DNA from: Flavipsychrobacter sp. | GTDB taxonomy: Bacteria; Bacteroidota; Bacteroidia; Chitinophagales; Chitinophagaceae | Assembly: GCA_031292525.1 (NCBI GenBank) | Contig: JARLGY010000038.1 | Coordinates: forward strand, 1-64,000 | Direction of reading: 5' to 3' | DNA: 64,000 nt | In this document: one piece after another, positions 1 to 64,000 of the stretch | Position numbering within the stretch: the first letter of the stretch is position 1 | How the letters are laid out: each line of letters starts with the position of its first letter | Notes under the pieces: model-generated | What the model saw: only the letters and a program-made list of their open reading frames with translations | Databases searched by the model: none | What the model was told of the DNA's origin: nothing | Position numbers and translations under genes: made by a program

Positions 1-2
1 CA

Positions 3-92
3 GTCAAAATGAGCCGCTGCCGTTGGTTAGGTGTTTATCAACATAAAATTGTGGATTCTAAAAGAAAAAAAAAGCAAAAAAGAAAATACTAA
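3..92 (+). CDS. possible 3' end of a gene cut by the window start
   Basis: Frame 3 is open from the window edge to a TAA at 90-92 and would encode a 29-residue tail that is very rich in Lys and Arg (ending KRKKKQKRKY). A basic tail is common at real protein ends, but the stretch is short, the A-rich DNA would give lysines in any case, and frame 2 is also open for some 40 bases. The upstream sequence is needed to decide. Confidence 0.2.
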   Translation, partial: VKMSRCRWLGVYQHKIVDSKRKKKQKRKY

Positions 93-135
93 TAATAGTA
101 ATAATGTCTTCAAAAAGACTCTTTGCAAATCTAAA

Positions 136-434
136 GGAACAGTGGATATCTCCTTTTTGCGACAATAAAATGCCATCGTAAATTTGTTGCGTTATTGTAA
201 ACCTATAAACCATTCCGCACGCGTATCGTTCAATAAAAACAAACAAAGAGTTTTAAGAGTTAAAGTATTTGTCCTGCTGAAATAGCAAAAAGTAAAATGC
301 CCGCTACAGACATTTATGGACATTCTGAGATGTTTTCATAAAATGCATGTTCACCACCACAAGGCACTTCAGTCTATTTTCACTCCTAAAATGTCTGTTT
401 CTACTTTTTAAATCACAACGGACATTTTGAGGAA
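136..434 (+). repeat. dispersed 299-bp repeat, copy A1
   Basis: This stretch aligns along its whole length with 6457-6755. It holds the family core (CACCACAAGGCACTTCAG, near 355-372) flanked by word pairs: GACATTT at 309-315 and GGACATT at 318-324 on the left, AAATGTC at 388-394 and GGACATTT at 420-427 on the right. One arm of the left hairpin has drifted relative to copy A2 (AAATGCC instead of AAATGTC). The remainder of the gene-free stretch 93-524 is A/T-rich with no recognisable gene. Confidence 0.85.
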
Positions 435-524
435 TATGCAGTTGTTCGGGATGTTATCGCAGCTTTGCAACACTAGTAAAATCCTCGCACATCGGGAAAA
501 ATGGTGGGTAAATTTTGATCGTGA

Positions 525-1088
525 TTACATCAGTTCGGTTGCGATGATTCCTTGCCATTTTCTTTGTTCGGCTAGGTTAGTACCATGTATGGTCTCCAGC
601 TCGTATGCTTGCTGGCGGGTTTCGTATTCGTTGCTTACTTCTGCATAAATATGCATCAATTTTTGCTTGGCGCCAGGGGCAGTAAGATCAAAATTAGTGG
701 TGCGTTCTTTTAGCTTGCGTGTATAAATTTCACACAGATCAAAATGTCCCTGTTCGTGGTTTAAAATAGACTGTATTCTTGCATCCGGGCGCACCCACGA
801 TTTGTTAGTGTAGAATACGTTATAAACTATTATTTCAGGCTTGCCTCCAGCTGCTGGCACGCTGGTCTTAAACCCTATGCCACAATTAGTGGCCGCTGCC
901 GACTCATCATGGGGAGCATTTACCTCTCCTTTAAAGTCATCCCAAGTTAGCCTGGCATGTTCGTTCCACTGGAAGCGGTCTTTCGAAGCCGTTTCGTTGG
1001 CGTTATCCTTACCTATCGCCGTAGAGCAACTAAAAAGGCTCAGGCATACCACAAACACATACACACAATTTCTTAGCGCACAGTTCAT
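525..1088 (-). CDS. DUF922 family lipoprotein, putative zinc-dependent protease
   Basis: The 187-residue product begins with a lipoprotein signal ending in LFSC (Cys21), so it is probably anchored in a membrane facing the periplasm. The mature part resembles DUF922 proteins. It carries the zincin-type motif HEQGH at residues 111-115, preceded by a W-x-D-F segment (residues 49-52). The family is described as putatively secreted Zn-dependent proteases, and substrates are unknown to me. It stands alone: the A1 repeat lies downstream and a 330-base gap with no assigned gene lies upstream. The fold assignment rests on the HExxH motif and overall pattern, and proteolytic activity is inferred. Confidence 0.7.
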   Translation of the reverse strand: MNCALRNCVYVFVVCLSLFSCSTAIGKDNANETASKDRFQWNEHARLTWDDFKGEVNAPHDESAAATNCGIGFKTSVPAAGGKPEIIVYNVFYTNKSWVRPDARIQSILNHEQGHFDLCEIYTRKLKERTTNFDLTAPGAKQKLMHIYAEVSNEYETRQQAYELETIHGTNLAEQRKWQGIIATELM

Positions 1089-1418
1089 TACGTCTTGGTT
1101 TTATCAGTATTGAATAATGAGATTACTTAAAATTACTAAATTTTTTGAGCATCTATTCAGTGTCAGATAAATTTTACGAAAGAGCTTTAACATTTCTTTA
1201 GATATGCATTAAATGCCCTCTTTGGTTGTTTTAAAACATGGTTTTCAATAGTTGTAAATTAATGAAAATGAAAGAAATCGGCCCGGGTTCTGTACTGTGG
1301 CTGCCAACAACTAAAGCAAAAAAATCCAGATACAGCCTGGCTTTATGACATTGTTATGGCATAGTCTTTTGCACAATCTTAAGCGATAGAATTTGAATAA
1401 CTAAAAAATCAAAAAGCT
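1089..1418. other. divergent intergenic region, nothing assigned
   Basis: This A/T-rich 330-base spacer lies between two divergently transcribed genes and must hold both promoters. A TTTTGCAC stretch near 1370 is reminiscent of a Bacteroidota -7 box (TAnnTTTG), but no convincing -33 partner was found. No ORF of note, hairpin or repeat copy was recognised. Confidence 0.4.
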
Positions 1419-1967
1419 ATGAAACGACTAATTGTAATTTCAGCAACGTTCCTGGCCACATCTTCTGCTTTTGCACAGTCAAGGTGTGTAACGGCCCCCA
1501 TAAATATGACAGGCAGCCAGGTCACCCTCACAAGCAGCGGCAGTAAATCTGTAACCAAAGAGCAGGTATATGTCTATTACAGCCGCAGGCATCACAGACG
1601 GCACGATCAGGAATATCCAGTATCAGGCATTAGCGACAGGTATCCGTCAATGCCGATTTTACTACGGTCTGAAAAAGACGTAAAGGCATTACCAGAAGCT
1701 TACAACGTTACCATAACTACTCCACAAAGCAATGTGGCTGTATGTCCTGATTCTACTTTAAACCTTGCTGCTAATATCAATGTTGAGAAGGTGTCATCTT
1801 ACACCGGTAACTACCCAGGTACAAACAGCGATAATAAAGTGTACAACAAGGTATCAAAAAGGGAATACAAAATGATAGCCCGTAAGATGCGTAAGATCAA
1901 ACGTAATGAAGATAAGATAGCCCGCAGGTCTGGCTTAACTGTTGAAGCAAGATCGAACAGGGCATAA
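1419..1967 (+). CDS. secreted HHRRH-motif protein, short paralogue
   Basis: I do not recognise a named family. The 182-residue product has a clear signal peptide (MKRLIVISATFLATSSAFAQ). The mature chain has two notable segments: a basic, His-rich motif YYSRRHHRRHDQ near residues 54-65, and a Lys/Arg-rich amphipathic C-terminus (KVSKREYKMIARKMRKIKR). Two cysteines flank the middle. The next gene, 54 bases downstream on the same strand, encodes a longer protein whose C-terminal half is clearly homologous, so this is a tandem duplication. The His/Arg cluster could bind metal, nucleic acid or polyanion, but that is speculation. Confidence 0.75.
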   Translation: MKRLIVISATFLATSSAFAQSRCVTAPINMTGSQVTLTSSGSKSVTKEQVYVYYSRRHHRRHDQEYPVSGISDRYPSMPILLRSEKDVKALPEAYNVTITTPQSNVAVCPDSTLNLAANINVEKVSSYTGNYPGTNSDNKVYNKVSKREYKMIARKMRKIKRNEDKIARRSGLTVEARSNRA

Positions 1968-2021
1968 TTATGACGAACCAATTGAACAAACAACTTTTTA
2001 ACTGACAAAAACTTTAAAACT

Positions 2022-3008
2022 ATGAAACGGATATTTTTAGTCTCAGCGTCCTTAATGATAGCGTCGGCAACTTTTGCGCAATCGGATGCTAATGCAGACA
2101 ATTCTCTATATCGATTTGATAATGCCGGCACACCCAAAGAAGTCAGAAAACTAGGCTCTGCGCCTGAATTCCCTTTCTTACGAAATATGACTTCCTCTAG
2201 CCAGGTATATTCAGCCATAAAGAAACATGCAAACGATGATACGCGCGCTATGCATAAACTAAACGGTTTGCTGATGCAGTTGGGCTATGAAAATGGCGCA
2301 GCCGATTTGCAGCCTTCTGATATCAGCATGTCTTATGTACAACCGGGCACCGAAGGTAACATGGGGAGCAGGGGGTATGTATATAGCTATACTCGTGTAG
2401 AAGGTAACCGCTCAGAATTTAAAGCATGGAAGATAGCACCAAAGAGTACCGGTACCACCAACGGATCTTTGTATCTCTTTGCAAAATGTGGTAACGCATT
2501 CTTTCCAAAAAATAATGCTACTGCATGTCTTACTGTTCCGGTTACAGTAACCGCTGATATGCAACAGATAACCCTGAACAGCAGCGGAACTAAAGTAACC
2601 ACTAACGATGAAGTCTTTGTTTATTACAGCCGCAGGCATCACAGGAGGCACGAGCAAGCATTTCCGGTAGCTGACATCAGCGATAAATATCCTTCAACGC
2701 CATTGATGGTGAGCGATACTAAGGATGTAAATGTAATGCCAGAAACCTACAATGTAACCTTGAGCACTCCCAATAATACCGTATCAGCATGTCCTGAAAC
2801 TACTTTGAATGTAGCCGCTAATGTGAATGTAGAAAAGACTTCAGCCTATACTGGTAACTATCCTAACAGCGACCATAAAACTTATAAGAAAGTATCTAAG
2901 CATGAATATAAGATGATAGCAAGGAGGATGCGCAGAATACACCGTAAAGAAGATCGTATAGCGCATAAAACTGGTATGGCCGTAGATGTTCGTACCGATA
3001 AAGTTTAA
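2022..3008 (+). CDS. secreted HHRRH-motif protein, long paralogue
   Basis: The 328-residue product has a signal peptide ending SATFAQ. Residues ~170-328 parallel the upstream 182-residue paralogue, including YYSRRHHRRHEQ, a TYNVTLSTP segment and the basic tail KVSKHEYKMIARRMRRIHR. The first ~150 mature residues have no counterpart there and no family I recognise. That N-terminal part contains an aromatic/Gly-rich stretch and looks globular. The gene is followed within 20 bases by a strong terminator, so the pair probably forms one transcription unit. The duplication followed by gain or loss of the N-terminal part is seen directly; function is unknown. Confidence 0.75.
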   Translation: MKRIFLVSASLMIASATFAQSDANADNSLYRFDNAGTPKEVRKLGSAPEFPFLRNMTSSSQVYSAIKKHANDDTRAMHKLNGLLMQLGYENGAADLQPSDISMSYVQPGTEGNMGSRGYVYSYTRVEGNRSEFKAWKIAPKSTGTTNGSLYLFAKCGNAFFPKNNATACLTVPVTVTADMQQITLNSSGTKVTTNDEVFVYYSRRHHRRHEQAFPVADISDKYPSTPLMVSDTKDVNVMPETYNVTLSTPNNTVSACPETTLNVAANVNVEKTSAYTGNYPNSDHKTYKKVSKHEYKMIARRMRRIHRKEDRIAHKTGMAVDVRTDKV

Positions 3009-3023
3009 CGACTCAATTAGTAA

Positions 3024-3065
3024 TTAATAAAAAGGTAAAGGCACCAGCCTTTACCTTTTTATTAA
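3024..3065 (+). terminator. Rho-independent terminator of the HHRRH pair
   Basis: An 18-base perfect inverted repeat (TTAATAAAAAGGTAAAGG and its complement) encloses a 6-base loop. The arms end in A-runs and T-runs, so it can serve both strands; the next gene converges on it. Confidence 0.85.
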
Positions 3066-3150
3066 TACTCACCGTAACTAGTATAAATTTATAACAAGCA
3101 GTCTACCATAGGATGTATGCATTGTCTAAAGAATATAGCCAGCTTGCAAC

Positions 3151-3972
3151 TTATGATTTTATAAAAGCCAAAAGGTCTTTATTAATGGTTGCAGCTTCTG
3201 TAGCAGGCATGCCATGCGGGAAGCCTGGATACGAGATCAGCTTACCGTTCTTCAGAAGCTTTATGGCCTTGGCTCCAGAAATTGCAAAGGGTACTATCTG
3301 GTCATCCTCGCCATGCAAAACCAGTACAGGTATATCCACACTTTTCAGGTCTTCAGTAAAGTCTGTTTCAGAGAAAGCCTTAATACCATCATAGTGTGCT
3401 TTTGCACTGCCCATCATTCCCTGGCGCCACCAATTGTCCCTGATGGCTTGTTTTATATTTGCTCCCGGGCGGTTATATCCGTAAAACGGTATGGTAAAAT
3501 CCTGGAAATATTGCGCCCTGTTTGTTCCGGTACCTTCACGTATTTCATCAAATATAGACATCGGCACACCATCTGGGTTGTTTTCAGTTTTTACCATCAG
3601 CGGTGTTACTGCGCTTATCAATACCGCTTTGGCTACGCGGCCCTTTCCGTATTTCGCAGCATAGTGTATAACCTCGCCGCCCCCTGTAGAGTGCCCAATG
3701 TGTATAGCATCTTTCAGGTCCAGCGCTGTGGTAAGCTCATTCACATCGGCAGCATATGTATCCATATCATGTCCACCCGATGTTTGGCTTGATCTTCCAT
3801 GCCCACGGCGATCGTGTGCTATCACTCTAAATCCTTGCGCAACAAAAAACATCATTTGTCCATCCCAGTCGTCGCTGGATAAAGGCCATCCATGATGAAA
3901 AACAATAGGTTGCCCGGTTCCCCAGTCCTTATAATAAATTTCAGTTCCGTCTTTTACTGTGATCTTGCTCAT
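3151..3972 (-). CDS. alpha/beta hydrolase, non-haem chloroperoxidase-like
   Basis: The 273-residue cytoplasmic protein has the full alpha/beta-hydrolase layout of the chloroperoxidase/esterase group. The oxyanion HGW is near residue 27, the nucleophile elbow GHSTGG has Ser95, the acid is Asp234 in GEDDQIVP and the base is His253 in FPHGMP. Length matches the family (about 270-280). Members hydrolyse esters and can perhalogenate in vitro; the natural substrate is not deducible. It converges with the HHRRH pair and is divergent from the Crp regulator 469 bases away. There is no signal peptide. Confidence 0.85.
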   Translation of the reverse strand: MSKITVKDGTEIYYKDWGTGQPIVFHHGWPLSSDDWDGQMMFFVAQGFRVIAHDRRGHGRSSQTSGGHDMDTYAADVNELTTALDLKDAIHIGHSTGGGEVIHYAAKYGKGRVAKAVLISAVTPLMVKTENNPDGVPMSIFDEIREGTGTNRAQYFQDFTIPFYGYNRPGANIKQAIRDNWWRQGMMGSAKAHYDGIKAFSETDFTEDLKSVDIPVLVLHGEDDQIVPFAISGAKAIKLLKNGKLISYPGFPHGMPATEAATINKDLLAFIKS

Positions 3973-4441
3973 GTGTTTTAGTTTAGATTATGGTGATTAA
4001 AAAAAAATTAGAGCTTCTTTGTTTTAAAAATTGCAGTACAGATAGTTTGCATTTTTTGTCAGCGCGGCGACAGCCACATACACTCATACACATTAACCCA
4101 TAGCTAAGCCGATTAGGCAAATAAAAATACCAAACAAAAATGATTTATACCCATTCACTTGAGAATTGAAGATTTATTAATATGCACTTGCCTGTGTTGT
4201 GCAATAGCGTCTAACCAAAGATTGCCTGGTATCGCGATATGCCGAAGGTTTACTTAAATCAGGACGGCAAGGTGTTACGGTATCGCCTACTCTTGTATTG
4301 GATATCTACTTCTCAACTGCGTAGATAGAACTTAAAGTTGCATTTTTCTTGCATATACTCAGAACGTCGCCGTAAATTTAACTTCTTTTACGGCGGATAT
4401 TTACTCATAATTAAAGTTACACCAACTGACACATTCACTAC
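3973..4441. other. divergent intergenic region
   Basis: This 469-base spacer separates the divergent hydrolase and Crp-type regulator genes. Apart from the inverted repeat at 4368-4395 I see no gene, family repeat or RNA motif. Regulation of both flanking genes from here is likely but not shown. Confidence 0.4.
4368..4395. promoter_or_regulatory. inverted repeat upstream of the Crp-type regulator
   Basis: A perfect 9-bp inverted repeat, CGCCGTAAA / TTTACGGCG, with a 10-base spacer lies 46 bases before the regulator start. There is no T-run after it, so it is not a standard terminator. It could be an operator for autoregulation or a 5'-UTR hairpin. Confidence 0.4.
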
Positions 4442-5032
4442 ATGGCACACGAAGATAAAATAGTAGAGTACGTAAGCAGGTATGTCAGTTTATCAGTTAG
4501 CGAAGTAGCGCAATTGAGTGTATCTTTCAAAGAAATAAAAGTTAAGAAAAGACAGTTTATCGTGCAACCTAACTTTGTTGCGCAACACCGCTATTATGTC
4601 TTGAACGGCGCTTTCAGGGCATATGTGGTGGATGATAACGGGCAAGACCATACTATAGCATTTGCTATAGACGACTGGTGGATAACGGACTACAATAGCT
4701 ACATTTTACAGCAACCCGCCACCATGTTTGTAGTAGCGCTGGAGGATAGTGCCGTACTACAAATGGACTATAAGAGCGAGCAGGAACTAAAAAGCAGCAA
4801 CCATAAATTTGAAACATTTTTCAGGATAAGGGCAGAGCGGACAGCAGCTTTTATGCAGCAAAGAATTATATCAAACCTTACACAAACCGCAGAAGAACGT
4901 TTTGAGCGCTTTGTAGAAAAATATCCTTTGATCGTTCAGCGGGTGCCTCAGTATGCGTTAGCATCGTACCTGGGTATGACCACTGAATTTTTATCGCGGA
5001 TAAGAAATAAACGTACAACCAAAAAAAGTTGA
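4442..5032 (+). CDS. Crp/Fnr-family transcriptional regulator
   Basis: The 196-residue protein has a cyclic-nucleotide-binding-like beta-roll (residues ~20-120) and a short C-terminal helix-turn-helix (ALASYLGMTTEFLSRIR). The HTH matches the Bacteroidota Crp subgroup, where LG(M/I)xxxxLSRIR recurs. It lacks the PRxSAR-type cAMP pocket, so the effector is unknown. The gene is followed after 101 bases by an AhpD-like gene on the same strand, which suggests a regulator-target pair responding to oxidative or electrophile stress. A palindrome just upstream may be its own operator. Confidence 0.85.
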   Translation: MAHEDKIVEYVSRYVSLSVSEVAQLSVSFKEIKVKKRQFIVQPNFVAQHRYYVLNGAFRAYVVDDNGQDHTIAFAIDDWWITDYNSYILQQPATMFVVALEDSAVLQMDYKSEQELKSSNHKFETFFRIRAERTAAFMQQRIISNLTQTAEERFERFVEKYPLIVQRVPQYALASYLGMTTEFLSRIRNKRTTKKS

Positions 5033-5133
5033 ACTACATCAACCGAATTTCCTAAACCAGATCATTTTCTATTTTTTGAAGTCGCGGCATCTTTGCCCTG
5101 TCAATAATGACTCAATAAACTTAAAAAAAGAAA

Positions 5134-5682
5134 ATGACAACTTCAGAAAAAAGGACGTTCACAGTGCCAACAAAAGCAGATGTTTCAGCAACCAACCAGG
5201 GAATTTTTGATAACCTGCACAAGATGATAGGTTTTGTACCCAACCTATATGCTTATTTTGCAAAGAATGAAACTGCACTGGCCGATTATCTTACGCTGCA
5301 AAACCGCAAAAGCACATTAAGGGCAAAAGAAAGAGAAATAATTAATTTGGTGACCAGCCAGGTAAATGATTGCCGTTACTGCCAGTCGGCCCACACCGTT
5401 TTTGGGAAAATGAATGGCTTTACAGAAGAAGAAGTTTTAGAGATCCGTAAAGGTTCAGCAGCATTCGACAGCAAGCTGGATGCGCTGGTAAAGTTCACCT
5501 TTTCAGTGGTAGAAAATAGAGGCAGAGCAACTGAAGAAAGTAAGGAAGCCTTTTTTGCAGCAGGATATACAGAGGCTAACATGATAGATGTGGTAATTGT
5601 TGTAGGCGACAAAACAATCAGCAATTACATACATAACCTCACTAATTTTGAAATTGACTGGCCATTAGCAGAGCAGATATAG
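5134..5682 (+). CDS. carboxymuconolactone decarboxylase / AhpD-like peroxidase-related protein
   Basis: The 182-residue protein carries the AhpD core motif CRYCQSAHTVFGK (CxxC followed three residues later by His), preceded by REKEIINL-like residues and followed by an all-helical C-terminus. In AhpD-like proteins the two cysteines and the His form a peroxidase or disulfide-reducing site. It fits the larger peroxidase-related class better than the roughly 110-residue CMD proteins. It sits behind a Crp-type regulator, consistent with inducible detoxification. The physiological substrate cannot be read from sequence. Confidence 0.85.
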   Translation: MTTSEKRTFTVPTKADVSATNQGIFDNLHKMIGFVPNLYAYFAKNETALADYLTLQNRKSTLRAKEREIINLVTSQVNDCRYCQSAHTVFGKMNGFTEEEVLEIRKGSAAFDSKLDALVKFTFSVVENRGRATEESKEAFFAAGYTEANMIDVVIVVGDKTISNYIHNLTNFEIDWPLAEQI

Positions 5683-5859
5683 GACAGATGATATATGCAA
5701 TAGCCGAGGGGAGGGAATGAAAGTCCAATAAAAATTTGTGCTTCCATTTTGCTTTTGTAAGAAGCGGGCCTTCATGAAAAAAGATAAATTAGTTAACATA
5801 GCCTGATGAATTTCGCTCAAACTAATTCTTAAATTTGAGTATCTTAAAAATCAAAAACG

Positions 5860-6294
5860 ATGGCAAGTGTATCAATTTACTTAAATTTTATGGGCAATGC
5901 TGAAGAAGCATTTAACCATTATAAAAAGGTATTTGGAACTGAATTTTCCGCACCTATAATGAGGATGCAGGATATTCCACCTCACGATGGAGCGCCAGCA
6001 CTACCGGAGGGTGAAAAAAACAAAGTGATGCATGTGGCGCTACCCATACTCGGCGGCATGCAGATAATGGCTACTGATGCGCTGGAAAGCATGGGCCACA
6101 AAGTAATAGAAGGGAACAATGTCACCATCAGTTTGAACCCCGATACCAGGGAAGAAGCCGACAGATTGTACGCAGGATTATCTGAAGGCGGGACAGACAG
6201 CGTAGCGCCTCACGATGAATTCTGGGGATACTGGGGTACTTGCAAAGACCGTTTTGGCATACGCTGGATGTTCAATATTTCAAACCCGATGTAG
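5860..6294 (+). CDS. VOC-family PhnB/3-demethylubiquinone methyltransferase-like protein
   Basis: The 144-residue protein matches the PhnB-like glyoxalase/VOC fold: it opens with SIYLNFMGNAEEAFNHYKK and ends DRFGIRWMFNI, both typical of that group. Members are small cytosolic dimers. Most lack a proven reaction, and the metal-binding residues are often incomplete, so I would not assign an enzyme activity. It is monocistronic, with a 177-base gap before it and the A2 repeat beginning 160 bases after it. Confidence 0.85.
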   Translation: MASVSIYLNFMGNAEEAFNHYKKVFGTEFSAPIMRMQDIPPHDGAPALPEGEKNKVMHVALPILGGMQIMATDALESMGHKVIEGNNVTISLNPDTREEADRLYAGLSEGGTDSVAPHDEFWGYWGTCKDRFGIRWMFNISNPM

Positions 6295-6456
6295 AGATAC
6301 CGTTGTTTTTTCTGAATGTGTCATTTTAATTCCCCGGAATTGTAATGACATTTTTTTTTGAATGCCTGAATTGAGAAAGGGTTTCTGGATATGTAGGTCG
6401 AAGCGGATCTTTCGGCCAGTGTGATATTTACATGGCTGTGCAACATCGCAAATCGT

Positions 6457-6755
6457 GGAACGGTGGATATCTCCTTTTTGCAACCATAAAAGGGAATCGT
6501 AAATTTGATGCGTTATTGTAAACCTGTAAACCATTCAGTACATATGTCGTTCAATAAAAAACAAACAAAAATTTTCAAGAATTAAGTACTTGTCCCGCTG
6601 AAATAGCGAAAAATAAAATGTCGATGCACAGACATTTACGGACATTCTGAGATATTTTCATAAAATGCATGTCCGCCACCACAAAGCATTTCAGTCTATT
6701 TTCAAGCCTAAAATGTCCATTTCTACTTTTTAAATTGCAACGGACATTTCTGGAA
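6457..6755 (+). repeat. dispersed 299-bp repeat, copy A2
   Basis: This is the best-preserved long copy of the family. The left hairpin is AAATGTC (6616-6622) with GACATTT (6631-6637), then an extra CGGACATT (6639-6646). The core GCCACCACAAAGCATTTCAG lies at 6675-6694. The right hairpin is AAATGTCC (6711-6718) with GGACATTT (6742-6749). The same word is thus used on both sides of the core. The left 160 bases are shared only with A1. The rest of 6295-7060 apart from copy A3 contains no recognisable gene. Confidence 0.85.
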
Positions 6756-6868
6756 TGAGTTAGCCGGAAAAATGAAAAGGTTTACCCTCGGCTCCTCAAT
6801 CCTGTCCTTCCCGAAATCCTTTAAATCGTGTTCAGAAAAATACAGCCATAACGCATCACATCGCAATC

Positions 6869-6990
6869 ACCTGTCCGATATCGGACACACCAGACAGTAA
6901 AAATAAAAAATATATTAGCCACCACAAGGCATTTTCAAGCCTCCCCAAACCCGCCGCTCCGCTTTTCAATTAAAAATCGGACAGGACAGC
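6869..6990 (+). repeat. dispersed structured repeat, short copy A3
   Basis: This copy has the same architecture as A2 but a different word. CTGTCCGA (6871-6878) pairs with TCGGACA (6881-6887), followed by GACAG (6893-6897). The core is GCCACCACAAGGCATTTTCA from 6918, and CGGACAGGACAG (6978-6989) closes the right side. It matches the complement of 22131-22250 more closely than it matches its neighbour A2. It lies directly in the leader region of the biotin carboxylase gene. Confidence 0.75.
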
Positions 6991-7060
6991 TCGCATCACA
7001 CTACTATCTACTCACTACTACTTGCTACTATCATCCAAAGACTTTCCTTAATTTAGCCCC

Positions 7061-8539
7061 ATGCAAAAAATACTGGTTGCCAATCGTGGCGAAATTGCGG
7101 TGCGTGTGATGCGTACTGCACGGGAAATGGGTATTAAAACAGTTGCAGTTTTTTCTGAGGCCGACAGGGACATGCCTTTTGTTCGTTTTGCTGATGAGGC
7201 CGTTTGTATTGGCCCGGCATTATCTGCCCAGTCTTACCTCCGTGCCGATAAAATTATAGAAGTAGCCCTAAGCACTGGTGCTGATGCCATACACCCTGGT
7301 TATGGATTCCTCAGCGAAAACGCATCATTCTCAAAAGCCGTTTCAGATGCTGGCCTTATTTTCATTGGCCCATCTGCACACTCTATAGAAATTATGGGCA
7401 GCAAGCTGGGTGCAAAGCAGGCCGCAGCAAAATTCAATGTGCCTATGGTACCGGGTACCGAAGAGCCAATTAAAGATATAAAGGTAGCGCACGAAGTTGC
7501 TGGTCGCATCGGCTATCCCATCCTCATAAAGGCCTCTGCCGGTGGTGGCGGCAAAGGTATGCGTGTGGTAAATAATGAAGGTGAGCTGGAAGAACAGGTG
7601 CGCACTGCAAAAAGTGAAGCGTTGAATGCTTTTGGTAACGATGATGTGTTTATTGAAAAATATGTGGGCTCACCTCGTCATATAGAGATACAGCTCATGG
7701 GCGATACACACGGTAATTATGCTTACCTGTTTGAGCGCGAATGCTCCATACAGCGTCGCCACCAGAAGCTCATAGAAGAAGCGCCGTCTAGTTGCCTTAC
7801 TGAAGATGTGCGCCAGCAAATGGGCGAGTGTGCTATTGCTGTGGCACGTTCATGCAACTATCATGGTGCAGGTACAGTAGAATTTTTGGTGGATGAAAAC
7901 CTGAATTTTTACTTCCTGGAAATGAATACCCGCCTGCAGGTGGAGCACTGCGTTACAGAAATGATAACGGGTATAGACCTTGTGAAAGAACAGATCAATG
8001 TAGCTCGTGGCAACAAGTTATCGTTCACTCAATCAGATCTTGCTATCAACGGTCATGCTATTGAGTTGCGCGTATGTGCAGAAGATCCGTTAAACAACTT
8101 CTTGCCTGATACTGGCAAGCTTGAAATGTACCTTACCCCCAAAGGCCCCGGCATACGTGTAGATGATGGGTACGAACAAGGGCAGGATATACCGGTGTTT
8201 TACGATAGTATGCTGGCAAAACTGGTAGCCTATGCACCTACGCGCGATGAGGCGATAGATCGTTTGTGCAGGGCAATAGATGAGTATTACATACAAGGTG
8301 TAAAAACAACTCTTGGTTTTGGTAAATGGGCTGTGCAGACCGCGCCTTTCCGTACCGGCAAGTTTGATACCAAGTTCATTGAGAAATTTTACAAACCTGA
8401 ATACCTTCAACCTCATGATGAGGAACTGGAAGCTGTAGCCGCCCTGCTGACAGGCCATATATGGGAAAGCAAAAAACAAGCTCCTGAATTATATGCGCAG
8501 CAAAGCAAAGCAGGTGGATGGAAGATGAGGCGCAAATAG
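7061..8539 (+). CDS. accC: biotin carboxylase subunit of an acyl-CoA carboxylase
   Basis: The 492-residue protein has the biotin carboxylase order: the N-terminal domain begins KILVANRGEIAVRVMR, the ATP-grasp Gly-rich loop AGGGGKGMR is at residues 160-168, then EKY, ERECSIQRRHQK and the catalytic segment FLEMNTRLQVEH. It ATP-dependently carboxylates biotin on a carrier protein. It is about 40 residues longer than E. coli AccC, with a basic tail (GWKMRRK) that I associate with Bacteroidota propionyl/acetyl-CoA carboxylase subunits. No carrier or carboxyltransferase gene is adjacent, so its exact complex is unresolved. The A3 repeat lies 70 bases upstream. Confidence 0.92.
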   Translation: MQKILVANRGEIAVRVMRTAREMGIKTVAVFSEADRDMPFVRFADEAVCIGPALSAQSYLRADKIIEVALSTGADAIHPGYGFLSENASFSKAVSDAGLIFIGPSAHSIEIMGSKLGAKQAAAKFNVPMVPGTEEPIKDIKVAHEVAGRIGYPILIKASAGGGGKGMRVVNNEGELEEQVRTAKSEALNAFGNDDVFIEKYVGSPRHIEIQLMGDTHGNYAYLFERECSIQRRHQKLIEEAPSSCLTEDVRQQMGECAIAVARSCNYHGAGTVEFLVDENLNFYFLEMNTRLQVEHCVTEMITGIDLVKEQINVARGNKLSFTQSDLAINGHAIELRVCAEDPLNNFLPDTGKLEMYLTPKGPGIRVDDGYEQGQDIPVFYDSMLAKLVAYAPTRDEAIDRLCRAIDEYYIQGVKTTLGFGKWAVQTAPFRTGKFDTKFIEKFYKPEYLQPHDEELEAVAALLTGHIWESKKQAPELYAQQSKAGGWKMRRK

Positions 8540-8673
8540 GTAGCGCATTTAATGGTTGTAAATGTTGTTACTGCCATACTATGCAGCTGTTAATATCTTG
8601 CACAATCCTCAACTGCTTGCTTTCTTGGCAGGGTATTTGGATAGTGTATGATATACAAAACTGAACATATCTT

Positions 8674-8844
8674 ATGAAAAAGAAAATCTTGTTTGCTTTC
8701 GCACTATTGGTGGCTCTGGTAGCAACTACACAAAACACATTTGCCCAGGATCATAGAAATAGGCATCACCGACATCACCGTTCACATCATCGTATGCACC
8801 ACGGTAATGACGGCCCTCGTCGCGATGGCGATCATCATATGTAG
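8674..8844 (+). CDS. 56-residue secreted His-rich peptide
   Basis: This short gene encodes a signal peptide (MKKKILFAFALLVALVATTQNTFAQ) followed by a mature part of only ~31 residues rich in His and Arg, with repeated HH pairs (RHHRHHRSHH). A perfect terminator starts 12 bases after the stop. Its neighbour at 9004 has the same plan and a near-identical start, so the two are paralogues. The histidines could bind Ni, Cu, Zn or haem, but that is not demonstrated. Confidence comes from the signal peptide, paralogue and terminator rather than length. Confidence 0.7.
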   Translation: MKKKILFAFALLVALVATTQNTFAQDHRNRHHRHHRSHHRMHHGNDGPRRDGDHHM

Positions 8845-8856
8845 GCCATTTAATTA

Positions 8857-8902
8857 AAATAAACACAGGGTTACCTCATCAGAGATAACCCTGTGTTTAT
8901 TT
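8857..8902 (+). terminator. terminator after the first His-rich peptide
   Basis: A 17-base perfect inverted repeat (AAATAAACACAGGGTTA and complement) with a 12-base loop ends in TTTATTT. Confidence 0.88.
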
Positions 8903-9003
8903 AGGGTATAAATAGATAAAATGTTTAAGTAAAGCATCCAGTCATTCTTAATTGAAAAGTGTATTCCCTTAAAAAATTGTAGCTTGTTATTCAAAACCGC
9001 CAT

Positions 9004-9189
9004 ATGAAGAAGAAAATATTTTTGGCGTCAGTAATCCTTGGTGCATTGTTAGTGGCTAATGTGCAAAGCGCGTCAGCTCAGGATCACCCTCCTATATCAC
9101 ATCATCACCCACATCATGCGCCAATCCATCGCCATCATGCACCCCTGCCACGGCCGCGTCACCACCACGCCGCACCGCACCACATGTAG
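9004..9189 (+). CDS. 61-residue secreted His/Pro-rich peptide
   Basis: A signal peptide (MKKKIFLASVILGALLVANVQSASAQ) is followed by a ~35-residue mature chain made almost only of His, Pro, Ala and Arg (for example HHHPHHAPIHRHHAP). There are no aromatic residues or cysteines. It parallels the 8674 gene and is followed by its own hairpin terminator. A periplasmic or extracellular metal-binding role is a natural guess, but low-complexity chains like this have no assignable family. Codon use looks like the neighbours, so there is no sign of recent transfer. Confidence 0.72.
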   Translation: MKKKIFLASVILGALLVANVQSASAQDHPPISHHHPHHAPIHRHHAPLPRPRHHHAAPHHM

Positions 9190-9227
9190 TAAAACAATAT
9201 ATTATCAAATTGTATCGTTTATATTTC

Positions 9228-9258
9228 AGGGTTGTCTTTTATGGACAACCCTATTTTA
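9228..9258 (+). terminator. terminator after the second His-rich peptide
   Basis: AGGGTTGTC (9228-9236) pairs with GACAACCCT (9244-9252) across a short T-rich loop, followed by ATTTTATTT. Confidence 0.8.
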
Positions 9259-9303
9259 TTTACCTTATATATTCGTATCTTTAAATAACTTAAAGCTCTA
9301 ATC

Positions 9304-9510
9304 ATGAAAAAGATCGTAATCACTTTGTCAGCATGCATGTTGTTGGGTGTTTTGCATGCCCAGCCTAGGCATAAACATGTTGCACCACCACCGCCAAGGC
9401 CCGCCCCAACAGCAGTTAAGAGCAAAGCATTAACACCTGCACAACGGTCGGTTGGCAGGGCACCGTTACCACCATCTCCACCACCGCCACCACTAGCTCC
9501 GCACCCATAA
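9304..9510 (+). CDS. 68-residue secreted Pro-rich peptide
   Basis: A signal peptide (MKKIVITLSACMLLGVLHAQ) precedes a mature part with two polyproline runs (PPPPRPAP and PPSPPPPPLAPHP) separated by a basic stretch. Such chains adopt extended polyproline helices and can span the periplasm or bind surfaces; no family is recognisable. It is the third of four consecutive small secreted genes, each with its own terminator, which implies separate transcription rather than an operon. Confidence 0.68.
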   Translation: MKKIVITLSACMLLGVLHAQPRHKHVAPPPPRPAPTAVKSKALTPAQRSVGRAPLPPSPPPPPLAPHP

Positions 9511-9536
9511 ATAGCATTATCATACTTTTAACACTG

Positions 9537-9578
9537 TAGCCTGCCAGTTTTTTGTTCACAGAAAAAACTGGCAGGCTA
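9537..9578 (+). terminator. terminator after the Pro-rich peptide
   Basis: TAGCCTGCCAGTTTTTT (9537-9553) pairs perfectly with its complement at 9562-9578. The 17-bp stem carries T-runs on both strands. Confidence 0.88.
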
Positions 9579-9611
9579 ATTGTATTATAGCTATTACAAA
9601 AACAAAGCATT

Positions 9612-9971
9612 ATGAAACTCAGAATTGTTGCAACCGCGTTATTGATTATGGTTCTTTCTGTAAGTGCTGTAAGTGAAGCCAGCGCAAGGCCCTGGGGTTA
9701 CAGGGGTGGTTGGTATGGTCCACGTATAGGCGTAAGGGTTGGGATACCCGCTCCCGTTATTGTAGCTGATGGCTATGGCGGTGGGTATTGTGCTCCCGCT
9801 TACTATGGTGGTGGTTATGCATATGGTCCCGCTTATTATGGTCATCCTTACTATGGCGGTGGTCCTCGTTACTACGGTGGCGGTTATGCTCACGGCGGTG
9901 GTTATTATCGTGGCGGTTACGGACACGGTGGTGGATATGGTCACGGTGGTGGCTACAGAGGCCGCAGGTAA
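9612..9971 (+). CDS. 119-residue secreted Gly/Tyr-rich protein
   Basis: The signal peptide ends near SEASA. The mature chain is dominated by GGYYGG, GHGGGY and PAYYGG type repeats and ends RGRR, with one Cys. Gly/Tyr-rich secreted proteins of this kind are common in Bacteroidota and resemble sticky structural or matrix proteins, but no enzymatic domain is present. The repeat units encode the same pattern with varied codons (GGT/GGC, TAT/TAC), which argues for selection on the protein. It is the last of the four small secreted genes. Confidence 0.72.
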   Translation: MKLRIVATALLIMVLSVSAVSEASARPWGYRGGWYGPRIGVRVGIPAPVIVADGYGGGYCAPAYYGGGYAYGPAYYGHPYYGGGPRYYGGGYAHGGGYYRGGYGHGGGYGHGGGYRGRR

Positions 9972-10014
9972 TTCCTGAATTTCAGTTTTGCCCTTTCAGT
10001 TGTATCTTATAATA

Positions 10015-10048
10015 AAGAACGCATCCCTGGTTATTGGGATGCGTTCTT
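10015..10048 (+). terminator. terminator after the Gly/Tyr-rich protein
   Basis: AAGAACGCATCCC (10015-10027) pairs with GGGATGCGTTCTT (10036-10048). It lies between convergent genes and may serve both. Confidence 0.85.
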
Positions 10049-10095
10049 CATTACAAGCACTATGAGTTCATATCCAATTTATTTCCGCCTGGTGT

Positions 10096-10656
10096 CTATT
10101 GCTGTTCAACAGCTTTGATTACCTCTGCATCGTCTGGAGTGGTGGCAGGAGGAAAAACTGCTACTAGTTGCCCTTTCTCATTGATCAGGTATTTCTGAAA
10201 ATTCCACTTCACAGAGCTTTCCTGGAAGTTGTTGTATTTTTTAATGGTTAACCATTGGTATAAAGGCGCCATATTCCTTCCTTTAACAGATATTTTTGCA
10301 GCTATAGGGAATGTTACCCCATAATTCTTTTGGCAAAAAGTTGCTATTTGTTCATTACTTCCTGGCTCCTGGAACAGGAAATTATTGGCAGGAAACCCAA
10401 TGATCACCATTTTATCTTTGTATTTTTCATATAGTTTTTCAAGAGCCGCATATTGCGGAGTATAACCACATTTCGATGCCGTATTAACGATCAGTATTTT
10501 CTTGCCCTTATATTTTGAGAAGTCTATAGTGCTGCCATCTACCCCGGCCACCTTAAAATCATAAATACTGGCAGGTACATCCTTACTGTTTGCATGTGGT
10601 GCAAAAAGAAAATTGAAAAAGAATAGCATATTGAGTAATTGTATCATGAATGACAA
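10096..10656 (-). CDS. glutathione peroxidase family thiol peroxidase
   Basis: The 186-residue protein has the GPx motifs: NTASKCGYTPQY with peroxidatic Cys63, GFPANNF near residues 87-93, Gln96, and VKWNFQKYL with Trp151-Asn152. A second Cys at 108 sits where the resolving Cys of thioredoxin-dependent GPx proteins lies, so thioredoxin rather than glutathione is the likely reductant. The N-terminus is hydrophobic (residues 1-20), which suggests export or membrane tethering. It would reduce H2O2 or lipid hydroperoxides. It converges on the small secreted gene set. Confidence 0.88.
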   Translation of the reverse strand: MSFMIQLLNMLFFFNFLFAPHANSKDVPASIYDFKVAGVDGSTIDFSKYKGKKILIVNTASKCGYTPQYAALEKLYEKYKDKMVIIGFPANNFLFQEPGSNEQIATFCQKNYGVTFPIAAKISVKGRNMAPLYQWLTIKKYNNFQESSVKWNFQKYLINEKGQLVAVFPPATTPDDAEVIKAVEQQ

Positions 10657-10753
10657 AATTGGTGACCTGTAAAACGCTGTACAAACCTACAGCAAAAATG
10701 AATATAAGATCAAAAGCTTTATGTTTCAGCTTATATGCTATTTTTGGGTCTGA

Positions 10754-12235
10754 ATGAATTCAATTACCCTCCGTGTATTTATTGTAGCACTTATTTGCCT
10801 GTGTACAGGCTGTGCAAGTATACAGGCCCCTACTGGTGGCAAAAAAGATGTTACGCCGCCCAGACTGCTTTCCATAAGCCCTGCCGACTCATTACTAAAT
10901 ACAAGAGTAAGCAAGATCCAGATGCGCTTTGATGAATTTATTACTGTAAGCGATGTGGGCAAGGAAGTGCAGATATCGCCCATACTTGCAATAGCGCCAA
11001 CTGTTACAGGTGCCAATAAGCGGGTTACTGTCAAGATCGTAGATACGTTGCTGGAAGACAATACCACTTATCGTATTTCTTTTGGGAATGCAATAAAAGA
11101 CTTGCACGAAGGCAATGTGTTTGCACATTATAGCTATACATTCAGTACCGGTAGTTATTTCGATTCCCTGCAGATATCGGGTAATGTGATCATGGCCGCT
11201 ACGGGCCTACCCGATAGCGGCGATATTTATGTAATGCTGTATTACGCTTCGCGATCAGACAGTGCAGTTGTACGTGAGAAACCCAAATACATTGCGAAGG
11301 CAGATAAAAGCGGCGCATTTTCACTTAAGGGACTACCAGCGCGTAAGTTCAGGATATATGCACTTAAAGATGGTAATGGCAACCTTATCTACGATGGTGG
11401 TAATGAAATGATAGGCTTTCACGATGCCATCATTACTCCCGGCGACTCTGTCTTAAAGCCTATTACACTTAAGGTCTTTAAAGAAATAGATACAACACAT
11501 AGTATAGACACCTTACCTGCAAAGAAACCGCGTATGGGTGCAAAGTCATCGGTGAAAGAGGGGCTTAGCTATTCTGTACCATTAGATACCAGTGATGCGC
11601 GTAAAAGAACATACGATATCAACTATCCGGTTAATGTAACCTTCAGTAAAATATTCGGGGCTATCGCAGCAAACCGCATACATCTTGAATATGATAGTTC
11701 AGGGATCAGGGTAGAAGTTCCGGTTGTGGTAACAGAAGACACTGTAAAAAAGAACATATTGCATATTGCCAACCCGGCATGGTTAGAAAATACTGTATAC
11801 ACATTGCGTTTACAGAAGGGATTTGCTAAAGATACTGCTGGTACAGATGTTATGCCATCCCGATATACCTTTCGTACTAAACGTGAGGAAGACTACGGCA
11901 CCCTAAGCATACACATGCCCACAGCTTACTTTGGCAAAGAATATTTGTTGATGGTCTGTGCAGATGCTGACACGATTTACCAAAAATCTGTTACTGATAC
12001 AATGATTAATTTGTCGCGTTTACGGCCAGCTACCTATACCTTCAGGGTAATTGTAGATAAGAACCTAAACGGCAAGTGGGATCCGGGTAACCTGTTTGAA
12101 AAAATACAACCTGAAGATGTGATACCTTACGATGAAAGGCTGGTATTGAAGGCCGGATGGTCACATATTATTGATTTTGAACAAAAAAAGAAGCCGCCAA
12201 TGGGGGCAGCTCTGCCTAAAAAGGCATCTAAATAA
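10754..12235 (+). CDS. Ig-like (Big_5) domain lipoprotein
   Basis: The 493-residue product begins with a lipoprotein signal ending CTGC (Cys20). Residues ~33-135 (TPPRLLSISPADSLLNTR... to YTFSTG) match the bacterial Ig-like Big_5/SbsA type found at the N-terminus of a widespread Bacteroidota lipoprotein family. A carboxypeptidase-regulatory-like segment follows near 140-200 (DGNGNLIYDGG). The C-terminus is basic (KKKPPMGAALPKKASK). It is an envelope protein of unknown role. Only 28 bases separate it from the S9 peptidase gene on the same strand, so the two may be co-transcribed. Confidence 0.8.
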   Translation: MNSITLRVFIVALICLCTGCASIQAPTGGKKDVTPPRLLSISPADSLLNTRVSKIQMRFDEFITVSDVGKEVQISPILAIAPTVTGANKRVTVKIVDTLLEDNTTYRISFGNAIKDLHEGNVFAHYSYTFSTGSYFDSLQISGNVIMAATGLPDSGDIYVMLYYASRSDSAVVREKPKYIAKADKSGAFSLKGLPARKFRIYALKDGNGNLIYDGGNEMIGFHDAIITPGDSVLKPITLKVFKEIDTTHSIDTLPAKKPRMGAKSSVKEGLSYSVPLDTSDARKRTYDINYPVNVTFSKIFGAIAANRIHLEYDSSGIRVEVPVVVTEDTVKKNILHIANPAWLENTVYTLRLQKGFAKDTAGTDVMPSRYTFRTKREEDYGTLSIHMPTAYFGKEYLLMVCADADTIYQKSVTDTMINLSRLRPATYTFRVIVDKNLNGKWDPGNLFEKIQPEDVIPYDERLVLKAGWSHIIDFEQKKKPPMGAALPKKASK

Positions 12236-12263
12236 TTTAAATTTTTCACAGTAATTTGATAGT

Positions 12264-14306
12264 ATGAAACGTACTTTTTTATGTGTTTTTTTATTCTCCG
12301 CGCTTTGTAGGTTACATGCGCAAGATCATATGACGCCTGAGCTGCTTTGGAGTCTGAAACGTGTAAATGTGGAAGGTATGAGTCCCGACAAAAAACATGT
12401 TTACTTTTCGTCGAAGCTGGTAGATTGGAAAACAGAAACAAGTACTGTTAGCCACTACAAGATCAACATTGCAGATGACCAACAAACAAAAGTTGCTATA
12501 ACCGATGGTAAGAAGATAATAGAACGCAGGGAAGGCATATGGTATGCCACAGATGATAACACACTATACAAAAGTGAAGACAAGGGCGATACATGGAACG
12601 TGGTGTATAATGGCCTTACAGATGTTGATAATGTATGGGTATCGCCAAATGGTAAGTATATGGCTTACTCAAAAGAAGTGCTTATAAAGCCTGAACTTGG
12701 TACTGACAAGTATCCTGACTTGCCCAAAACAACTGCAAAGGTGTACACCGATCTCAACTACCGTCACTGGGATACATGGGAAGATGGTAAATTCTCGCAC
12801 ATATTTGTCGTTCCGTTAAAAGAAAACGGTAAAGCCAAAGATATAATGGAAGGGGAACCCTATGATAGTCCGCAGAAACCATTTGGAGGATCTGAAGATC
12901 TGGCATGGGCGCCAGATAGCAAGGGCTTGGTCTATGTCTGTAAAAAGAAATATGGTAAAGAATATGCTCAAAGTACAAATACCGATATCTATTACTACAA
13001 TATTGCAACAGGCAATACAACTGATTATACAGCTGGCATGATGGGTTACGATACACAACCCGTTTTTAGTCCTGATGGTACACGCCTGGCATGGACAAGC
13101 ATGGCGCACGATGGTTTCGAATCTGATAAAAACGACCTGTATGTAATGGATATGGGCCACCCAGGTGTAGCCAAGATCAATGTTACTGAAGATTGGGATG
13201 GTGCAGTGAACAGTTTTGTTTGGAGCAATACAGGGGCCACGTTGTACTTTACTGCTGCATGGAAGGGAACAGAACAATTGTTTGAAGTACCTGCACCTGC
13301 AAGCTTTATGGCAAAGCATAACAGGGTTGAAGGCAATGCTAAAGTGCATCGTATAACCAATGGCAAGTTTGATATAACAGGTATAGCCGGGCAGTACGAT
13401 AATGAACTGGTTGTGAGCCGTACCGATATGAACCATGCTACGGAACTATATGCCGTAAATGATGAGACGGGAAAGATGCATCAGCTTACGCACGAAAACG
13501 ATGAAACGTATAGCCACATTAAAATGAGCAAAACAGTGCTGCGTACTGTATTGACCACCGATGGCAAGAAGATGGGGGTGTGGGTCGTCTATCCGCCAGA
13601 TTTTGACTCTACTAAAAAATATCCCACACTATTATACTGCCAGGGAGGCCCGCAATCTGCATTAACCCAGTTCTACAGCATACGTTGGAATTTTCAGCTT
13701 ATGGCTGCTAATGGTTATATTATTGTTGCTCCAAATCGCCGGGGTATGCCGGGCTGGGGAGTGAAGTGGAATGCAGACATCAGTAAAGATTGGGGTGGAC
13801 AGCCTATGCAGGATTACCTTTCTGCAATAGACGAGGTAAGTAAAGAAAGCTACGTGGACAAGAACCGCCTGGGTTGTGTAGGTGCAAGCTATGGCGGTTA
13901 CAGTGTATATATGCTGGCAGGCATGCATAACAATCGATTCAAGACTTTTATAGCACATGATGGTCTTTTTGATCTTAAAAGCTGGTACGGCACCACAGAA
14001 GAGATTTGGTTCCCTAATTGGGATGTTAATGGCCCTTACTGGAAGAACCCGCAACCCGTAAGCTATGAGAAATTCAATCCCTCCAACTTTGTGAATAAGT
14101 GGACGGCTCCTATAATGATAGTGCAGGGTGGGTTAGACTATAGAGTTCCTGTAGAGCAAGGGCTCGAGGCTTTCCAGGCCGCGCAACTGCACGGTATAAA
14201 AAGCAAACTACTATATCTGCCTAATGAAAATCACTGGGTGCTGCACCCCCAAAATGGTATAGCATGGCAGCGTGAATTTTTTAAATGGTTAGACGAAACT
14301 TTATAA
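12264..14306 (+). CDS. S9-family prolyl oligopeptidase / dipeptidyl aminopeptidase
   Basis: The 680-residue secreted enzyme has a signal peptide (cleavage after LHAQ), a beta-propeller with WD40-like/PD40 repeats (FSPDGTRLAWTS and others, residues ~60-400), and a C-terminal alpha/beta hydrolase. The catalytic triad is visible as Ser542 in GASYGGY, Asp625 in GGLDYRVP and His657 in NENHWV. It would cleave short peptides in the periplasm or at the surface, with a preference not readable from sequence. It is followed after 32 bases by a haem-binding gene. Confidence 0.9.
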   Translation: MKRTFLCVFLFSALCRLHAQDHMTPELLWSLKRVNVEGMSPDKKHVYFSSKLVDWKTETSTVSHYKINIADDQQTKVAITDGKKIIERREGIWYATDDNTLYKSEDKGDTWNVVYNGLTDVDNVWVSPNGKYMAYSKEVLIKPELGTDKYPDLPKTTAKVYTDLNYRHWDTWEDGKFSHIFVVPLKENGKAKDIMEGEPYDSPQKPFGGSEDLAWAPDSKGLVYVCKKKYGKEYAQSTNTDIYYYNIATGNTTDYTAGMMGYDTQPVFSPDGTRLAWTSMAHDGFESDKNDLYVMDMGHPGVAKINVTEDWDGAVNSFVWSNTGATLYFTAAWKGTEQLFEVPAPASFMAKHNRVEGNAKVHRITNGKFDITGIAGQYDNELVVSRTDMNHATELYAVNDETGKMHQLTHENDETYSHIKMSKTVLRTVLTTDGKKMGVWVVYPPDFDSTKKYPTLLYCQGGPQSALTQFYSIRWNFQLMAANGYIIVAPNRRGMPGWGVKWNADISKDWGGQPMQDYLSAIDEVSKESYVDKNRLGCVGASYGGYSVYMLAGMHNNRFKTFIAHDGLFDLKSWYGTTEEIWFPNWDVNGPYWKNPQPVSYEKFNPSNFVNKWTAPIMIVQGGLDYRVPVEQGLEAFQAAQLHGIKSKLLYLPNENHWVLHPQNGIAWQREFFKWLDETL

Positions 14307-14338
14307 TAAATTCGCAATAACTAATAACCATAACTACC

Positions 14339-14827
14339 ATGATTAAAAAAATCTTATTAGCGCTACTCATTGTTTTCGTTATCATCCAGTTCATCAGGCC
14401 AAAGCACAATACGTCTGATATTACACCTGATGATATAACACACGTTTATGCAGTGCCAGACAGCGTACACGAAATATTGGCAAAAGCTTGTCTCGATTGC
14501 CATAGTAACAATACCCGTTACCCCTGGTACAACAATATGGCTCCTGTATCCTGGTTTCTCAACAGCCATGTACAGGATGCTAAAAAAGAACTCAACTTCT
14601 CAGAGTTTGCAACCTTTCCTAAAAAGCGCCAGGCTAAGAAACTTGCTAAGGTTGCAAAGTCAGTTGACGAAGGCTGGATGCCGATAGATAGTTATATGTG
14701 GATACACAAAGATGCAATACTTACTCCGCGCGAAAAAGAACTGGTATCTACATGGGCAAAGTCTCTGTCAAAGCAGATCGCAGATAGTTTTCATATTGAT
14801 ATGACAGAGAAGACAAAAAAAGGGTAA
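14339..14827 (+). CDS. haem-binding domain protein with c-type cytochrome motif
   Basis: The 162-residue product has an N-terminal membrane anchor (residues 4-18) and a C-type haem site CLDCH in ACLDCHSNNTRYPWY, then PVSWFLNSHVQDAK. This is the Haem_bd pattern common in Bacteroidota. It is predicted to be periplasmic and membrane-tethered, with one covalent haem. The stop codon overlaps the next gene's ATG by one base (14827), so it is translationally coupled to exonuclease III, an unexpected partner. Confidence 0.85.
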   Translation: MIKKILLALLIVFVIIQFIRPKHNTSDITPDDITHVYAVPDSVHEILAKACLDCHSNNTRYPWYNNMAPVSWFLNSHVQDAKKELNFSEFATFPKKRQAKKLAKVAKSVDEGWMPIDSYMWIHKDAILTPREKELVSTWAKSLSKQIADSFHIDMTEKTKKG

Positions 14828-15594
14828 TGCGGATTATTACTTATAACGTAAACGGTATTAGGAGTGCCTTGAAAAAAGGACTGGGTGAATGGCTGAAAAC
14901 TGACCCCGCTGATGTAATATGTCTGCAGGAGATAAAGGCGAACCAGGAAGATATACCACTTGAAGATATTCTAGGTGCAGGTTACGAAGCATACTTTTAT
15001 TCTGCACAAAAGAAAGGTTATAGTGGGGTAGCTATACTCACCAAAATTAAGCCCGACCAGGTATTATACGGCAATGGTATTAGCCAAAGCGACGAAGAGG
15101 GTAGGGTGATTCGTGCCGATTTTGGGGATATAACGCTCATTAACGCTTATTTCCCCAGTGGCACTACGGGGGAATTACGACAAGGTTATAAATATCAATG
15201 GCTCGATGAGTTTTATCATCATTTGCAGGAAGTTGGCCAGGCTCGATCAAACCTTATTGTTTGTGGTGACTACAATATTGTGCATCAGCCTATAGATATC
15301 CACGATCCTAAGGGCAACAAAAAGTCATCAGGCTTCCTGCCCGAGGAGCGTGCATGGCTAGACAAATTCTTTTCCCAAGGCGGTTTTACCGATACTTTCC
15401 GTCATTTTAACAAAGAACCGCACCAATATAGTTGGTGGAGCAACTTTAAAGGTGCGCGTGAAAATAATAAAGGATGGCGCATAGATTATATTAATGTAAC
15501 TGGTCCGTTGGTTACCAATCTTGTTCATGCAGAGATCCTGCCCTCAATTAAACATTCAGATCATTGCCCGGTGTTTTTAGAATTAGCAACCTAA
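14827..15594 (+). CDS. xth: exodeoxyribonuclease III
   Basis: The 255-residue protein shows all ExoIII/APE landmarks: YNVNGIRSA with Asn7/Asn9, CLQEIKA with Glu35, GDYNI in the middle, a WWSN-DYI segment and the terminal SDHCPV Asp-His pair. It repairs abasic sites and removes 3' blocks in DNA using Mg2+. Length matches the family. It overlaps the preceding haem-binding gene by one base, so translation is probably coupled. Confidence 0.93.
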   Translation: MRIITYNVNGIRSALKKGLGEWLKTDPADVICLQEIKANQEDIPLEDILGAGYEAYFYSAQKKGYSGVAILTKIKPDQVLYGNGISQSDEEGRVIRADFGDITLINAYFPSGTTGELRQGYKYQWLDEFYHHLQEVGQARSNLIVCGDYNIVHQPIDIHDPKGNKKSSGFLPEERAWLDKFFSQGGFTDTFRHFNKEPHQYSWWSNFKGARENNKGWRIDYINVTGPLVTNLVHAEILPSIKHSDHCPVFLELAT

Positions 15595-15641
15595 ATAATT
15601 ATTTTCCAACCTTTTAGCATGGTTGTTGTTAACATAAATAT

Positions 15642-15875
15642 ATGAAGAAATATATTTTTTTAGCCGCTATGGCTATGGCGTTAGGTACTACTACAATTTT
15701 TGCCCAGCAACAGGCATTGACCAAACAAGAAGAAAAAGATCAAAAGAAGGCAGACCGCCATCAGCACAGGTTGGATGAAAAGCAAGACAAGCTGAATAAA
15801 AAGCAACGTAAAATGCACAAGAAGGAGCGTAAGGTACACGCAGAACAAACGTCGTTAGACAGAGCGAGCAAATAA
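15642..15875 (+). CDS. 77-residue secreted Lys-rich coiled-coil protein
   Basis: A signal peptide (MKKYIFLAAMAMALGTTTIFAQ) precedes a ~55-residue, highly charged chain of Lys, Gln, Asp/Glu and His (for example KKQRKMHKKERKVH) without Pro or Gly, so it should form a continuous helix or coiled coil. No family is recognised. A strong terminator follows 28 bases after the stop, which supports this being an expressed gene. It resembles other small basic periplasmic proteins of the phylum. Confidence 0.7.
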   Translation: MKKYIFLAAMAMALGTTTIFAQQQALTKQEEKDQKKADRHQHRLDEKQDKLNKKQRKMHKKERKVHAEQTSLDRASK

Positions 15876-15903
15876 TCGCCTTTTCTCATTTTAAAGAAAA
15901 ATT

Positions 15904-15950
15904 AAAGCGTATGGTTTGCCTCATTTTGTGGTGCAAACCATACGCTTTTT
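15904..15950. terminator. bidirectional terminator
   Basis: AAAGCGTATGGTTTGC (15904-15919) and its perfect complement (15933-15948) form a 16-bp stem between convergent genes. The plus strand continues TTTTT. Confidence 0.88.
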
Positions 15951-15967
15951 AGTGCTTAACAACTTGC

Positions 15968-16192
15968 CTACAAATGGCAAGTTGTTCCACCAGGTAAGGC
16001 GTTGTTTGCCTGGGTTTGGTAATTATCACACGTGTTTTTTGCATCGTTGTGGGTTGCATTACTAATGCTGTGTGTTTCAGTTGTAGATGCGGTACCCACA
16101 ACAGTGGTGCAGGTACATGTGTAATCTTTTTTGCAAGAGGCAAAGCTGAGTACACCTAATAAAAGAGCTGCAGAGATGATCTTTGTTTTCAT
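15968..16192 (-). CDS. small Cys/Thr-rich lipoprotein
   Basis: The 74-residue product starts with a lipoprotein signal ending LSFASC (Cys20), then KKDYTCTCTT and a Thr/Asn/His-rich body with four further Cys. I recognise the short KKDYTC start from many Bacteroidota lipoproteins of unknown role, but no named domain. The paired cysteines suggest disulfides outside the cytoplasm. It converges on the Lys-rich protein gene. Confidence 0.75.
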   Translation of the reverse strand: MKTKIISAALLLGVLSFASCKKDYTCTCTTVVGTASTTETHSISNATHNDAKNTCDNYQTQANNALPGGTTCHL

Positions 16193-16374
16193 GTTCGTTG
16201 ATTTTTTTACTTCTAACTGTAGTTAAAAAATCAAGCCAGAGTTTGGCATGCAGTATTAATACCCTATGATATGTTTCCCTGTAAAAAAAAGCACTAAAAA
16301 GAAATAATAACCCACTATTTAAAATAAAATAAATGTTTTATATCTTGTGACAAACTAAACAATAAATTAAGCTT

Positions 16375-17802
16375 ATGAAAAAAATCTTGATTTTGCTCAG
16401 TATTGTTACGTGTGTTGTTTGGATATATGCATGCAAGCATGCTACTTCTACTTCTTTCAAAAACTATTATTGTGGTGTAGGCAGCGCCGATACTATCTGT
16501 TCCGACTTGCCGGTTGAGGTTATTGAACCTATTCTCCATGATCAGGGCTACACCACCGACTTTATGAATTTCACAGATTCTGCAACCAGTGCCGATTCTT
16601 TAAAACAAACACCATTGGATCTATATTCATGGCAAACCTTTCTCGCGCTCAACTGGCCTTCTGATGCACAGGGTAAACCCAAAGGAAGCATCTATAATGA
16701 TAATTTGAGCGCCATGCGTATTTGGGAACACTATAGGGATCCTCTTGAAGTATTTGGATATGTTGACCATCCATTGTTCCTGCACCTGAATGCTGCTAAG
16801 CAAGGTGATAATAAGTTCTTGTACATGACTTCAAAATCGCCGCGCAACCTGCTGGAAAAGCTACCAATAGGGAGCTTTGATGAAGCCGATGGTTTACCGC
16901 TTGTAGATAGGAACATGAACTTTACCCTATTCGAGATCAAAATGAATCATGTAGAAGATACCTTCATCACCAATAACAACCTTATATCTGTTGATGGTAT
17001 TTATAAATACACCCAAACTGGGTTCCAATTGCCCGCCAGCGATACGCTTACCAATGCTCCCGGTATGATGGAAATAAAAGCAGCGTGGCGTATCCTCACT
17101 TCCTCTGATGATCCAACCCTGTTCTATTGCCGGAATGCCGTTATTTATGTGGATAGCCTGCACACTGTTAATCATAAAGCATTATTGATACCTAATGTAA
17201 AAGTTGGGCTGGTGGGTATGCATATCATTCGTCATACAGCACTCACCGGATCTAACCTGATCTGGAGCAGTTTTGAACACGTTAATAATGATCCAGATTC
17301 TTTGGCAGTTGTAGATACCAGTATTAAGTGGTCTTACTACAACCCGGCGTGCACTGCTTGTACGGTAAATACTGCCCCACCCCACGTGGCGGGCGATGGG
17401 GGGCGTTACCTATGGCAGATCACCCAGCCGTATGCCGGCTATTATAGTGCAGCCATGAATGGCTCTGGTACACAAGTGAAAAGGGTAAACAAAATATTTA
17501 AATACACAGATAGTGTGAACCACAAGTTTAGGACTAAAATGGCGGGCACGGTATGGGCAAATTATAAGCTTATCGGCTCACAGTGGATGATAGGAGGTGA
17601 AGGTCCTAAAACAACTGCTGCACCGCCATTGCTGGCAAATACGGTGCAGGAAACCTATATACAAGCTTCTGCATCTTGTATAGGTTGCCATTCATTTGCT
17701 TCAGTTACGTTTACACCTGCAGACCCTAGTAAGCAGCCCATTAATATATCAACCGGTATGAGTTTCATTTTCAGTGCTTCAGCTCACCCACAAAAGAAAT
17801 AG
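16375..17802 (+). CDS. lipoprotein with C-terminal c-type cytochrome motif
   Basis: The 475-residue product has a lipoprotein-like signal (WIYACKH, Cys20). An early segment has the LYSWQTFLALNWP pattern and the C-terminal region reads GTVWANYKLIGSQW, then ETYIQASASCIGCHSFA, where CIGCH is a single covalent haem site. These blocks define a cytochrome c family protein found in several phyla whose function is not established. A second Cys pair (CTACT) occurs near residue 325. It is expected to lie in the periplasm or at the surface and handle electrons. A terminator follows closely. Confidence 0.75.
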   Translation: MKKILILLSIVTCVVWIYACKHATSTSFKNYYCGVGSADTICSDLPVEVIEPILHDQGYTTDFMNFTDSATSADSLKQTPLDLYSWQTFLALNWPSDAQGKPKGSIYNDNLSAMRIWEHYRDPLEVFGYVDHPLFLHLNAAKQGDNKFLYMTSKSPRNLLEKLPIGSFDEADGLPLVDRNMNFTLFEIKMNHVEDTFITNNNLISVDGIYKYTQTGFQLPASDTLTNAPGMMEIKAAWRILTSSDDPTLFYCRNAVIYVDSLHTVNHKALLIPNVKVGLVGMHIIRHTALTGSNLIWSSFEHVNNDPDSLAVVDTSIKWSYYNPACTACTVNTAPPHVAGDGGRYLWQITQPYAGYYSAAMNGSGTQVKRVNKIFKYTDSVNHKFRTKMAGTVWANYKLIGSQWMIGGEGPKTTAAPPLLANTVQETYIQASASCIGCHSFASVTFTPADPSKQPINISTGMSFIFSASAHPQKK

Positions 17803-17821
17803 GATTCACATTTTCTTTATC

Positions 17822-17851
17822 AGCAGGCTTTATTTAAAGCCTGCTTTTTTA
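17822..17851 (+). terminator. terminator of the cytochrome lipoprotein
   Basis: AGCAGGCTTTA and its complement form an 11-bp stem followed by six T. Confidence 0.85.
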
Positions 17852-17922
17852 TATGGTATTATGAGCCCGGCTTTATAAAATGAGGTTACCTGTAATAATA
17901 GTTGTTGCCCATTACACATCAA

Positions 17923-19836
17923 TCAGTTTCTATCCTTAGCTGTGCTTACCAGCTTTTGACCTTTAATAAGCATCTTTAATGTTTGACGTTTTATAGATAT
18001 GTGCGGATCGGCTCTATGGAATTTAGCCATGTCTATTTTGTAAGCTGACAAGATATTCCCATAAGATAATACGCCAATAATATTTTGGTCGCCCGATACA
18101 ACAGGTAAAACATCAACATTCTCATTTACCATCATTTCAACCGCGGTTTTTAGCGAGCTGTCCATACCTATAGTAACCGGTTTTCTGCGTATTAGTGTAC
18201 TTATTGGTTTCTTAATATCCTGCTGCCGGCTAAATAAGCTGGAACAACTTATGATGCCCTTGAACGCATTTTCATTGTTAACTATGATAAAGAAGTTATT
18301 CTTGTATTCTTTTTCTTGCTCCAGCCATTCACGTACTTCTCCAATTGCATTGTCTTCGTTGAGTACCAGTCCATTTTCCTCTATTACATCAGCAACAGAT
18401 ACTTCCTCTAAAATATTGGGTGAAAAAGAATCTGGTGTCTTTACACCACGCCGGGCTATTTTTTCAGTCATTATGGTATTTTCCATCAGGAAAAAGGAAA
18501 CTAGATAAGCAGCTGTGCAAGCAGCCAGGAGCGCCAGTATAGCATTAGATTGCCCCGTAGTTTCCAATGCAAAAATAATAGAGGTGAGGAGTGCCCTTGA
18601 TGCGCCCGCAAACATTGCAGACATGCCTACAAGTGCCGCCAGCGTAATAGTAATACCACAACCAGGAAACAAGTATAAGATAACAACACCTAATAACGCG
18701 CCGCACGCGCCGCCAATGGTAAGTAATGGCGCCAGGGTACCACCCGATGTGCCGCTGGCCAGTGCAATGGCCCACGAAGTGAATTTTAACAGGCAGAGCG
18801 ATAACATTACCTTTATAGGCAGGCTGGCAGAGAGTACATCGGTAATGTTATTGTACCCAACCCCCAGCGTTCTTGGGGCGAAGTAACCTATAACGCCGAC
18901 GAAAAGCCCACCTATGGCGGGCCACCACATCCAATGAATAGGCAGTTTCTCAAAAAGATCCTCAATAAAATAAACAATTTTGGTCACCAGCACAGACAAG
19001 CCACCTATTAGTATGCCCAAAAGGCTATAGCAGAACAATGCCATATTACCAGGCATCTCTATGGTATGGGCTATGGGGAAAACGGGGCCGCTCTCGAATA
19101 GGAAGTGATGTCCTGCAGCACCTGTGATACAGGCCAATGCTACCGGAATGATGGAGCGGGGCGAAAATTCAAATAGCAGCAGTTCGATAGCTAAAAAAAT
19201 GGCTGCAATAGGGCTGCCAAAAATGGCCGCCATGCCCGCTGTAGCACCTGCTGCCAATAATACTTTGCGTTCATTGTGTGTTATTTTTAGCAGTTGCCCA
19301 ATAGTTGAACCCAGCGCCCCTCCTGTTGCTATTATAGGGCCTTCTGCGCCAAATGGGCCACCAGTACCTATTGCAATGGCTGATGAAATGGGTTTTAGAT
19401 ATGTAATGGCTGGCTTTATCTTACTATCGTTAGTCAGTATCTGCTCCATGGCTTCGGGTATGCCATGGCCGCGTATGGCCTTTGATCCATATAGTGCCAT
19501 CAATCCAATTATTATTCCACCTAATGCAGGTACAAAAATCACCCAAACACCTAGTGTATTATTTGCCGGGGTTGTCGCAGCCATAGATAAGCTGCCATGA
19601 AATGAAATATTGGTGACGAGGTTAATTAAATAGATGAGGAATTTAGCTATAAAGCTAATGCACACTGCTACTGAAATTGCCAAAAGTGATATGGTCAGTA
19701 CACGTCTTTTGTCCTTGGTTTGCTTTTGAGATATGTGCTCAGCGTCCAATGTAGGTTGCAGTGAAATAGAAATGGGGATGCCATTATCCAACATGTTATG
19801 TTTTACCATATCAGCTATATTGATAATTTTCCGCAA
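17923..19836 (-). CDS. ClC-family chloride channel/transporter with CBS pair
   Basis: The 637-residue protein carries the ClC signatures RGHGIPE, GTGGPFGAEGP and GTSGGTLAP, with many hydrophobic helices from ~47 to ~455, then two CBS domains (~480-610) that usually sense adenosine ligands. The Glu in GAEGP aligns with the gating glutamate, and the first motif has His where many ClC proteins have Ser (GHGIP versus GSGIP), which may alter anion selectivity. Whether it is a channel or a Cl-/H+ antiporter cannot be decided here. It is divergent from the FNR-like regulator 104 bases away. Confidence 0.9.
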   Translation of the reverse strand: MRKIINIADMVKHNMLDNGIPISISLQPTLDAEHISQKQTKDKRRVLTISLLAISVAVCISFIAKFLIYLINLVTNISFHGSLSMAATTPANNTLGVWVIFVPALGGIIIGLMALYGSKAIRGHGIPEAMEQILTNDSKIKPAITYLKPISSAIAIGTGGPFGAEGPIIATGGALGSTIGQLLKITHNERKVLLAAGATAGMAAIFGSPIAAIFLAIELLLFEFSPRSIIPVALACITGAAGHHFLFESGPVFPIAHTIEMPGNMALFCYSLLGILIGGLSVLVTKIVYFIEDLFEKLPIHWMWWPAIGGLFVGVIGYFAPRTLGVGYNNITDVLSASLPIKVMLSLCLLKFTSWAIALASGTSGGTLAPLLTIGGACGALLGVVILYLFPGCGITITLAALVGMSAMFAGASRALLTSIIFALETTGQSNAILALLAACTAAYLVSFFLMENTIMTEKIARRGVKTPDSFSPNILEEVSVADVIEENGLVLNEDNAIGEVREWLEQEKEYKNNFFIIVNNENAFKGIISCSSLFSRQQDIKKPISTLIRRKPVTIGMDSSLKTAVEMMVNENVDVLPVVSGDQNIIGVLSYGNILSAYKIDMAKFHRADPHISIKRQTLKMLIKGQKLVSTAKDRN

Positions 19837-19940
19837 AAGTATGATTTAAATCATGTTTTTGGCAAATTAAAGTCACTTTTAGCTAAATATTATAAGACTT
19901 ACCTTGCATTCTAATGACCTTTTAATTTATTTTCGTTTTA

Positions 19941-20630
19941 ATGAAAAAAAACAATCACACGTGTGATTTGAAAAGTTGCTTTTTATGCAGCAAATGTTTG
20001 CCTGAATGGTTACCGGCCATAGGTGCGAACAAAAAGAATATTCACTTCAAAAAAGGGGAGCTGATATTTGAAGAGGGCGAGGCTGTAGGTGGCATTTACT
20101 TTTTATTTAAGGGTAAAGTAAAGGTGCATAAGCGCTGGGGAAAAGATAAACAGCTGATATTGCATTTTGCAAAAGAGGGTGATATGATAGGGTATCGTGG
20201 CCTGGGGAATGAAAGGGTATATCCGGTAACAGCATCGGCAATGGAAGATGTGATAGTCTGTTTTATTGATACACCTTTTTTTGAGGCTACATTGCAGGTG
20301 AACCACCAACTTACTTACTCATTAATGCAGTTTTATGCCAATGAGTTGCAGAAAGCAGAACAGCGTATGCGGAACCTGGCACATATGGACGTAAAAGGCC
20401 GTGTTGCAGAAACAGTACTGATGCTGAAAGCAAACTTTGGGCAGAACAAGGACGGGTTCATCAACATATCCCTTACGAAGCAGGACATGGCATCGTATGC
20501 AGGCACTACGTACGAAACCTTTTTCAGAATGCTGAATGAATTGACGGAAGAAGGTACAGTAAAAGTATCGGGTAAGAGCATAGGGATTTTAAAGGTTGCA
20601 GCGCTTGAAAAATTAATAGCCAATTTATGA
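19941..20630 (+). CDS. FNR-like Crp-family regulator with N-terminal Cys cluster
   Basis: The 229-residue regulator has four cysteines at 8, 13, 16 and 19 before the beta-roll, plus Cys107. FNR proteins bind an oxygen- or NO-labile [4Fe-4S] cluster through three N-terminal and one internal Cys, so this arrangement strongly suggests a redox or gas sensor. The dimer helix is near 130-150 and the HTH (LTKQDMASYAGTTYETFFRML) near 170-195. It overlaps the truncated haemoglobin gene (ATGA at 20627-20630), so the likely target is its own partner. Confidence 0.88.
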   Translation: MKKNNHTCDLKSCFLCSKCLPEWLPAIGANKKNIHFKKGELIFEEGEAVGGIYFLFKGKVKVHKRWGKDKQLILHFAKEGDMIGYRGLGNERVYPVTASAMEDVIVCFIDTPFFEATLQVNHQLTYSLMQFYANELQKAEQRMRNLAHMDVKGRVAETVLMLKANFGQNKDGFINISLTKQDMASYAGTTYETFFRMLNELTEEGTVKVSGKSIGILKVAALEKLIANL

Positions 20631-21022
20631 GTAGTACTAAAGACATATCAACGCTAGAGGATATTAAATTATTGGTAAACACATTTTATCAAAAAATAAG
20701 AGAGAACGAGTTGTTGTCGCCCATATTTAATGGAATAATTCAAGACCGGTGGCCCGAACATTTGGAAAAGATGTATCGTTTCTGGCAAACTGTTTTGCTG
20801 GAAGAGCATACATACTTTGGCAGCCCATTTCCGCCGCATGCTAAATTGCCTGTAGAACAGAAGCACTTTGATGTGTGGCTTGCGCTCTGGCATTTTACAG
20901 TTAATGCTCATTTTACGGGCGAAAAAGCAAATGAAGCAAAATGGAGGGGCGATAAAATGGCGCTCATGTTTCTTACTAAAATTGAGTATTATAGAGATAA
21001 TTCTGCAATACCATTGCTATAA
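20627..21022 (+). CDS. group III truncated haemoglobin
   Basis: The 131-residue protein begins with a short helix then LVNTFYQKIRENELLSPIF, with Tyr21 at the B10 position, and contains the group III landmark PVEQKHFDVWLALW, in which His80 is the likely proximal haem ligand. A distal pocket aromatic pattern (FY, W) fits. Group III globins are linked to NO or O2 chemistry and microaerobic life. Translation is coupled to the FNR-like gene by a 4-base overlap. Confidence 0.88.
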   Translation: MSSTKDISTLEDIKLLVNTFYQKIRENELLSPIFNGIIQDRWPEHLEKMYRFWQTVLLEEHTYFGSPFPPHAKLPVEQKHFDVWLALWHFTVNAHFTGEKANEAKWRGDKMALMFLTKIEYYRDNSAIPLL

Positions 21023-21094
21023 GCAGAATAGTGTTCTACTCGCTAGAAAAGTCCACGTTTCGCGTAAGAGATGAATAGCAATATATTTGACCTT

Positions 21095-22123
21095 ATGAAA
21101 ACACTTATCGTCATTTTGCTTTTGTTGAGCTCATATGCTTCTGGCCAGCAATTGGTATTGCACAATGTGCCGACCAATACTGATGCTACATTCAGGGGTT
21201 TGAGCGTGGTGGATAATAGGGTGGCATGGGTGAGTGGGACCAAGGGCACTGTGGGTAAGAGTTTGGATGGCGGGCAAAGATGGAAATTTGATTTTATTAA
21301 GGGTTTTGAAAAAGCTGATTTCCGTTCGCTGTATGGGTTTGATGCACTAAATGCGGTTGTGGCGAGTACAGGTGCACCAGCGGTGATATTGCGTACCAGT
21401 GACGGCGGGGTGCATTGGAATATTGTATATAAAAATGAAGACACGGCAGTGTTTTTTGATGGCGTTGATTTTTGGAATATTAATGACGGCATGATATACG
21501 GCGACCCTATAGACGGGCGTATGCTGCTGCTACGAACCAAGGATGGCGGAAGGACCTGGAACGCTTTACCCCGGGAAAGCAGGCCCGAACTGGAAAAAGG
21601 AGAAGCTTCTTTTGCTGCAAGTGGTACGGGCATAAGGTGTGTTAAAGAAAATAAACTAATAATAGTGACCGGCGGTGCAGAGTCGCGGTTCTTTATTTCT
21701 GAAGACAAAGGGCACTGCTTTAATTTTGTGCGTGCGCCCATTGTTAAGGGGCAAAGTACAACCGGGATATTTTCTGTTGCTTACAGTAGTGATACGTCCA
21801 TTGTTGTTGTTGGTGGTGATTATAAAAATGAAACCCAATGTAAAGACAACGTGTGTGTAGTGCGGTTGCATGGTGATACATACAGATGGCACACAGTATT
21901 GGCGCCTACAAGGGGGTATAGGGAATGTGTAGAATTCATCACTGAAAGCAAGTTGGTGGCTGCAGGCCCCACTGGTATTGATGTTACCAGCGATATTGGT
22001 GTACACTGGCAGCCGCTCTCTGATGAACAAGGATACCATGTAATACGGAAAAGCAGGAAAGGGAACCTGGTGATAGCGGCTGGGAGCAAAGGGAAGATTG
22101 CCATGTTAGTGGATGAAAAGTGA
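21095..22123 (+). CDS. YCF48/BNR-repeat secreted protein
   Basis: I place the start at 21095 because it gives a proper signal peptide (MKTLIVILLLLSSYASG); an upstream in-frame ATG at 21071 would bury it. The 342-residue product is a beta-propeller with several BNR/YCF48 turns (RTSDGGVHW, RTKDGGRTW, SEDKGHCF). Relatives are called photosystem assembly-like or oxidoreductase, but in non-phototrophs the role is unknown. It ends 8 bases before repeat A4. Confidence 0.8.
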   Translation: MKTLIVILLLLSSYASGQQLVLHNVPTNTDATFRGLSVVDNRVAWVSGTKGTVGKSLDGGQRWKFDFIKGFEKADFRSLYGFDALNAVVASTGAPAVILRTSDGGVHWNIVYKNEDTAVFFDGVDFWNINDGMIYGDPIDGRMLLLRTKDGGRTWNALPRESRPELEKGEASFAASGTGIRCVKENKLIIVTGGAESRFFISEDKGHCFNFVRAPIVKGQSTTGIFSVAYSSDTSIVVVGGDYKNETQCKDNVCVVRLHGDTYRWHTVLAPTRGYRECVEFITESKLVAAGPTGIDVTSDIGVHWQPLSDEQGYHVIRKSRKGNLVIAAGSKGKIAMLVDEK

Positions 22124-22130
22124 CGGGTGG

Positions 22131-22250
22131 GGTGTCCTGTCTGGTTTTAAAAGCCAAACCGGACAGGGTGGCGCTGAAATGGTTTGTGGTGGCTGATATA
22201 TGGTTATTTTTAACTGTCTGGTCTGTCCGGTATCGGACAGGTTGTCTAGA
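22131..22250 (-). repeat. dispersed structured repeat, short copy A4
   Basis: This copy is reversed relative to A1-A3. On the plus strand TGTCCTGTC (22133-22141) and CCGGACAG (22159-22166) flank one side. The core complement CTGAAATGGTTTGTGGTGGC lies at 22174-22193, and CTGTC (22214), CTGTCCG (22223-22229) and CGGACAG (22234-22240) close the other side. The word family CTGTCCG equals that of A3, 15 kb away. The whole gap 22124-22761 holds A4, A5 and the transposase upstream hairpins, with no other gene seen. Confidence 0.8.
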
Positions 22251-22296
22251 GTGTGCGACGTATCATTGGATTGGCGTTTGTGTGGTTATAATGTGG

Positions 22297-22443
22297 AATG
22301 CCCGACGGATGGGAAAAAAGTATATCGGGCATTCGAGATATTGGAAATTTGCTGGAATGCTTTATGGTGGCTAGCATTATGGGTTTTGTGTTTTAAGTAA
22401 ATACCCGATTTGTGCCCGACAATGCCCGATGCCGGGCATTTTT
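22297..22443 (-). repeat. dispersed structured repeat, copy A5 with GCCCGA word
   Basis: The core complement CTGGAATGCTTTATGGTGGC ends at 22371. The words are all variants of AATGCCCGA: AATGCCCGAC (22297-22306) with TCGGGCATT (22325-22333) on one side, and CCCGA (22404), GCCCGAC (22414-22420), AATGCCCGAT (22421-22430) with GGGCATT (22434-22440) on the other. It has the architecture of A2 and A4 but a different word, and lies in tandem with A4. Confidence 0.82.
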
Positions 22444-22530
22444 ATTTTCTGGTTTTTATTGATTTACAGCGTGAAAAAGATTTGGAAGAACATAGATAGT
22501 ATTGGACGGTTGGTGAAGAGAAATAAAGCT

Positions 22531-23373
22531 CTGACTAGCCCACGCACTGGGGGTAGTCAGGTAATAAAGATACGTTACTGGGATCGGCGTTTCCAAATAA
22601 AGATATGCACCGTTCCACGATTTTCGTGGAACAGTGTGGTGTGGGTTTGTACGCATATTATTTGCGGGGCGTAGTCTTTTTCTGAGTACGCTGATAATGG
22701 TAAGCAAATCTTCAGATTTGCGTTTCTGTTTCTACTTTGTACTTTTCAGCAAACAATTTTAATGAGTACAGGTTACCAGATATATGACCAACATGGTATG
22801 TACTATCTGACATTTACGGTTGTGGACTGGGTAGATGTTTTTAGCAGAAAATGTTATAGGGATATTTTAATAGACAGCTTGCTGCATTGTATAAAGAACA
22901 AAGACCTTATGGTGTATAGCTATGTGATCATGACCAATCATATGCATATTATATGTCGAAGCGCTACAGGTAAATTATCTGATACTGTACGTGATTTTAA
23001 GAAATTCACTTCTTATAAAATCATTGATGCAATAAAGCATACCTCAGAAAGCAGGCGGAATTGGCTTTTGCATCGTTTTGAATGGGCTGCAAATCAAAAT
23101 GACCGTAATACCACATACCAGGTGTGGACACATGAAAATAATTCTATAGAGATAACTACAAACGAATTTTATTTGAGTAAAAGCAATTACATACATCTAA
23201 ATCCTGTAAGAGCGGGTTGGGTAGATAAGATAGAAGATTACGTGTACAGCAGCGCACATATAAATAGCTTGATTCCAATTACTGATTGGCAGTAGTAGTT
23301 GTTATCGGAAATCTGAAGATTTCCTTGCCGGGTTCGACGTAGTCAAAAGAAGACTACGTCGAGCAGGGTGCTG
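22531..23373 (+). mobile_element. REP-associated transposase element with flanking hairpins
   Basis: Hairpins surround the transposase gene. Upstream are CTGACTA/TAGTCAG (22531-22560), GTTCCACGA/TCGTGGAAC (22612-22632) and GCAAATCT/AGATTTGC (22704-22721). Downstream are GGAAATCT/AGATTTCC (23307-23324) and an 11-bp stem TCGACGTAGTC/GACTACGTCGA (23334-23362). GTAGTC boxes occur at 22553, 22666 and 23339, reminiscent of the GTAG of REP sequences. Exact element ends are not determined. Confidence 0.65.
22762..23295 (+). CDS. REP-associated tyrosine transposase (Y1/HUH, RAYT)
   Basis: The 177-residue protein has the Y1 transposase layout. The opening YYLTFTVVDWVDVF precedes the HUH metal motif NHMHII with His60/His62, and catalytic Tyr143 in NYIHLNPVRAGWV is followed by DYVYSS. 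Such enzymes nick single-stranded DNA at hairpin-containing REP sites and are usually domesticated single copies. It is intact and flanked by hairpins on both sides. The last 25 bases of the gene and the hairpins beyond it recur at 24346-24440. Confidence 0.9.
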   Translation: MSTGYQIYDQHGMYYLTFTVVDWVDVFSRKCYRDILIDSLLHCIKNKDLMVYSYVIMTNHMHIICRSATGKLSDTVRDFKKFTSYKIIDAIKHTSESRRNWLLHRFEWAANQNDRNTTYQVWTHENNSIEITTNEFYLSKSNYIHLNPVRAGWVDKIEDYVYSSAHINSLIPITDWQ

Positions 23374-23457
23374 GGCAGAAGTTCTTCAGTTGTATTGTGG
23401 AAGGGGCCATATATTTTGAATACATCAAAAGCCAATGGTAGATTTGCAAAAAATGCT

Positions 23458-24183
23458 ATGACTACCATCACCAAAATAAACACATACCTCACACTTATAG
23501 ATATTTTTACCGTTGCCCCTTCAAACCAGGATAAGTTGGTGGGCTTATTGACATCGGCTACCGTCGGAAGTATTCGCAAGATACCTGGATTTGTTTCATC
23601 CGCGCTGCATAAAAGTACAGATGGTACAAAGGTTGCAATGTATGCACAGTGGGAAAGCCTGCAGCACTATCAACAGATGCTTAATAACCCTATGGCCACT
23701 CCTTACCTTCAAGAGGCAATGGAGATAGCCACATTAGCACCGGGAATGTACGATGTTGTTGAAACATTTACACGGGCGAAAGTGACGTTGGACGATGTAA
23801 AAGATTTGGTTAACGGTCTTGCCGCTAAAATAGATGCGCCAAGTGATTCTTTGCCCACCTATGGATATTCGAAGGAGGGATGGCCTCACATAGAAGAAAC
23901 AGCAAATGGGCAGTTTGATTGGGTAGTTATTGAACGTGGGCAAGAGATGGATAGATATTTTGCAGCTGATTTAAATGACTTATTGTATAAAATATTTTCC
24001 AGCGTAACGTCTAATATGGCTGGTGATTTTGAAGTGAGGCATAGAATAAAAGGGGAGGATTCCAGGCGGCAGAGGTTTGCTAAACAGGAAGCGTTGTTGC
24101 TAATTCTTAATCCCGAATGGTGTGAACGCACTAAACAATATCATCAGTCTGTTATAGCAAATCATCCGTTTAGAGATACGTAA
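23458..24183 (+). CDS. ABM monooxygenase domain fused to an Imm63-like immunity domain
   Basis: The start at 23458 fits the domain (MTTITKINTYLTLIDIFTV). Residues 1-105 look like an antibiotic-biosynthesis-monooxygenase ferredoxin-like domain (IPGFVSSALHKSTDGTKVAMYAQWES). Residues ~109-241 match the Imm63 pattern: LDDVKDLVNGLAAKI, PTYGYSKEGWPHIE, VIERGQE, DLNDLLYKIF, HRIKGEDSRRQRFAKQ, LNPEW, ending HPF. Imm63 normally protects against polymorphic toxins and usually stands alone. The fusion is in one frame with no stop, although a GTG at 23782 could start a separate Imm63. No toxin gene is adjacent. Confidence 0.75.
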   Translation: MTTITKINTYLTLIDIFTVAPSNQDKLVGLLTSATVGSIRKIPGFVSSALHKSTDGTKVAMYAQWESLQHYQQMLNNPMATPYLQEAMEIATLAPGMYDVVETFTRAKVTLDDVKDLVNGLAAKIDAPSDSLPTYGYSKEGWPHIEETANGQFDWVVIERGQEMDRYFAADLNDLLYKIFSSVTSNMAGDFEVRHRIKGEDSRRQRFAKQEALLLILNPEWCERTKQYHQSVIANHPFRDT

Positions 24184-24345
24184 AAAGGCTAAGGTTACTG
24201 ATCACTAAAGACTACTTTCCTACCGCAAAAGATTAACTTAGGTTCGTCGATTAGGCGGATTTCTCTCTTTGCCGAAGAAGCTTCGTTCGAAATGACCGGT
24301 GGGGGAGTGGGCAGAGAATGACAGTGATACGCGTATCAATAATCC

Positions 24346-24440
24346 GATTCCAATTACTGATTGGCAATAGTACTTGTTATCGGGAATCTGAAGATTCCCT
24401 GGCCGGGCCGACGTAGTCAAAAGAAGACTACGCCGAGCTG
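24346..24440 (+). mobile_element. non-autonomous copy of the RAYT element 3' end
   Basis: This stretch repeats 23271-23373: it begins within the last codons of the transposase (encoding IPITDWQ and stop) and continues through both downstream hairpins. The first hairpin has changed from GGAAATCT/AGATTTCC to GGGAATCT/AGATTCCC, a compensatory A-T to G-C swap that keeps pairing. No transposase body is present. A second dispersed-repeat-like stretch (TTCGAAATGAC and AGAATGACAG, 24286-24326) precedes it. Confidence 0.75.
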
Positions 24441-24446
24441 GGGTAA

Positions 24447-25265
24447 TTATAGTATGCGATTGCCTTGTGTGTCTTTATCAAGTGCTTCTAGCATATCGAA
24501 TAAATCACCACTAACTTTAATTGGATTGCTATTAATTTCAGAACCAGAATATCGGATAACCCTGTATCCGTTTAGTTGAAGTTGTCTATCTCTAATCCTA
24601 TCATTGATAAAACTGTCTTTTGAATTATGATATGCGAAACCGTCACATTCTACAATAATTCTAATTTCATCATCTCCAGGAACCCAAATAAGTAAGTCCG
24701 GCCTAATTGACTTATTGTCAACTTTTATATTAGGGAACTTAGGTTGTAGGACTATGTGATAAGAGTTCCAATCAAAATGTTGGATTATGGAATTGTGTAT
24801 TTGCACTTCTTCTATTTGTTCATCATTAAGTATCCCTTTTTCTTTTTTGTCCAATAGTGCATCGTCAAAGTATTCTAGCTCTTTATCTCCAGTTTTGTCT
24901 TTGTATCTTTGGATAAAGCTCATTATTGATAAGTGGTGTTTTCTGTATAGTGCCATATCCTCTTCTACATTGTCGGATGGTCCCATTATATGTAGGCATG
25001 GTAATCCATTTTTGATGAATAGAAGAACTAAAGAATTTAGAAAAATTCTTTCAATAGGTGACTGGCAGTACTTAAATATATTGTCGACATTTCTTTCTGA
25101 TACGCCTCGTATAAAGTTTTCATAGAACATTGGATAAGTAACAGAACCTGTCTCTGTAGAAGAGTTGTAGTGTTCTTCAATAGATTTGGTTAGAAATAAG
25201 GATAATAGAGGCAAGAATTTCTCCTTTGATTCTAAGTATTCTGACTTTTCTTTTTCTAAAAGCAT
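24447..25265 (-). CDS. DUF559-like PD-(D/E)XK endonuclease
   Basis: The 272-residue protein has an N-terminal helical region with SPIERIF (Glu72) and a C-terminal restriction-like core: IRPDLLIW (Asp190), IIVECDG (Glu206, Asp208), then DRIRDRQLQLNGYRVIRYSGSEI, typical of DUF559/VSR-type nucleases. It should cut DNA with Mg2+. The gene is markedly A/T-rich compared with neighbours and divergent from a DUF2971 gene 125 bases away, beside transposon remnants, which suggests horizontal acquisition and possibly defence. No methylase or helicase accompanies it. Confidence 0.75.
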   Translation of the reverse strand: MLLEKEKSEYLESKEKFLPLLSLFLTKSIEEHYNSSTETGSVTYPMFYENFIRGVSERNVDNIFKYCQSPIERIFLNSLVLLFIKNGLPCLHIMGPSDNVEEDMALYRKHHLSIMSFIQRYKDKTGDKELEYFDDALLDKKEKGILNDEQIEEVQIHNSIIQHFDWNSYHIVLQPKFPNIKVDNKSIRPDLLIWVPGDDEIRIIVECDGFAYHNSKDSFINDRIRDRQLQLNGYRVIRYSGSEINSNPIKVSGDLFDMLEALDKDTQGNRIL

Positions 25266-25390
25266 TTCTGTGTTCGATGAGTTTGCAAAAATTGTTCAAT
25301 ATTTAATTGTGTCATAATTGTTCTGTCTGAAGTCGATATCGTTGAACAACATACAACGAACTACGAAATTAATATTTGTTAATTTGCAAA

Positions 25391-26191
25391 ATGAAATTAG
25401 TGGATGTAGTTTATAAGTATCGATCATGGGATGATACAAATCATAGAAACATATTGTTGCAGAACGAAATGTGGTTTGCTCATCCCTTTCAGTTAAATGA
25501 TCTGTTTGATACTCGTCCACCTATTGTATTTGATATCGAAGGCTATGATACACCAGAAGCTAAAATTAAATTAAGAAGGATGGCAGAAAGGACTTATCCT
25601 AATTTAAGACCTTGGGAAATAGATGTAGAACTTAATTATGAGTGGAAGAGGTTACAAGAAGACCCGCAGAAATTCTTTGTAAACAATCAAAGTGAAACTT
25701 CAAAAAGTAATAAAATTTATGATCAAATTGGTGTACTAAGTTTATCAGAAGATGATTTGAATCCGAAACTTTGGGGTTTATATGGCAACAACAGCAAAGG
25801 CTTCTGTGTGGGATTTGACCGACATAAGTTATGTGCGATGTTCAATTTATACCGGAACGTTGACTACAGCGATGAACCTATGATATACAAAATTTTAGAT
25901 GGATTTAATTCAACACATTATGTCGATATGCTATTTAAAAAAGCAACAACATGGGATTATGAAAAGGAATTTAGAATTGTGATAGTAGGTATCGATGTGC
26001 TTTACAAAAACAGGAAATTGCATTATCCGAATGATTGTATCGAAGAAATTATTCTTGGAGCAGAGATGAATAATTTAGCGATAAAGGAGATAGTAGATAT
26101 CGCCAATAACAATTATTTTAAAAAAATAAACGTTTATCAAGTCAAAAAATCCGCTTCTTCATATTCACTTGTAAAAGTTAAAATAAATTAA
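25391..26191 (+). CDS. DUF2971 family protein
   Basis: I use the ATG at 25391; a TTG at 25376 would add five residues. The 266-residue product has the DUF2971 landmarks: VYKYRSW at the N-terminus, WFAHPFQLNDLFDTR, IGVLSLSEDDLNPKLWGLYGNNSKGFCVGFD, then KKATTWDYEKEFRIV. DUF2971 proteins occur often in phage, toxin-related and accessory loci, but their biochemistry is not known to me. The sequence is A/T-rich like its divergent nuclease neighbour, so the two look like a unit of foreign origin. Confidence 0.8.
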   Translation: MKLVDVVYKYRSWDDTNHRNILLQNEMWFAHPFQLNDLFDTRPPIVFDIEGYDTPEAKIKLRRMAERTYPNLRPWEIDVELNYEWKRLQEDPQKFFVNNQSETSKSNKIYDQIGVLSLSEDDLNPKLWGLYGNNSKGFCVGFDRHKLCAMFNLYRNVDYSDEPMIYKILDGFNSTHYVDMLFKKATTWDYEKEFRIVIVGIDVLYKNRKLHYPNDCIEEIILGAEMNNLAIKEIVDIANNNYFKKINVYQVKKSASSYSLVKVKIN

Positions 26192-26382
26192 TTATATATC
26201 TACTCTGCTCGTTGAAGCAGGTTGCTCGTGCTTAATAGCAAAAAGTAATTAATGTTTATTGCCTTTATTAAAATGGGGTAACCCAAAACTGTAATCTTTT
26301 GATCGTGTTCAGGACAATCAATTTCAATAGATATTTTCATAATTGAATACTCCCTACTTTTTCGGAACTTTGCAGACTTCCA

Positions 26383-27978
26383 ATGAAATACGAAAAAGAA
26401 ATAAGTCGCCGCAGAACCTTTGCCATCATCAGTCACCCGGATGCGGGTAAGACTACGCTTACCGAGAAACTATTGTTGTTCGGGGGCGCTATACAGGTGG
26501 CCGGTGCGGTAAAAAGCAATAAGATAAAGAAGCACGCTACCAGCGACTTTATGGAGATAGAGCGTCAGAGGGGTATCTCTGTGGCTACGAGTGTAATGAG
26601 CTTTGAATATAAGGATACACTCATCAACCTGCTGGATACGCCGGGTCACAAGGACTTTGCCGAGGATACTTACCGTACCCTTACCGCTGTGGATAGTGTA
26701 ATACTGGTGATAGACAGCGTGAACGGGGTAGAGGAACAAACACGCAAACTAATGGAGGTGTGCCGCATGAGGGATACCCCGGTTATAGTGTTTGTGAACA
26801 AGATGGACCGTGACGGCAAGCTGCCGTTTGACCTGCTGGACGAAATAGAAAAGGAACTGAACATAAGCCTGCACCCTTTGAGCTGGCCCATAAACATGGG
26901 TAAGGAGTTTAAGGGTGTGTACAACCTGCACGATAAAACCTTGCAGTTGTTTACCCCTAGCCAAAAGGCCACTGAAGAGAATACAGTGCCCATAGAGAAC
27001 ATAAACGATGAGTTGCTGGATGAGAAGGTGGGCCCACGCGATGCTGCCCAGCTACGCGAAGATGTGGAGTTGCTGGATGGTGTATATGGCCCGCTAGATA
27101 ATGAGCAATACTTGGCAGCCAAGGTGGCCCCGGTGTTCTTTGGCAGTGCGGTAAACAATTTTGGTGTACGCGAGCTGCTGGATACGTTCATAAACATAGC
27201 ACCCAGGCCGCAGCCACGCGCCACAGATAAAAGAGAAGTAAGCCCGGATGAGGATAAATTTACCGGTTTTATATTTAAGATACATGCCAACCTGGACCCA
27301 CGCCACCGCGACCGTATAGCGTTCCTGAGGGTATGCAGCGGCAGGTTTGCACGCAATACTTTCTACCATCACTCCCGCATACAGAAGGATGTACGTTTCA
27401 GCAACCCATACAGCTTTTTGGCGCGAGAAAAAGATGTGATAGAGGAAGCCTACCCCGGCGATGTGATCGGATTGTTTGACACCGGTAACTTTAAAATTGG
27501 AGATACGCTTACTGAAGGTGAAGACCTGCAGTTTACGGGTATACCAACGTTTAGCCCAGAGCTGTTTAAAGAGCTGGTGAACAAGGACCCGATGAAGACC
27601 AAGCAAATGGAAAAGGGTATTCGCCAGCTTACAGATGAGGGTGTGGCCCAGCTATTCACCCAGCATGGTGGTAACCGCAAGATCATTGGTTGCGTAGGTG
27701 AACTTCAATTTGAGGTGATACAGTACCGCCTGCTGCAAGAGTACAGTGCATCGTGTTCATTCGTACCACTATCGTTCTACAAGGCTTGCTGGATAACTGG
27801 TGAGAAAAAAGCTATTGATGACTTTGTGCGTTTTAAACAAAGCAACGTGATGGAAGATAAGGATGGCAACCTGGTATACCTGGCCCTGAGCGAATGGTTC
27901 CTGAATACCGAGCGCCAGAATAACCCTGATATTGAATTCCACTTTACCAGTGAGTTTAAGACTGCGATGGCGAAATAA
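26383..27978 (+). CDS. prfC: peptide chain release factor 3
   Basis: The 531-residue GTPase begins with the G1 motif SHPDAGKTT, followed by the switch segment [20 protein letters not shown] (G3) and NKMD (G4). It lacks the EF-G domain IV and ends at the family length. RF3 recycles RF1/RF2 from the ribosome after termination. The gene is codon-rich and conserved, in contrast to the A/T-rich island directly upstream. It is followed by tandem repeats. Confidence 0.95.
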
Positions 27979-27995
27979 AATCTTGCGTTGCGTTT

Positions 27996-28335
27996 ACTTT
28001 TCTTTTGCTTCTTCAAAAGAAAAGTAACAAAAGAAAAAGAGAGCCGGTGCGCGTTCCCGCTTGCGCCCGGCGGGGTGCTACCATTTAGTTTAGGGCTACT
28101 GTTGTGCCGGGCTGGGGGAATTCTACTTCGTGTTATTTTGATCGGAGTTCTCTGTCCGATATAGCCCTACTTTTCTTTTGCTTCTCCAAAAGAAAAGTAG
28201 CAAAAGAAAAAGAGACCGTGTGCGCATTACGGCATGCGCCCCGGAGATGGTACTATTTAGCTTTAGTGCTACTGTTGTGCCGGGCTAAGGAATTCTATCT
28301 CATGGTATTTTGATCGGAGTTGTATGTCTAGCGCG
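27996..28335 (+). repeat. tandem direct repeat of ~173 bp, two units
   Basis: Unit 1 (27996-28168) and unit 2 (28169-28335) share ACTTTTCTTTTGCTTCT, an inverted repeat of ACTTTTCTTTT/AAAAGAAAAGT, the run AACAAAAGAAAAAGAGA, a GC-rich middle that is less conserved, and GATCGGAGTT near the end. Short ORFs running through it are repeat-derived. Similar A/G-rich repeats occur downstream of genes in many Bacteroidota, from memory; function unknown. Confidence 0.8.
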
Positions 28336-28500
28336 AAAGAAACACGGGCCACTGGTTTTTGCAGGCGATGAAGGATCGCTGCAAAAAAGGTGGCGGAATA
28401 TAGGTTCAGCTTTTTTCCTGGGATTTATTTGACAGCCGTTTTAGTCGACTCGTGATGCCGTGCAGCCAAAACATTTTATCTATGCAAAGCTTTACGGTGG
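28336..28500. other. gene-free stretch with hairpin and GGTGGC core remnant
   Basis: A bulged hairpin (TTTTGCAGGCGAT with ATCGCTGCAAAA, 28357-28386) is present. The sequence GCTTTACGGTGGCTAG near 28490-28505 matches the core of repeat A5 (GCTTTATGGTGGCTAG) with one change, but no matching word pairs were found around it, so it is at best a decayed copy. The core overlaps the stop codon of the downstream minus-strand gene. Confidence 0.45.
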
Positions 28501-28695
28501 CTAGTGTTGCTTTATGTTCTGCTTCCAGAATTTATACATCCGTACCATATCTGCTACGGTAGGTACCAACAACAAGACAACAAAAGTTCCCCTTAGCCAC
28601 AACGCCATATCTGGCTTGTACAGCGCGAAATAAAGTGCAAATGCAATGGACGCGATGTAACGTAGAATTACTATGGTCCAGTTAACGGTTTTCAT
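28501..28695 (-). CDS. 64-residue small membrane protein
   Basis: The protein has two predicted hydrophobic helices (WTIVILRYIASIAFALYFAL and TFVVLLLVPTVADM) and a short basic tail (RMYKFWKQNIKQH), typical of small inner-membrane proteins. I recognise no family. It is one of a run of minus-strand genes. The stop lies in the decayed GGTGGC core, so its 3' end may have been set by repeat insertion. Confidence 0.65.
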   Translation of the reverse strand: MKTVNWTIVILRYIASIAFALYFALYKPDMALWLRGTFVVLLLVPTVADMVRMYKFWKQNIKQH

Positions 28696-28753
28696 AGATG
28701 GGTTTTATTGTTGCAAATGTATAGGGATATCTAAAGGCTTGCAAACATTAGCG

Positions 28754-28788
28754 CATAAAAAAAGATCCGCCTGTTGGGGACGGATCTT
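28754..28788 (-). terminator. terminator for the muconolactone-isomerase-like gene
   Basis: AAGATCCG pairs with CGGATCTT (28762-28788), with seven T following on the minus strand. It lies just below the stop of the upstream minus-strand gene. Confidence 0.75.
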
Positions 28789-28822
28789 CGAGTATTTTAG
28801 TTGGTCGAATATTACTTGTTGC

Positions 28823-29119
28823 TTAGTTCAGCGATATGCCCGGTAAGGTGGCCGGCAAGGTATTGTGGAACAGTAACGGATGACATACCACATCTGAAAA
28901 ATAAGGGTAGAGCGGCAGTTGTAAAACGATCTCCATAGCCTCCTGTTCTTCCTCGGCATTTATTACACACCATATCAAGGTTCTGTACTGAGACACGCTG
29001 TAAGAAAGCATACGCCCCTCGGCAAACAGCTTGTTTACATACTCCCTGTGGGTAGGTATGGTCTCGTTCATTTCCTCGGTTATTTCCGGCAATTCCACCT
29101 GAAATAAATAAGCTGCCAT
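28823..29119 (-). CDS. muconolactone delta-isomerase-like protein
   Basis: The 98-residue protein has the ferredoxin-like layout of muconolactone isomerases and YciI-like proteins: a beta strand at the start, LFAEGRMLSYSVS, RTLIWCVINAEEEQEAMEIVLQLPLYPYFSDVVCHPL. The aromatic catabolic partners of a true CatC are absent from this window, so the isomerase name is only structural. Two cysteines are present. It is terminated by its own hairpin. Confidence 0.65.
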   Translation of the reverse strand: MAAYLFQVELPEITEEMNETIPTHREYVNKLFAEGRMLSYSVSQYRTLIWCVINAEEEQEAMEIVLQLPLYPYFSDVVCHPLLFHNTLPATLPGISLN

Positions 29120-29152
29120 TATCTTAGGTTTCGTTGTGTTATGGAGCTGGGC

Positions 29153-31249
29153 TTATCGTAACAGAGTTACATTACCCGCTCTTGTGAAACGTTGACCTGC
29201 AGAGCAATAACCCTGTATTTCCCACACATACACGCCAACCGGGGCATTAGTGCTGTTCTCCATACCATCCCAGCCTTGGGTAGGGTCGGTAGTTTCAAAT
29301 ACCTTGTTACCCCATCTGTCAAACACACGGAAGTAATCCAGCTTTACAATCTCCTTGTTCAGGATAGAGAAATGGTTGGTAGTACTGTTAGAGCTGCCAG
29401 GTATAAAAGCGTTAGGAAGATGTATGTTATCGCAGCCCACATGTACCACAACGGTATCTTGTGCGGAGCAGGTTACAGAATCGTTCAGATAGCTTGAAAC
29501 TTTGAGGTAGTAAGTGAAGTCGTTAGCAGGGTTTGCAACAGGGTTAGTGCCGGCTACGTTATCCAGGAACTGGTTAGGTGACCACAAATAAGTGAAGCCT
29601 GAACCCATAGAAGTATTTGGTCCACCCAGTATAGTTTTGCCACCGTCAGATATTTGTCTGTCAGGACCTGCATCTGCAACTACTTGTTTCACATGTATGT
29701 TTACGAAAGTATCTACTACGCAACCATCAGCAAAAGGCACTTCAAGGTTGTACTTTAGTGAATATTTAGGCCATGCCCTTACACTTGTACCTACACTGTC
29801 AGATATGTTGTATAGTGGTGACCATCTGAATGTAAGCGCTTCGCCTGATATAGCCCTGAGCAATATGGTATCATTCATACAGATACTTGTATCGCTTGGG
29901 AACAGGAATATTTTAGGGTAAGGCAATACAGTGATGGTTTGGCAGGCAACCTGTTGTGTAGGCAGCCCTTCATCAACTGCAAAGTATATGTTGTAAACTG
30001 TTGGAGAATCGGTTGTGTTGGTGTATGAAAACTCAGGTGGAGTTTTAGACGTGCTGGAGTGTATAGATGAGTTTTGGCAAGTAGCGAAAGTAAGACGTAT
30101 CAGGTTGTTTGCTGTGTCTGTTACAAAAGCATATACGTTGTCATAATCCCTGATGACACGGGATATTGAAGTGGGATTTTCTTCCTGGCCTACATTGCCC
30201 AGGTTAAGGCCATAATAGCCACCCAGCTGCGCTGATGTACCAGTGATGTTGCCCATATCTACACGGGTAACATTATAACCACCCGGTACCAGTATATTCT
30301 TTCCTGTAATGAACAAGTGGTAGTTACCGCAATCTTCAGTAATAGTTAAAGATGTTGGATTATCCAGTTGGTCTCCGTTAATGCCAAGCGGGTTGCCAAT
30401 AGGAGAAAGGTTGTTCAATGTATTACCGAAATCTATACGGCTGAGGCTGTTATTACCATCGTTAACTACGAAGAAGTACCAGTTGCCATTGTCCAGTTGT
30501 GCAACCATGTCAGCAGGGTTAGACAGTGAATTACCGCCTGGGTTACCAATGTCGTTTACAAGTGGCGTATTAGAGATATTGTTATCAAAGTCGAAACGTA
30601 CCATAGTGCTGCTAGCCTTGTTCACACAGTAGCCATACCACCTTGTCTGGTCTGCATCATAGCCGACGAAGAGCCCTTTAGGACCATTCATTTTATTGTA
30701 CAGGTTGCCGAAGTTTACAATGTTTGGTGTATTGTTACCAAGGCTTGAATTGAAATCGATACGTGCAAGAGCAGAGTTACTCACATTGGTACCACCTGCA
30801 ACAAACACATACCATTTCTTGAATTGTGCATCGAAAGTGATATACAGCGTTGAAGGAGAATCTGGTAGAATATTATTGAAATTACCAAAGTTGGTTACGG
30901 TAGGAATATTGGTGAGGCTGCGGCCATAATTGAGGCGCAAAAGCTCTGTAGAGCCAGTGTTTACAACAAAACCGTAGTAATTGCTATCGAGGTCTTTTAC
31001 AACATCTATAGCTCCAGGATCATTAAAATGAAAAGAGTTGCCCAGGTTAAGGCCGGTAGGTTCATTAGACAGATAGCCCGAACAGAAACCCCAGTAGTAG
31101 CTGGAGCCCGTCACATTGCTGGTGAGGCTGATCAACTGATTCACGCATACAGTATCCGACGGAACGCTTACGTTAAATAAGGTCTGCTGGGCCTTTACGT
31201 TTATTTGAGACAGTACTAAAAGTGCTGCAAGAAGTAGGCATTTTTTCAT
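29153..31249 (-). CDS. large T9SS cargo with gliding-motility-type (CHU_C) C-terminus
   Basis: The 698-residue protein has a signal peptide (cleavage near NVKAQ), a long beta-propeller-like middle with repeated NFGN/RIDFGNTL segments, Ig-like/PKD stretches in the second half, and the C-terminal domain LPNAFIPGSSNSTTNHF...FRVFDRWGNKVFET...GWDG...GVYVWEI, which is the type B T9SS sorting domain. It should be secreted and surface-attached or released. Ligand or enzymatic role is unknown. It is read toward the isomerase-like gene. Confidence 0.85.
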   Translation of the reverse strand: MKKCLLLAALLVLSQINVKAQQTLFNVSVPSDTVCVNQLISLTSNVTGSSYYWGFCSGYLSNEPTGLNLGNSFHFNDPGAIDVVKDLDSNYYGFVVNTGSTELLRLNYGRSLTNIPTVTNFGNFNNILPDSPSTLYITFDAQFKKWYVFVAGGTNVSNSALARIDFNSSLGNNTPNIVNFGNLYNKMNGPKGLFVGYDADQTRWYGYCVNKASSTMVRFDFDNNISNTPLVNDIGNPGGNSLSNPADMVAQLDNGNWYFFVVNDGNNSLSRIDFGNTLNNLSPIGNPLGINGDQLDNPTSLTITEDCGNYHLFITGKNILVPGGYNVTRVDMGNITGTSAQLGGYYGLNLGNVGQEENPTSISRVIRDYDNVYAFVTDTANNLIRLTFATCQNSSIHSSTSKTPPEFSYTNTTDSPTVYNIYFAVDEGLPTQQVACQTITVLPYPKIFLFPSDTSICMNDTILLRAISGEALTFRWSPLYNISDSVGTSVRAWPKYSLKYNLEVPFADGCVVDTFVNIHVKQVVADAGPDRQISDGGKTILGGPNTSMGSGFTYLWSPNQFLDNVAGTNPVANPANDFTYYLKVSSYLNDSVTCSAQDTVVVHVGCDNIHLPNAFIPGSSNSTTNHFSILNKEIVKLDYFRVFDRWGNKVFETTDPTQGWDGMENSTNAPVGVYVWEIQGYCSAGQRFTRAGNVTLLR

Positions 31250-31349
31250 ATTCTGAAAAGAATTTCACTTTATATTGGGCTAATATAATAATTCAATCAA
31301 AACTTTTATAGCAAAACGGTAAATTTATTCCGAAAAACAAAAAAATTGT

Positions 31350-33524
31350 ATGCTTAAAAAGGTTTGGTCGTATTCTTCAATTGTTAAAGCTATTTTATTT
31401 TTTTCAACTTTCATAACATCTGTTTCCTCAGCCAAAGAAGGGATGTGGCTGCCCTCGCAATTAAAACAACAGGAAGCCGATATGATAGCCGCCGGGTTGC
31501 AGGTGCCTGTAGATAAGATATATAATGAAAATGGAACAGGTCTCAATAATGCTGTGGTGCTTTTTGGCAGGGGATGTACCGGTGAGGTCATTTCCTCTAA
31601 AGGGCTTGTGCTTACCAACCACCACTGCGGTTATGGTAGTGTGCAAGCGCAGAGCACTACACTCACAGATTATTTTGCTAATGGTTTTTGGGCCCAAAAT
31701 AATGGTGAGGAATTGCCCTGCCCCGGACTTACTGTTACATTTATAAGAAAAATGGCAAATGTAACTGGCAGGGTGCTTTATGGTATGCGCGATACATTGC
31801 GTGGCCAGGTTAGAGATAACATCATTGCTGCACGTATAAAGTACCTGGAAGAAAAATTAAGCAAAGCGTCAGGAATGGATGCAACCATAAAACCTTATTA
31901 CGATGGTAACCAGTATTGGGTATCTTATACCGAAACCTTTAAAGATATACGCCTGGTGGGGTTCCCGCCCAACGGCATAGGTTACTTTGGTGGCGATTTT
32001 GAAAACTGGGCCTGGCCGCGACATACAGGCGATTTTAGTATGTTCAGAATATATGCTGGCGCCAGCAATAAACCAGCGGCTTATGCAAAAGGTAATAAGC
32101 CCTACAACGCAAAAACATTCTTTAAGATCAATGCATCAGGATATAAAGAGGGCGATTTTACTATGGTATATGGCTTCCCCGGCACAACAAAAGAATACAT
32201 ATCATCTTACCAGTTGAATGACATCTATACCATCTCAGATCCTATACGTATTGCGGCACGTACCCGCAAATTAGAGGTATGGGATAAAAACATGAATGCT
32301 AATAGAGATGTATTTCTAAAATACACATCTAAAAGGGCCGGTGTAGCTAATGGCTGGAAAAAATGGCAGGGGGAGGTGAAAGGATTAAAAATAAATGATG
32401 TAACAACTAAAAAAGAAAGCTACGAAAGGACGTTTGAACAATGGGCTATTGCAAATGATTCGGCCTACCCATATGCCAAAGACCTTTTGGCCAATATGCA
32501 GGTGAATACCATTTATGCAGATAGTGCACTAAAGACCGTTGAATACATTAATGAAACAGTATTTGGTATAGAACTGGTACAGCAGGGTGGGTTCATAGGT
32601 CGTTTGATGGCTTGTTTCAGGGCAGGCTTAAGCAGAGATGCTTTGCGCGATACCTTGCAAAAGGTATGTGCAACTACGCATGCATTCTATAAAAACTATG
32701 ATGTGCAAACGGATAAAGATGTTTTTAAAGCATTAATGCCTATGTACTTCAGTGCATGCCCGCATGATGTTCCTGCTTATTACAAAGCGCAGTACAGCGA
32801 TCATAATAATGATTTTGGTCTTTGGGCTGATGATGTGTACAAGGTGTCGCTGCTGGGCGATGAAGAAAAGCTGAAAAACTTTGCAGCGAATGCAGTGCCG
32901 GCAGACAGTTCGCGTCTGCTCGCCGATCCTGCATGGCAATTATACACAGGCATGCAAGGTATTTATAAAGCAAACACTGCTGTTGTAACTGCAACTAATG
33001 AGCAAATGAGCTACCTGAACCGGCTGTATATGAAGTGCCGTATGCAGAAAGACGATTTTAAGCCATCTTATCCAGATGCTAACCTTACATTGCGCGTTGC
33101 ATATGGTAGGGTGAAAGGGCTTGACCCCGATGGCCCGGCTGGTTATTCTTACCAGACAAATATTGATGATGTAATGTCCGTGGCTAATCCGGATGTTGAA
33201 GTATTCCGCGTGCCAGCAAAGCTAAAGGAGCTGTATGGCCCCAGGGATTACGGGCGTTGGGCGGTGCATGGCACAGTGCCTGTTGCCTTTCTTGCCGATA
33301 ACCACACCTCGGGCGGTAATTCAGGTAGCCCTGTATTGAATGCAAAAGGAGAATTGATAGGTACTAACTTCGATCGCCCATGGGAGGGGACAATGAGTGA
33401 CCTCTATTTTGATCCTGCGCTTTGTCGCAACATATCTTTAGATATAAGATACACATTGTTTATTGTTGAAAAGTTTGGAGGAGCAGGATGGTTGCTGAAT
33501 GAAATGCAGATCGTTAAGAAATAA
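31350..33524 (+). CDS. S46-family dipeptidyl-peptidase, DPP11-like
   Basis: The 724-residue secreted peptidase has the S46 catalytic residues: His92 in TNHHCGYGS and Ser658 in GGNSGSP, then NFDRPWEG with Arg676. In Porphyromonas DPP11 an Arg lies 18 residues after the catalytic Ser (Ser655, Arg673, from memory) and gives Asp/Glu specificity, while DPP7 has Gly there; the same spacing here supports DPP11-like specificity. It acts in the periplasm on peptides during protein nutrition. It is divergent from the T9SS cargo gene 100 bases away. Confidence 0.9.
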   Translation: MLKKVWSYSSIVKAILFFSTFITSVSSAKEGMWLPSQLKQQEADMIAAGLQVPVDKIYNENGTGLNNAVVLFGRGCTGEVISSKGLVLTNHHCGYGSVQAQSTTLTDYFANGFWAQNNGEELPCPGLTVTFIRKMANVTGRVLYGMRDTLRGQVRDNIIAARIKYLEEKLSKASGMDATIKPYYDGNQYWVSYTETFKDIRLVGFPPNGIGYFGGDFENWAWPRHTGDFSMFRIYAGASNKPAAYAKGNKPYNAKTFFKINASGYKEGDFTMVYGFPGTTKEYISSYQLNDIYTISDPIRIAARTRKLEVWDKNMNANRDVFLKYTSKRAGVANGWKKWQGEVKGLKINDVTTKKESYERTFEQWAIANDSAYPYAKDLLANMQVNTIYADSALKTVEYINETVFGIELVQQGGFIGRLMACFRAGLSRDALRDTLQKVCATTHAFYKNYDVQTDKDVFKALMPMYFSACPHDVPAYYKAQYSDHNNDFGLWADDVYKVSLLGDEEKLKNFAANAVPADSSRLLADPAWQLYTGMQGIYKANTAVVTATNEQMSYLNRLYMKCRMQKDDFKPSYPDANLTLRVAYGRVKGLDPDGPAGYSYQTNIDDVMSVANPDVEVFRVPAKLKELYGPRDYGRWAVHGTVPVAFLADNHTSGGNSGSPVLNAKGELIGTNFDRPWEGTMSDLYFDPALCRNISLDIRYTLFIVEKFGGAGWLLNEMQIVKK

Positions 33525-33562
33525 ATTGCCTTTCATTTGTCATTTTTCCTCGTTTACCATTG

Positions 33563-33592
33563 AAAAGCAGGGTGTCATCCCTGCTTTTTGCT
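33563..33592 (+). terminator. terminator of the S46 peptidase
   Basis: AAAAGCAGGG pairs with CCCTGCTTTT (33563-33588) across six bases; weak T-run. Confidence 0.75.
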
Positions 33593-33674
33593 TGAATTGC
33601 AAATAGTTCAATAACTTTATGTATTCTAATTTGTTACCCAGGTTTAGTTTACTAATAAAATCAATAGCGGTATT

Positions 33675-34163
33675 GTGCTGAGACGTATCCTGTTTTTTGT
33701 TTGCCTTTTTGTTGCCTTGTACACGAATGCGAAAGAGCCTGCCGGATTAAAAAACGGCAAACCGTATGTGAAAGTATTGCGTGCTACCGTACAACGTACC
33801 ATGCCCGGGAGGAATACCGGGGTAATCTCAAACTATGATTTTATAGTGGTATGGACGAGTAAAATGCCCCCTGCCTCTTTTTTCTGGCGTGGGCAGGACG
33901 GCTGGCTTACCTGTAATGTGCTAAAAGTGCATGGCGCAGGTAAAAAAAACAGTTTGGATTACGTGCCTGACAAGAATGGCATGGATGCCAGGATAAATAA
34001 AGGGGATACGCTGGAAATAACACCGGTGCCCGGTGGCAGATTTGCAATTCCATCGCAAATACCTGGTGGGGCAGTTAATACCTTGTTTTTTAAGACTGAT
34101 CAAAGTGGATGGCTTTATTATAAAACTAAATTGACTCAAAAGCCTGACGTTATTTTACCATAA
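33675..34163 (+). CDS. secreted protein of unknown function
   Basis: The 162-residue product has a signal peptide (LFFVCLFVALYTNA) and a beta-rich mature part with repeated Gly/Pro turns (GRNTGVISNYDF, PVPGGRFAIPSQIPGG). I recognise no family. The start is a GTG at 33675; no clear RBS confirms it. The stop lies 7 bases before the next gene, so the two are likely co-transcribed and this protein may work with the following BNR-repeat cargo. Confidence 0.6.
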   Translation: MLRRILFFVCLFVALYTNAKEPAGLKNGKPYVKVLRATVQRTMPGRNTGVISNYDFIVVWTSKMPPASFFWRGQDGWLTCNVLKVHGAGKKNSLDYVPDKNGMDARINKGDTLEITPVPGGRFAIPSQIPGGAVNTLFFKTDQSGWLYYKTKLTQKPDVILP

Positions 34164-34170
34164 AGAGATT

Positions 34171-36801
34171 ATGAAGAAGACCATAGTATATATAGCACTG
34201 AGTTTGTTTGCCTTTTCGGGAGCGAATGCTCAGCCTTGGATGCCACAAGGCGCTGGCCATGTGAAGTTGCAGGATGTGATCACTTATTATCAAAATCATC
34301 CCATGCCTGTTGATGGAGACGATGATAAGGATGGTCCAGAAAAGGAAGATAAAAACTACCAGTTCGATCGCTGGAAATGGTATTGGGAAAATCATACAGA
34401 CAGCAATGGCTACCTCGTATCCCCAGTTAAGACTTGGGAAGAATGGCAGGCATACATGAAAAAAGAAAACAGCGTAAGCAAACTTTCAAAAACTACAGGC
34501 ACTCAATCGCAATGGACATTCCAGGGGCCTGCAAGTTCGGGTGGTGGTTACCATGGTGTGGGCCGCATAAATATGGTCAGCTTTCATCCTACAGATTCAA
34601 ACACTGTGTGGATAGGCGCAGGTGGCGGCGGAGTATGGAAGACAACCGATGCTGGTAGCACATGGACATCCATTTCAGCCAACCTGCCTATATTGGGTGT
34701 TTCTGATATAGCGTTTAATCCGTTGAACCCCAATGTTGTCTATTTATGCACAGGCGATAAAGATGGTGGTGATACGTATAGCGTTGGTGTTTTTAAAACC
34801 TATGATGGTGGCCAGACCTGGGATACTACAGGATTGAAGTTTGGCAGCAGCAGCCTGGTGCTTACCAATTCTATACTTATAAATCCACTGGATACCAACA
34901 CCTTATTGCTGGCTACCAGCCAGGGTATTTACAGGTCTCTTAATGCAGGTGCTACATGGTCAATTGTATTTAACGGTGACTTTAAACAAATACTGTATAA
35001 CCCCAGCGATACAAACATTGTGTATGCAACCGGGGGGCTTTCAGGTGGTGGATTAGTTGCAGCAGGTAACAGCCAGATATTCAGATCGGCCAACGGTGGC
35101 TTAACCTGGCAAGTTGTTACTAGCCTGACAGGTAGCCAGAGGGTGACCCTTGCTGTTACAAAAGCCAATCCGGGTATAGTGAAGGCCATAGTAGCCAATT
35201 CTAATAATTTTGGTTTGAATGGTATTTACTCTTCGTCGGATACAGGTAAAACTTTTACTCTTATTTTCGACGGAACATCTTGTAACAACAATATACTCGG
35301 ATTCAATTTCGCGTTGAATTCAGGGATGGGTTGTACAGGGCAGGGGTGGTACACATTATCTCTTGCTATCAGTCCAACAGACTCTAATGCCTTGTATGCA
35401 GGTGGTGTAAATACCTGGGGATCTAAAGATGGTGGTGTGACCTGGCAAATAGCTAACCAATGGTATTCCAGCCTGCCGGGTATTCAAACCCTGCATGCCG
35501 ACAAACATTTCCTGGCATTCAACCCCATTGCTCCAGACATGTTGTATGAGTGCAATGATGGTGGGATTTATAAGACCAATAACCCCAACAGTACTTTATG
35601 GACAGATATTACGAACGGATTGGGCATTACACAATTCTACAGGAATGCTGTAAGTAACGTTGCTTCATTTGTATTAGGTGGTGCTCAGGATGACGGATGT
35701 AAATCTGTAACAGACAGCGCACATGCGGCCGGCGAAATATTAGGGGGTGATGGTATGCAGGTGCAGATGGACTATACTGATCCGCTTACATTTTACGCTG
35801 AAAGCCAATATGGAGATATAAACATCACCAGGAATGGTGGTGCCAGGATGACCAATATTTCAAATAATATAGCCTCACCTGCTCCTACAGGTTCATGGGT
35901 TACTCCTTACATTATACTTCCGCAGTCGCCCAATATATTATTGGCTGGCTTCGATAAAGTCTATACATCATCAGACTACGGCAATAGCTGGACGGCAATA
36001 TCATCTGTTTTTAGCTCGGGTCATACAATAGATAGGGTAGTAGTGCCTATTACCAATTCCAATTACATTTATGTACTTGTGAACAATAGCATTCACTATT
36101 CTACCAACTTTGGTACTACCTGGCAATCACTTAGCCTGGTTGGCTTCTCCGGCCAGATCTCAGATATAGTTGTTGATCCTAAAAATGAAAAGAATCTTTG
36201 GGTTACTTTCAGCGGCTATAGTACTAATAAAGTAGTGGTACATTCATTAGCTACAAACACCACTAAGCTTGTAAATGGTCATCTGCCTAATATACCTGTC
36301 AACTGCCTTACTATCGATTCATCGAATGGGATGATGTATATAGGTTGCGATATAGGCGTTTATTACTATGATACTACAGCGGCCAAATGGACATTGTACA
36401 ACAACAACTTGCCTAATGTGGTGATCAACGATCTGAACATAAACTATACTACGGGCGACCTGTGGGCTGCAACTTTTGGCCGGGGAATGTGGAAGACACC
36501 TAAGTACGATACTGTAATTACCTCGTCGGGAGTATCTCTGATACCATTTGCACCAGATGTGATCACTGTATCACCAGACCCTAACTATGGGCATTTCACG
36601 GTTACAACAAACGACAATGCTTTTGTGGATAAGAAGGTGGATGCCCGCCTGGTGAATAGCGCCGGTAATACGGTATGGAAATCATCAACCATTTTCAGTA
36701 ATGGAAGGTTGCCGGTTGATGTTACTGTAGCGCCGGGAGTTTATATTTTCGAAGCCATTGCCGGTCATACTGTAGCACGAACGAGGGTGGTTATTTACTA
36801 A
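34171..36801 (+). CDS. T9SS cargo with VPS10/BNR-type beta-propeller
   Basis: The 876-residue protein has a signal peptide (SANAQ end) and many BNR/VPS10-like blades: KTTDAGSTWTSIS, KTYDGGQTWDTTG, RSANGGLTWQVV, GSKDGGVTWQIA. The C-terminus (VSPDPNYGHFTVTT ... VYIFEAIAGHTVARTRVVIY) matches a type A T9SS sorting domain. It should be exported across the outer membrane. Similar proteins are annotated as glycosyl hydrolase or sortilin-like, but no catalytic motif is visible. A terminator follows closely. Confidence 0.85.
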   Translation: MKKTIVYIALSLFAFSGANAQPWMPQGAGHVKLQDVITYYQNHPMPVDGDDDKDGPEKEDKNYQFDRWKWYWENHTDSNGYLVSPVKTWEEWQAYMKKENSVSKLSKTTGTQSQWTFQGPASSGGGYHGVGRINMVSFHPTDSNTVWIGAGGGGVWKTTDAGSTWTSISANLPILGVSDIAFNPLNPNVVYLCTGDKDGGDTYSVGVFKTYDGGQTWDTTGLKFGSSSLVLTNSILINPLDTNTLLLATSQGIYRSLNAGATWSIVFNGDFKQILYNPSDTNIVYATGGLSGGGLVAAGNSQIFRSANGGLTWQVVTSLTGSQRVTLAVTKANPGIVKAIVANSNNFGLNGIYSSSDTGKTFTLIFDGTSCNNNILGFNFALNSGMGCTGQGWYTLSLAISPTDSNALYAGGVNTWGSKDGGVTWQIANQWYSSLPGIQTLHADKHFLAFNPIAPDMLYECNDGGIYKTNNPNSTLWTDITNGLGITQFYRNAVSNVASFVLGGAQDDGCKSVTDSAHAAGEILGGDGMQVQMDYTDPLTFYAESQYGDINITRNGGARMTNISNNIASPAPTGSWVTPYIILPQSPNILLAGFDKVYTSSDYGNSWTAISSVFSSGHTIDRVVVPITNSNYIYVLVNNSIHYSTNFGTTWQSLSLVGFSGQISDIVVDPKNEKNLWVTFSGYSTNKVVVHSLATNTTKLVNGHLPNIPVNCLTIDSSNGMMYIGCDIGVYYYDTTAAKWTLYNNNLPNVVINDLNINYTTGDLWAATFGRGMWKTPKYDTVITSSGVSLIPFAPDVITVSPDPNYGHFTVTTNDNAFVDKKVDARLVNSAGNTVWKSSTIFSNGRLPVDVTVAPGVYIFEAIAGHTVARTRVVIY

Positions 36802-36850
36802 TGATAAAGATGAAGTTATTGTTTCTCTTTGTTGCGAATAGCAGCAGATA

Positions 36851-36888
36851 AAAAAGAAAAGAGAGCCGCACGGCTCTCTTTTCTTTTT
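36851..36888. terminator. bidirectional terminator
   Basis: AAAAAGAAAAGAGAGCCG (36851-36868) and its complement (36871-36888) give an 18-bp stem between convergent genes, with T- and A-runs at the ends. Confidence 0.85.
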
Positions 36889-36914
36889 AGAATCACTATC
36901 GTTAATTATACCTG

Positions 36915-38084
36915 TTATATAGCTGCCAGCGCCTGCATAATATCGGCAAGGATATCGTCTTTATGTTCCAGCCCTACTGATATGCGTATGAGGCCGTTGG
37001 TGATGTTAACAGACAGCCGTTCCATCTCTGTAAGCTTAGCATGTGTAGTGCTTGCCGGGTGCGATGCAATACTGCGGGTATCGCCAAGGTTGGCAGTCAT
37101 AGAGAGCATCTTTAAACTATCCAGGAATTTTTTTCCTGCTTCCAATCCGCCCTTCAGCTCAAAGCACAGTACACCACCCCCGTTGGTCATTTGCTTGCGG
37201 GCAATATCATATTGCGGATGGCTGGGCAAGAAGGGGTATTTTAACCAATTGATCTGTTCGTTGCCTTCCAGTTTCTGTGCTATGTATAGTGCATTACCTG
37301 AGTGCCGCTCCATTCGTACGTCCAGTGTCTCCAGGCTTTTGCTGAGCACCCATGCATTGAATGGCGATAGGGCAGGCCCTGTGCTGCGGCAAAACAGGTA
37401 TATCTCTTTTATCAGCTCCTTCTTGCCAACAATTACGCCACCCAGCACACGGCCCTGGCCATCTATCCACTTAGTGGCGGAATGCACTACAATATCGGCA
37501 CCGTATTTTATGGGCAGTTGGCCTATTGGTGTGGCAAAGCAATTATCCACATTCAGCAGCAGGTTGTGCTTGCGTGCCAGTTTGCCCGCAAATTCCAAGT
37601 CTATGATATCAAGGCCTGGATTAGTGGGCGTTTCCAGATAGATCATTTTGGTATTGGGGTTAATGGCCGCTTCCCATGTCTCTGGTTCGTCTGCAGCAAT
37701 ATAGCTGTATTCTATGCCGTATTTGTCCAGGTATTTTGTGATGATGGTATGGGTGCTACCAAAAATAGAATTGCACGATAACAGGTGGTCGCCCTGCTTT
37801 AAAAGGGCCATGAAAGATGCGAATACGGCACTCATTCCCGATGCTGTTGCATACCCGGCCTCCGCGCCTTCCAGCACGCACATTTTGTCTGTCAGCTCCT
37901 TTACATTCGGGTTGCTGAAGCGGCTGTAAATATTATCGTCTGTTTCATCAGCAAAGGCGGCGCGCATATCTTCTGCATTGTCGAAGCAAAAGCTACTGGT
38001 CAGGAACATAGGGGTTGCATGTTCCATTTCATTGGTCCTTTCTGTTTGTATCCTTATGGCATCTGTTATTGGGTGGTTGGGCAT
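36915..38084 (-). CDS. PLP-dependent trans-sulfuration enzyme (O-succinylhomoserine sulfhydrylase-like)
   Basis: The 389-residue enzyme belongs to the Cys/Met metabolism PLP family: YSRFSNPNV, the Gly/Ser phosphate loop ASGMSAVF, ETPTNPGL, and the Schiff-base Lys205 in HSATKWIDGQGR. The SATKWIDGQGRVLGG form resembles MetZ (O-succinylhomoserine sulfhydrylase), but cystathionine gamma-synthase or lyase cannot be excluded from motifs alone. It acts in the cytoplasm in methionine or cysteine synthesis. No other methionine gene is adjacent. The gene is divergent from the copper monooxygenase-like gene. Confidence 0.88.
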   Translation of the reverse strand: MPNHPITDAIRIQTERTNEMEHATPMFLTSSFCFDNAEDMRAAFADETDDNIYSRFSNPNVKELTDKMCVLEGAEAGYATASGMSAVFASFMALLKQGDHLLSCNSIFGSTHTIITKYLDKYGIEYSYIAADEPETWEAAINPNTKMIYLETPTNPGLDIIDLEFAGKLARKHNLLLNVDNCFATPIGQLPIKYGADIVVHSATKWIDGQGRVLGGVIVGKKELIKEIYLFCRSTGPALSPFNAWVLSKSLETLDVRMERHSGNALYIAQKLEGNEQINWLKYPFLPSHPQYDIARKQMTNGGGVLCFELKGGLEAGKKFLDSLKMLSMTANLGDTRSIASHPASTTHAKLTEMERLSVNITNGLIRISVGLEHKDDILADIMQALAAI

Positions 38085-38248
38085 TGTTACGTGTATTTTA
38101 TCATAGTAAGTTAAGCACTAACTTGCAAATTAAGGGCATAATTGGATCGCCAAATTGATTAATAGCCTGCATTATTATTTTACCTTTCAAGTGGAGATAA
38201 ATATTAGTTAGTGTAAAATTCTTATATTTACTATTATACAATAGTAAG

Positions 38249-39823
38249 ATGAAAAAAATATACACCTTAATATTATTGATCTGTTCTTTGACGCAGGCCT
38301 ATGCCCAGGTGCCTGACTGGAGCACTGCAGTTGCACCGATATTGTATCAGCACTGTACATCCTGTCATCATACGGGCGGTTTGCATTTCCCGCTTATGAC
38401 CTACCAGGATGCAGTATCTAATGCTGCCGGTATGCAAGTGGATGTGCAATACCACAACATGCCACCATGGCCTCCCGATCCAATGTATAGTCACCTGGCT
38501 CATGAACGCATATTATCGCAACAGGAAATAAACACAATACTAGACTGGATAAATGGTGGCAAGCCCATGGGCAATACTGCGCTGGCACCACCACAACCTG
38601 TTTACAATAATAATGGCGACATACCAGGTACAGCCGATCTTGTAACCCAGATACCCACCTATACTTCTACCGCTACACCGCTCACAGGCGATGTTTATCA
38701 GTGCTTTGTTGTTCCGTCCGGACTATCGGTGGATAAATATATTTCAGGCTTTGAAGCCATACCTGGCAATGCTGCTATAGTACACCACGTGTTGGTATAT
38801 GCTGATACAACCGGTGTATGCCGCCATCTTGATTCCCTAAGTGCAGGCCCTGGTTACGTAAGTTTTGGAGGTGTAGGTACAGACAATGCTATTTTGCTTG
38901 GTGGGTGGGTCCCCGGGTCTTCTCCACTGGTATATCCTGCGGGCTTTGGTGTGCAGTTACCACACAATGCTGATATAGTAATACAAGTGCACTATCCTGC
39001 TGGTACAGCTGGCGAGGTTGATAGCACCCGCATCCGATTCTTTTTCTCTAACAGCCCTTCTGTGCGCAGTGTATATATAAGCCCGATACTAAACTTCTAT
39101 TCCAATATAAATGCACCGTTAAGCATACCAGCCAATACGGTGAAGACCTTTACAGAAAAGCAGAAACTACCCAATATTGATTTCTCGTTGCTGGGCATTG
39201 CACCTCACATGCACCTGATAGGTACCAGCATCTATTCCTACGGGGTAACCCCGCAATTGGATACCCAACAGTTTATACGCATCAATAACTGGAACTTCCA
39301 CTGGCAGGGCTTTTACCTGCTACCTAAAATAATGAAGGTGCCCGGCAACAGTACCGTGTATGCTAAGGCTACGTATGATAATACAGTTAACAATCCTAAT
39401 AACCCAAGTAACCCGCCGCAAAACGTAGTGGCTGGCGAGAACACTACTAACGAAATGATGCTGGTGTATTTTGTATATACCTTTTACCAGCCGGGTGATG
39501 AGAATGTTGTAATTGACACTAGTTATACAGCTACAGGTGTGAAGCAGGTAAATTATTACCAGGGGCAGCAGTTATTGCAATCATATCCAAACCCTGCACA
39601 TGGGCAACTGATAGTGAAGTACTTTATGGAGCAGGCAGATGAAGGAAGTATCGACCTGGTAAGTGCAGACGGTAGACTGGCAAAGCAATTTACAATAAAC
39701 CAGCGGTTGAATGCAGGCTATACAGCTACCCCGTATTCTATTGAGGGGGTGCCACCAGGATTATATACTTTGAGGCTTAAAACATCAACTAATCTGCTAA
39801 CACAGAAAATTGTAGTGCTTTAG
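38249..39823 (+). CDS. secreted protein with c-type haem motif, PHM-like copper monooxygenase core and T9SS tail
   Basis: The 524-residue protein has a signal peptide, a c-type haem site CTSCH (Cys36-His40) and a monooxygenase core with all the ligand positions known for peptidylglycine alpha-hydroxylating monooxygenase: His179-His180 (VHHVLVY), His248 (VQVHYP) for CuH, His320/His322 (PHMHL) and Met403 (NEMMLVYF) for CuM. The C-terminus (YPNPAHGQL...) is a T9SS sorting domain. It is thus an exported copper enzyme with a haem domain that could supply electrons. Substrate unknown. Confidence 0.85.
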   Translation: MKKIYTLILLICSLTQAYAQVPDWSTAVAPILYQHCTSCHHTGGLHFPLMTYQDAVSNAAGMQVDVQYHNMPPWPPDPMYSHLAHERILSQQEINTILDWINGGKPMGNTALAPPQPVYNNNGDIPGTADLVTQIPTYTSTATPLTGDVYQCFVVPSGLSVDKYISGFEAIPGNAAIVHHVLVYADTTGVCRHLDSLSAGPGYVSFGGVGTDNAILLGGWVPGSSPLVYPAGFGVQLPHNADIVIQVHYPAGTAGEVDSTRIRFFFSNSPSVRSVYISPILNFYSNINAPLSIPANTVKTFTEKQKLPNIDFSLLGIAPHMHLIGTSIYSYGVTPQLDTQQFIRINNWNFHWQGFYLLPKIMKVPGNSTVYAKATYDNTVNNPNNPSNPPQNVVAGENTTNEMMLVYFVYTFYQPGDENVVIDTSYTATGVKQVNYYQGQQLLQSYPNPAHGQLIVKYFMEQADEGSIDLVSADGRLAKQFTINQRLNAGYTATPYSIEGVPPGLYTLRLKTSTNLLTQKIVVL

Positions 39824-41565
39824 CTTGTTGCCTTCTTCTTTTTGGTAAATATGTGCTTAATAAATTTAAGTACCTTGTTTTTGTCTTTATTCCCTTTGAC
39901 GATGGCATCTACTACCTTGGGGTGGTTGGTTAGCGTATGTCTTGCACCGAGTTTTACATTTTTTATGATGGAGCCAAAATAAGCCCATTGAGGATCTCTT
40001 TTGGTAGCTGTGGCCGTAACGCGAAGTTCTTTGCCCTGCATAGGGTTATCGCTATAAACAAAAAAGGTTTTTGCTACTAATGAGTTTATTGGCATTGGCA
40101 CAAGTTGCTTGTCAGCCTTGACCCGTAACAATTTCATTTTAAACTCGTGATATACGACATGCAACAAGGACCATGCTGTATCCCTATTGCCCGATACGAA
40201 GACATGTATTTTCTGGATCTGGAGTGTGTCTACCTCTATCTGCGCAAGAATCCTTGCCTGTTTGCGAATGTCAGTTGCGTCAACGTTTTCCAGATTAGCC
40301 TCTATTATGAAAGGCCCCAGCGTGTCTGCTAATCCTAAGCTAAATGTAGCGGAGAGATCACCTTTCTGAAAAGCGATGCCATGGGCTTTTATTTGTAAGT
40401 GAGGGTGTAAGGCTATAATATTTGGTATGTTGGTAACATTAGTAATATGCGCGTTCACATCTCTGAACGGAATTGATTCTTCCAGCTTACTTGTTTCTTC
40501 TTTCTCTGTGTATTTGATATTGGCTTTGCGTAAGGTTATGTCCGCTATATCTATTTTCAATCCCGCGTTGTGCAGTAGCATATGGGGGTCTATAGCCAGC
40601 ATATTCACCGGGTGCGATGGTATTACGTAGTTGAAGTACAGGTTCAGGCGCATGTCATCTACCCATGCTTTTTCTATCTTTAGCAAATGCCTGTGCATAA
40701 GGCCTTGTATATTGAAGCCTGCAAGTTTAATGGCAGGTGTATGCATGCGGCATATAGTGGTTCTGTGCCCAAGTATGCTGTAAAACTTGTCGTTGGTCAT
40801 AGGCGGCTCAATATCCACATTTTTCATAGTGGCATTGTCTTCAGCCGTGTTGAGGTCCACAACACCAGCTTTAAAGATGTACAGAGTAGATGGCTTATTA
40901 TAGCAGACCGCCACACCCGATATGATACAGGATTTTGCGAGCAGGAAGCGAGATGTATCTGTGCGTGTACTATCTAATCTCCAGTCGCTAAGTATGGCTT
41001 TACCGCCTGCTAGCGTACATGTATAATTGCCTTGCTCCGGATTTATATATTTGTAGGTAATGTTGGGGTCAATAATATGGATGTTTTCAGATGTAAGACC
41101 TTTTATTGCTGGTGTCTTAGTTTTATGGTCAGTGCTATCGACTTGTGACGGCGTACTTTCTATCCATACCCGGGGCTGCCGGATATACACATCGCCAAAC
41201 GAAACTATTTTGTGTCGAAGCAGTTTTATGATCTGCAGGTCATTCAACTCTAGTTGAGCTACTGTTACACCCACTGCAATTTTAAATGGCTTCCGGGTTT
41301 TCTTTTTAAAGTTAGCACTCGTTGTGTCTGGCCATACATTTATGCCCTGCACTACAATTTTGTCCGTGAGGAGGTTTATATTAATATTCCGGACAGATGC
41401 ATGATATACACTATCGGTCCCTTTATATACCCAGGCATCTATATGTTTTAAGACGTAACCTTTATAAAAGAGATTGAAAACTAAGGTTGCACCTGCAAAC
41501 AACACCAGGAAGGCAAGTATTATATACAAACCCACGCGGGCAATTTTACCTTTCTTATACGCCAT
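39820..41565 (-). CDS. AsmA-like envelope protein of unknown function
   Basis: The 581-residue protein has one N-terminal membrane helix (VGLYIILAFLVLFAGATLVF) and a long beta-rich extracytoplasmic region that looks like the AsmA/DUF748 group, with VQGINVWPD and repeated I-x-x-A-x-I/L segments. AsmA-like proteins bridge the envelope and affect lipid transport, but I cannot show that here. The tail is Lys-rich (FTKKKKATS). It overlaps the copper monooxygenase gene by 4 bases, tail to tail. Confidence 0.6.
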   Translation of the reverse strand: MAYKKGKIARVGLYIILAFLVLFAGATLVFNLFYKGYVLKHIDAWVYKGTDSVYHASVRNININLLTDKIVVQGINVWPDTTSANFKKKTRKPFKIAVGVTVAQLELNDLQIIKLLRHKIVSFGDVYIRQPRVWIESTPSQVDSTDHKTKTPAIKGLTSENIHIIDPNITYKYINPEQGNYTCTLAGGKAILSDWRLDSTRTDTSRFLLAKSCIISGVAVCYNKPSTLYIFKAGVVDLNTAEDNATMKNVDIEPPMTNDKFYSILGHRTTICRMHTPAIKLAGFNIQGLMHRHLLKIEKAWVDDMRLNLYFNYVIPSHPVNMLAIDPHMLLHNAGLKIDIADITLRKANIKYTEKEETSKLEESIPFRDVNAHITNVTNIPNIIALHPHLQIKAHGIAFQKGDLSATFSLGLADTLGPFIIEANLENVDATDIRKQARILAQIEVDTLQIQKIHVFVSGNRDTAWSLLHVVYHEFKMKLLRVKADKQLVPMPINSLVAKTFFVYSDNPMQGKELRVTATATKRDPQWAYFGSIIKNVKLGARHTLTNHPKVVDAIVKGNKDKNKVLKFIKHIFTKKKKATS

Positions 41566-41644
41566 TATACATTAAAAGAAAAACCATGCCAGTTAGTGAG
41601 ACGTATTTTTTCTACTTTAGCTAAATCATTAAAAACATTTACTC

Positions 41645-41797
41645 ATGTCGCTACTGAACGGAAGTAATAAGAAAGACGCCAAAAAAGGAAATAAAGCAGC
41701 AAAGAATACTGCTGTTAATGCTAAGTTTACACCAAAACCAGGTGCGGCAGCAGCGCCTAAAAAGATCATTAAAACAGGTGGTAGCCGCGGTAGTTAA
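41645..41797 (+). CDS. 50-residue basic Lys/Ala-rich protein
   Basis: This short gene (ATG at 41645, TAA ending 41797) encodes a Lys/Ala/Asn-rich chain without signal peptide (MSLLNGSNKKDAKKGNKAAK at the start, IIKTGGSRGS at the end). The composition is like small cytosolic nucleic-acid-binding proteins, but this is only a resemblance. It lies 35 bases before the DsbA gene on the same strand. Confidence 0.5.
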   Translation: MSLLNGSNKKDAKKGNKAAKNTAVNAKFTPKPGAAAAPKKIIKTGGSRGS

Positions 41798-41832
41798 TTG
41801 TTAATTACGGGACTATTTATAAAAAGTTGAAG

Positions 41833-42531
41833 ATGAAAGTAGAGATTTGGAGCGATGTGATGTGCCCTTTCTGTTATATAGGTAAAAGAAAGTTTGAACA
41901 GGCGTTGGTAGAATTTGCGCATAGGGACGAGGTATTGGTAACGTGGAAAAGTTTTCAACTGGCTCCGGATATGCAAACGGAGCAGGATAAGACAATAGAC
42001 CAATACCTTGCAGAACACAAGGGCATACCGCTGGCACAGGCTCGCGAGATGAATGCACATGTAACCCAACTAGCTAAAAAAGTAGGTCTTACTTACAATT
42101 TTGACAAAGCCGTAGTTGCTAATTCTTTTGATGCGCACAGGTTTTCTCACCTTGCAAAGCAACATGGGCTGCAAGATATTGCTGAAGAGCGTTTGTTTGC
42201 TGCATACTTTACAGAAGGTAAGAATACTGCAGACCATGACACCCTAATACAATTGGGCACAGATATTGGCCTGGATGCTACAGAGACACGCAATATGCTC
42301 AACAGCAACCTGTTTGCAGAAGAAGTGCGTGGCGACATTCGCGAAGCACAGCAAATAGGTGCATCAGGAGTCCCGTTTTTTGTGTTTGTACATAAGTACG
42401 CAATATCTGGTGCGCAGGATAGCAGTACGTTTCTGCAAGCGCTAAACCAGGTATGGGAAGAGACAGGACACGATGCCCTGCCTCTTGCTGAAAATGATGG
42501 AGCAAGCTGCACGCCCGACGGCTGCAGCTAA
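41833..42531 (+). CDS. DsbA-family (FrnE-like) oxidoreductase
   Basis: I start at the ATG 41833; a TTG six bases earlier is less likely. The 232-residue protein begins MKVEIWSDVMCPFCYIGKRKF, with the redox motif CPFC at 11-14 in the usual position, followed by the helical insert and the cis-Pro region (GVPFFVF). FrnE-like proteins are cytosolic disulfide oxidoreductases or isomerases of stress response. There is no signal peptide. The C-terminus has a further Cys pair (CTPDGC). Confidence 0.88.
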   Translation: MKVEIWSDVMCPFCYIGKRKFEQALVEFAHRDEVLVTWKSFQLAPDMQTEQDKTIDQYLAEHKGIPLAQAREMNAHVTQLAKKVGLTYNFDKAVVANSFDAHRFSHLAKQHGLQDIAEERLFAAYFTEGKNTADHDTLIQLGTDIGLDATETRNMLNSNLFAEEVRGDIREAQQIGASGVPFFVFVHKYAISGAQDSSTFLQALNQVWEETGHDALPLAENDGASCTPDGCS

Positions 42532-42534
42532 AGT

Positions 42535-43536
42535 TTAAAAAGTATAGATAACGCCTAATGTAAATACCTGGCTCACTTGTAACCAGCCCAGATTATTGCC
42601 GGGTGGGGTAGAAGATGTTTCAGGGGTTTTATTAATGTAAGGCACATCATTGTCGTACACAAACGTAGCGCCTAAGGCCAGGCCAAGGTACTTTGTTGCT
42701 TTCCAGGTAAACATGTTGTCCCACAATACTTTTATGTTGCCCGGGTTGTCTTTTATCACGTTCCCGGTTGGGTCGGTCCGGTCTTTTGCCAGGTAGTTGG
42801 TGTACAAGTCCAAACGTGTTTTGAAGATGGTGTTCTTGTTGATGTTCAACACATATCGTCCTGAAAAGTATGCACCCAGGTCGAACTTAGAGGTTTTGCC
42901 ATACGGAACTCCAAATGCCCCAACTGGCGACTGCATAGTATAGAACCGGCTCACCAGTACATCTCTGGCAGCTATTGGGGATAAGAACAAGCTAATGTCT
43001 GACCCCTTCCTATATTCCATCCCCGCGGCTAATGTGAGGTATGCCGGAGAGAAAAAGGCAGAGTTTGCAGTGTCTTTCCAGTTAGTAGCGGTATAGTTGT
43101 ATCCCTTTGTGAATTGGGTTTTACCATTGAATAGCCCTGTAAAATAAAAGTCTTTTGAGTTGTGCACCTTTGTGCCGTATTTGGATGTAAAATCTATACG
43201 GTCATCTGTTTTTCGGGGTACAAAGTTGTTGGAATAGGTATAGTTGAGGCCATATGCCAGGGTAATGTTATTGGTCCATATGTTGTTGTGATCAAAATGG
43301 GTGAGAAAGCCGCTTGCAACGCCGTTCATTACAAGCGATGCTATTTCGCCACCAGCAGGCCAGTTGTGTAGAAAGCCCTCATTTATACCTATATTCACAC
43401 TGCCGCCATGAGACCATAGCACCGTGTCTTTATTTTCTGTTTGCAGTTCTTTTTTTACTTCATCAGTTTTAGATAGTTGTGCATATACTGCCCCTGTGCT
43501 TAATATGGGCAATAATACCAGCAGTAACTTTTTCAT
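42535..43536 (-). CDS. DUF3078 domain outer-membrane protein
   Basis: The 333-residue protein has a signal peptide (SILSTGAVYAQ region) and the DUF3078 body: WSHGGSVNIGINEGFLHNWPAGGE near the start and alternating beta strands ending in an aromatic residue (GVIYTF), as in outer-membrane barrels. DUF3078 is common in Bacteroidota and of unknown function. Its stop lies 3 bases from that of the DsbA gene, with the two genes convergent. Confidence 0.78.
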   Translation of the reverse strand: MKKLLLVLLPILSTGAVYAQLSKTDEVKKELQTENKDTVLWSHGGSVNIGINEGFLHNWPAGGEIASLVMNGVASGFLTHFDHNNIWTNNITLAYGLNYTYSNNFVPRKTDDRIDFTSKYGTKVHNSKDFYFTGLFNGKTQFTKGYNYTATNWKDTANSAFFSPAYLTLAAGMEYRKGSDISLFLSPIAARDVLVSRFYTMQSPVGAFGVPYGKTSKFDLGAYFSGRYVLNINKNTIFKTRLDLYTNYLAKDRTDPTGNVIKDNPGNIKVLWDNMFTWKATKYLGLALGATFVYDNDVPYINKTPETSSTPPGNNLGWLQVSQVFTLGVIYTF

Positions 43537-43780
43537 TCTTAATATGTTGTGTGGTAATTATTAAAAAACCGCGAATATACTATTATTGCTATTATTATAT
43601 ACCGTTCGGCATAAACAAAACGTTACACAATTATTAAACAATTGGTACTTGATGTGTCCGAACAGATACAGGAAGTGCATATGAAATATGGTAGTTGCAA
43701 CTAAGATGTATTGTTAGTTTTACAACTGGCATATTTTTTAAGAGTAGAGCATTATAATTACATTCATTAAATCAAAACTC

Positions 43781-44155
43781 ATGATAGGCAAAGGGCTTAA
43801 AACTATCTTATTCCTGCTTATATCCAATACGTTCATGACCTGTGCATGGTATGGGCACCTGAAATTCAAAGAAATGTCATGGGGGCAAAACCTGGGCTTG
43901 TTCTCGGTTATACTCATCAGTTGGGGATTGGCTTTTTTTGAATATTTATTCCAGGTGCCTGCCAATCGTATAGGTTTTAAAGATGATGGTGGTCCTTTTA
44001 CTTTGGTGCAGCTCAAGACCATACAGGAAGCAATTACCCTTGTTGTTTTTATGATTTTCTCCATGATCGTATTCAAGCAAAAATTTGAGTGGAACCATAT
44101 TGTTGGTTTTTGCCTCATCGTAGCAGCTGTATTTATCATTTTTAAGAAATGGTAG
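43781..44155 (+). CDS. DUF486 (DMT-like) small membrane protein
   Basis: The 124-residue protein has four hydrophobic helices and the DUF486 pattern WYGHLKF, SWGLAFFEYLFQVPANRIG, TLVQLKTIQEAITLVVF. It belongs with the drug/metabolite transporter-like small proteins; the transported compound is unknown. It is followed after 120 bases by the helicase gene, and no operon is evident. Confidence 0.85.
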   Translation: MIGKGLKTILFLLISNTFMTCAWYGHLKFKEMSWGQNLGLFSVILISWGLAFFEYLFQVPANRIGFKDDGGPFTLVQLKTIQEAITLVVFMIFSMIVFKQKFEWNHIVGFCLIVAAVFIIFKKW

Positions 44156-44275
44156 CTGAGGCGATATATATTCCTCCTATAGGCTATTAACTTATATTTA
44201 ATGAGCATATGCGCAAAATCACTGCTTTTTCGGTACTTTTGGAGATTGTCTTTTTTGAATTTGGGTCATACATAA

Positions 44276-47200
44276 ATGTCATTACCACCACTACTACGTC
44301 ACGTTTACAACCATGGTACTGAAGAAGTTATCAGGCGAGGTAAAAAAATATTTTACGCTTCGGGCGTACAGCTGCTTGATGTAGATCATCTTCTGGAACA
44401 AGTGCGTTTTAGAGTGCGTAACGACTTGTATCAAAACTACTACACGGTTACTGTACTCAAATTTCTGCAGCCGCAAGATCTGTCGGTAAGGTGCCAGTGC
44501 CCTTATAACCTGGGCGAAATATGCCGGCACGAGGTGGCTGCTCTATTTCAGCTAAATGAAATATTGCAAAGCGGTTTTTTTGAGAATAGTGATATAAGCT
44601 ACGACCAGAAGCATACCATAGTGCGTATGCGACAGATAAGCGTGCAAATGCTGCGCGTATTTTCATCGGCACCTATTATGGAGGTTGCTGAGCGGTGGGC
44701 TGCTGCAAACAAAGTGATCATAACTACAAGTAAAAGTGATACCATAGAAGCCGAAGTACCCGATGGTGATAATACTTACAAGGTGGTCATCAAACAAAAT
44801 GAAGACCGTTACTTCGATACCGCATGTGGATGTGATGAAAAAGGGCATCCTTTGTGCGTGCATAAGGCAGCCGTTTTTTTACAAATATTAAAGAAATACG
44901 GTGCCCAGTACTTCCAGGGGATGCACGACTGGGATATACAAAAAAACAAACTGCTGCAACAATATGGTTATTCGCTTAGCGATGACCTGACCAATAAATT
45001 CACTTTTACATACGAACAGGGCAAGCCTTTTTTGCGCGTGCTCGATACTTCTATAAAAAAGATATCGGCAGCAGAAAAACAATTGGCAACCCCTGTTGAG
45101 GTTGTTGTAGCCGAAGAGGTAAAAAGACTTGGCCTTGTTGTAGATACCAGCGTGACATGGTATCCATTTTCTAGTGTGTTGCTGGTAGCCGGCTATACAG
45201 ACGATGATGCCAAAAAATATACAAGCGGCATTGAAAAGCTGGAGTTGCTGCAATATGTGGACCCTACGAAGTACAGGGATGAAGAGCGGGAGCTGATACC
45301 GGTAGCGCGTAAATTCCTGCCTGAAGAAATATTGAAATACTTACGGAAAAACCTTCCTTTCGGTGATTTCCTGGATGATTATACACAGGTATTGAAGGAT
45401 ACACCTGCTACTGAAGTAAAAGAGCAGGTTTGGGAATACTTGTTGCCCAAGTACCATAAACTGTTTGAGCGATATCAAAATTTCAACCTGTCCTTTCTTA
45501 AAACAAAAGCAGGGGCATTGTCTTCAACAGTACTAAGTCCCGTACAGTTTGCAGATCCATCAGTACACCCGCAACTGAGCGTGCAAAAAGCTGGCAAAGG
45601 CTACGACGTTACTCTTTCATGGGCAATAGATGGCAGGGCTGTACCGCACAGCGATGTACACCCTTTTAATGCTGCGTTGTTCTTGTACGACTATAAGTTG
45701 TTCTGCACGGGTAACATAAAAGAGATAGCTATTACAGAACAGTTTCCTCCCAAAGGTGTACTCCACATCAGCCAAAAAGAATGGCCGACGTACCTGGAGC
45801 AAACCCTTATACCGTGGAGTCATAACCTGCACGTCAACTTTGATGACGAGTTGATAGAAACAATAGAGAAGGCAAAACCGGAATACCATTTATACCTGCA
45901 GGAGCGCGACCAGATGCTGGTGCTCACCCCTGCATTCCTATATGATAACATAGAAGTGAAGTGGGGTTATTTTGGGGATGTGATACAGCCGCACGAAGGT
46001 GTGGTGCGTATTGTGCAACGCAATGAGGCTGCTGAGCAGGAATTCATAAATATGCTGCGCTATATGCACAGCGACATGCAGCAAAACTTTAAGGAACACT
46101 TCATGTATATGCCAGGTACCAGCGTACTGGCTAATAACTGGTTCTTCAGGTTCACAGATACCATGAAGGAGTGGAATGTGGTGTTGTTTGGTTTTGAAGG
46201 CCTGAAAAATCTGCGCATCAATACCCATAAGCCGGATACGCATGTACATGTAACCAGCGAGATAGATTGGTTTGACGCCAATATAGAAATTAAGTTTGGT
46301 GAGCAGTCTGTTACTGTTGAAGAGGTGAAGAAGGCATTGACCCAAAAGCAAAACTTTGTGCGGTTGGGCGATGGCTCTATAGGTTTATTGCCCGAAGACT
46401 GGTTGAAAAAATATGCCCTGCTCTTTAAGGTGGGCGATACCAGGGGCACCCGCGTACGCTTAAAGAAATATCATTTTAGTGTGCTGGATGAACTGCTGGC
46501 AGATGTTGATGAACAGGCACTGCAACAGGAGCTTGAAGATAAAAAAGCACAACTGAATAGTATTATTACAAGCGATTTTAGCCATATAGAACCGCCCGTG
46601 CAGCTAAAAGCGTTATTGCGCCCATACCAGCTTGCGGGGTTTCAATGGTTGTTGTTTTTGAAGGAAGCAGGGTGGGGTGGAATACTTGCAGATGATATGG
46701 GGTTAGGTAAAACAGTGCAAACACTTACCTTCTTCCAGCATATAAAGAATACGCACCCTGATGCTAAGTTTATGGTGGTATGTCCTACTACGCTTATGTA
46801 TAACTGGGAGAATGAAATAAAGAAATTCACACCAGACCTTACAAATTTCATACATCACGGTCCTAAAAGAACATCGCAGGCGCAGGTATTTGAAGGCTTT
46901 GATGTTACCATAACTACTTACGGTACCATGCGTAGCGATATAAAAATGTTTAAGGACATTGTGTATGATTACGTAGTGCTGGACGAGTCTCAGTCTATAA
47001 AAAATCCACAGTCACAGGTGGCGAAGGCATCTCTGTTGCTCAATAGCAAAAACAGATTAGCACTAAGCGGCACGCCCGTGCAGAATAATACCTTCGACCT
47101 GTATGCGCAAATGAACTTCTTAAACCCCGGTATGTTGGGGAGCAGGGAGTTTTTTATGAATGAATTTGCCACACCCATCGATAAATTTCAGGAAGATGAG

Positions 47201-48004
47201 GTGAAGCAACAATTAAAGAAGCTCACCTATCCATTCCTGCTTCGCCGCACCAAGGAGCAAGTGGCAAAAGACCTGCCTGAAAAAACAGAGACCATTCTGT
47301 TTTGTGAAATGGGTGACGAGCAGCGTAAAATATACGAGTCCTATCGCAATACTTACCGCTCCCAGATATTGGGTATGATAGAGGAGCGTGGTATAGAACG
47401 CTCTACCATGCATATACTGCAAGGGCTCACCAAGCTGCGCCAGATATGCGATTCACCAGCTATATTGAATGAAGAGCACGATTATGGTAACCACTCCGTA
47501 AAACTGGAAGAGCTGACGCGCGAACTTACTGAGAATGTAGGGGAGCATAAAGCACTTATCTTCTCCCAGTTTCTGGGTATGCTGGGGCTTATACGTGATC
47601 ACCTGAAGAAAGAAGGAATTCCATACGCATATTTTGATGGTAGCTCATCGTCAACCGAGCGCGAACGTAACATACAATTATTCCAGAACGATGATACCTG
47701 CAGGGTGTTCCTTATATCGCTTAAAGCGGGTGGTATAGGGCTTAACCTTACCGCTGCTGACTATGTGTATATTGTGGACCCGTGGTGGAACCCTGCTGTG
47801 GAGCAGCAAGCCATAGATCGTACACACCGTATAGGGCAAACCAAGAATATATTTGCCTACCGCCTTATTTGTAAAGAAACTATTGAGGAAAAAATGCTGC
47901 AACTGCAGGAGCGTAAACGTGCATTAGCCAATGAACTGGTTTCTGATGACAACGCTTTCCTGAAGAAATTGACAAAGGACGATATTGCCTTCCTCTTTAG
48001 TTAG
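44276..48004 (+). CDS. SWIM zinc-finger SNF2-family helicase
   Basis: The 1242-residue protein begins with a SWIM zinc finger (Cys73-x-Cys75 and Cys83-x-His85 in VRCQCPYNLGEICRHEV), then a long SNF2-associated region, and from about residue 785 a complete SNF2 ATPase: DDMGLGKT (Lys812), DESQ at 903-906, SGTPVQNN, GLNLTAADYVYIVDPWWNP and HRIGQ. It should translocate on double-stranded DNA using ATP. Similar SWIM-SNF2 proteins occur widely in bacteria with unclear roles in transcription or repair. No nuclease or methylase is near, so it stands alone. Confidence 0.9.
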   Translation: MSLPPLLRHVYNHGTEEVIRRGKKIFYASGVQLLDVDHLLEQVRFRVRNDLYQNYYTVTVLKFLQPQDLSVRCQCPYNLGEICRHEVAALFQLNEILQSGFFENSDISYDQKHTIVRMRQISVQMLRVFSSAPIMEVAERWAAANKVIITTSKSDTIEAEVPDGDNTYKVVIKQNEDRYFDTACGCDEKGHPLCVHKAAVFLQILKKYGAQYFQGMHDWDIQKNKLLQQYGYSLSDDLTNKFTFTYEQGKPFLRVLDTSIKKISAAEKQLATPVEVVVAEEVKRLGLVVDTSVTWYPFSSVLLVAGYTDDDAKKYTSGIEKLELLQYVDPTKYRDEERELIPVARKFLPEEILKYLRKNLPFGDFLDDYTQVLKDTPATEVKEQVWEYLLPKYHKLFERYQNFNLSFLKTKAGALSSTVLSPVQFADPSVHPQLSVQKAGKGYDVTLSWAIDGRAVPHSDVHPFNAALFLYDYKLFCTGNIKEIAITEQFPPKGVLHISQKEWPTYLEQTLIPWSHNLHVNFDDELIETIEKAKPEYHLYLQERDQMLVLTPAFLYDNIEVKWGYFGDVIQPHEGVVRIVQRNEAAEQEFINMLRYMHSDMQQNFKEHFMYMPGTSVLANNWFFRFTDTMKEWNVVLFGFEGLKNLRINTHKPDTHVHVTSEIDWFDANIEIKFGEQSVTVEEVKKALTQKQNFVRLGDGSIGLLPEDWLKKYALLFKVGDTRGTRVRLKKYHFSVLDELLADVDEQALQQELEDKKAQLNSIITSDFSHIEPPVQLKALLRPYQLAGFQWLLFLKEAGWGGILADDMGLGKTVQTLTFFQHIKNTHPDAKFMVVCPTTLMYNWENEIKKFTPDLTNFIHHGPKRTSQAQVFEGFDVTITTYGTMRSDIKMFKDIVYDYVVLDESQSIKNPQSQVAKASLLLNSKNRLALSGTPVQNNTFDLYAQMNFLNPGMLGSREFFMNEFATPIDKFQEDEVKQQLKKLTYPFLLRRTKEQVAKDLPEKTETILFCEMGDEQRKIYESYRNTYRSQILGMIEERGIERSTMHILQGLTKLRQICDSPAILNEEHDYGNHSVKLEELTRELTENVGEHKALIFSQFLGMLGLIRDHLKKEGIPYAYFDGSSSSTERERNIQLFQNDDTCRVFLISLKAGGIGLNLTAADYVYIVDPWWNPAVEQQAIDRTHRIGQTKNIFAYRLICKETIEEKMLQLQERKRALANELVSDDNAFLKKLTKDDIAFLFS

Positions 48005-48191
48005 TGGTCTTATGAACCATTTCGTTTCCAGGAATGGCATGGGCATTTAAATTAGACAGGTAGATAAGCATGTCATCCAATGAGTGCTGCCATTTTCTCT
48101 TTGTATGGAGATCCTCAGGGATGTCATACAATTCCCGCATGGCATCAGAATATTTCTTTTGTAAAGTATCAAATATTTCCTCTTCTGTCAT
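47997..48191 (-). CDS. small hypothetical protein overlapping the helicase end
   Basis: I start at 48191 (MTEEEIFDTLQKKYSD) because a GGAG lies 6 bases upstream and because the hairpin at 48223-48250 would interrupt longer starts. The 64-residue product is acidic and helical; no family recognised. Its 3' end overlaps the helicase stop by 8 bases tail to tail. Existence is plausible from codon use but not proved. Confidence 0.5.
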   Translation of the reverse strand: MTEEEIFDTLQKKYSDAMRELYDIPEDLHTKRKWQHSLDDMLIYLSNLNAHAIPGNEMVHKTTN

Positions 48192-48216
48192 AGCTCTCCA
48201 GCCTTTGGGGCTACCC

Positions 48217-48250
48217 ATAAAAAAATCTTGCCCGAATGGGGGCAAGATTT
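48217..48250 (-). terminator. terminator for the membrane hydrolase-like gene
   Basis: AAATCTTGCCC (48223-48233) pairs with GGGCAAGATTT (48240-48250), and seven T follow on the minus strand. It ends transcription of the 48361-49008 gene. Confidence 0.85.
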
Positions 48251-48360
48251 ATAAATAACAGTAATGCTATGATTAAGTTCGTTTAACTATCTGTAAATGT
48301 GTGGGTTGTGATGTTGTTTGTTATTGTGTGTTTATGGCGAATTTTCCGCAGTGCCTTCTG

Positions 48361-49008
48361 TTAGTTCGCCACTCTGTTACGATCTACCCAGTAGCCCAGA
48401 AAAATAAATATCCACTGAAACTGACCACCCCAGCCAATAGCTGTTACTGAGTTTGGCATTGGCGAAAATAATCCTGCAAGGTGCATAACAACAAGTAAAA
48501 AGGCCATTAACCCAAAGCTCCATTTACCAGTTGTATTTTTTGCCTTGGTGGCCTGCAGGTAAAATATAGAGCCTATAATAAAAAGCGCAGCCTCTACCAG
48601 GCCAGTGAGCACCGGCCAATTCCATAGCCCCAAACCTACTTTAGGTGAGTTGCCCGGAAAGAGTGGCAGGTCGGGGTTATGTACAATAAGGTCGAGCACC
48701 CAATGGCTCAGCACGCATATAGCTAGTACTATAGCGCCAGGCCTATCTTTTTTCACCAACCAATATATAAAACCAAAAACTGCGCCCCACACTATGCCCA
48801 TGAGTAAGCTATGTGTTATTGGATAATCAGTAAAATCCAGAGGAAATTTACTATTGCCTGGTTGCAAGCCCACATGCTCTACGCCCAGCAATAGCATTAC
48901 GGGCCATAGAAGGTCGGCCCATTGAACCGCCATAAACAAAAGACCCAGGGAAACTTTAGGGGCGAACTTTTTTGCACCCAAGCCGAAACCAAAATGACCG
49001 ATAACCAT
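48361..49008 (-). CDS. membrane protein of the YdjM/LexA-binding hydrolase-like group
   Basis: The ATG at 49008 gives MVIGHFGFGLGAKKFAP and a 215-residue protein with about six hydrophobic helices. The longer upstream reading (to 49209) overlaps the divergent regulator and has no hydrophobic start. Conserved ITHSLLMGIVWG and LSHWVLDLIVHNPDLP with buried His/Asp residues resemble the membrane-bound metal-dependent hydrolase group (YdjM-like). Activity unproven. It is divergent from the Crp-type regulator, which may control it. Confidence 0.7.
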   Translation of the reverse strand: MVIGHFGFGLGAKKFAPKVSLGLLFMAVQWADLLWPVMLLLGVEHVGLQPGNSKFPLDFTDYPITHSLLMGIVWGAVFGFIYWLVKKDRPGAIVLAICVLSHWVLDLIVHNPDLPLFPGNSPKVGLGLWNWPVLTGLVEAALFIIGSIFYLQATKAKNTTGKWSFGLMAFLLVVMHLAGLFSPMPNSVTAIGWGGQFQWIFIFLGYWVDRNRVAN

Positions 49009-49128
49009 AGTTGTAAAGTTTAGTTTGATTGTTATTTCGAATGTAAAATTAGAATGCAGCAGCTTCGGGTTTCTTGATAAATGGTAAGAATTCGGGGAAG
49101 TACTATATTTGAGTAATACCTTGAGCAT

Positions 49129-49698
49129 ATGACTGAACTGGAACAATACCTGCGTTCGTATATGAATGTTACGGACGAGGACATGGATATCATTACCTCT
49201 TACTTCCACGTTACGACATTGGAAAAAGGCGACTACTTTTTAAAGTCCGGAAGGGTGTGCGATAAACTAAGTTTCCACAAGAGTGGACTGATACGTATGT
49301 ATGGCGAACATGGGGAGAAAGAAGTGACCCAATGGATATCGTTTAAAGGGAATTTTGTTGCCGACCTGAATGGTATCGTCCGCGATCAACCATCACGGTA
49401 TAATATACGTGCGCTAACACATTCAGAACTATATACCATTAGTAAAAAAGACTACAATAATCTGGGCCATGTATTGCCCAAGTGGCCTGCCCTGGAGCGG
49501 GCACTTATAACCCGCTGTTTTGGTTTTTTAGAGACCAGGATATTTGCGCTCTTATCTATGTCTGCAGAAGAACAATATCAATACCTGCTGGATATGAATC
49601 CCGACTTTAACCAGGTACCCCTTAAATACCTGGCATCTATGATGGGTATGACACCTGAATCTTTGAGCAGGGTGAGGAATAAACTGGCGGTGACTTAA
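49129..49698 (+). CDS. Crp/Fnr-family transcriptional regulator
   Basis: The 189-residue regulator has a beta-roll sensor (KGDYFLKSGRVCDKLSFHKSGLIRMY near the start) and a C-terminal HTH (PLKYLASMMGMTPESLSRVRNKL). No Fe-S Cys set or cAMP motif is visible, so the signal is unknown. It is divergent from the YdjM-like membrane gene (120 bases apart), which is the obvious candidate target. Confidence 0.85.
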   Translation: MTELEQYLRSYMNVTDEDMDIITSYFHVTTLEKGDYFLKSGRVCDKLSFHKSGLIRMYGEHGEKEVTQWISFKGNFVADLNGIVRDQPSRYNIRALTHSELYTISKKDYNNLGHVLPKWPALERALITRCFGFLETRIFALLSMSAEEQYQYLLDMNPDFNQVPLKYLASMMGMTPESLSRVRNKLAVT

Positions 49699-49913
49699 TC
49701 TAGGCTCTCAATATACAGTTTCTCCACCTTCGTCCTTGCCCACTGTGTTTTACGTAAGAATTTGAGGCTCGATTGTATGCTCGGGTTATCGCAAAAGCAA
49801 TTGATGCGCACACTCTCGCACATATATTCCCAGCCATACTTATCTACTAAGTAAAGCAGTATATTTTCAAGGGTTATACCGTGGAGCGGGTCGTTTGATT
49901 TTTCAGTTGCCAT
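49695..49913 (-). CDS. VF530-family small DNA-binding protein
   Basis: I start at 49913 (MATEKSNDPLHG), since longer starts run against the acyl-CoA dehydrogenase. The 72-residue protein matches the VF530/DUF2132 pattern: NDPLHGITLENILLYLVDKYGW, then CFCDNPSIQSSLKFLRKTQWAR-x-KVE. VF530 is a small conserved protein considered to bind DNA. It overlaps the end of the regulator gene by 4 bases. Confidence 0.85.
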   Translation of the reverse strand: MATEKSNDPLHGITLENILLYLVDKYGWEYMCESVRINCFCDNPSIQSSLKFLRKTQWARTKVEKLYIESLD

Positions 49914-49939
49914 AGTGCGAAAATACATTAATGCTAAAT

Positions 49940-49967
49940 AAAAAAGGGAAGCCACTGGCTTCCCTTT
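49940..49967 (-). terminator. terminator of the acyl-CoA dehydrogenase
   Basis: AAAGGGAAGCC and its complement (49943-49967) make an 11-bp stem with a T-run on the minus strand, 20 bases after the stop. Confidence 0.85.
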
Positions 49968-49987
49968 CAAATAGTGTAATCTAAATA

Positions 49988-51130
49988 TTACCCTTTCAGT
50001 ACTGTCCTGCTGATCACAATACGCTGTACCTCGCTGGTACCTTCGTATATCTGAGTGATCTTGGCATCGCGCATCAGGCGCTCTACGTGGAATTCTTTTA
50101 CATAACCATAGCCACCGTGTATCTGTATAGCTTCGTTGGTTACCTTCTGTGCTATATCTGACGCAAACAGTTTTGCCATAGATGCAGACAATGTGTAATC
50201 TTCGCCCTGGTCTTTTGTCCATGCAGCTTTAAGGCACAGCAGGCGGGCTGCTTCTATTTCAGTTGCCATATCGGCCAGCTTAAATGCTATGGCCTGGTGG
50301 TTGCTAATTTCAGTACCAAAAGCTTTACGCTCCTTGCTGTATTTAAGTGCAAGTTCGTATGCGCCGCTAGCTATACCCAATGCCTGGCTGGCGATACCTA
50401 TACGGCCACCTGCAAGCACCTTCATGGCAAATGTAAAGCCGAAGCCATCTTCGCCTATGCGGTTTTCCTTAGGCACCTTCACGTCCTGGAACATGATGCT
50501 GTGCGTATCGCTACCGCGGATACCCAGTTTATTTTCTTTAGCGCCAACAGTTACACCCGGGCTATCTTTTTCAACGATCAGTACATTGATACCCTTGTGT
50601 TTCTTCTCTGGATATGTTTGTGCTATTACCAGGTAGTAAGATGCTGAATTACCGTTAGTGATCCAGTTCTTGGTGCCATTCAATATATAATGGTCGCCTT
50701 TGTCTTCTGCTGTTGTGCGTTGAGATGTGGCATCAGAGCCTGCTTCTGGTTCGCTCAGTAAGAATGCACCTATTTTTTGGCCTGAAGCTAGTGGTACGAG
50801 ATATTTTTGTTTCTGCTCCTCGTTGCCATATTTTTCAAGGCCCCAGCATACTAGTGAGTTATTCACACTCATACAAACCGATACAGAAGCATCTATTTTA
50901 GAGATCTCTTCCATAGCCAACACGTAAGAAATAGTATCCATGCCAGAACCTCCATACTTAGGGTCAACCATCATACCCATAAAACCCAGCTCACCCAGCT
51001 TCTTTATTTGCTCGGCAGGAAATTTCTGGTGTTCATCGCGTTCAATAACGCCTGGTAATAATTCGTTTTTGGCAAAATCGCGGGCAGCCATTTGTACGGC
51101 AACCTGCTCTTCGGTGAGCTGAAAATTCAT
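49988..51130 (-). CDS. acyl-CoA dehydrogenase
   Basis: The 380-residue flavoenzyme has the family motifs: GFMGMMVDPKYGGSG, FLLSEPEAGSDA, the FAD-binding segment NGTKNWITNG, and catalytic Glu in QIYEGTSEVQ near the C-terminus. It oxidises acyl-CoA thioesters, passing electrons to an ETF. Short- or branched-chain preference cannot be read. Monocistronic, with a terminator. Confidence 0.93.
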   Translation of the reverse strand: MNFQLTEEQVAVQMAARDFAKNELLPGVIERDEHQKFPAEQIKKLGELGFMGMMVDPKYGGSGMDTISYVLAMEEISKIDASVSVCMSVNNSLVCWGLEKYGNEEQKQKYLVPLASGQKIGAFLLSEPEAGSDATSQRTTAEDKGDHYILNGTKNWITNGNSASYYLVIAQTYPEKKHKGINVLIVEKDSPGVTVGAKENKLGIRGSDTHSIMFQDVKVPKENRIGEDGFGFTFAMKVLAGGRIGIASQALGIASGAYELALKYSKERKAFGTEISNHQAIAFKLADMATEIEAARLLCLKAAWTKDQGEDYTLSASMAKLFASDIAQKVTNEAIQIHGGYGYVKEFHVERLMRDAKITQIYEGTSEVQRIVISRTVLKG

Positions 51131-51340
51131 ATTATATATAATATATTATACTGCAATAAAAATAACAGTGCAAACGTAGGCTAAATAGTCTATAAGTCAA
51201 AAAAAGCGCATGCAAAAAAAAGTGCGGATGGTTGTTGTACAATAAAATATAAGGTAACCTGAACCCGTGAATAAAATAAATTTTATATTTTAGCGTTACA
51301 ATTCCCTGACAATTCATTTCAACTGTAAAACCGAAATCCT

Positions 51341-52447
51341 ATGAAAAAGTATGTATTGCTATTTTCAATGTTCCTGGTTGTTTTGTTTATTTATTCCTGC
51401 CAAAAGAAGGCAGCCCCAACTGTAAGCGGTACCACAATGTACCTCGATCTGCCGGCAACGCCGGATGTCTATTACGCATCGATAGATAAAGACAATTATG
51501 AAGCTACAGTAGGGCGTGTGCTGTTTTATGATACACACCTTTCTATAAATAATGCTATAGCATGCGGCAGTTGCCACAAACAGGCATTAGGATTTGCTGA
51601 TAATGTGTCTTTAAGTGTTGGTTTTGAAGGCAAAGTTACCAAGCGAAATACCCCTGCTATCCAAAATATAGGGAACAATGTAGCGGATTTTGAATCTCAG
51701 TTTGTTACCAATACCAATAACAGTATGCTGTTTTGGGATGGGCGGGAAAACAATCTCGTTAACATGATGTTGCGTCCGCTTAGCAACCATGTAGAAATGG
51801 GGCTGGAGGATGTTTCAGTATTGCCAAAAAAGCTTGCAGGCTTGGGTTATTACACTAAGCTATTTGCGCAGGCATATGGCGATACCAGCATAACAACCGA
51901 AAGGATATCCGAATGTCTTGCCGCTTTTACAGCGTCTATTGGCACCCAGCAATCGCGTTTCGACCAATATACCCAAGGAAATACAACTGCATTTACTGCG
52001 CAAGAGCAGGCCGGGATGAACTTGTTTGTCAATAAGTATAATTGCACCAATTGTCACCACGTAACTACAGGCGGGTATAATGGTGTTATTACCGATTTTA
52101 AAGATATTGGTCTGGACCAGAATTATAAAGATATGGGCAGGGGCACCATAACTGGCTTAAACACCGATAATGGTACGTTTAAAGTACCCAGCCTGCGTAA
52201 CGTAGCGCTTACAGCTCCATATATGCACGATGGCCGGTTTGCAACGTTAAGCGATGTACTAGACCATTACAGCCATGGTATAAAACCCAGCCAGAACCTG
52301 GATGATAACTTGAAGACCAATAAGCAACCTATGCAAATGAATATATCTGATCAGGAAAAGCAAGCGCTTATTGCCTTTTTGAATACATTCACAGATTATA
52401 CAACAACAGTTGATCCTAAATTTTCAAACCCGTTTAAATTAAAGTAG
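51341..52447 (+). CDS. di-haem cytochrome c peroxidase-type lipoprotein
   Basis: The 368-residue lipoprotein (Cys in IYSCQ) carries two c-type haem motifs, CGSCH and CTNCH, in the MauG/CCP order, with LSINNAIACGSCHKQALGFAD and PSLRNVALTAPYMHDGRF. It should reduce H2O2 or act as a MauG-type oxidase in the periplasm. The next gene begins 9 bases after its stop, so the two are likely co-transcribed. Confidence 0.88.
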   Translation: MKKYVLLFSMFLVVLFIYSCQKKAAPTVSGTTMYLDLPATPDVYYASIDKDNYEATVGRVLFYDTHLSINNAIACGSCHKQALGFADNVSLSVGFEGKVTKRNTPAIQNIGNNVADFESQFVTNTNNSMLFWDGRENNLVNMMLRPLSNHVEMGLEDVSVLPKKLAGLGYYTKLFAQAYGDTSITTERISECLAAFTASIGTQQSRFDQYTQGNTTAFTAQEQAGMNLFVNKYNCTNCHHVTTGGYNGVITDFKDIGLDQNYKDMGRGTITGLNTDNGTFKVPSLRNVALTAPYMHDGRFATLSDVLDHYSHGIKPSQNLDDNLKTNKQPMQMNISDQEKQALIAFLNTFTDYTTTVDPKFSNPFKLK

Positions 52448-52456
52448 CCGAACCTA

Positions 52457-53176
52457 ATGAGAAAACTAACCCTCCTGGTATTAACCCTAATTGCAACATT
52501 TTCATCTTTCGCACAAACAGATTCAACAACAACCAGGAACATCCCGCACCCACGTTACGAGCAGTACATAGGTGTGCAAATCAATGAACTGGTACAGCAA
52601 GTATTGAATTTTAATAATTCCGGAACTACAAATACAGTTAACAATAACCCTTATCTGCTTGTATATTCTGTCAACTCGGTTAAAAGTGGCTGGGGCATTA
52701 GGTTGGGTGTAGGTTTTAATTCAAACACCAACAGCACCAACGATGGCATTACCCAAACGAATAACAATATAACAGACATGCATTTTCGCCTGGGTATCGA
52801 AAAGGCGTTCAGGCTATCTGCAAAATGGAGTGCGGGTGTAGGGCTTGATGGATTGTATAATAACAACAATGATAAAACTACCAACACCATCAGTTCTACA
52901 GACACCACAACCACTACTACCAAAACAAAAATATACAGTTATGGCGGCGGCGCTATGGGATGGGTGCGGTATCATGTGAACAAAAGGATTTTAATAGGCA
53001 CCGAGAGCAGTTTCTACTACACTGCAGGCAAGCAGAACGAAACCATACAAATAACCAGCAGGAATTTTAACCTGCAGACCAGGCCTGTTACAACAAACAC
53101 AACAGCTACCAGTAATGATACCAAGCAAGGTGTATTTTCGGTGCCGGTTACATTATACCTTATACTCAAGTTTTAA
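52457..53176 (+). CDS. outer-membrane beta-barrel protein of unknown function
   Basis: The 239-residue protein has a signal peptide (FSSFAQ end) and alternating strands with aromatic ends (IGVQINELVQQVLNF, FSVPVTLYLILKF). Long Asn/Thr-rich loops (STDTTTTTTKTK) face out. No named family is recognised. It follows the peroxidase gene by 9 bases, so it is probably its co-transcribed partner. Confidence 0.65.
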   Translation: MRKLTLLVLTLIATFSSFAQTDSTTTRNIPHPRYEQYIGVQINELVQQVLNFNNSGTTNTVNNNPYLLVYSVNSVKSGWGIRLGVGFNSNTNSTNDGITQTNNNITDMHFRLGIEKAFRLSAKWSAGVGLDGLYNNNNDKTTNTISSTDTTTTTTKTKIYSYGGGAMGWVRYHVNKRILIGTESSFYYTAGKQNETIQITSRNFNLQTRPVTTNTTATSNDTKQGVFSVPVTLYLILKF

Positions 53177-53198
53177 ATACTTACAATTTTATTATTGC

Positions 53199-53232
53199 TC
53201 CGGCCCTTATAAGCACGTTTATGAGGGCCGGA
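53199..53232 (+). terminator. probable terminator after the barrel gene
   Basis: TCCGGCCCTTAT pairs with ATGAGGGCCGGA (with one G-U) across a 10-base loop; no strong T-run, so less certain than others. Confidence 0.6.
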
Positions 53233-53350
53233 AAAGTTTATAGAATACCTGACAGATGGCGATAATCTGGCATTTTTAACGAGGAACACTAGAACTCCAA
53301 AAAACAATTCTTACTTTTGCGCCTCAAAACCTAAATAATAAGCATTATAT

Positions 53351-54061
53351 ATGGGTCGGATATTTGAAGTAAGAAAGTCTACCATGTTTGCCCGCTACGA
53401 CCGCATGGCAAAACAATTTTCGCGTGTCGGTAAGGAAATAGCCATTGCTGTAAAAAAAGGTGGCCCTGATCCTGATACCAACCCTATGCTGCGCCGCGTG
53501 ATGCAGAATGCCAAGGGCTTTAACATGCCTAAGGATCGCATTGAAGCCGCCATTAAAAATGCAATGGGCAAAGACACCAGCAACTATGACGAAGTGCTGT
53601 ATGAGGGTTATGGCCCCCACGGTATTGCACTGCTGGTAGTTACTGCAACTGATAACACCACGCGTACTGTTGCCAATGTGCGCTCTCATTTTAATAAAGG
53701 TGGTGGCACGCTGGGTAATAGCGGTTCTGTAGCATTCATGTTCAAACACCTGGGGGTATTTAAGCTGAAGCCAGAAGGTTTGAGCATAGAAGATATGGAA
53801 CTGGAACTGATAGATGCAGGACTTGAAGAGCTTGGTGAAGATGCAGATGGCAATATAATAGTACGTTGCGGTTTCAGCGATTTTGGTAACATGCAGAAAG
53901 CGCTTGAAGATAAAGGGATCACACCAATATCGTCTGAACTGGAGTACGTACCGATGAACACAGTGGCAATAAGCGAAGAACAATCTGAAGATATTTTCAA
54001 GCTGATAGCGCGATTGGAGGAAGATGATGATGTGCAACAGGTGTTTCATAATATGGCATAA
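53351..54061 (+). CDS. YebC/PmpR-family transcriptional regulator
   Basis: The 236-residue protein has the YebC signature: FEVRKSTMFARYDRMAKQFSRVGKEI near the start, MPKDRIEAAIK, and the GPHGIALLVVTATDNTTRTVANVR segment. The family includes DNA-binding regulators and translation factors that ease ribosome stalling at proline runs, so the older DNA-binding name may not capture the role. A TACTTTTG box at 53312 may be the promoter -7 element. Confidence 0.92.
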   Translation: MGRIFEVRKSTMFARYDRMAKQFSRVGKEIAIAVKKGGPDPDTNPMLRRVMQNAKGFNMPKDRIEAAIKNAMGKDTSNYDEVLYEGYGPHGIALLVVTATDNTTRTVANVRSHFNKGGGTLGNSGSVAFMFKHLGVFKLKPEGLSIEDMELELIDAGLEELGEDADGNIIVRCGFSDFGNMQKALEDKGITPISSELEYVPMNTVAISEEQSEDIFKLIARLEEDDDVQQVFHNMA

Positions 54062-54082
54062 TTAGCGTTTAATAATAATAGT

Positions 54083-54117
54083 AATAGCGGTGTGCCTCCT
54101 GCGCACCGCTATTTTAG
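54083..54117 (+). terminator. terminator of yebC-like gene
   Basis: AATAGCGGTGTGC and GCGCACCGCTATT (54083-54113) pair, followed by TTAGTGT. It separates yebC from the next gene. Confidence 0.82.
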
Positions 54118-54153
54118 TGTATAGAGTTATAGTTTTTTAATAAGTTTACATTT

Positions 54154-54912
54154 ATGAAGCCAGCACGTTCATCTTTACCATTGTTGATAGGCCGCAAGCC
54201 AGTACTTGAAGCCTTGCAGCAGGGTAGTGGTATAGAAAAGATATTTTTGCTGCGCACAGCTGTGGGACCAGAGATAAATACCATTAAGCAATTGGCCCGC
54301 GAGTATAACGTACCCATAAGCCAGGTGCCTGTTGAAAAACTGCAGGGTATGACACAAGCATCGCACCAGGGCGTGGTAGCATGGGGCAGCTTGCTGGAAT
54401 ATGTGGAACTGCAGGCCGCTATATCGCACGTAGTTGATGCAGGTAAAGTGCCTTTATTTATGTTGCTGGATGGGGTTACAGATGTGCGTAATGTTGGTGC
54501 TATAGCACGTAGCGTACTGTGTTGTGGTGCACATGGCCTTATATTGCCTACATCGCACGTGGCCAGTCTTACCGAGGAAGCGGTGAAAACATCTGCAGGG
54601 GCATTAAGTAAGATCATGCTTTGTCGTATCCCATCGGTACCTCAGGCTATTGATATTTTAAGGCTAAACGGCATACAGATATTGGGTACGTTTATGAAGG
54701 GCAGCGTTCCTGTTTACGAAAGCGACCTGACCATACCCACAGTAATAGTAATGGGTGGAGAAGATACAGGTATTAGCAAAGATGTACTGAAACGTGCCGA
54801 CCAGCTGATACACTTACCTATGGTGGGTGGTTTTGATTCTCTTAATGTTTCCGTAGCAGCCGGCATGGTGCTCTACGAATCGCTCAGGCAGCGGCTGGTA
54901 TCTGCTGTTTAA
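54154..54912 (+). CDS. rlmB: 23S rRNA 2'-O-ribose methyltransferase, TrmH family
   Basis: The 252-residue SPOUT enzyme has an N-terminal substrate-binding domain (LLIGRKPVLEAL) and the knot motifs: NVGAIARS, VMGGEDTGIS, and VGGFDSLNVSVAAGMVLYE. RlmB methylates G2251 of 23S rRNA using S-adenosylmethionine. Length fits. The exact target nucleotide is inferred from family resemblance. Confidence 0.85.
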   Translation: MKPARSSLPLLIGRKPVLEALQQGSGIEKIFLLRTAVGPEINTIKQLAREYNVPISQVPVEKLQGMTQASHQGVVAWGSLLEYVELQAAISHVVDAGKVPLFMLLDGVTDVRNVGAIARSVLCCGAHGLILPTSHVASLTEEAVKTSAGALSKIMLCRIPSVPQAIDILRLNGIQILGTFMKGSVPVYESDLTIPTVIVMGGEDTGISKDVLKRADQLIHLPMVGGFDSLNVSVAAGMVLYESLRQRLVSAV

Positions 54913-54917
54913 TTTAA

Positions 54918-54950
54918 TTTGTCTTTTTATTTGCAACTTTTATACATTTG
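54918..54950 (+). promoter_or_regulatory. promoter of the cobalamin-riboswitch transcript
   Basis: A TTTG (54918-54921) and TACATTTG (54943-54950) are separated by 21 bases, matching the Bacteroidota consensus TTTG-N19-21-TAnnTTTG. Transcription should start within about 10 bases, just before the riboswitch. Confidence 0.65.
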
Positions 54951-54960
54951 CACCAACAAC

Positions 54961-55162
54961 GGTTTCCTATAATAAGAACGTGATAAACTTTCTTATTAAG
55001 GAATGAAAAGGGAACCAGGTGAAAATCCTGGACATTACCCGATGCTGTAAGCTTCAACAACAAAACCTTTTGTTACCTGTATTGCCACTGTTATACTTCG
55101 GTTGACGGGAAGGCGCAAAAGGCGAAGCGAGTCAGAAGACCTGCCATTGTTACAATTACTTA
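54961..55162 (+). promoter_or_regulatory. cobalamin (AdoCbl-type) riboswitch
   Basis: The core landmarks are all present in order: AAGGGAACCAGGTGAAAATC from ~55008, CTGGAC, CCCGATGCTGTAA near 55039, the B12-box region GCCACTG (55084), GGGAAGGCG, and AGTCAGAAGACCTGCC ending ~55145. These match the conserved parts of cobalamin riboswitches. It lies in the leader of a five-gene run ending in a TonB receptor, so it likely shuts the genes off when B12 is plentiful. Confidence 0.93.
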
Positions 55163-55287
55163 TCAAACTGCTTTCGGGAAAAAAAGCACGGGTAAGATGA
55201 AGGTCTTCGTGTGCATGCACATGTTCTCCTTCTCTTTCTGTTTTATTCCTGCGGCATATTTTGGAAACATTTTAAACCAACATACCA

Positions 55288-56271
55288 ATGCGCAGAATTA
55301 CACTTTTAGTTTTATTTTTTGCCGCTATCATCGTGCGGTCAACAGCACAGACAACTGCAACATTCGAAGACCTGAACCTCTCGAAAAACGATACGTTCTA
55401 TGTTAACTATACAGCGCCAGGTACTGACGTTGGGTTTATAGATGGCCTTTGTTATTTCCCTTGTGAGTATGATACTGCTTACGGTTACTCTTTCTGGGGT
55501 TCAGGCTTTGTATATAGCAATATGCGCGATACAGTTACCAGTGGGCTGGCTAATGAGTATGCAGCTAGTACAGACAGTGGCTACCATTCAAAAACCTATG
55601 TTGTGGCAACAGGGGAAGAGAATTATATAAATCTGCTAAGCACTGCAAAAAACAAACCATTGCAGAGTGTTTATATAACTAATGCTACATACGCACATAA
55701 CAGTATGCGCGATGGTGATCAATTTGCTAAAAAATTCGCTACCGGCGACTGGTTCAAACTTGTGATAAGCGGTTACGGACAAGATACCAATAAGATGCAG
55801 TTTTTAAGGGATACAGTAGAAGTTTACCTTGCTGATTTCCGCTCTGCAGATTCAACACAACATTATATACTTAATACATGGAAGAATGTAAACCTTGCCA
55901 AACTGAAGGATGTTGATAGCGTTACATTCACTTTAAGCTCTTCCGATACCGGCGCTTATGGGATGAATACCCCGGCATACTTCTGCCTGGATAACCTGAC
56001 TACTTTTGAAACATCAGCTTCAGTGGCCAATGTTTCTTCTTTTATTGCCAAGGTGTATCCTAATCCTGCTGCTAATAGTTTGTACGTATCTATTAAAGAT
56101 AACTCTGTGCAGCAGCTTGTAGTTACAGATATGGCTGGCAGAACAATAAATAAAATACAAGTAAATGCGCCCGAAATGACCATAAATACAGCATCGTTAG
56201 CTCCGGGAGTTTATATTTTGCAGCTATCAGGTATTGGCAGTACTGGTAGCGTACGTTTTGTAAAACAATAA
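55288..56271 (+). CDS. DUF4465 T9SS-secreted protein, first of two
   Basis: The 327-residue protein has a signal peptide (RITLLVLFFAA...), the DUF4465 body (TFEDLNLSKNDTFYVNY, SGFVYSNMRD, VYITNATYAHNSMRDG, FAKKFATGDWFKLVISGYG, VEVYLADFR, LDNLTTFE) and a T9SS type A tail (KVYPNPAANSLYVS ... GSVRFVKQ). It is the first gene after the B12 riboswitch. The neighbours imply a role in cobalamin capture outside the cell. A terminator hairpin follows at once. Confidence 0.88.
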   Translation: MRRITLLVLFFAAIIVRSTAQTTATFEDLNLSKNDTFYVNYTAPGTDVGFIDGLCYFPCEYDTAYGYSFWGSGFVYSNMRDTVTSGLANEYAASTDSGYHSKTYVVATGEENYINLLSTAKNKPLQSVYITNATYAHNSMRDGDQFAKKFATGDWFKLVISGYGQDTNKMQFLRDTVEVYLADFRSADSTQHYILNTWKNVNLAKLKDVDSVTFTLSSSDTGAYGMNTPAYFCLDNLTTFETSASVANVSSFIAKVYPNPAANSLYVSIKDNSVQQLVVTDMAGRTINKIQVNAPEMTINTASLAPGVYILQLSGIGSTGSVRFVKQ

Positions 56272-56303
56272 GTTTGCGAAGTACACTATCTTCGCAAACT
56301 TTA
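56270..56303 (+). terminator. hairpin between the two DUF4465 genes
   Basis: AAGTTTGCGAAG (56270-56281) and CTTCGCAAACTT (56290-56301) form a 12-bp stem. It may attenuate or end the first message, so downstream genes may rely on read-through or another promoter. Confidence 0.72.
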
Positions 56304-56352
56304 TGCTATTTCCTATAGCATTCATTTGCAAAAAGTATTAAATAACTAAACC

Positions 56353-57432
56353 ATGCGCCGGATTACTCTGTTGATTTTGTTTTTTGTTGCAACTGTTACA
56401 CGCTTAAGCGCGCAAACAGTTTCTGATTTTGAAAGCCAATTCCTGCCTACTGCAGATACATTTTACGTAGATGCATCTTACCCGGGCATGGACAATGGTT
56501 TTTATGACGGGTTTATTTACTACCCGTGTGTGTATGATACCACATGGCAAATTGAAACAGTGAACAGTGTACAAGACACGGTGGTGATACCACAATGGAA
56601 TAGTGGGTTTGTATATAGCAATGTGCGCAATATAATAGCAGACACTATTACCAACCAGGCAGCAGCAATTACCGACAGCGGTTATCTTTCTAATACTTAT
56701 GCGGTAGCAAAAGGGAACCAAACTTATGTAAGGCTTGTTGGTCCCGGAAGTGATGTGCCACTTAGAAGCATGATGATCACCAACTCAACCTACGCTTATT
56801 TAAACATGCGTGATGGTAAGAATGGCTCAAAAAAATTCGGTGGAACTACAGGCACTGACCCTGATTATTTAAAGCTGGAGATAGCGGGCTATGGTCCGGA
56901 TAAGAATGGGAATGCACTACTCATCGATACAACTTCCATTTACCTCGCAAATTTTTCCTCATCACAGCATTTTGTAGTTGACTGGCAATATGTAGACCTT
57001 TCGGCAATGGGGGTACTTTATAGTGATACTGCTTTGAAATTAATAGATTCTGCTGACCTCATGAAACGCCATGTAGATAGCCTTACTTTTACACTGGTAT
57101 CTTCAGACAACAGTGTTAACGCTATGGCGGCTCACTCGTATTTCTGTATAGATAACCTAACTACAAATGAATCCCTGAATTCTGTAAAGAATGTGACTGG
57201 TTATGTAGCTAAGGTGTATCCTAACCCGGCAACCAATGTACTCTATATATCTCTGAAAGATAATGCAGTGCAGCAACTTGTAGTTTTTGATATGGCAGGC
57301 CATATGGTTACCAGTACGCCGGTGAATAGCACAGAAATGCAGATCAATACATCAGGTTATAGTCCCGGTACATATATATTAAAGTTGCTGGGCGCTGGCA
57401 ATAGCGCTACAGTACGTTTTGTAAAGCAATAG
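56353..57432 (+). CDS. DUF4465 T9SS-secreted protein, second of two
   Basis: The 359-residue protein is a paralogue of the preceding gene product with a nearly identical start (MRRITLL-LFFVAT), the DUF4465 blocks MMITNSTYAYLNMRDG and FCIDNLTTNE, and the tail KVYPNPATNVLYIS ... ATVRFVKQ. It is ~30 residues longer, with insertions in the middle. Tandem duplication is seen directly. It too would be carried outside by T9SS. Confidence 0.88.
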   Translation: MRRITLLILFFVATVTRLSAQTVSDFESQFLPTADTFYVDASYPGMDNGFYDGFIYYPCVYDTTWQIETVNSVQDTVVIPQWNSGFVYSNVRNIIADTITNQAAAITDSGYLSNTYAVAKGNQTYVRLVGPGSDVPLRSMMITNSTYAYLNMRDGKNGSKKFGGTTGTDPDYLKLEIAGYGPDKNGNALLIDTTSIYLANFSSSQHFVVDWQYVDLSAMGVLYSDTALKLIDSADLMKRHVDSLTFTLVSSDNSVNAMAAHSYFCIDNLTTNESLNSVKNVTGYVAKVYPNPATNVLYISLKDNAVQQLVVFDMAGHMVTSTPVNSTEMQINTSGYSPGTYILKLLGAGNSATVRFVKQ

Positions 57433-57435
57433 ATC

Positions 57436-58446
57436 ATGAAGTACTACATTCTTATCATATTTGCTTGCTGCCTTTCTTGTGGTGCATACGCGCAGTATGC
57501 ACCACAGGCTGGCATAGCAGGCAGCGCCGCCATTGCGGCAACATCGGGTAAGTTTGTGGGCTGGGCTACGGGCTGTACTATAAAAAGAGGATACAAGAAT
57601 ATCGCTGTACCCGATTCTGGCTATGCATCAGAAGGTGATAGCAGCATGGCTATTGGACCGAGCGATGTTTCTGTTGTAAGTCTTGGCGACAGCGGAGTAG
57701 CAGACCTTACTTTTGCTGCGCCTATATATAATGGTGATGGCCCCGACTTTGCGGTTTTTGAAAATGGTTTTACCAATCCTGCCGATCCTGCACAGGCTTA
57801 TCTTGAGTTGGCTTTTGTAGAGGTAAGCTCTGATGGTGTTCACTATTTCCGTTTCCCGGCTACTTCAAATACACAGATCACCACTCAGATAGCAGGGGTA
57901 GGCCAGTATATGGATGCCAGTTTACTAAACAACCTTGCGGGCAAGTATATCGCACGTTATGGTACGCCTTTCGATTTGGAAGATCTTGCAGGAACAAGTG
58001 GACTAGATGTAAATAATATTACTCATGTGCGCGTAGTGGATGTTGTGGGCGATATAGGCTCACACGCATGTAAAGACAATACAGGCAAAACAGTAAATGA
58101 CCCTTATCCTACTCCATATGCCACTGGTGGCTTCGACCTGGATGCCGTTGGTGTAATAAGGCAGGTAGGTGTTCCTAATACGGGCGTATCAGGAACAATG
58201 AATACGGCTGAGGTGCGTGTTTATCCCAATCCCGCTACTGATGAAATAAATATTGCGGTAGCAGACCCAGCACAAATGCAACTTGCTGTGCTAACAGATG
58301 TGACAGGTAAAATGGTTGCCCGGTTAAATTTGCAGCAGTCGAACAAAATTGTGATTAAGGGATACAGTGCCGGTATCTACTACTTAGTGATGCAGGATAT
58401 TAATGGAAGAAAATGGGTAGAAAAGATCATAAAATTGCAGGATTAG
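57436..58446 (+). CDS. T9SS-sorted secreted protein of the B12 locus
   Basis: The 336-residue protein starts 4 bases after the DUF4465 stop. It has a signal peptide and a body with repeated GDGPDFAVFENGF and AYLELAFVEVSSDGVHYFRFP segments, a pattern I know from Bacteroidota proteins beside TonB receptors but without a name I can state. The tail VRVYPNPATDEINIAV ... YLVMQDINGRKW is a T9SS type A domain. It overlaps the next gene by 34 bases. Confidence 0.78.
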   Translation: MKYYILIIFACCLSCGAYAQYAPQAGIAGSAAIAATSGKFVGWATGCTIKRGYKNIAVPDSGYASEGDSSMAIGPSDVSVVSLGDSGVADLTFAAPIYNGDGPDFAVFENGFTNPADPAQAYLELAFVEVSSDGVHYFRFPATSNTQITTQIAGVGQYMDASLLNNLAGKYIARYGTPFDLEDLAGTSGLDVNNITHVRVVDVVGDIGSHACKDNTGKTVNDPYPTPYATGGFDLDAVGVIRQVGVPNTGVSGTMNTAEVRVYPNPATDEINIAVADPAQMQLAVLTDVTGKMVARLNLQQSNKIVIKGYSAGIYYLVMQDINGRKWVEKIIKLQD

Positions 58447-59495
58447 TCACTGCACTGCTCGTGCTTTTTTCGGCATGTAAAAAAGACAGTCCAAGCAATA
58501 ATTGTTGCGGTACACTTCCTGTAAAAGACTCAGAGAATGTTTATATTGTCTGCGAGGGTCAGTACCAGGTAGGCGATGCATCTCTTTATCTCTACAATCT
58601 GAGAACCGATAGTGTATATGGCGATATCTACAAAACTGTAAATGGTCAGGCCCTAGGCGATATCTTCCAAAGCATGCAGCTCATTGGTAATAACTTTTTC
58701 CTTTGCATCAATAATTCAAATAAGATAGTTGTTATCAACCGAAATACATGGCTACTTCAGGGTACTATAAATATTCCCCAACCAAGGTATATAGTAGCCG
58801 TTAGCGATACCCAGGCATATGTGTCTTCACTCTATAGTAAGAATGTGTATGTAATTAACCCGCAAACCCTTGCCGTAAAAGGTACTGTGGTAATGCCTTC
58901 TCTAAATCCTGAAGGTATGCTTGCTGTGAGCAATAATGTATATGTATGCACCTGGGACACTACTACTAAAAATATATACACTATTAATGCCATTACAAAC
59001 CATATAGTACAGACCATACCTGTGGCAGGCTACGCACCTGATGAGGTGCTACAGGACAATGAGCATAAATTATGGATACTATCAGGTAACCAGCCTGATG
59101 GCAGGGTGGCCGCGTTTACGCAGGTTGACCCCACTACGGGACAGGTGTTGAAGTCAATGACCTTTCCAGCAGCAGCCAATCCAATAAAGGCCATCATACA
59201 CAACGACACCCTCTACTTTATTGAGGCAAATTACAATGGCGGTACCCAATACAATGGTGTTTACCGCATGCCTGTAACCTCTGCTTCATTACCAACACAA
59301 ACGTTTATACAGGCACAGCAAAACCAATACTTTTATGCGCTGGATATAGACCCGTTGGGCAATATTTACGTAGGCGATCCTAAAGGTTTCAACCAGAAGG
59401 GAAGTGTTTCCATTTATCATACAGATGGTACCCTGTTCAAACAATTTAGTGTAGGCACAGGTCCAGGTCATTTTTATTTTGACTTTAATAACTAA
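58413..59495 (+). CDS. BtuG-like beta-propeller surface lipoprotein
   Basis: The 360-residue product has a lipoprotein signal (LFSAC, Cys near 21) and a DUF5074/YncE-like beta-propeller (SENVYIVCEGQYQVGDASLYLYN, repeated VINRNTW, VSDTQAYVS, VINPQTLAVKG). In Bacteroides, the beta-propeller BtuG binds cobalamin at the surface and caps the BtuB receptor. Its position between the riboswitch and the TonB receptor suits that role, but B12 binding is inferred. Its start overlaps the preceding gene by 34 bases. Confidence 0.78.
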   Translation: MGRKDHKIAGLVTALLVLFSACKKDSPSNNCCGTLPVKDSENVYIVCEGQYQVGDASLYLYNLRTDSVYGDIYKTVNGQALGDIFQSMQLIGNNFFLCINNSNKIVVINRNTWLLQGTINIPQPRYIVAVSDTQAYVSSLYSKNVYVINPQTLAVKGTVVMPSLNPEGMLAVSNNVYVCTWDTTTKNIYTINAITNHIVQTIPVAGYAPDEVLQDNEHKLWILSGNQPDGRVAAFTQVDPTTGQVLKSMTFPAAANPIKAIIHNDTLYFIEANYNGGTQYNGVYRMPVTSASLPTQTFIQAQQNQYFYALDIDPLGNIYVGDPKGFNQKGSVSIYHTDGTLFKQFSVGTGPGHFYFDFNN

Positions 59496-59503
59496 CAGGC
59501 TGC

Positions 59504-61426
59504 ATGGCATGGAGCGGCACATATAAGCCTGTAGTATTCGCAATACTATTATTCACATTTGCCATAAACTGTTTTGCTCAAAAAACAGATACGCTCCACG
59601 AATTTAAAGTGCGTGCTGCCAAAGCTCGGCATATATCTGCGGATGCCCGGCTAGATGTTTTTGCACCCGGGCAGAAAATAATTACCATAGATAGCGCTGT
59701 ATTGCAGCAATATCAATACCAGAGTATTGCCAGCCTGCTGGCGCAGCAGGCGCCTGTATTTATTAAGTCCTATGGTTTTAACAGCCTCGCTACACTCAAT
59801 TTCAGGGGGGCTTCAGCAGCACAGTCATCGGTATTCTGGAATGGTGTACCCATACAAAATGCCGCGCTGGGTGTTACAGATGTATCGCTGCTGCCGGTAT
59901 CCCTTATGGACAAGGTTAATATAGTGTATGGCGGTTCGTCTGCATTATGGGGCAGCGGTAATGTGGGTGGTGCACTGATGCTTGAAAACGATATGCCTGT
60001 ATTTGATAGTTTGCATACTGCTCTATCGGTATCTGCAGGGGCAGGCAGCTTTACACAGTATATGGGGGCATTAAAGGCTGCCTATAATAACAGAAGGTGG
60101 TTCTTCTCTCTAAACGCTTATGGACAGTCTGCCAAAGACAATTTCTCTTACACAGATCTTTCTGGGAGCACAAAAAAAATGGTAAATGACGCCATGTATG
60201 GTGGTGGCGCTATTGCTGAAGCGGCATATCGCTTTGCAGATAAGAATGTCATTAGCCTTACAGCCTGGTATCAATACAATAACCGCGATATTCCACCGGC
60301 ACTTTTTGAAACAGATTCCCTCAAAAACAGTGTCAATAGTTCTTTACGTACGGTACTGCAGTGGAATAAAGAAACTACAGGGAACAAATGGTACTTAAAG
60401 TCTTCATTTATTGCAGATAACATGGTTTACGATGATCCTGCTATATTGCTGCATGCTAATAATAGCACTTATCAATATTACCAGGAAGCAGGTTGGCAGC
60501 ATAAGTTAGATGACCATAACCAGTTCCTTATTTTCTTACCTACCCAGATTACATGGATGAAGATGGTGCCAGATACGCTTACCCGTAGTATTTTTAAAAC
60601 CGCTATAGCCGGGGCTTACAATGTAAAGGCTTTTCACAACAGGTTGAATGCCGCAGTTAATGTCAGGGCCGAGATAGTAAACAGTACCTCTTTTCTATTA
60701 CCGGGATTGGATGCATCTTACAAAGTTGCAGAATGGTTATCCCTGCGGGGCAATGTACAGCGCACCTACCGGACGCCAACCCTTGATGAACTGTACTACG
60801 TACCGGGTGGTAATACTACCCTGAAACCGGAGCAAGGATGGAACGAGGATGCAGGGTATAGCATAAAGGTGAAAAAAGGTGCTTTTGTATTTCACCATGA
60901 TCTTTCTGTATTTAACCGCAACATAAAAGATTGGATAGTTTGGTTTGGTGGCGCTATATGGACCCCTCATAATATAGCCCAGGTACATAGCCGTGGTGTA
61001 GAAACACAAAATGAGTTCTTATATACCGTAGGGCAGGTTATATTCCATATATCACTTAACACCAGCTATATTGTTGCCACAACTACAAATAGCTACATAC
61101 CCAACGATGGCAGTATAGGTAAGCAGATACCCTATACCCCCATTTATAATGGCCAGGCAAATGTTGGGCTTTCTTTTAAAGGGCTTTCCTTCAGTTACAA
61201 TCATACCTATACGGGCTATCGTTATATAACTACTGATGAATCTGAATATTTGTCACCCTATCAAACAGGAAATATACAAGCAATGTATAATATAGTATGC
61301 AGCCGACCAATACTACTGCTGATGCAATGTAATAATGTGTGGAATAACAGGTATGCCGTTGTATCGGCGAGGCCTATGCCCGGAATAAATTACATTATTG
61401 GGGTAAAATTCACTATATTACAGTAA
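59504..61426 (+). CDS. TonB-dependent outer-membrane receptor, BtuB-like
   Basis: The 640-residue protein has a signal peptide (NCFAQ), a TonB-box-like segment (DTLHEFKV), a plug (SIASLLAQQAPVFIKSYGFNSLATLNFRGASAAQSSVFWNGVPI) and a beta-barrel ending FTILQ. It lacks the carboxypeptidase-like N-domain of SusC. The riboswitch, the adjacent propeller and its length point to cobalamin import. The start lies 8 bases after the lipoprotein stop, so it is in the same operon. Confidence 0.88.
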   Translation: MAWSGTYKPVVFAILLFTFAINCFAQKTDTLHEFKVRAAKARHISADARLDVFAPGQKIITIDSAVLQQYQYQSIASLLAQQAPVFIKSYGFNSLATLNFRGASAAQSSVFWNGVPIQNAALGVTDVSLLPVSLMDKVNIVYGGSSALWGSGNVGGALMLENDMPVFDSLHTALSVSAGAGSFTQYMGALKAAYNNRRWFFSLNAYGQSAKDNFSYTDLSGSTKKMVNDAMYGGGAIAEAAYRFADKNVISLTAWYQYNNRDIPPALFETDSLKNSVNSSLRTVLQWNKETTGNKWYLKSSFIADNMVYDDPAILLHANNSTYQYYQEAGWQHKLDDHNQFLIFLPTQITWMKMVPDTLTRSIFKTAIAGAYNVKAFHNRLNAAVNVRAEIVNSTSFLLPGLDASYKVAEWLSLRGNVQRTYRTPTLDELYYVPGGNTTLKPEQGWNEDAGYSIKVKKGAFVFHHDLSVFNRNIKDWIVWFGGAIWTPHNIAQVHSRGVETQNEFLYTVGQVIFHISLNTSYIVATTTNSYIPNDGSIGKQIPYTPIYNGQANVGLSFKGLSFSYNHTYTGYRYITTDESEYLSPYQTGNIQAMYNIVCSRPILLLMQCNNVWNNRYAVVSARPMPGINYIIGVKFTILQ

Positions 61427-61568
61427 GCAGTAAAAGAGCATTTTCCGGGTGTTTTTCGTCCTTTTTATGTTGTTTGACTGTTAATTGCAGAAATATTAAA
61501 CTTCCCGACCCAACCGTTTTGAGTTTAGGGTAGTCTATTAAATTGTTTATATTTTAAAAACCTCTTAC

Positions 61569-62144
61569 TTGCCTGTAGCTTTGGCTTATACTGTACCCGG
61601 TCAGACCAGTGAACTACAAGAACTCATTGATGGGTGTATCCGCAACGATCGGAACGCACAGGAGAAGATATATAAACTATTTTATCCTAAAATGATGTCG
61701 CTTGTACGCAGGTATATAGACAGGGAAATGCAGGCAGAAGAGGTGTTGAACAATGGCTTTTTGAGAGCTTTTCAAAAAGTGGAGCAATATACCTTCAAGG
61801 GGTCTTTTGAAGGTTGGCTGAGAAAAATTGTATTTCATGCTGTTTCAGATTATGTGAAACAGAACGTGCAGTACAACGATAAGGTGGTATTGATAGAAAA
61901 AGACCAGTTTGTGCAGAAGGATCATGCGGACAGGCTTTATTACGATCAGTTGTTACAATTAGTGGAAGCGTTGCCTGCATCAACCCGGGCTGTGTTTAAC
62001 ATGTACGTAATGGAAGGTTATTCGCATAAGGAAATAGGTAAAATATTGAGTATAAGTGAAGGGACATCCAAGTGGCATTTATCTGAAGGAAGAAGGGTGT
62101 TGAAGGAACGGATTGAAAAATTACAATTACATTTAAAACAATAA
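61569..62144 (+). CDS. ECF RNA polymerase sigma factor
   Basis: The 191-residue protein has sigma region 2 (KIYKLFYPKMMSLVRRYI, then AEEVLNNGFLRAFQKVEQYTFKGSFEGWLRKI) and region 4 (LPASTRAVFNMYVMEGYSHKEIGKILSISEGTSKWHLSEGR). I find no ATG before region 2, so the start is a TTG at 61569 or the TTG at 61581. The next gene follows after 11 bases and encodes a membrane protein, the usual place for its partner. Confidence 0.85.
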   Translation: MPVALAYTVPGQTSELQELIDGCIRNDRNAQEKIYKLFYPKMMSLVRRYIDREMQAEEVLNNGFLRAFQKVEQYTFKGSFEGWLRKIVFHAVSDYVKQNVQYNDKVVLIEKDQFVQKDHADRLYYDQLLQLVEALPASTRAVFNMYVMEGYSHKEIGKILSISEGTSKWHLSEGRRVLKERIEKLQLHLKQ

Positions 62145-62155
62145 ATTTTATCCAA

Positions 62156-64000
62156 ATGGATAAAAACTTAATTAACATCGACGACTTATTCCGGCAGCGG
62201 TTGAGTGGAGGCGAAGAAGAGGAGCGAGAGGGGGCATGGATGAACATGCGCAACCTGCTGGATGAGGAAATGCCTGTAAAGCCTGCTGGTGGCATACGGT
62301 GGCGCCGCATGCTTACATATACTGCTGGTCTGCTGTTGCTGGCATTGGCAGCATTGGGTGGTTACGAAGCTATTACTGCCCATAGGGCAACCGGTACGGG
62401 TGAGGCAGCTGTTGCGGCTACAAGTAAGGGCATGTCTCAAAATAGCAATGGTACAAATAATAATATAGTACCTGTAAACGCAACAGGCAACAATACAAGT
62501 AAAGCCATTGCTGCTAACACCACTACAACACATAATGTAACGGGCAACATTCACCAGGCAAAGCCTGCATTGTCAGCAAGCGCTAAGTCTATTACAGATC
62601 CTGCTGCAACTATTACCTCAACTACCAATCAAGATGCTGTTATTGTTCCTGCAAAAACAAAATCAGGCAAAACATTTGGTCACACTAACACACATGTTGC
62701 TGTTACTTCAAACAAGAATGATAATGTAACGACCATTAATCATAAAATTGCACATGCCTCATCTATTGCTTCAATTAAGCGCAATTCTATAGCTACAACC
62801 CAGAAGACTGGAAATACTTCAACTAATGCAACAGGAAATGCTGTGGCCCGTAAAACAGCAAGTGCCGCAGGTAATAAATTAACTGGTAAAACATTAAAGA
62901 GTGTTACTCAAAAAAAAGCAATCACTTCAGGTAATACTTCAACAATAGTTGCTAAACAAACAAAGAATAGCCATTCTTCATCTGTAGCATCAGTTGCAAA
63001 GGCCGAGCATAAAAAAGCAAAAACAGGTAGCAAAGTATCAAAAACGTCCATTTTGCCTGCTGCTGGTATATCAACTGTTGCATCAGGAAACAAGTTGCAG
63101 TCAATTAATAATGACGGTATAGTAGCTAAACAGTCTGTAGATAAGGTTGAAGTAGTACAACATAATGTTACCAAGCCAGGCGACAGAAAGGGGCACTATG
63201 TAAACGATACTGTGGATAAAGGTGTTGTAAGCGTAAACAAATATGTACCATCAGCTGATCAGCAAACCCCTGCAGACAGACATACAGGTTCCGCCACTAC
63301 GACTGCACCTGTAGTTTCTGCCAGTGCATCTGCTGCAGGGAATACAACAGCTCAAAAAAATGGTATTAGTGCTACTACAGCTAATAAGACAACAGCACAA
63401 AACAGCGCAGGAAATACGGTGTTACTCGCTTCAGCTGCAAAAGGATCAACAGCCACAGTAAATAACTCTGATATTGTAGCGACGCATACCCGGAGAAAGA
63501 GTTCCACATTATCCAACTTTGCAGAGATGATACTTGACTTCAGAACTAATCTAGGCAATGCAAAATTTGCTCCTGGTATCACCGGTGGTATCAATTCAGC
63601 TTTCTTTGCACCCAATGCCATCAATGGTTTCCATCTGGGGGTTTCTGGTACTTTTATTATCAGCGATACCTGGAGCCTGATGGGTGAACTGAAGTATTTC
63701 AATCGTTTCTCCGGCAATTCTGTTATTAATGATAACTACGTGAAGTACACTGCTTTATCAAACGGTGGTTACGCAAAAGATTCGGTACAGCAATACTTTA
63801 AATACAATAGTTTGCAGAGCATAGAACTTCCTGTATCTATACAATACACCATAGGCAAAGTGGGTATGTATGTTGGTGGTAACCTGGTGTATAACTTTAG
63901 CATATACAACGACTTTGAAACAAACCCTAATCCTACTGAAATAACCAGTCAGCCGGGTAAGAGCATCACACCTAAATACAGGTCTGGCGATTTCTCATCA
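62156..64000 (+). CDS. membrane/disordered/beta-barrel partner of the sigma factor, partial
   Basis: The frame from ATG 62156 stays open to the window end (615 codons), so the gene is cut at its 3' end. It begins with a cytoplasmic part (INIDDLFRQRLSGGEEEEREGAW), then one membrane helix (~56-70: TYTAGLLLLALAALGGY), followed by about 370 residues of Ala/Thr/Asn/Lys-rich low complexity, and from about residue 440 a region like an outer-membrane barrel (NLGNAKFAPGITGGINSAFF, LGVSGTFIIS, GELKYF). A chain spanning both membranes would suit a sigma-regulating sensor. Confidence 0.7.
   Translation, partial: MDKNLINIDDLFRQRLSGGEEEEREGAWMNMRNLLDEEMPVKPAGGIRWRRMLTYTAGLLLLALAALGGYEAITAHRATGTGEAAVAATSKGMSQNSNGTNNNIVPVNATGNNTSKAIAANTTTTHNVTGNIHQAKPALSASAKSITDPAATITSTTNQDAVIVPAKTKSGKTFGHTNTHVAVTSNKNDNVTTINHKIAHASSIASIKRNSIATTQKTGNTSTNATGNAVARKTASAAGNKLTGKTLKSVTQKKAITSGNTSTIVAKQTKNSHSSSVASVAKAEHKKAKTGSKVSKTSILPAAGISTVASGNKLQSINNDGIVAKQSVDKVEVVQHNVTKPGDRKGHYVNDTVDKGVVSVNKYVPSADQQTPADRHTGSATTTAPVVSASASAAGNTTAQKNGISATTANKTTAQNSAGNTVLLASAAKGSTATVNNSDIVATHTRRKSSTLSNFAEMILDFRTNLGNAKFAPGITGGINSAFFAPNAINGFHLGVSGTFIISDTWSLMGELKYFNRFSGNSVINDNYVKYTALSNGGYAKDSVQQYFKYNSLQSIELPVSIQYTIGKVGMYVGGNLVYNFSIYNDFETNPNPTEITSQPGKSITPKYRSGDFSS

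Follow-up and report, generated by a model that had tools for sequence, protein, structure and literature searches.

The repeats of this Flavipsychrobacter chromosome appear to be dispersed, promoter-led, non-coding binding arrays for a chromosomal family of proteins resembling the phage small terminase subunit (TerS), a reading that we consider moderately probable on sequence grounds. The non-coding stretches, about fifty in number, are probably binding sites of this TerS-like family because genes of the family hold the same kind of array. The window, by which we mean the whole stretch of 64,000 nucleotides that was analysed (C5:1-64000 of the 4.44 Mb, 75-contig genome G000), contains five copies, A1 to A5. 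All five had been located by an initial annotation and each is covered by a match to our covariance model R1 (Table 1). Two of the stretches delimited there, 136-434 and 6457-6755, do contain an array but also take in a separate upstream module, made of a head and a leader. Of the two hairpins proposed at the same time, the left is not a single hairpin: it consists of an inverted pair with one or two further half-sites behind it.

Table 1. Coordinates of the repeat units in the window and of the array-bearing TerS-like genes of the same genome
Feature	Position	Strand	Description
Unit 1, head (predicted promoter-like) and leader	136..212	+	GTGGATATC, TTTTTG and TAAATTTG-type boxes; TAAACC leader
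A1, T-spelling array with one C-like left site	294..427	+	Model R1 match, 77.7 bits
Unit 2, head and leader	6454..6532	+	Sequence and head-motif matches
Unit 2, head boxes	6454-6471; 6477-6480; 6500-6507		CGTGGAACGGTGGATATC; TTTG; TAAATTTG
Unit 2, leader	6521-6532		AACCTGTAAACC
A2, T-spelling array	6615..6749	+	Model match, 98.2 bits
A2, left half-sites	about 6618-6644		
A2, core	6675-6694		
A2, right inverted pair	6714-6718; 6742-6746		TGTCC; GGACA; 28 apart
A3, G-spelling array, after A2	6868..6991	+	Model match, 98.6 bits; core 6918-6937
A4, G-spelling array, second in its unit	22130..22243	-	Model match, 106.3 bits; core 22174-22193
A5, C-spelling array, first in its unit	22296..22442	-	Model match, 91.8 bits; core 22352-22371
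A5-A4 unit, head (outer limits approximate)	22540..22640	-	CGTGGAACGGTGCATATC at 22602-22619
Gene G	L373:1047-2258	+	404 aa, G words
Gene C	L375:1830-2945	-	372 aa, C words
Gene C2	L378:1772-2626	-	284 aa from its ATG, C words; at weak model match

The repeats form a large family common to this genome and its sister genome (G001, 69% complete), whose occurrence in the rest of the bacterial family is patchy. When up to 3 mismatches are allowed, the core pattern matches 33 times in the 4.44 Mb genome and its backwards control 6 times. At E<=0.001, a covariance model built from an alignment of 20 copies matched the own genome 53 times and the sister genome 47 times, with no match in the remaining 57 of the 59 relatives searched; at the laxer E<=0.1 the own genome has 105, fragments included. 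At least one model match was found in 10 of 294 genomes of the family, the own and sister genomes among them. Eight of these 10 were searched again at E<=0.01 and yielded 1 to 20 matches each, and G305, from a distant genus, has 20 arrays. A pattern scan of genome contigs returned 61 matching stretches, including those of the sister genome. Four pattern scans of viral contigs returned 0, 7, 4 and 0 stretches, those read being free of arrays of this family, and a protein scan of the viral contigs had no match. In five viral contigs (L306-L309 and L311), ATCGGGCATAAATCGGGCA stands in a shared context, some 100 bases ahead of an apparent tRNA end; this is probably an attachment region outside this repeat family.

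Read in the orientation of the core, the common array has first an inverted pair of half-sites (> <, 11-12 apart) and one or two more half-sites (<, 9-11 apart), continues through an A/T-rich linker, the core and about 39 bases, and ends with a right inverted pair (> <, 27-29 apart); the alternative order of right-type pair, core and left-type cluster is also present. The half-sites are words in three spellings, T (AATGTCCG), C (AATGCCCG) and G (CTGTCCGG), to which summed word match assigns 26, 16 and 44 of the 86 copies with a clear core, respectively. In clusters of two matches (n=22, spelling by eye) T or C stands first and G second in 20, the others being one T-T and one C-T, and a G array comes first in none of the 22. 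Within the window, A1 is mixed, one left site being AATGCCC and the remainder of T spelling, and the right outer site of A3 is degenerate (GCTCCG). A4 and A5 have orthologues at L133:3200-3313 and L133:3001-3147.

The distances between half-sites are narrowly held. Among the best 93 of 132 model matches, on which spacing and class agreement were scored, left direct half-sites lie 9-11 apart in 91/96 cases, left inverted half-sites 11-12 apart in 65/77 (20-21 in 9 more) and right inverted half-sites 27-29 apart in 78/85. The right site lies 38-40 from the core in 69/82 and 28-29 in 6. Inner gaps of the own genus fall at 54-55, 64-66, 73-75 or 83-85 in 71/81, with a best period of 10.25-10.5. 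The 32 copies from other genera do not show this phasing (R 0.30 at 10.5, 0.51 at 8) and the own-genus copies are not independent, and we therefore regard it as suggestive only.

The observation that a copy uses one word on both sides of its core holds for the family at large. After exclusion of 20 ties from the 93 scored copies, left and right fall in the same class in 70 of the 73 classifiable ones, compared with a mean of 28.7 and a maximum of 46 in 20,000 trials of shuffled pairing; the three that disagree are the mixed A1, one truncated copy and one decayed copy. Left and right words thus do not vary independently, and most copies have them. To speak of concerted drift of the two sites, however, claims too much. 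When nearest neighbours are assigned by the core alone, 64 of 86 copies share the word class of their neighbour (shuffled mean 32.7, maximum 52), and since the core without its words already predicts the class, the agreement is mostly inherited by descent of three subfamilies.

Upstream of the first array of a unit lies the head, CGTGGAAC-N12-CGTGGAAC-N-GTGCATATC-N2-CTTTTGG-N~20-TATCTTGC, often with AACCTGTAAACC next. Its boxes fit what we take to be the Bacteroidetes promoter consensus, and the head is thus predicted to be promoter-like. A 17-base head motif (at least 14 matches) lies upstream of 56 of 73 clusters, with no occurrence in the 73 downstream flanks, on the other strand or in shuffles, while the leader motif (at least 11 of 12) is found at 31 of 73 clusters and never in the same controls. 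The two stand 62-68 apart in 32 of 33 cases. Genome-wide there are 46 head matches (3 in the control), 45 of them with a model match on the same strand within 500 bases, counted in the E<=0.1 set where some matches are weak (E up to 0.06). By eye, several G305 arrays are preceded by similar heads, and a few G305 units have an ATG and short reading frame after the leader, a weak signal. Four G305 loci (L254, L255, L262 and L264) hold other repeats between head and array, including a block that ends in the boxA-like AGTTCTTTGA. A sequence of about 130 bases is common to four contig ends (window 1-140, and L120, L122 and L125 at the ends of C23, C24 and C26) and joins a unit at GGAAC of the unit's head, as if some longer repeat or mobile element had its end exactly in heads.

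Comparison with the sister genome, where 21 of 31 loci can be matched to a locus of the own genome along 1 kb or more, shows that the words are under constraint. We compared 19 orthologous element pairs from 15 locus pairs, marking a position as word if either sequence matched the word. Eight entries among the 21 locus pairs and the candidate L099/L128 that were considered gave no pair, being partial, of another array type or of unclear orthology (L095/L153, L102/L127, L112/L146, L114/L139, L123/L148, L126/L151, L159/L157 and L099/L128). Changes affect 39/753 word positions (5.2%), 227/1505 spacer positions (15.1%) and 56/336 core positions (16.7%). The spacer rate exceeds the word rate in 19 of 19 pairs and the core rate does so in 17, whereas the spacer rate exceeds the core rate in 6 of 19. 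The core is therefore constant in the sense of being family-wide and recognisable between old copies, but between orthologues it changes as fast as the spacers. Head conservation between orthologous loci is good by eye.

These results support the suggestion that the two word clusters are paired recognition sites which have to match. Overall the words are about three times better conserved than spacers, with the difference in the same direction in every pair, and the genes that probably encode the recognising proteins carry arrays of this kind, each in its own spelling. Because the words are constrained at orthologous loci, the copies are unlikely to be inert relics. The right stems are able to pair, and the 272 stem cells compared contain no compensatory double change; of the 7 changes that fell in cells paired in the own genome, 5 disrupted the pairing and 2 preserved it. 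The words look more like double-stranded protein sites than like hairpins.

The aligned locus pairs contain no clean empty site of the kind expected for a MITE of a DDE transposon and no target duplication was found, and mobility of the units is thus inferred from their dispersal. The flanks of L092 and L117 are not present in the 69% complete sister genome. In one species, some units have inserted genes next to them (HD-domain, DHFR-like, GIY-YIG and others, named by eye), which we regard as ordinary turnover. The unit of L133 is adjoined, at positions 3312-4190 and 4224-4520, by a tandem array of about ten repeats, each of roughly 89 bases, and by a GIY-YIG-like open reading frame; in L143 another such frame separates the T array from the G array (1741-2088; both names by eye). 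In L089, an inverted repeat (GTGTCATTGCGAGGTACGAAGCAACCTTA ... TAAGGCTGCTTCGTACCTCGCAGTGACAC, about 3170-3260) between C and G arrays is partly deleted in the sister genome, together with the G array.

The link to a protein comes from arrays within genes. The palindrome TGYCCGN4CGGRCA has 38 sites in the genome (control: 1 per strand), 35 of which coincide by coordinates with model matches in non-coding arrays. One of the other three lies in an unrelated open reading frame and two lie in the paralogous genes G and C, whose products are 50% identical. A tblastn search with these two products over the collected array loci found a third paralogue, gene C2, as well as relatives in L297 (G305) and in L244 and L230 (genome G102), and gave no other collected locus, so ordinary units do not carry a TerS-like gene. 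No gene of T spelling is among those found by the palindrome and this search.

In all three own genes the array is in frame and lies in a linker that follows the conserved N-terminal domain. The order in gene C is right-type pair (28), core-like stretch and > < < (11, 10), and in gene C2 it is right-type pair (28), core (21/28 matches) and three < (11, 10). In gene G the right-type pair is incomplete, its GGACAGGACA end standing ahead of a core-like stretch and > < < (11, 10). Left and right parts are thus both present in genes C and C2, and gene G has the left part. In 3000 codon shuffles per gene, the left part was reached 4, 1 and 2 times and the right pair 41, 27 and 31 times (G, C and C2, respectively), and the two together never. 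The core match was reached in 7, 83 and 0 of 1000 shuffles, the core match of gene C being weak. It was the palindrome that led to two of the genes, G and C, whose arrays are thus ascertained; the figures therefore characterise the arrays and not their discovery, and the paralogy of the array-bearing genes is the independent fact.

The genes also share upstream elements with the units. The leader just before the start codon matches in 12/12 positions in gene C (AACCTGTAAACC), 10/12 in gene G and 9/12 in gene C2, a match of at least 10 occurring in 10 of 1460 shuffles. A head stands upstream of gene C2 (15/18), and genes G and C are without a recognisable one (10/18 and 8/18). The array is common to all three genes, and no single gene has array, leader and head all strong. 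Two of the 4 array loci of G102 include a TerS-like gene, which in L230 stands some 0.5 kb upstream of the array and in L244 some 0.3 kb downstream of a weak array match; the TerS-like gene of L297 has no array. The units are probably internally deleted, non-autonomous relatives of the genes, with which they share head, leader and array, much as MITE-like derivatives have modules in common with longer copies that bear a gene.

The N-terminal ~145 aa of the three proteins match PHROG 4151, "DNA binding protein" (3e-26, 1.7e-29 and 9.6e-20), with weaker matches to terminase small subunit PHROGs. Pfam Terminase_5 is above cut-off for two of the proteins; the NCBIfam TerS model stays far under its cut-off (25 of 120 bits). 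Identity to phage TerS is 33-36% over 38% of the query. Relatives occur in 38 phage records, mainly of Bacteroides and Porphyromonas phages among the 20 listed, and in the two phage regions that we read the relative is annotated as TerS or terminase small subunit and directly precedes the large subunit (TerL). In the chromosomal proteins this domain is followed by a variable linker and by C-terminal parts that match no family at the thresholds used. Other matches are to HTH_Tnp_1_2 (above cut-off for one protein) and further helix-turn-helix (HTH) models. A search of solved structures gave no match, and PADLOC gave a short HTH match to mad1 only.

We propose that an array consists of two clusters of one half-site of 7-8 bases around the core, and that a TerS-like homo-oligomer would contact all half-sites at once, across both clusters. 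The two clusters would share one spelling because a single homo-oligomeric protein would contact every half-site, and such an oligomer would also account for the narrow distances, the mixture of inverted and direct half-sites and the cognate arrays in the genes. The T, C and G spellings would match different paralogues. The genes would each carry their own pac-like site, with the repeats as their non-coding satellites, and bound arrays may serve as packaging starts, as chromosome marks or in regulation. Such binding may mark the chromosome, whether as pac-like initiation or through a regulatory nucleoprotein complex, and a packaging role is far less certain than the link between protein and array. 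A fuller version, in which solo TerS-like genes, each with its own spelling and in-frame array, seeded about 50 selected satellite arrays that act as host-encoded pac-like starts (for a gene transfer agent or hijacked helper-phage capsids) or mark the chromosome addressably in three orthogonal dialects, is tentative and on the whole unlikely.

Alternatively, the arrays could be operators of host regulators, for which the TerS-like fold was just a source of an HTH domain and which build regulatory or chromosome-organising complexes with no link to packaging; we judge this somewhat unlikely. Oligomeric regulators typically have tandem half-sites spaced about 10 apart, and the conservation of words and heads at orthologous loci, two thirds of the sister loci being shared over at least 1 kb, would be expected of operators. 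However, units show no preferred orientation towards the next gene (37 same, 34 opposite, n=71), and housekeeping genes of mixed kinds adjoin them (judged by the top 25 of 124 families, from a scan of 130 of 131 flanking open reading frames), with no recombinase among these 25 commonest families. The palindrome, moreover, is nearly absent outside arrays. The nearest open reading frames after heads are in the same orientation in 42 cases and opposite in 28 (n=70). Regulation of the neighbouring genes was rejected as a role, gene orientation being random.

The repeats could also be REP/REPIN-like elements mobilised by a Y1 (RAYT) transposase, which would fit the initial idea of guides read by an HUH enzyme, but this is very unlikely. 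Y1 genes were searched in 10 genomes. In the own genome two of the three Y1 genes have a unit within 1 kb, and in the sister genome 1 of 3 has one within 0.5 kb; none of the 7 Y1 matches of G305, by contrast, is on a contig with any of its 20 arrays, and we did not adopt this explanation because the proximity is partial. According to He et al. (PMC6006769), REPs occur in frame in tnpA-REP genes, and Bacteroidetes subclass 2.6 has atypical structures. The alignment of 20 copies, however, shows no constant GTAG/GTGG/CGTC tetranucleotide at the stem foot, and the stems lack compensation and keep narrow spacing. The window has a RAYT-like Y1 transposase gene of its own (22762-23295), flanked by a different palindrome pair; its palindromic repeat (GACGTAGTC..GACTACGTC, at 22663-22722, 23306-23368 and 24334-24442) is unrelated to the words, as are the palindromes of the neighbour copies, which counts against the guide idea. 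That the repeats are a non-coding RNA gene in many copies, with alternative pairing partners common to its hairpins as had also been suggested, is highly improbable: the promoter-like heads and pairable right stems would suit it, but the repeats belong to no Rfam family, their stems change without compensation and mostly by breaking pairs, and both the left and right inverted pairs hold narrow distances. The sole Rfam match of the window at the gathering threshold is a cobalamin riboswitch (54943-55162; RF00174, 97.6 bits).

If the repeats are binding arrays of the TerS-like family, a repeat family of no previous explanation is tied to a candidate protein, and the joint change of spelling in a DNA-binding protein and dozens of dispersed sites becomes testable. 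Three natural spellings, dozens of sites and cognate paralogues could reveal what it is in DNA that a TerS-type protein recognises. Should packaging begin at the arrays, the chromosome would be tagged for transfer.

Several known systems share parts of this arrangement. SaPI-type islands are satellites with their own small terminase for their own pac site; unlike them, the units here are without genes, and no capsid or island genes were seen. The pac site of P22 lies inside the TerS gene, according to one account (PMC9611059), and as in P22 a TerS-type gene here has a putative recognition site inside its own coding sequence. However, P22 pac is one asymmetric site of 22 bp, whereas the array here has 5-6 half-sites in three spellings and dozens of non-coding chromosomal copies, and no large terminase was seen beside the genes, whose neighbours were read as open reading frames only. 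As a phage-like pair of TerS and pac, the putative site is in 3 genes of G000 and beside 2 of G102, and not in L297 of G305. The same source reports site binding by phage small terminases to be weak and sequence-independent in most in vitro tests (PMC9611059). Generalized transduction by P22 uses chromosomal pseudo-pac sites, 11 in strain 14028S, which are chance resemblances (PMC11226127). These too are chromosomal sites resembling a pac site, but the ~45 head-bearing units here are a repeat family under constraint.

The REP/RAYT system offers the other parallel. As outlined in PMC6006769, it combines a gene family, dispersed short non-coding palindromes, cognate spellings for each paralogue and in-frame copies, and here too a gene family goes with dispersed non-coding relatives, cognate spellings and in-frame copies. 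In contrast, the gene here is TerS-like and not a Y1 transposase, the half-sites are spaced as double-stranded sites, and the unit includes a promoter-like head. A literature search, with subscription papers mostly outside its reach, found no description of this repeat family. Taken singly, the pieces have precedents in these systems; their combination is new to us.
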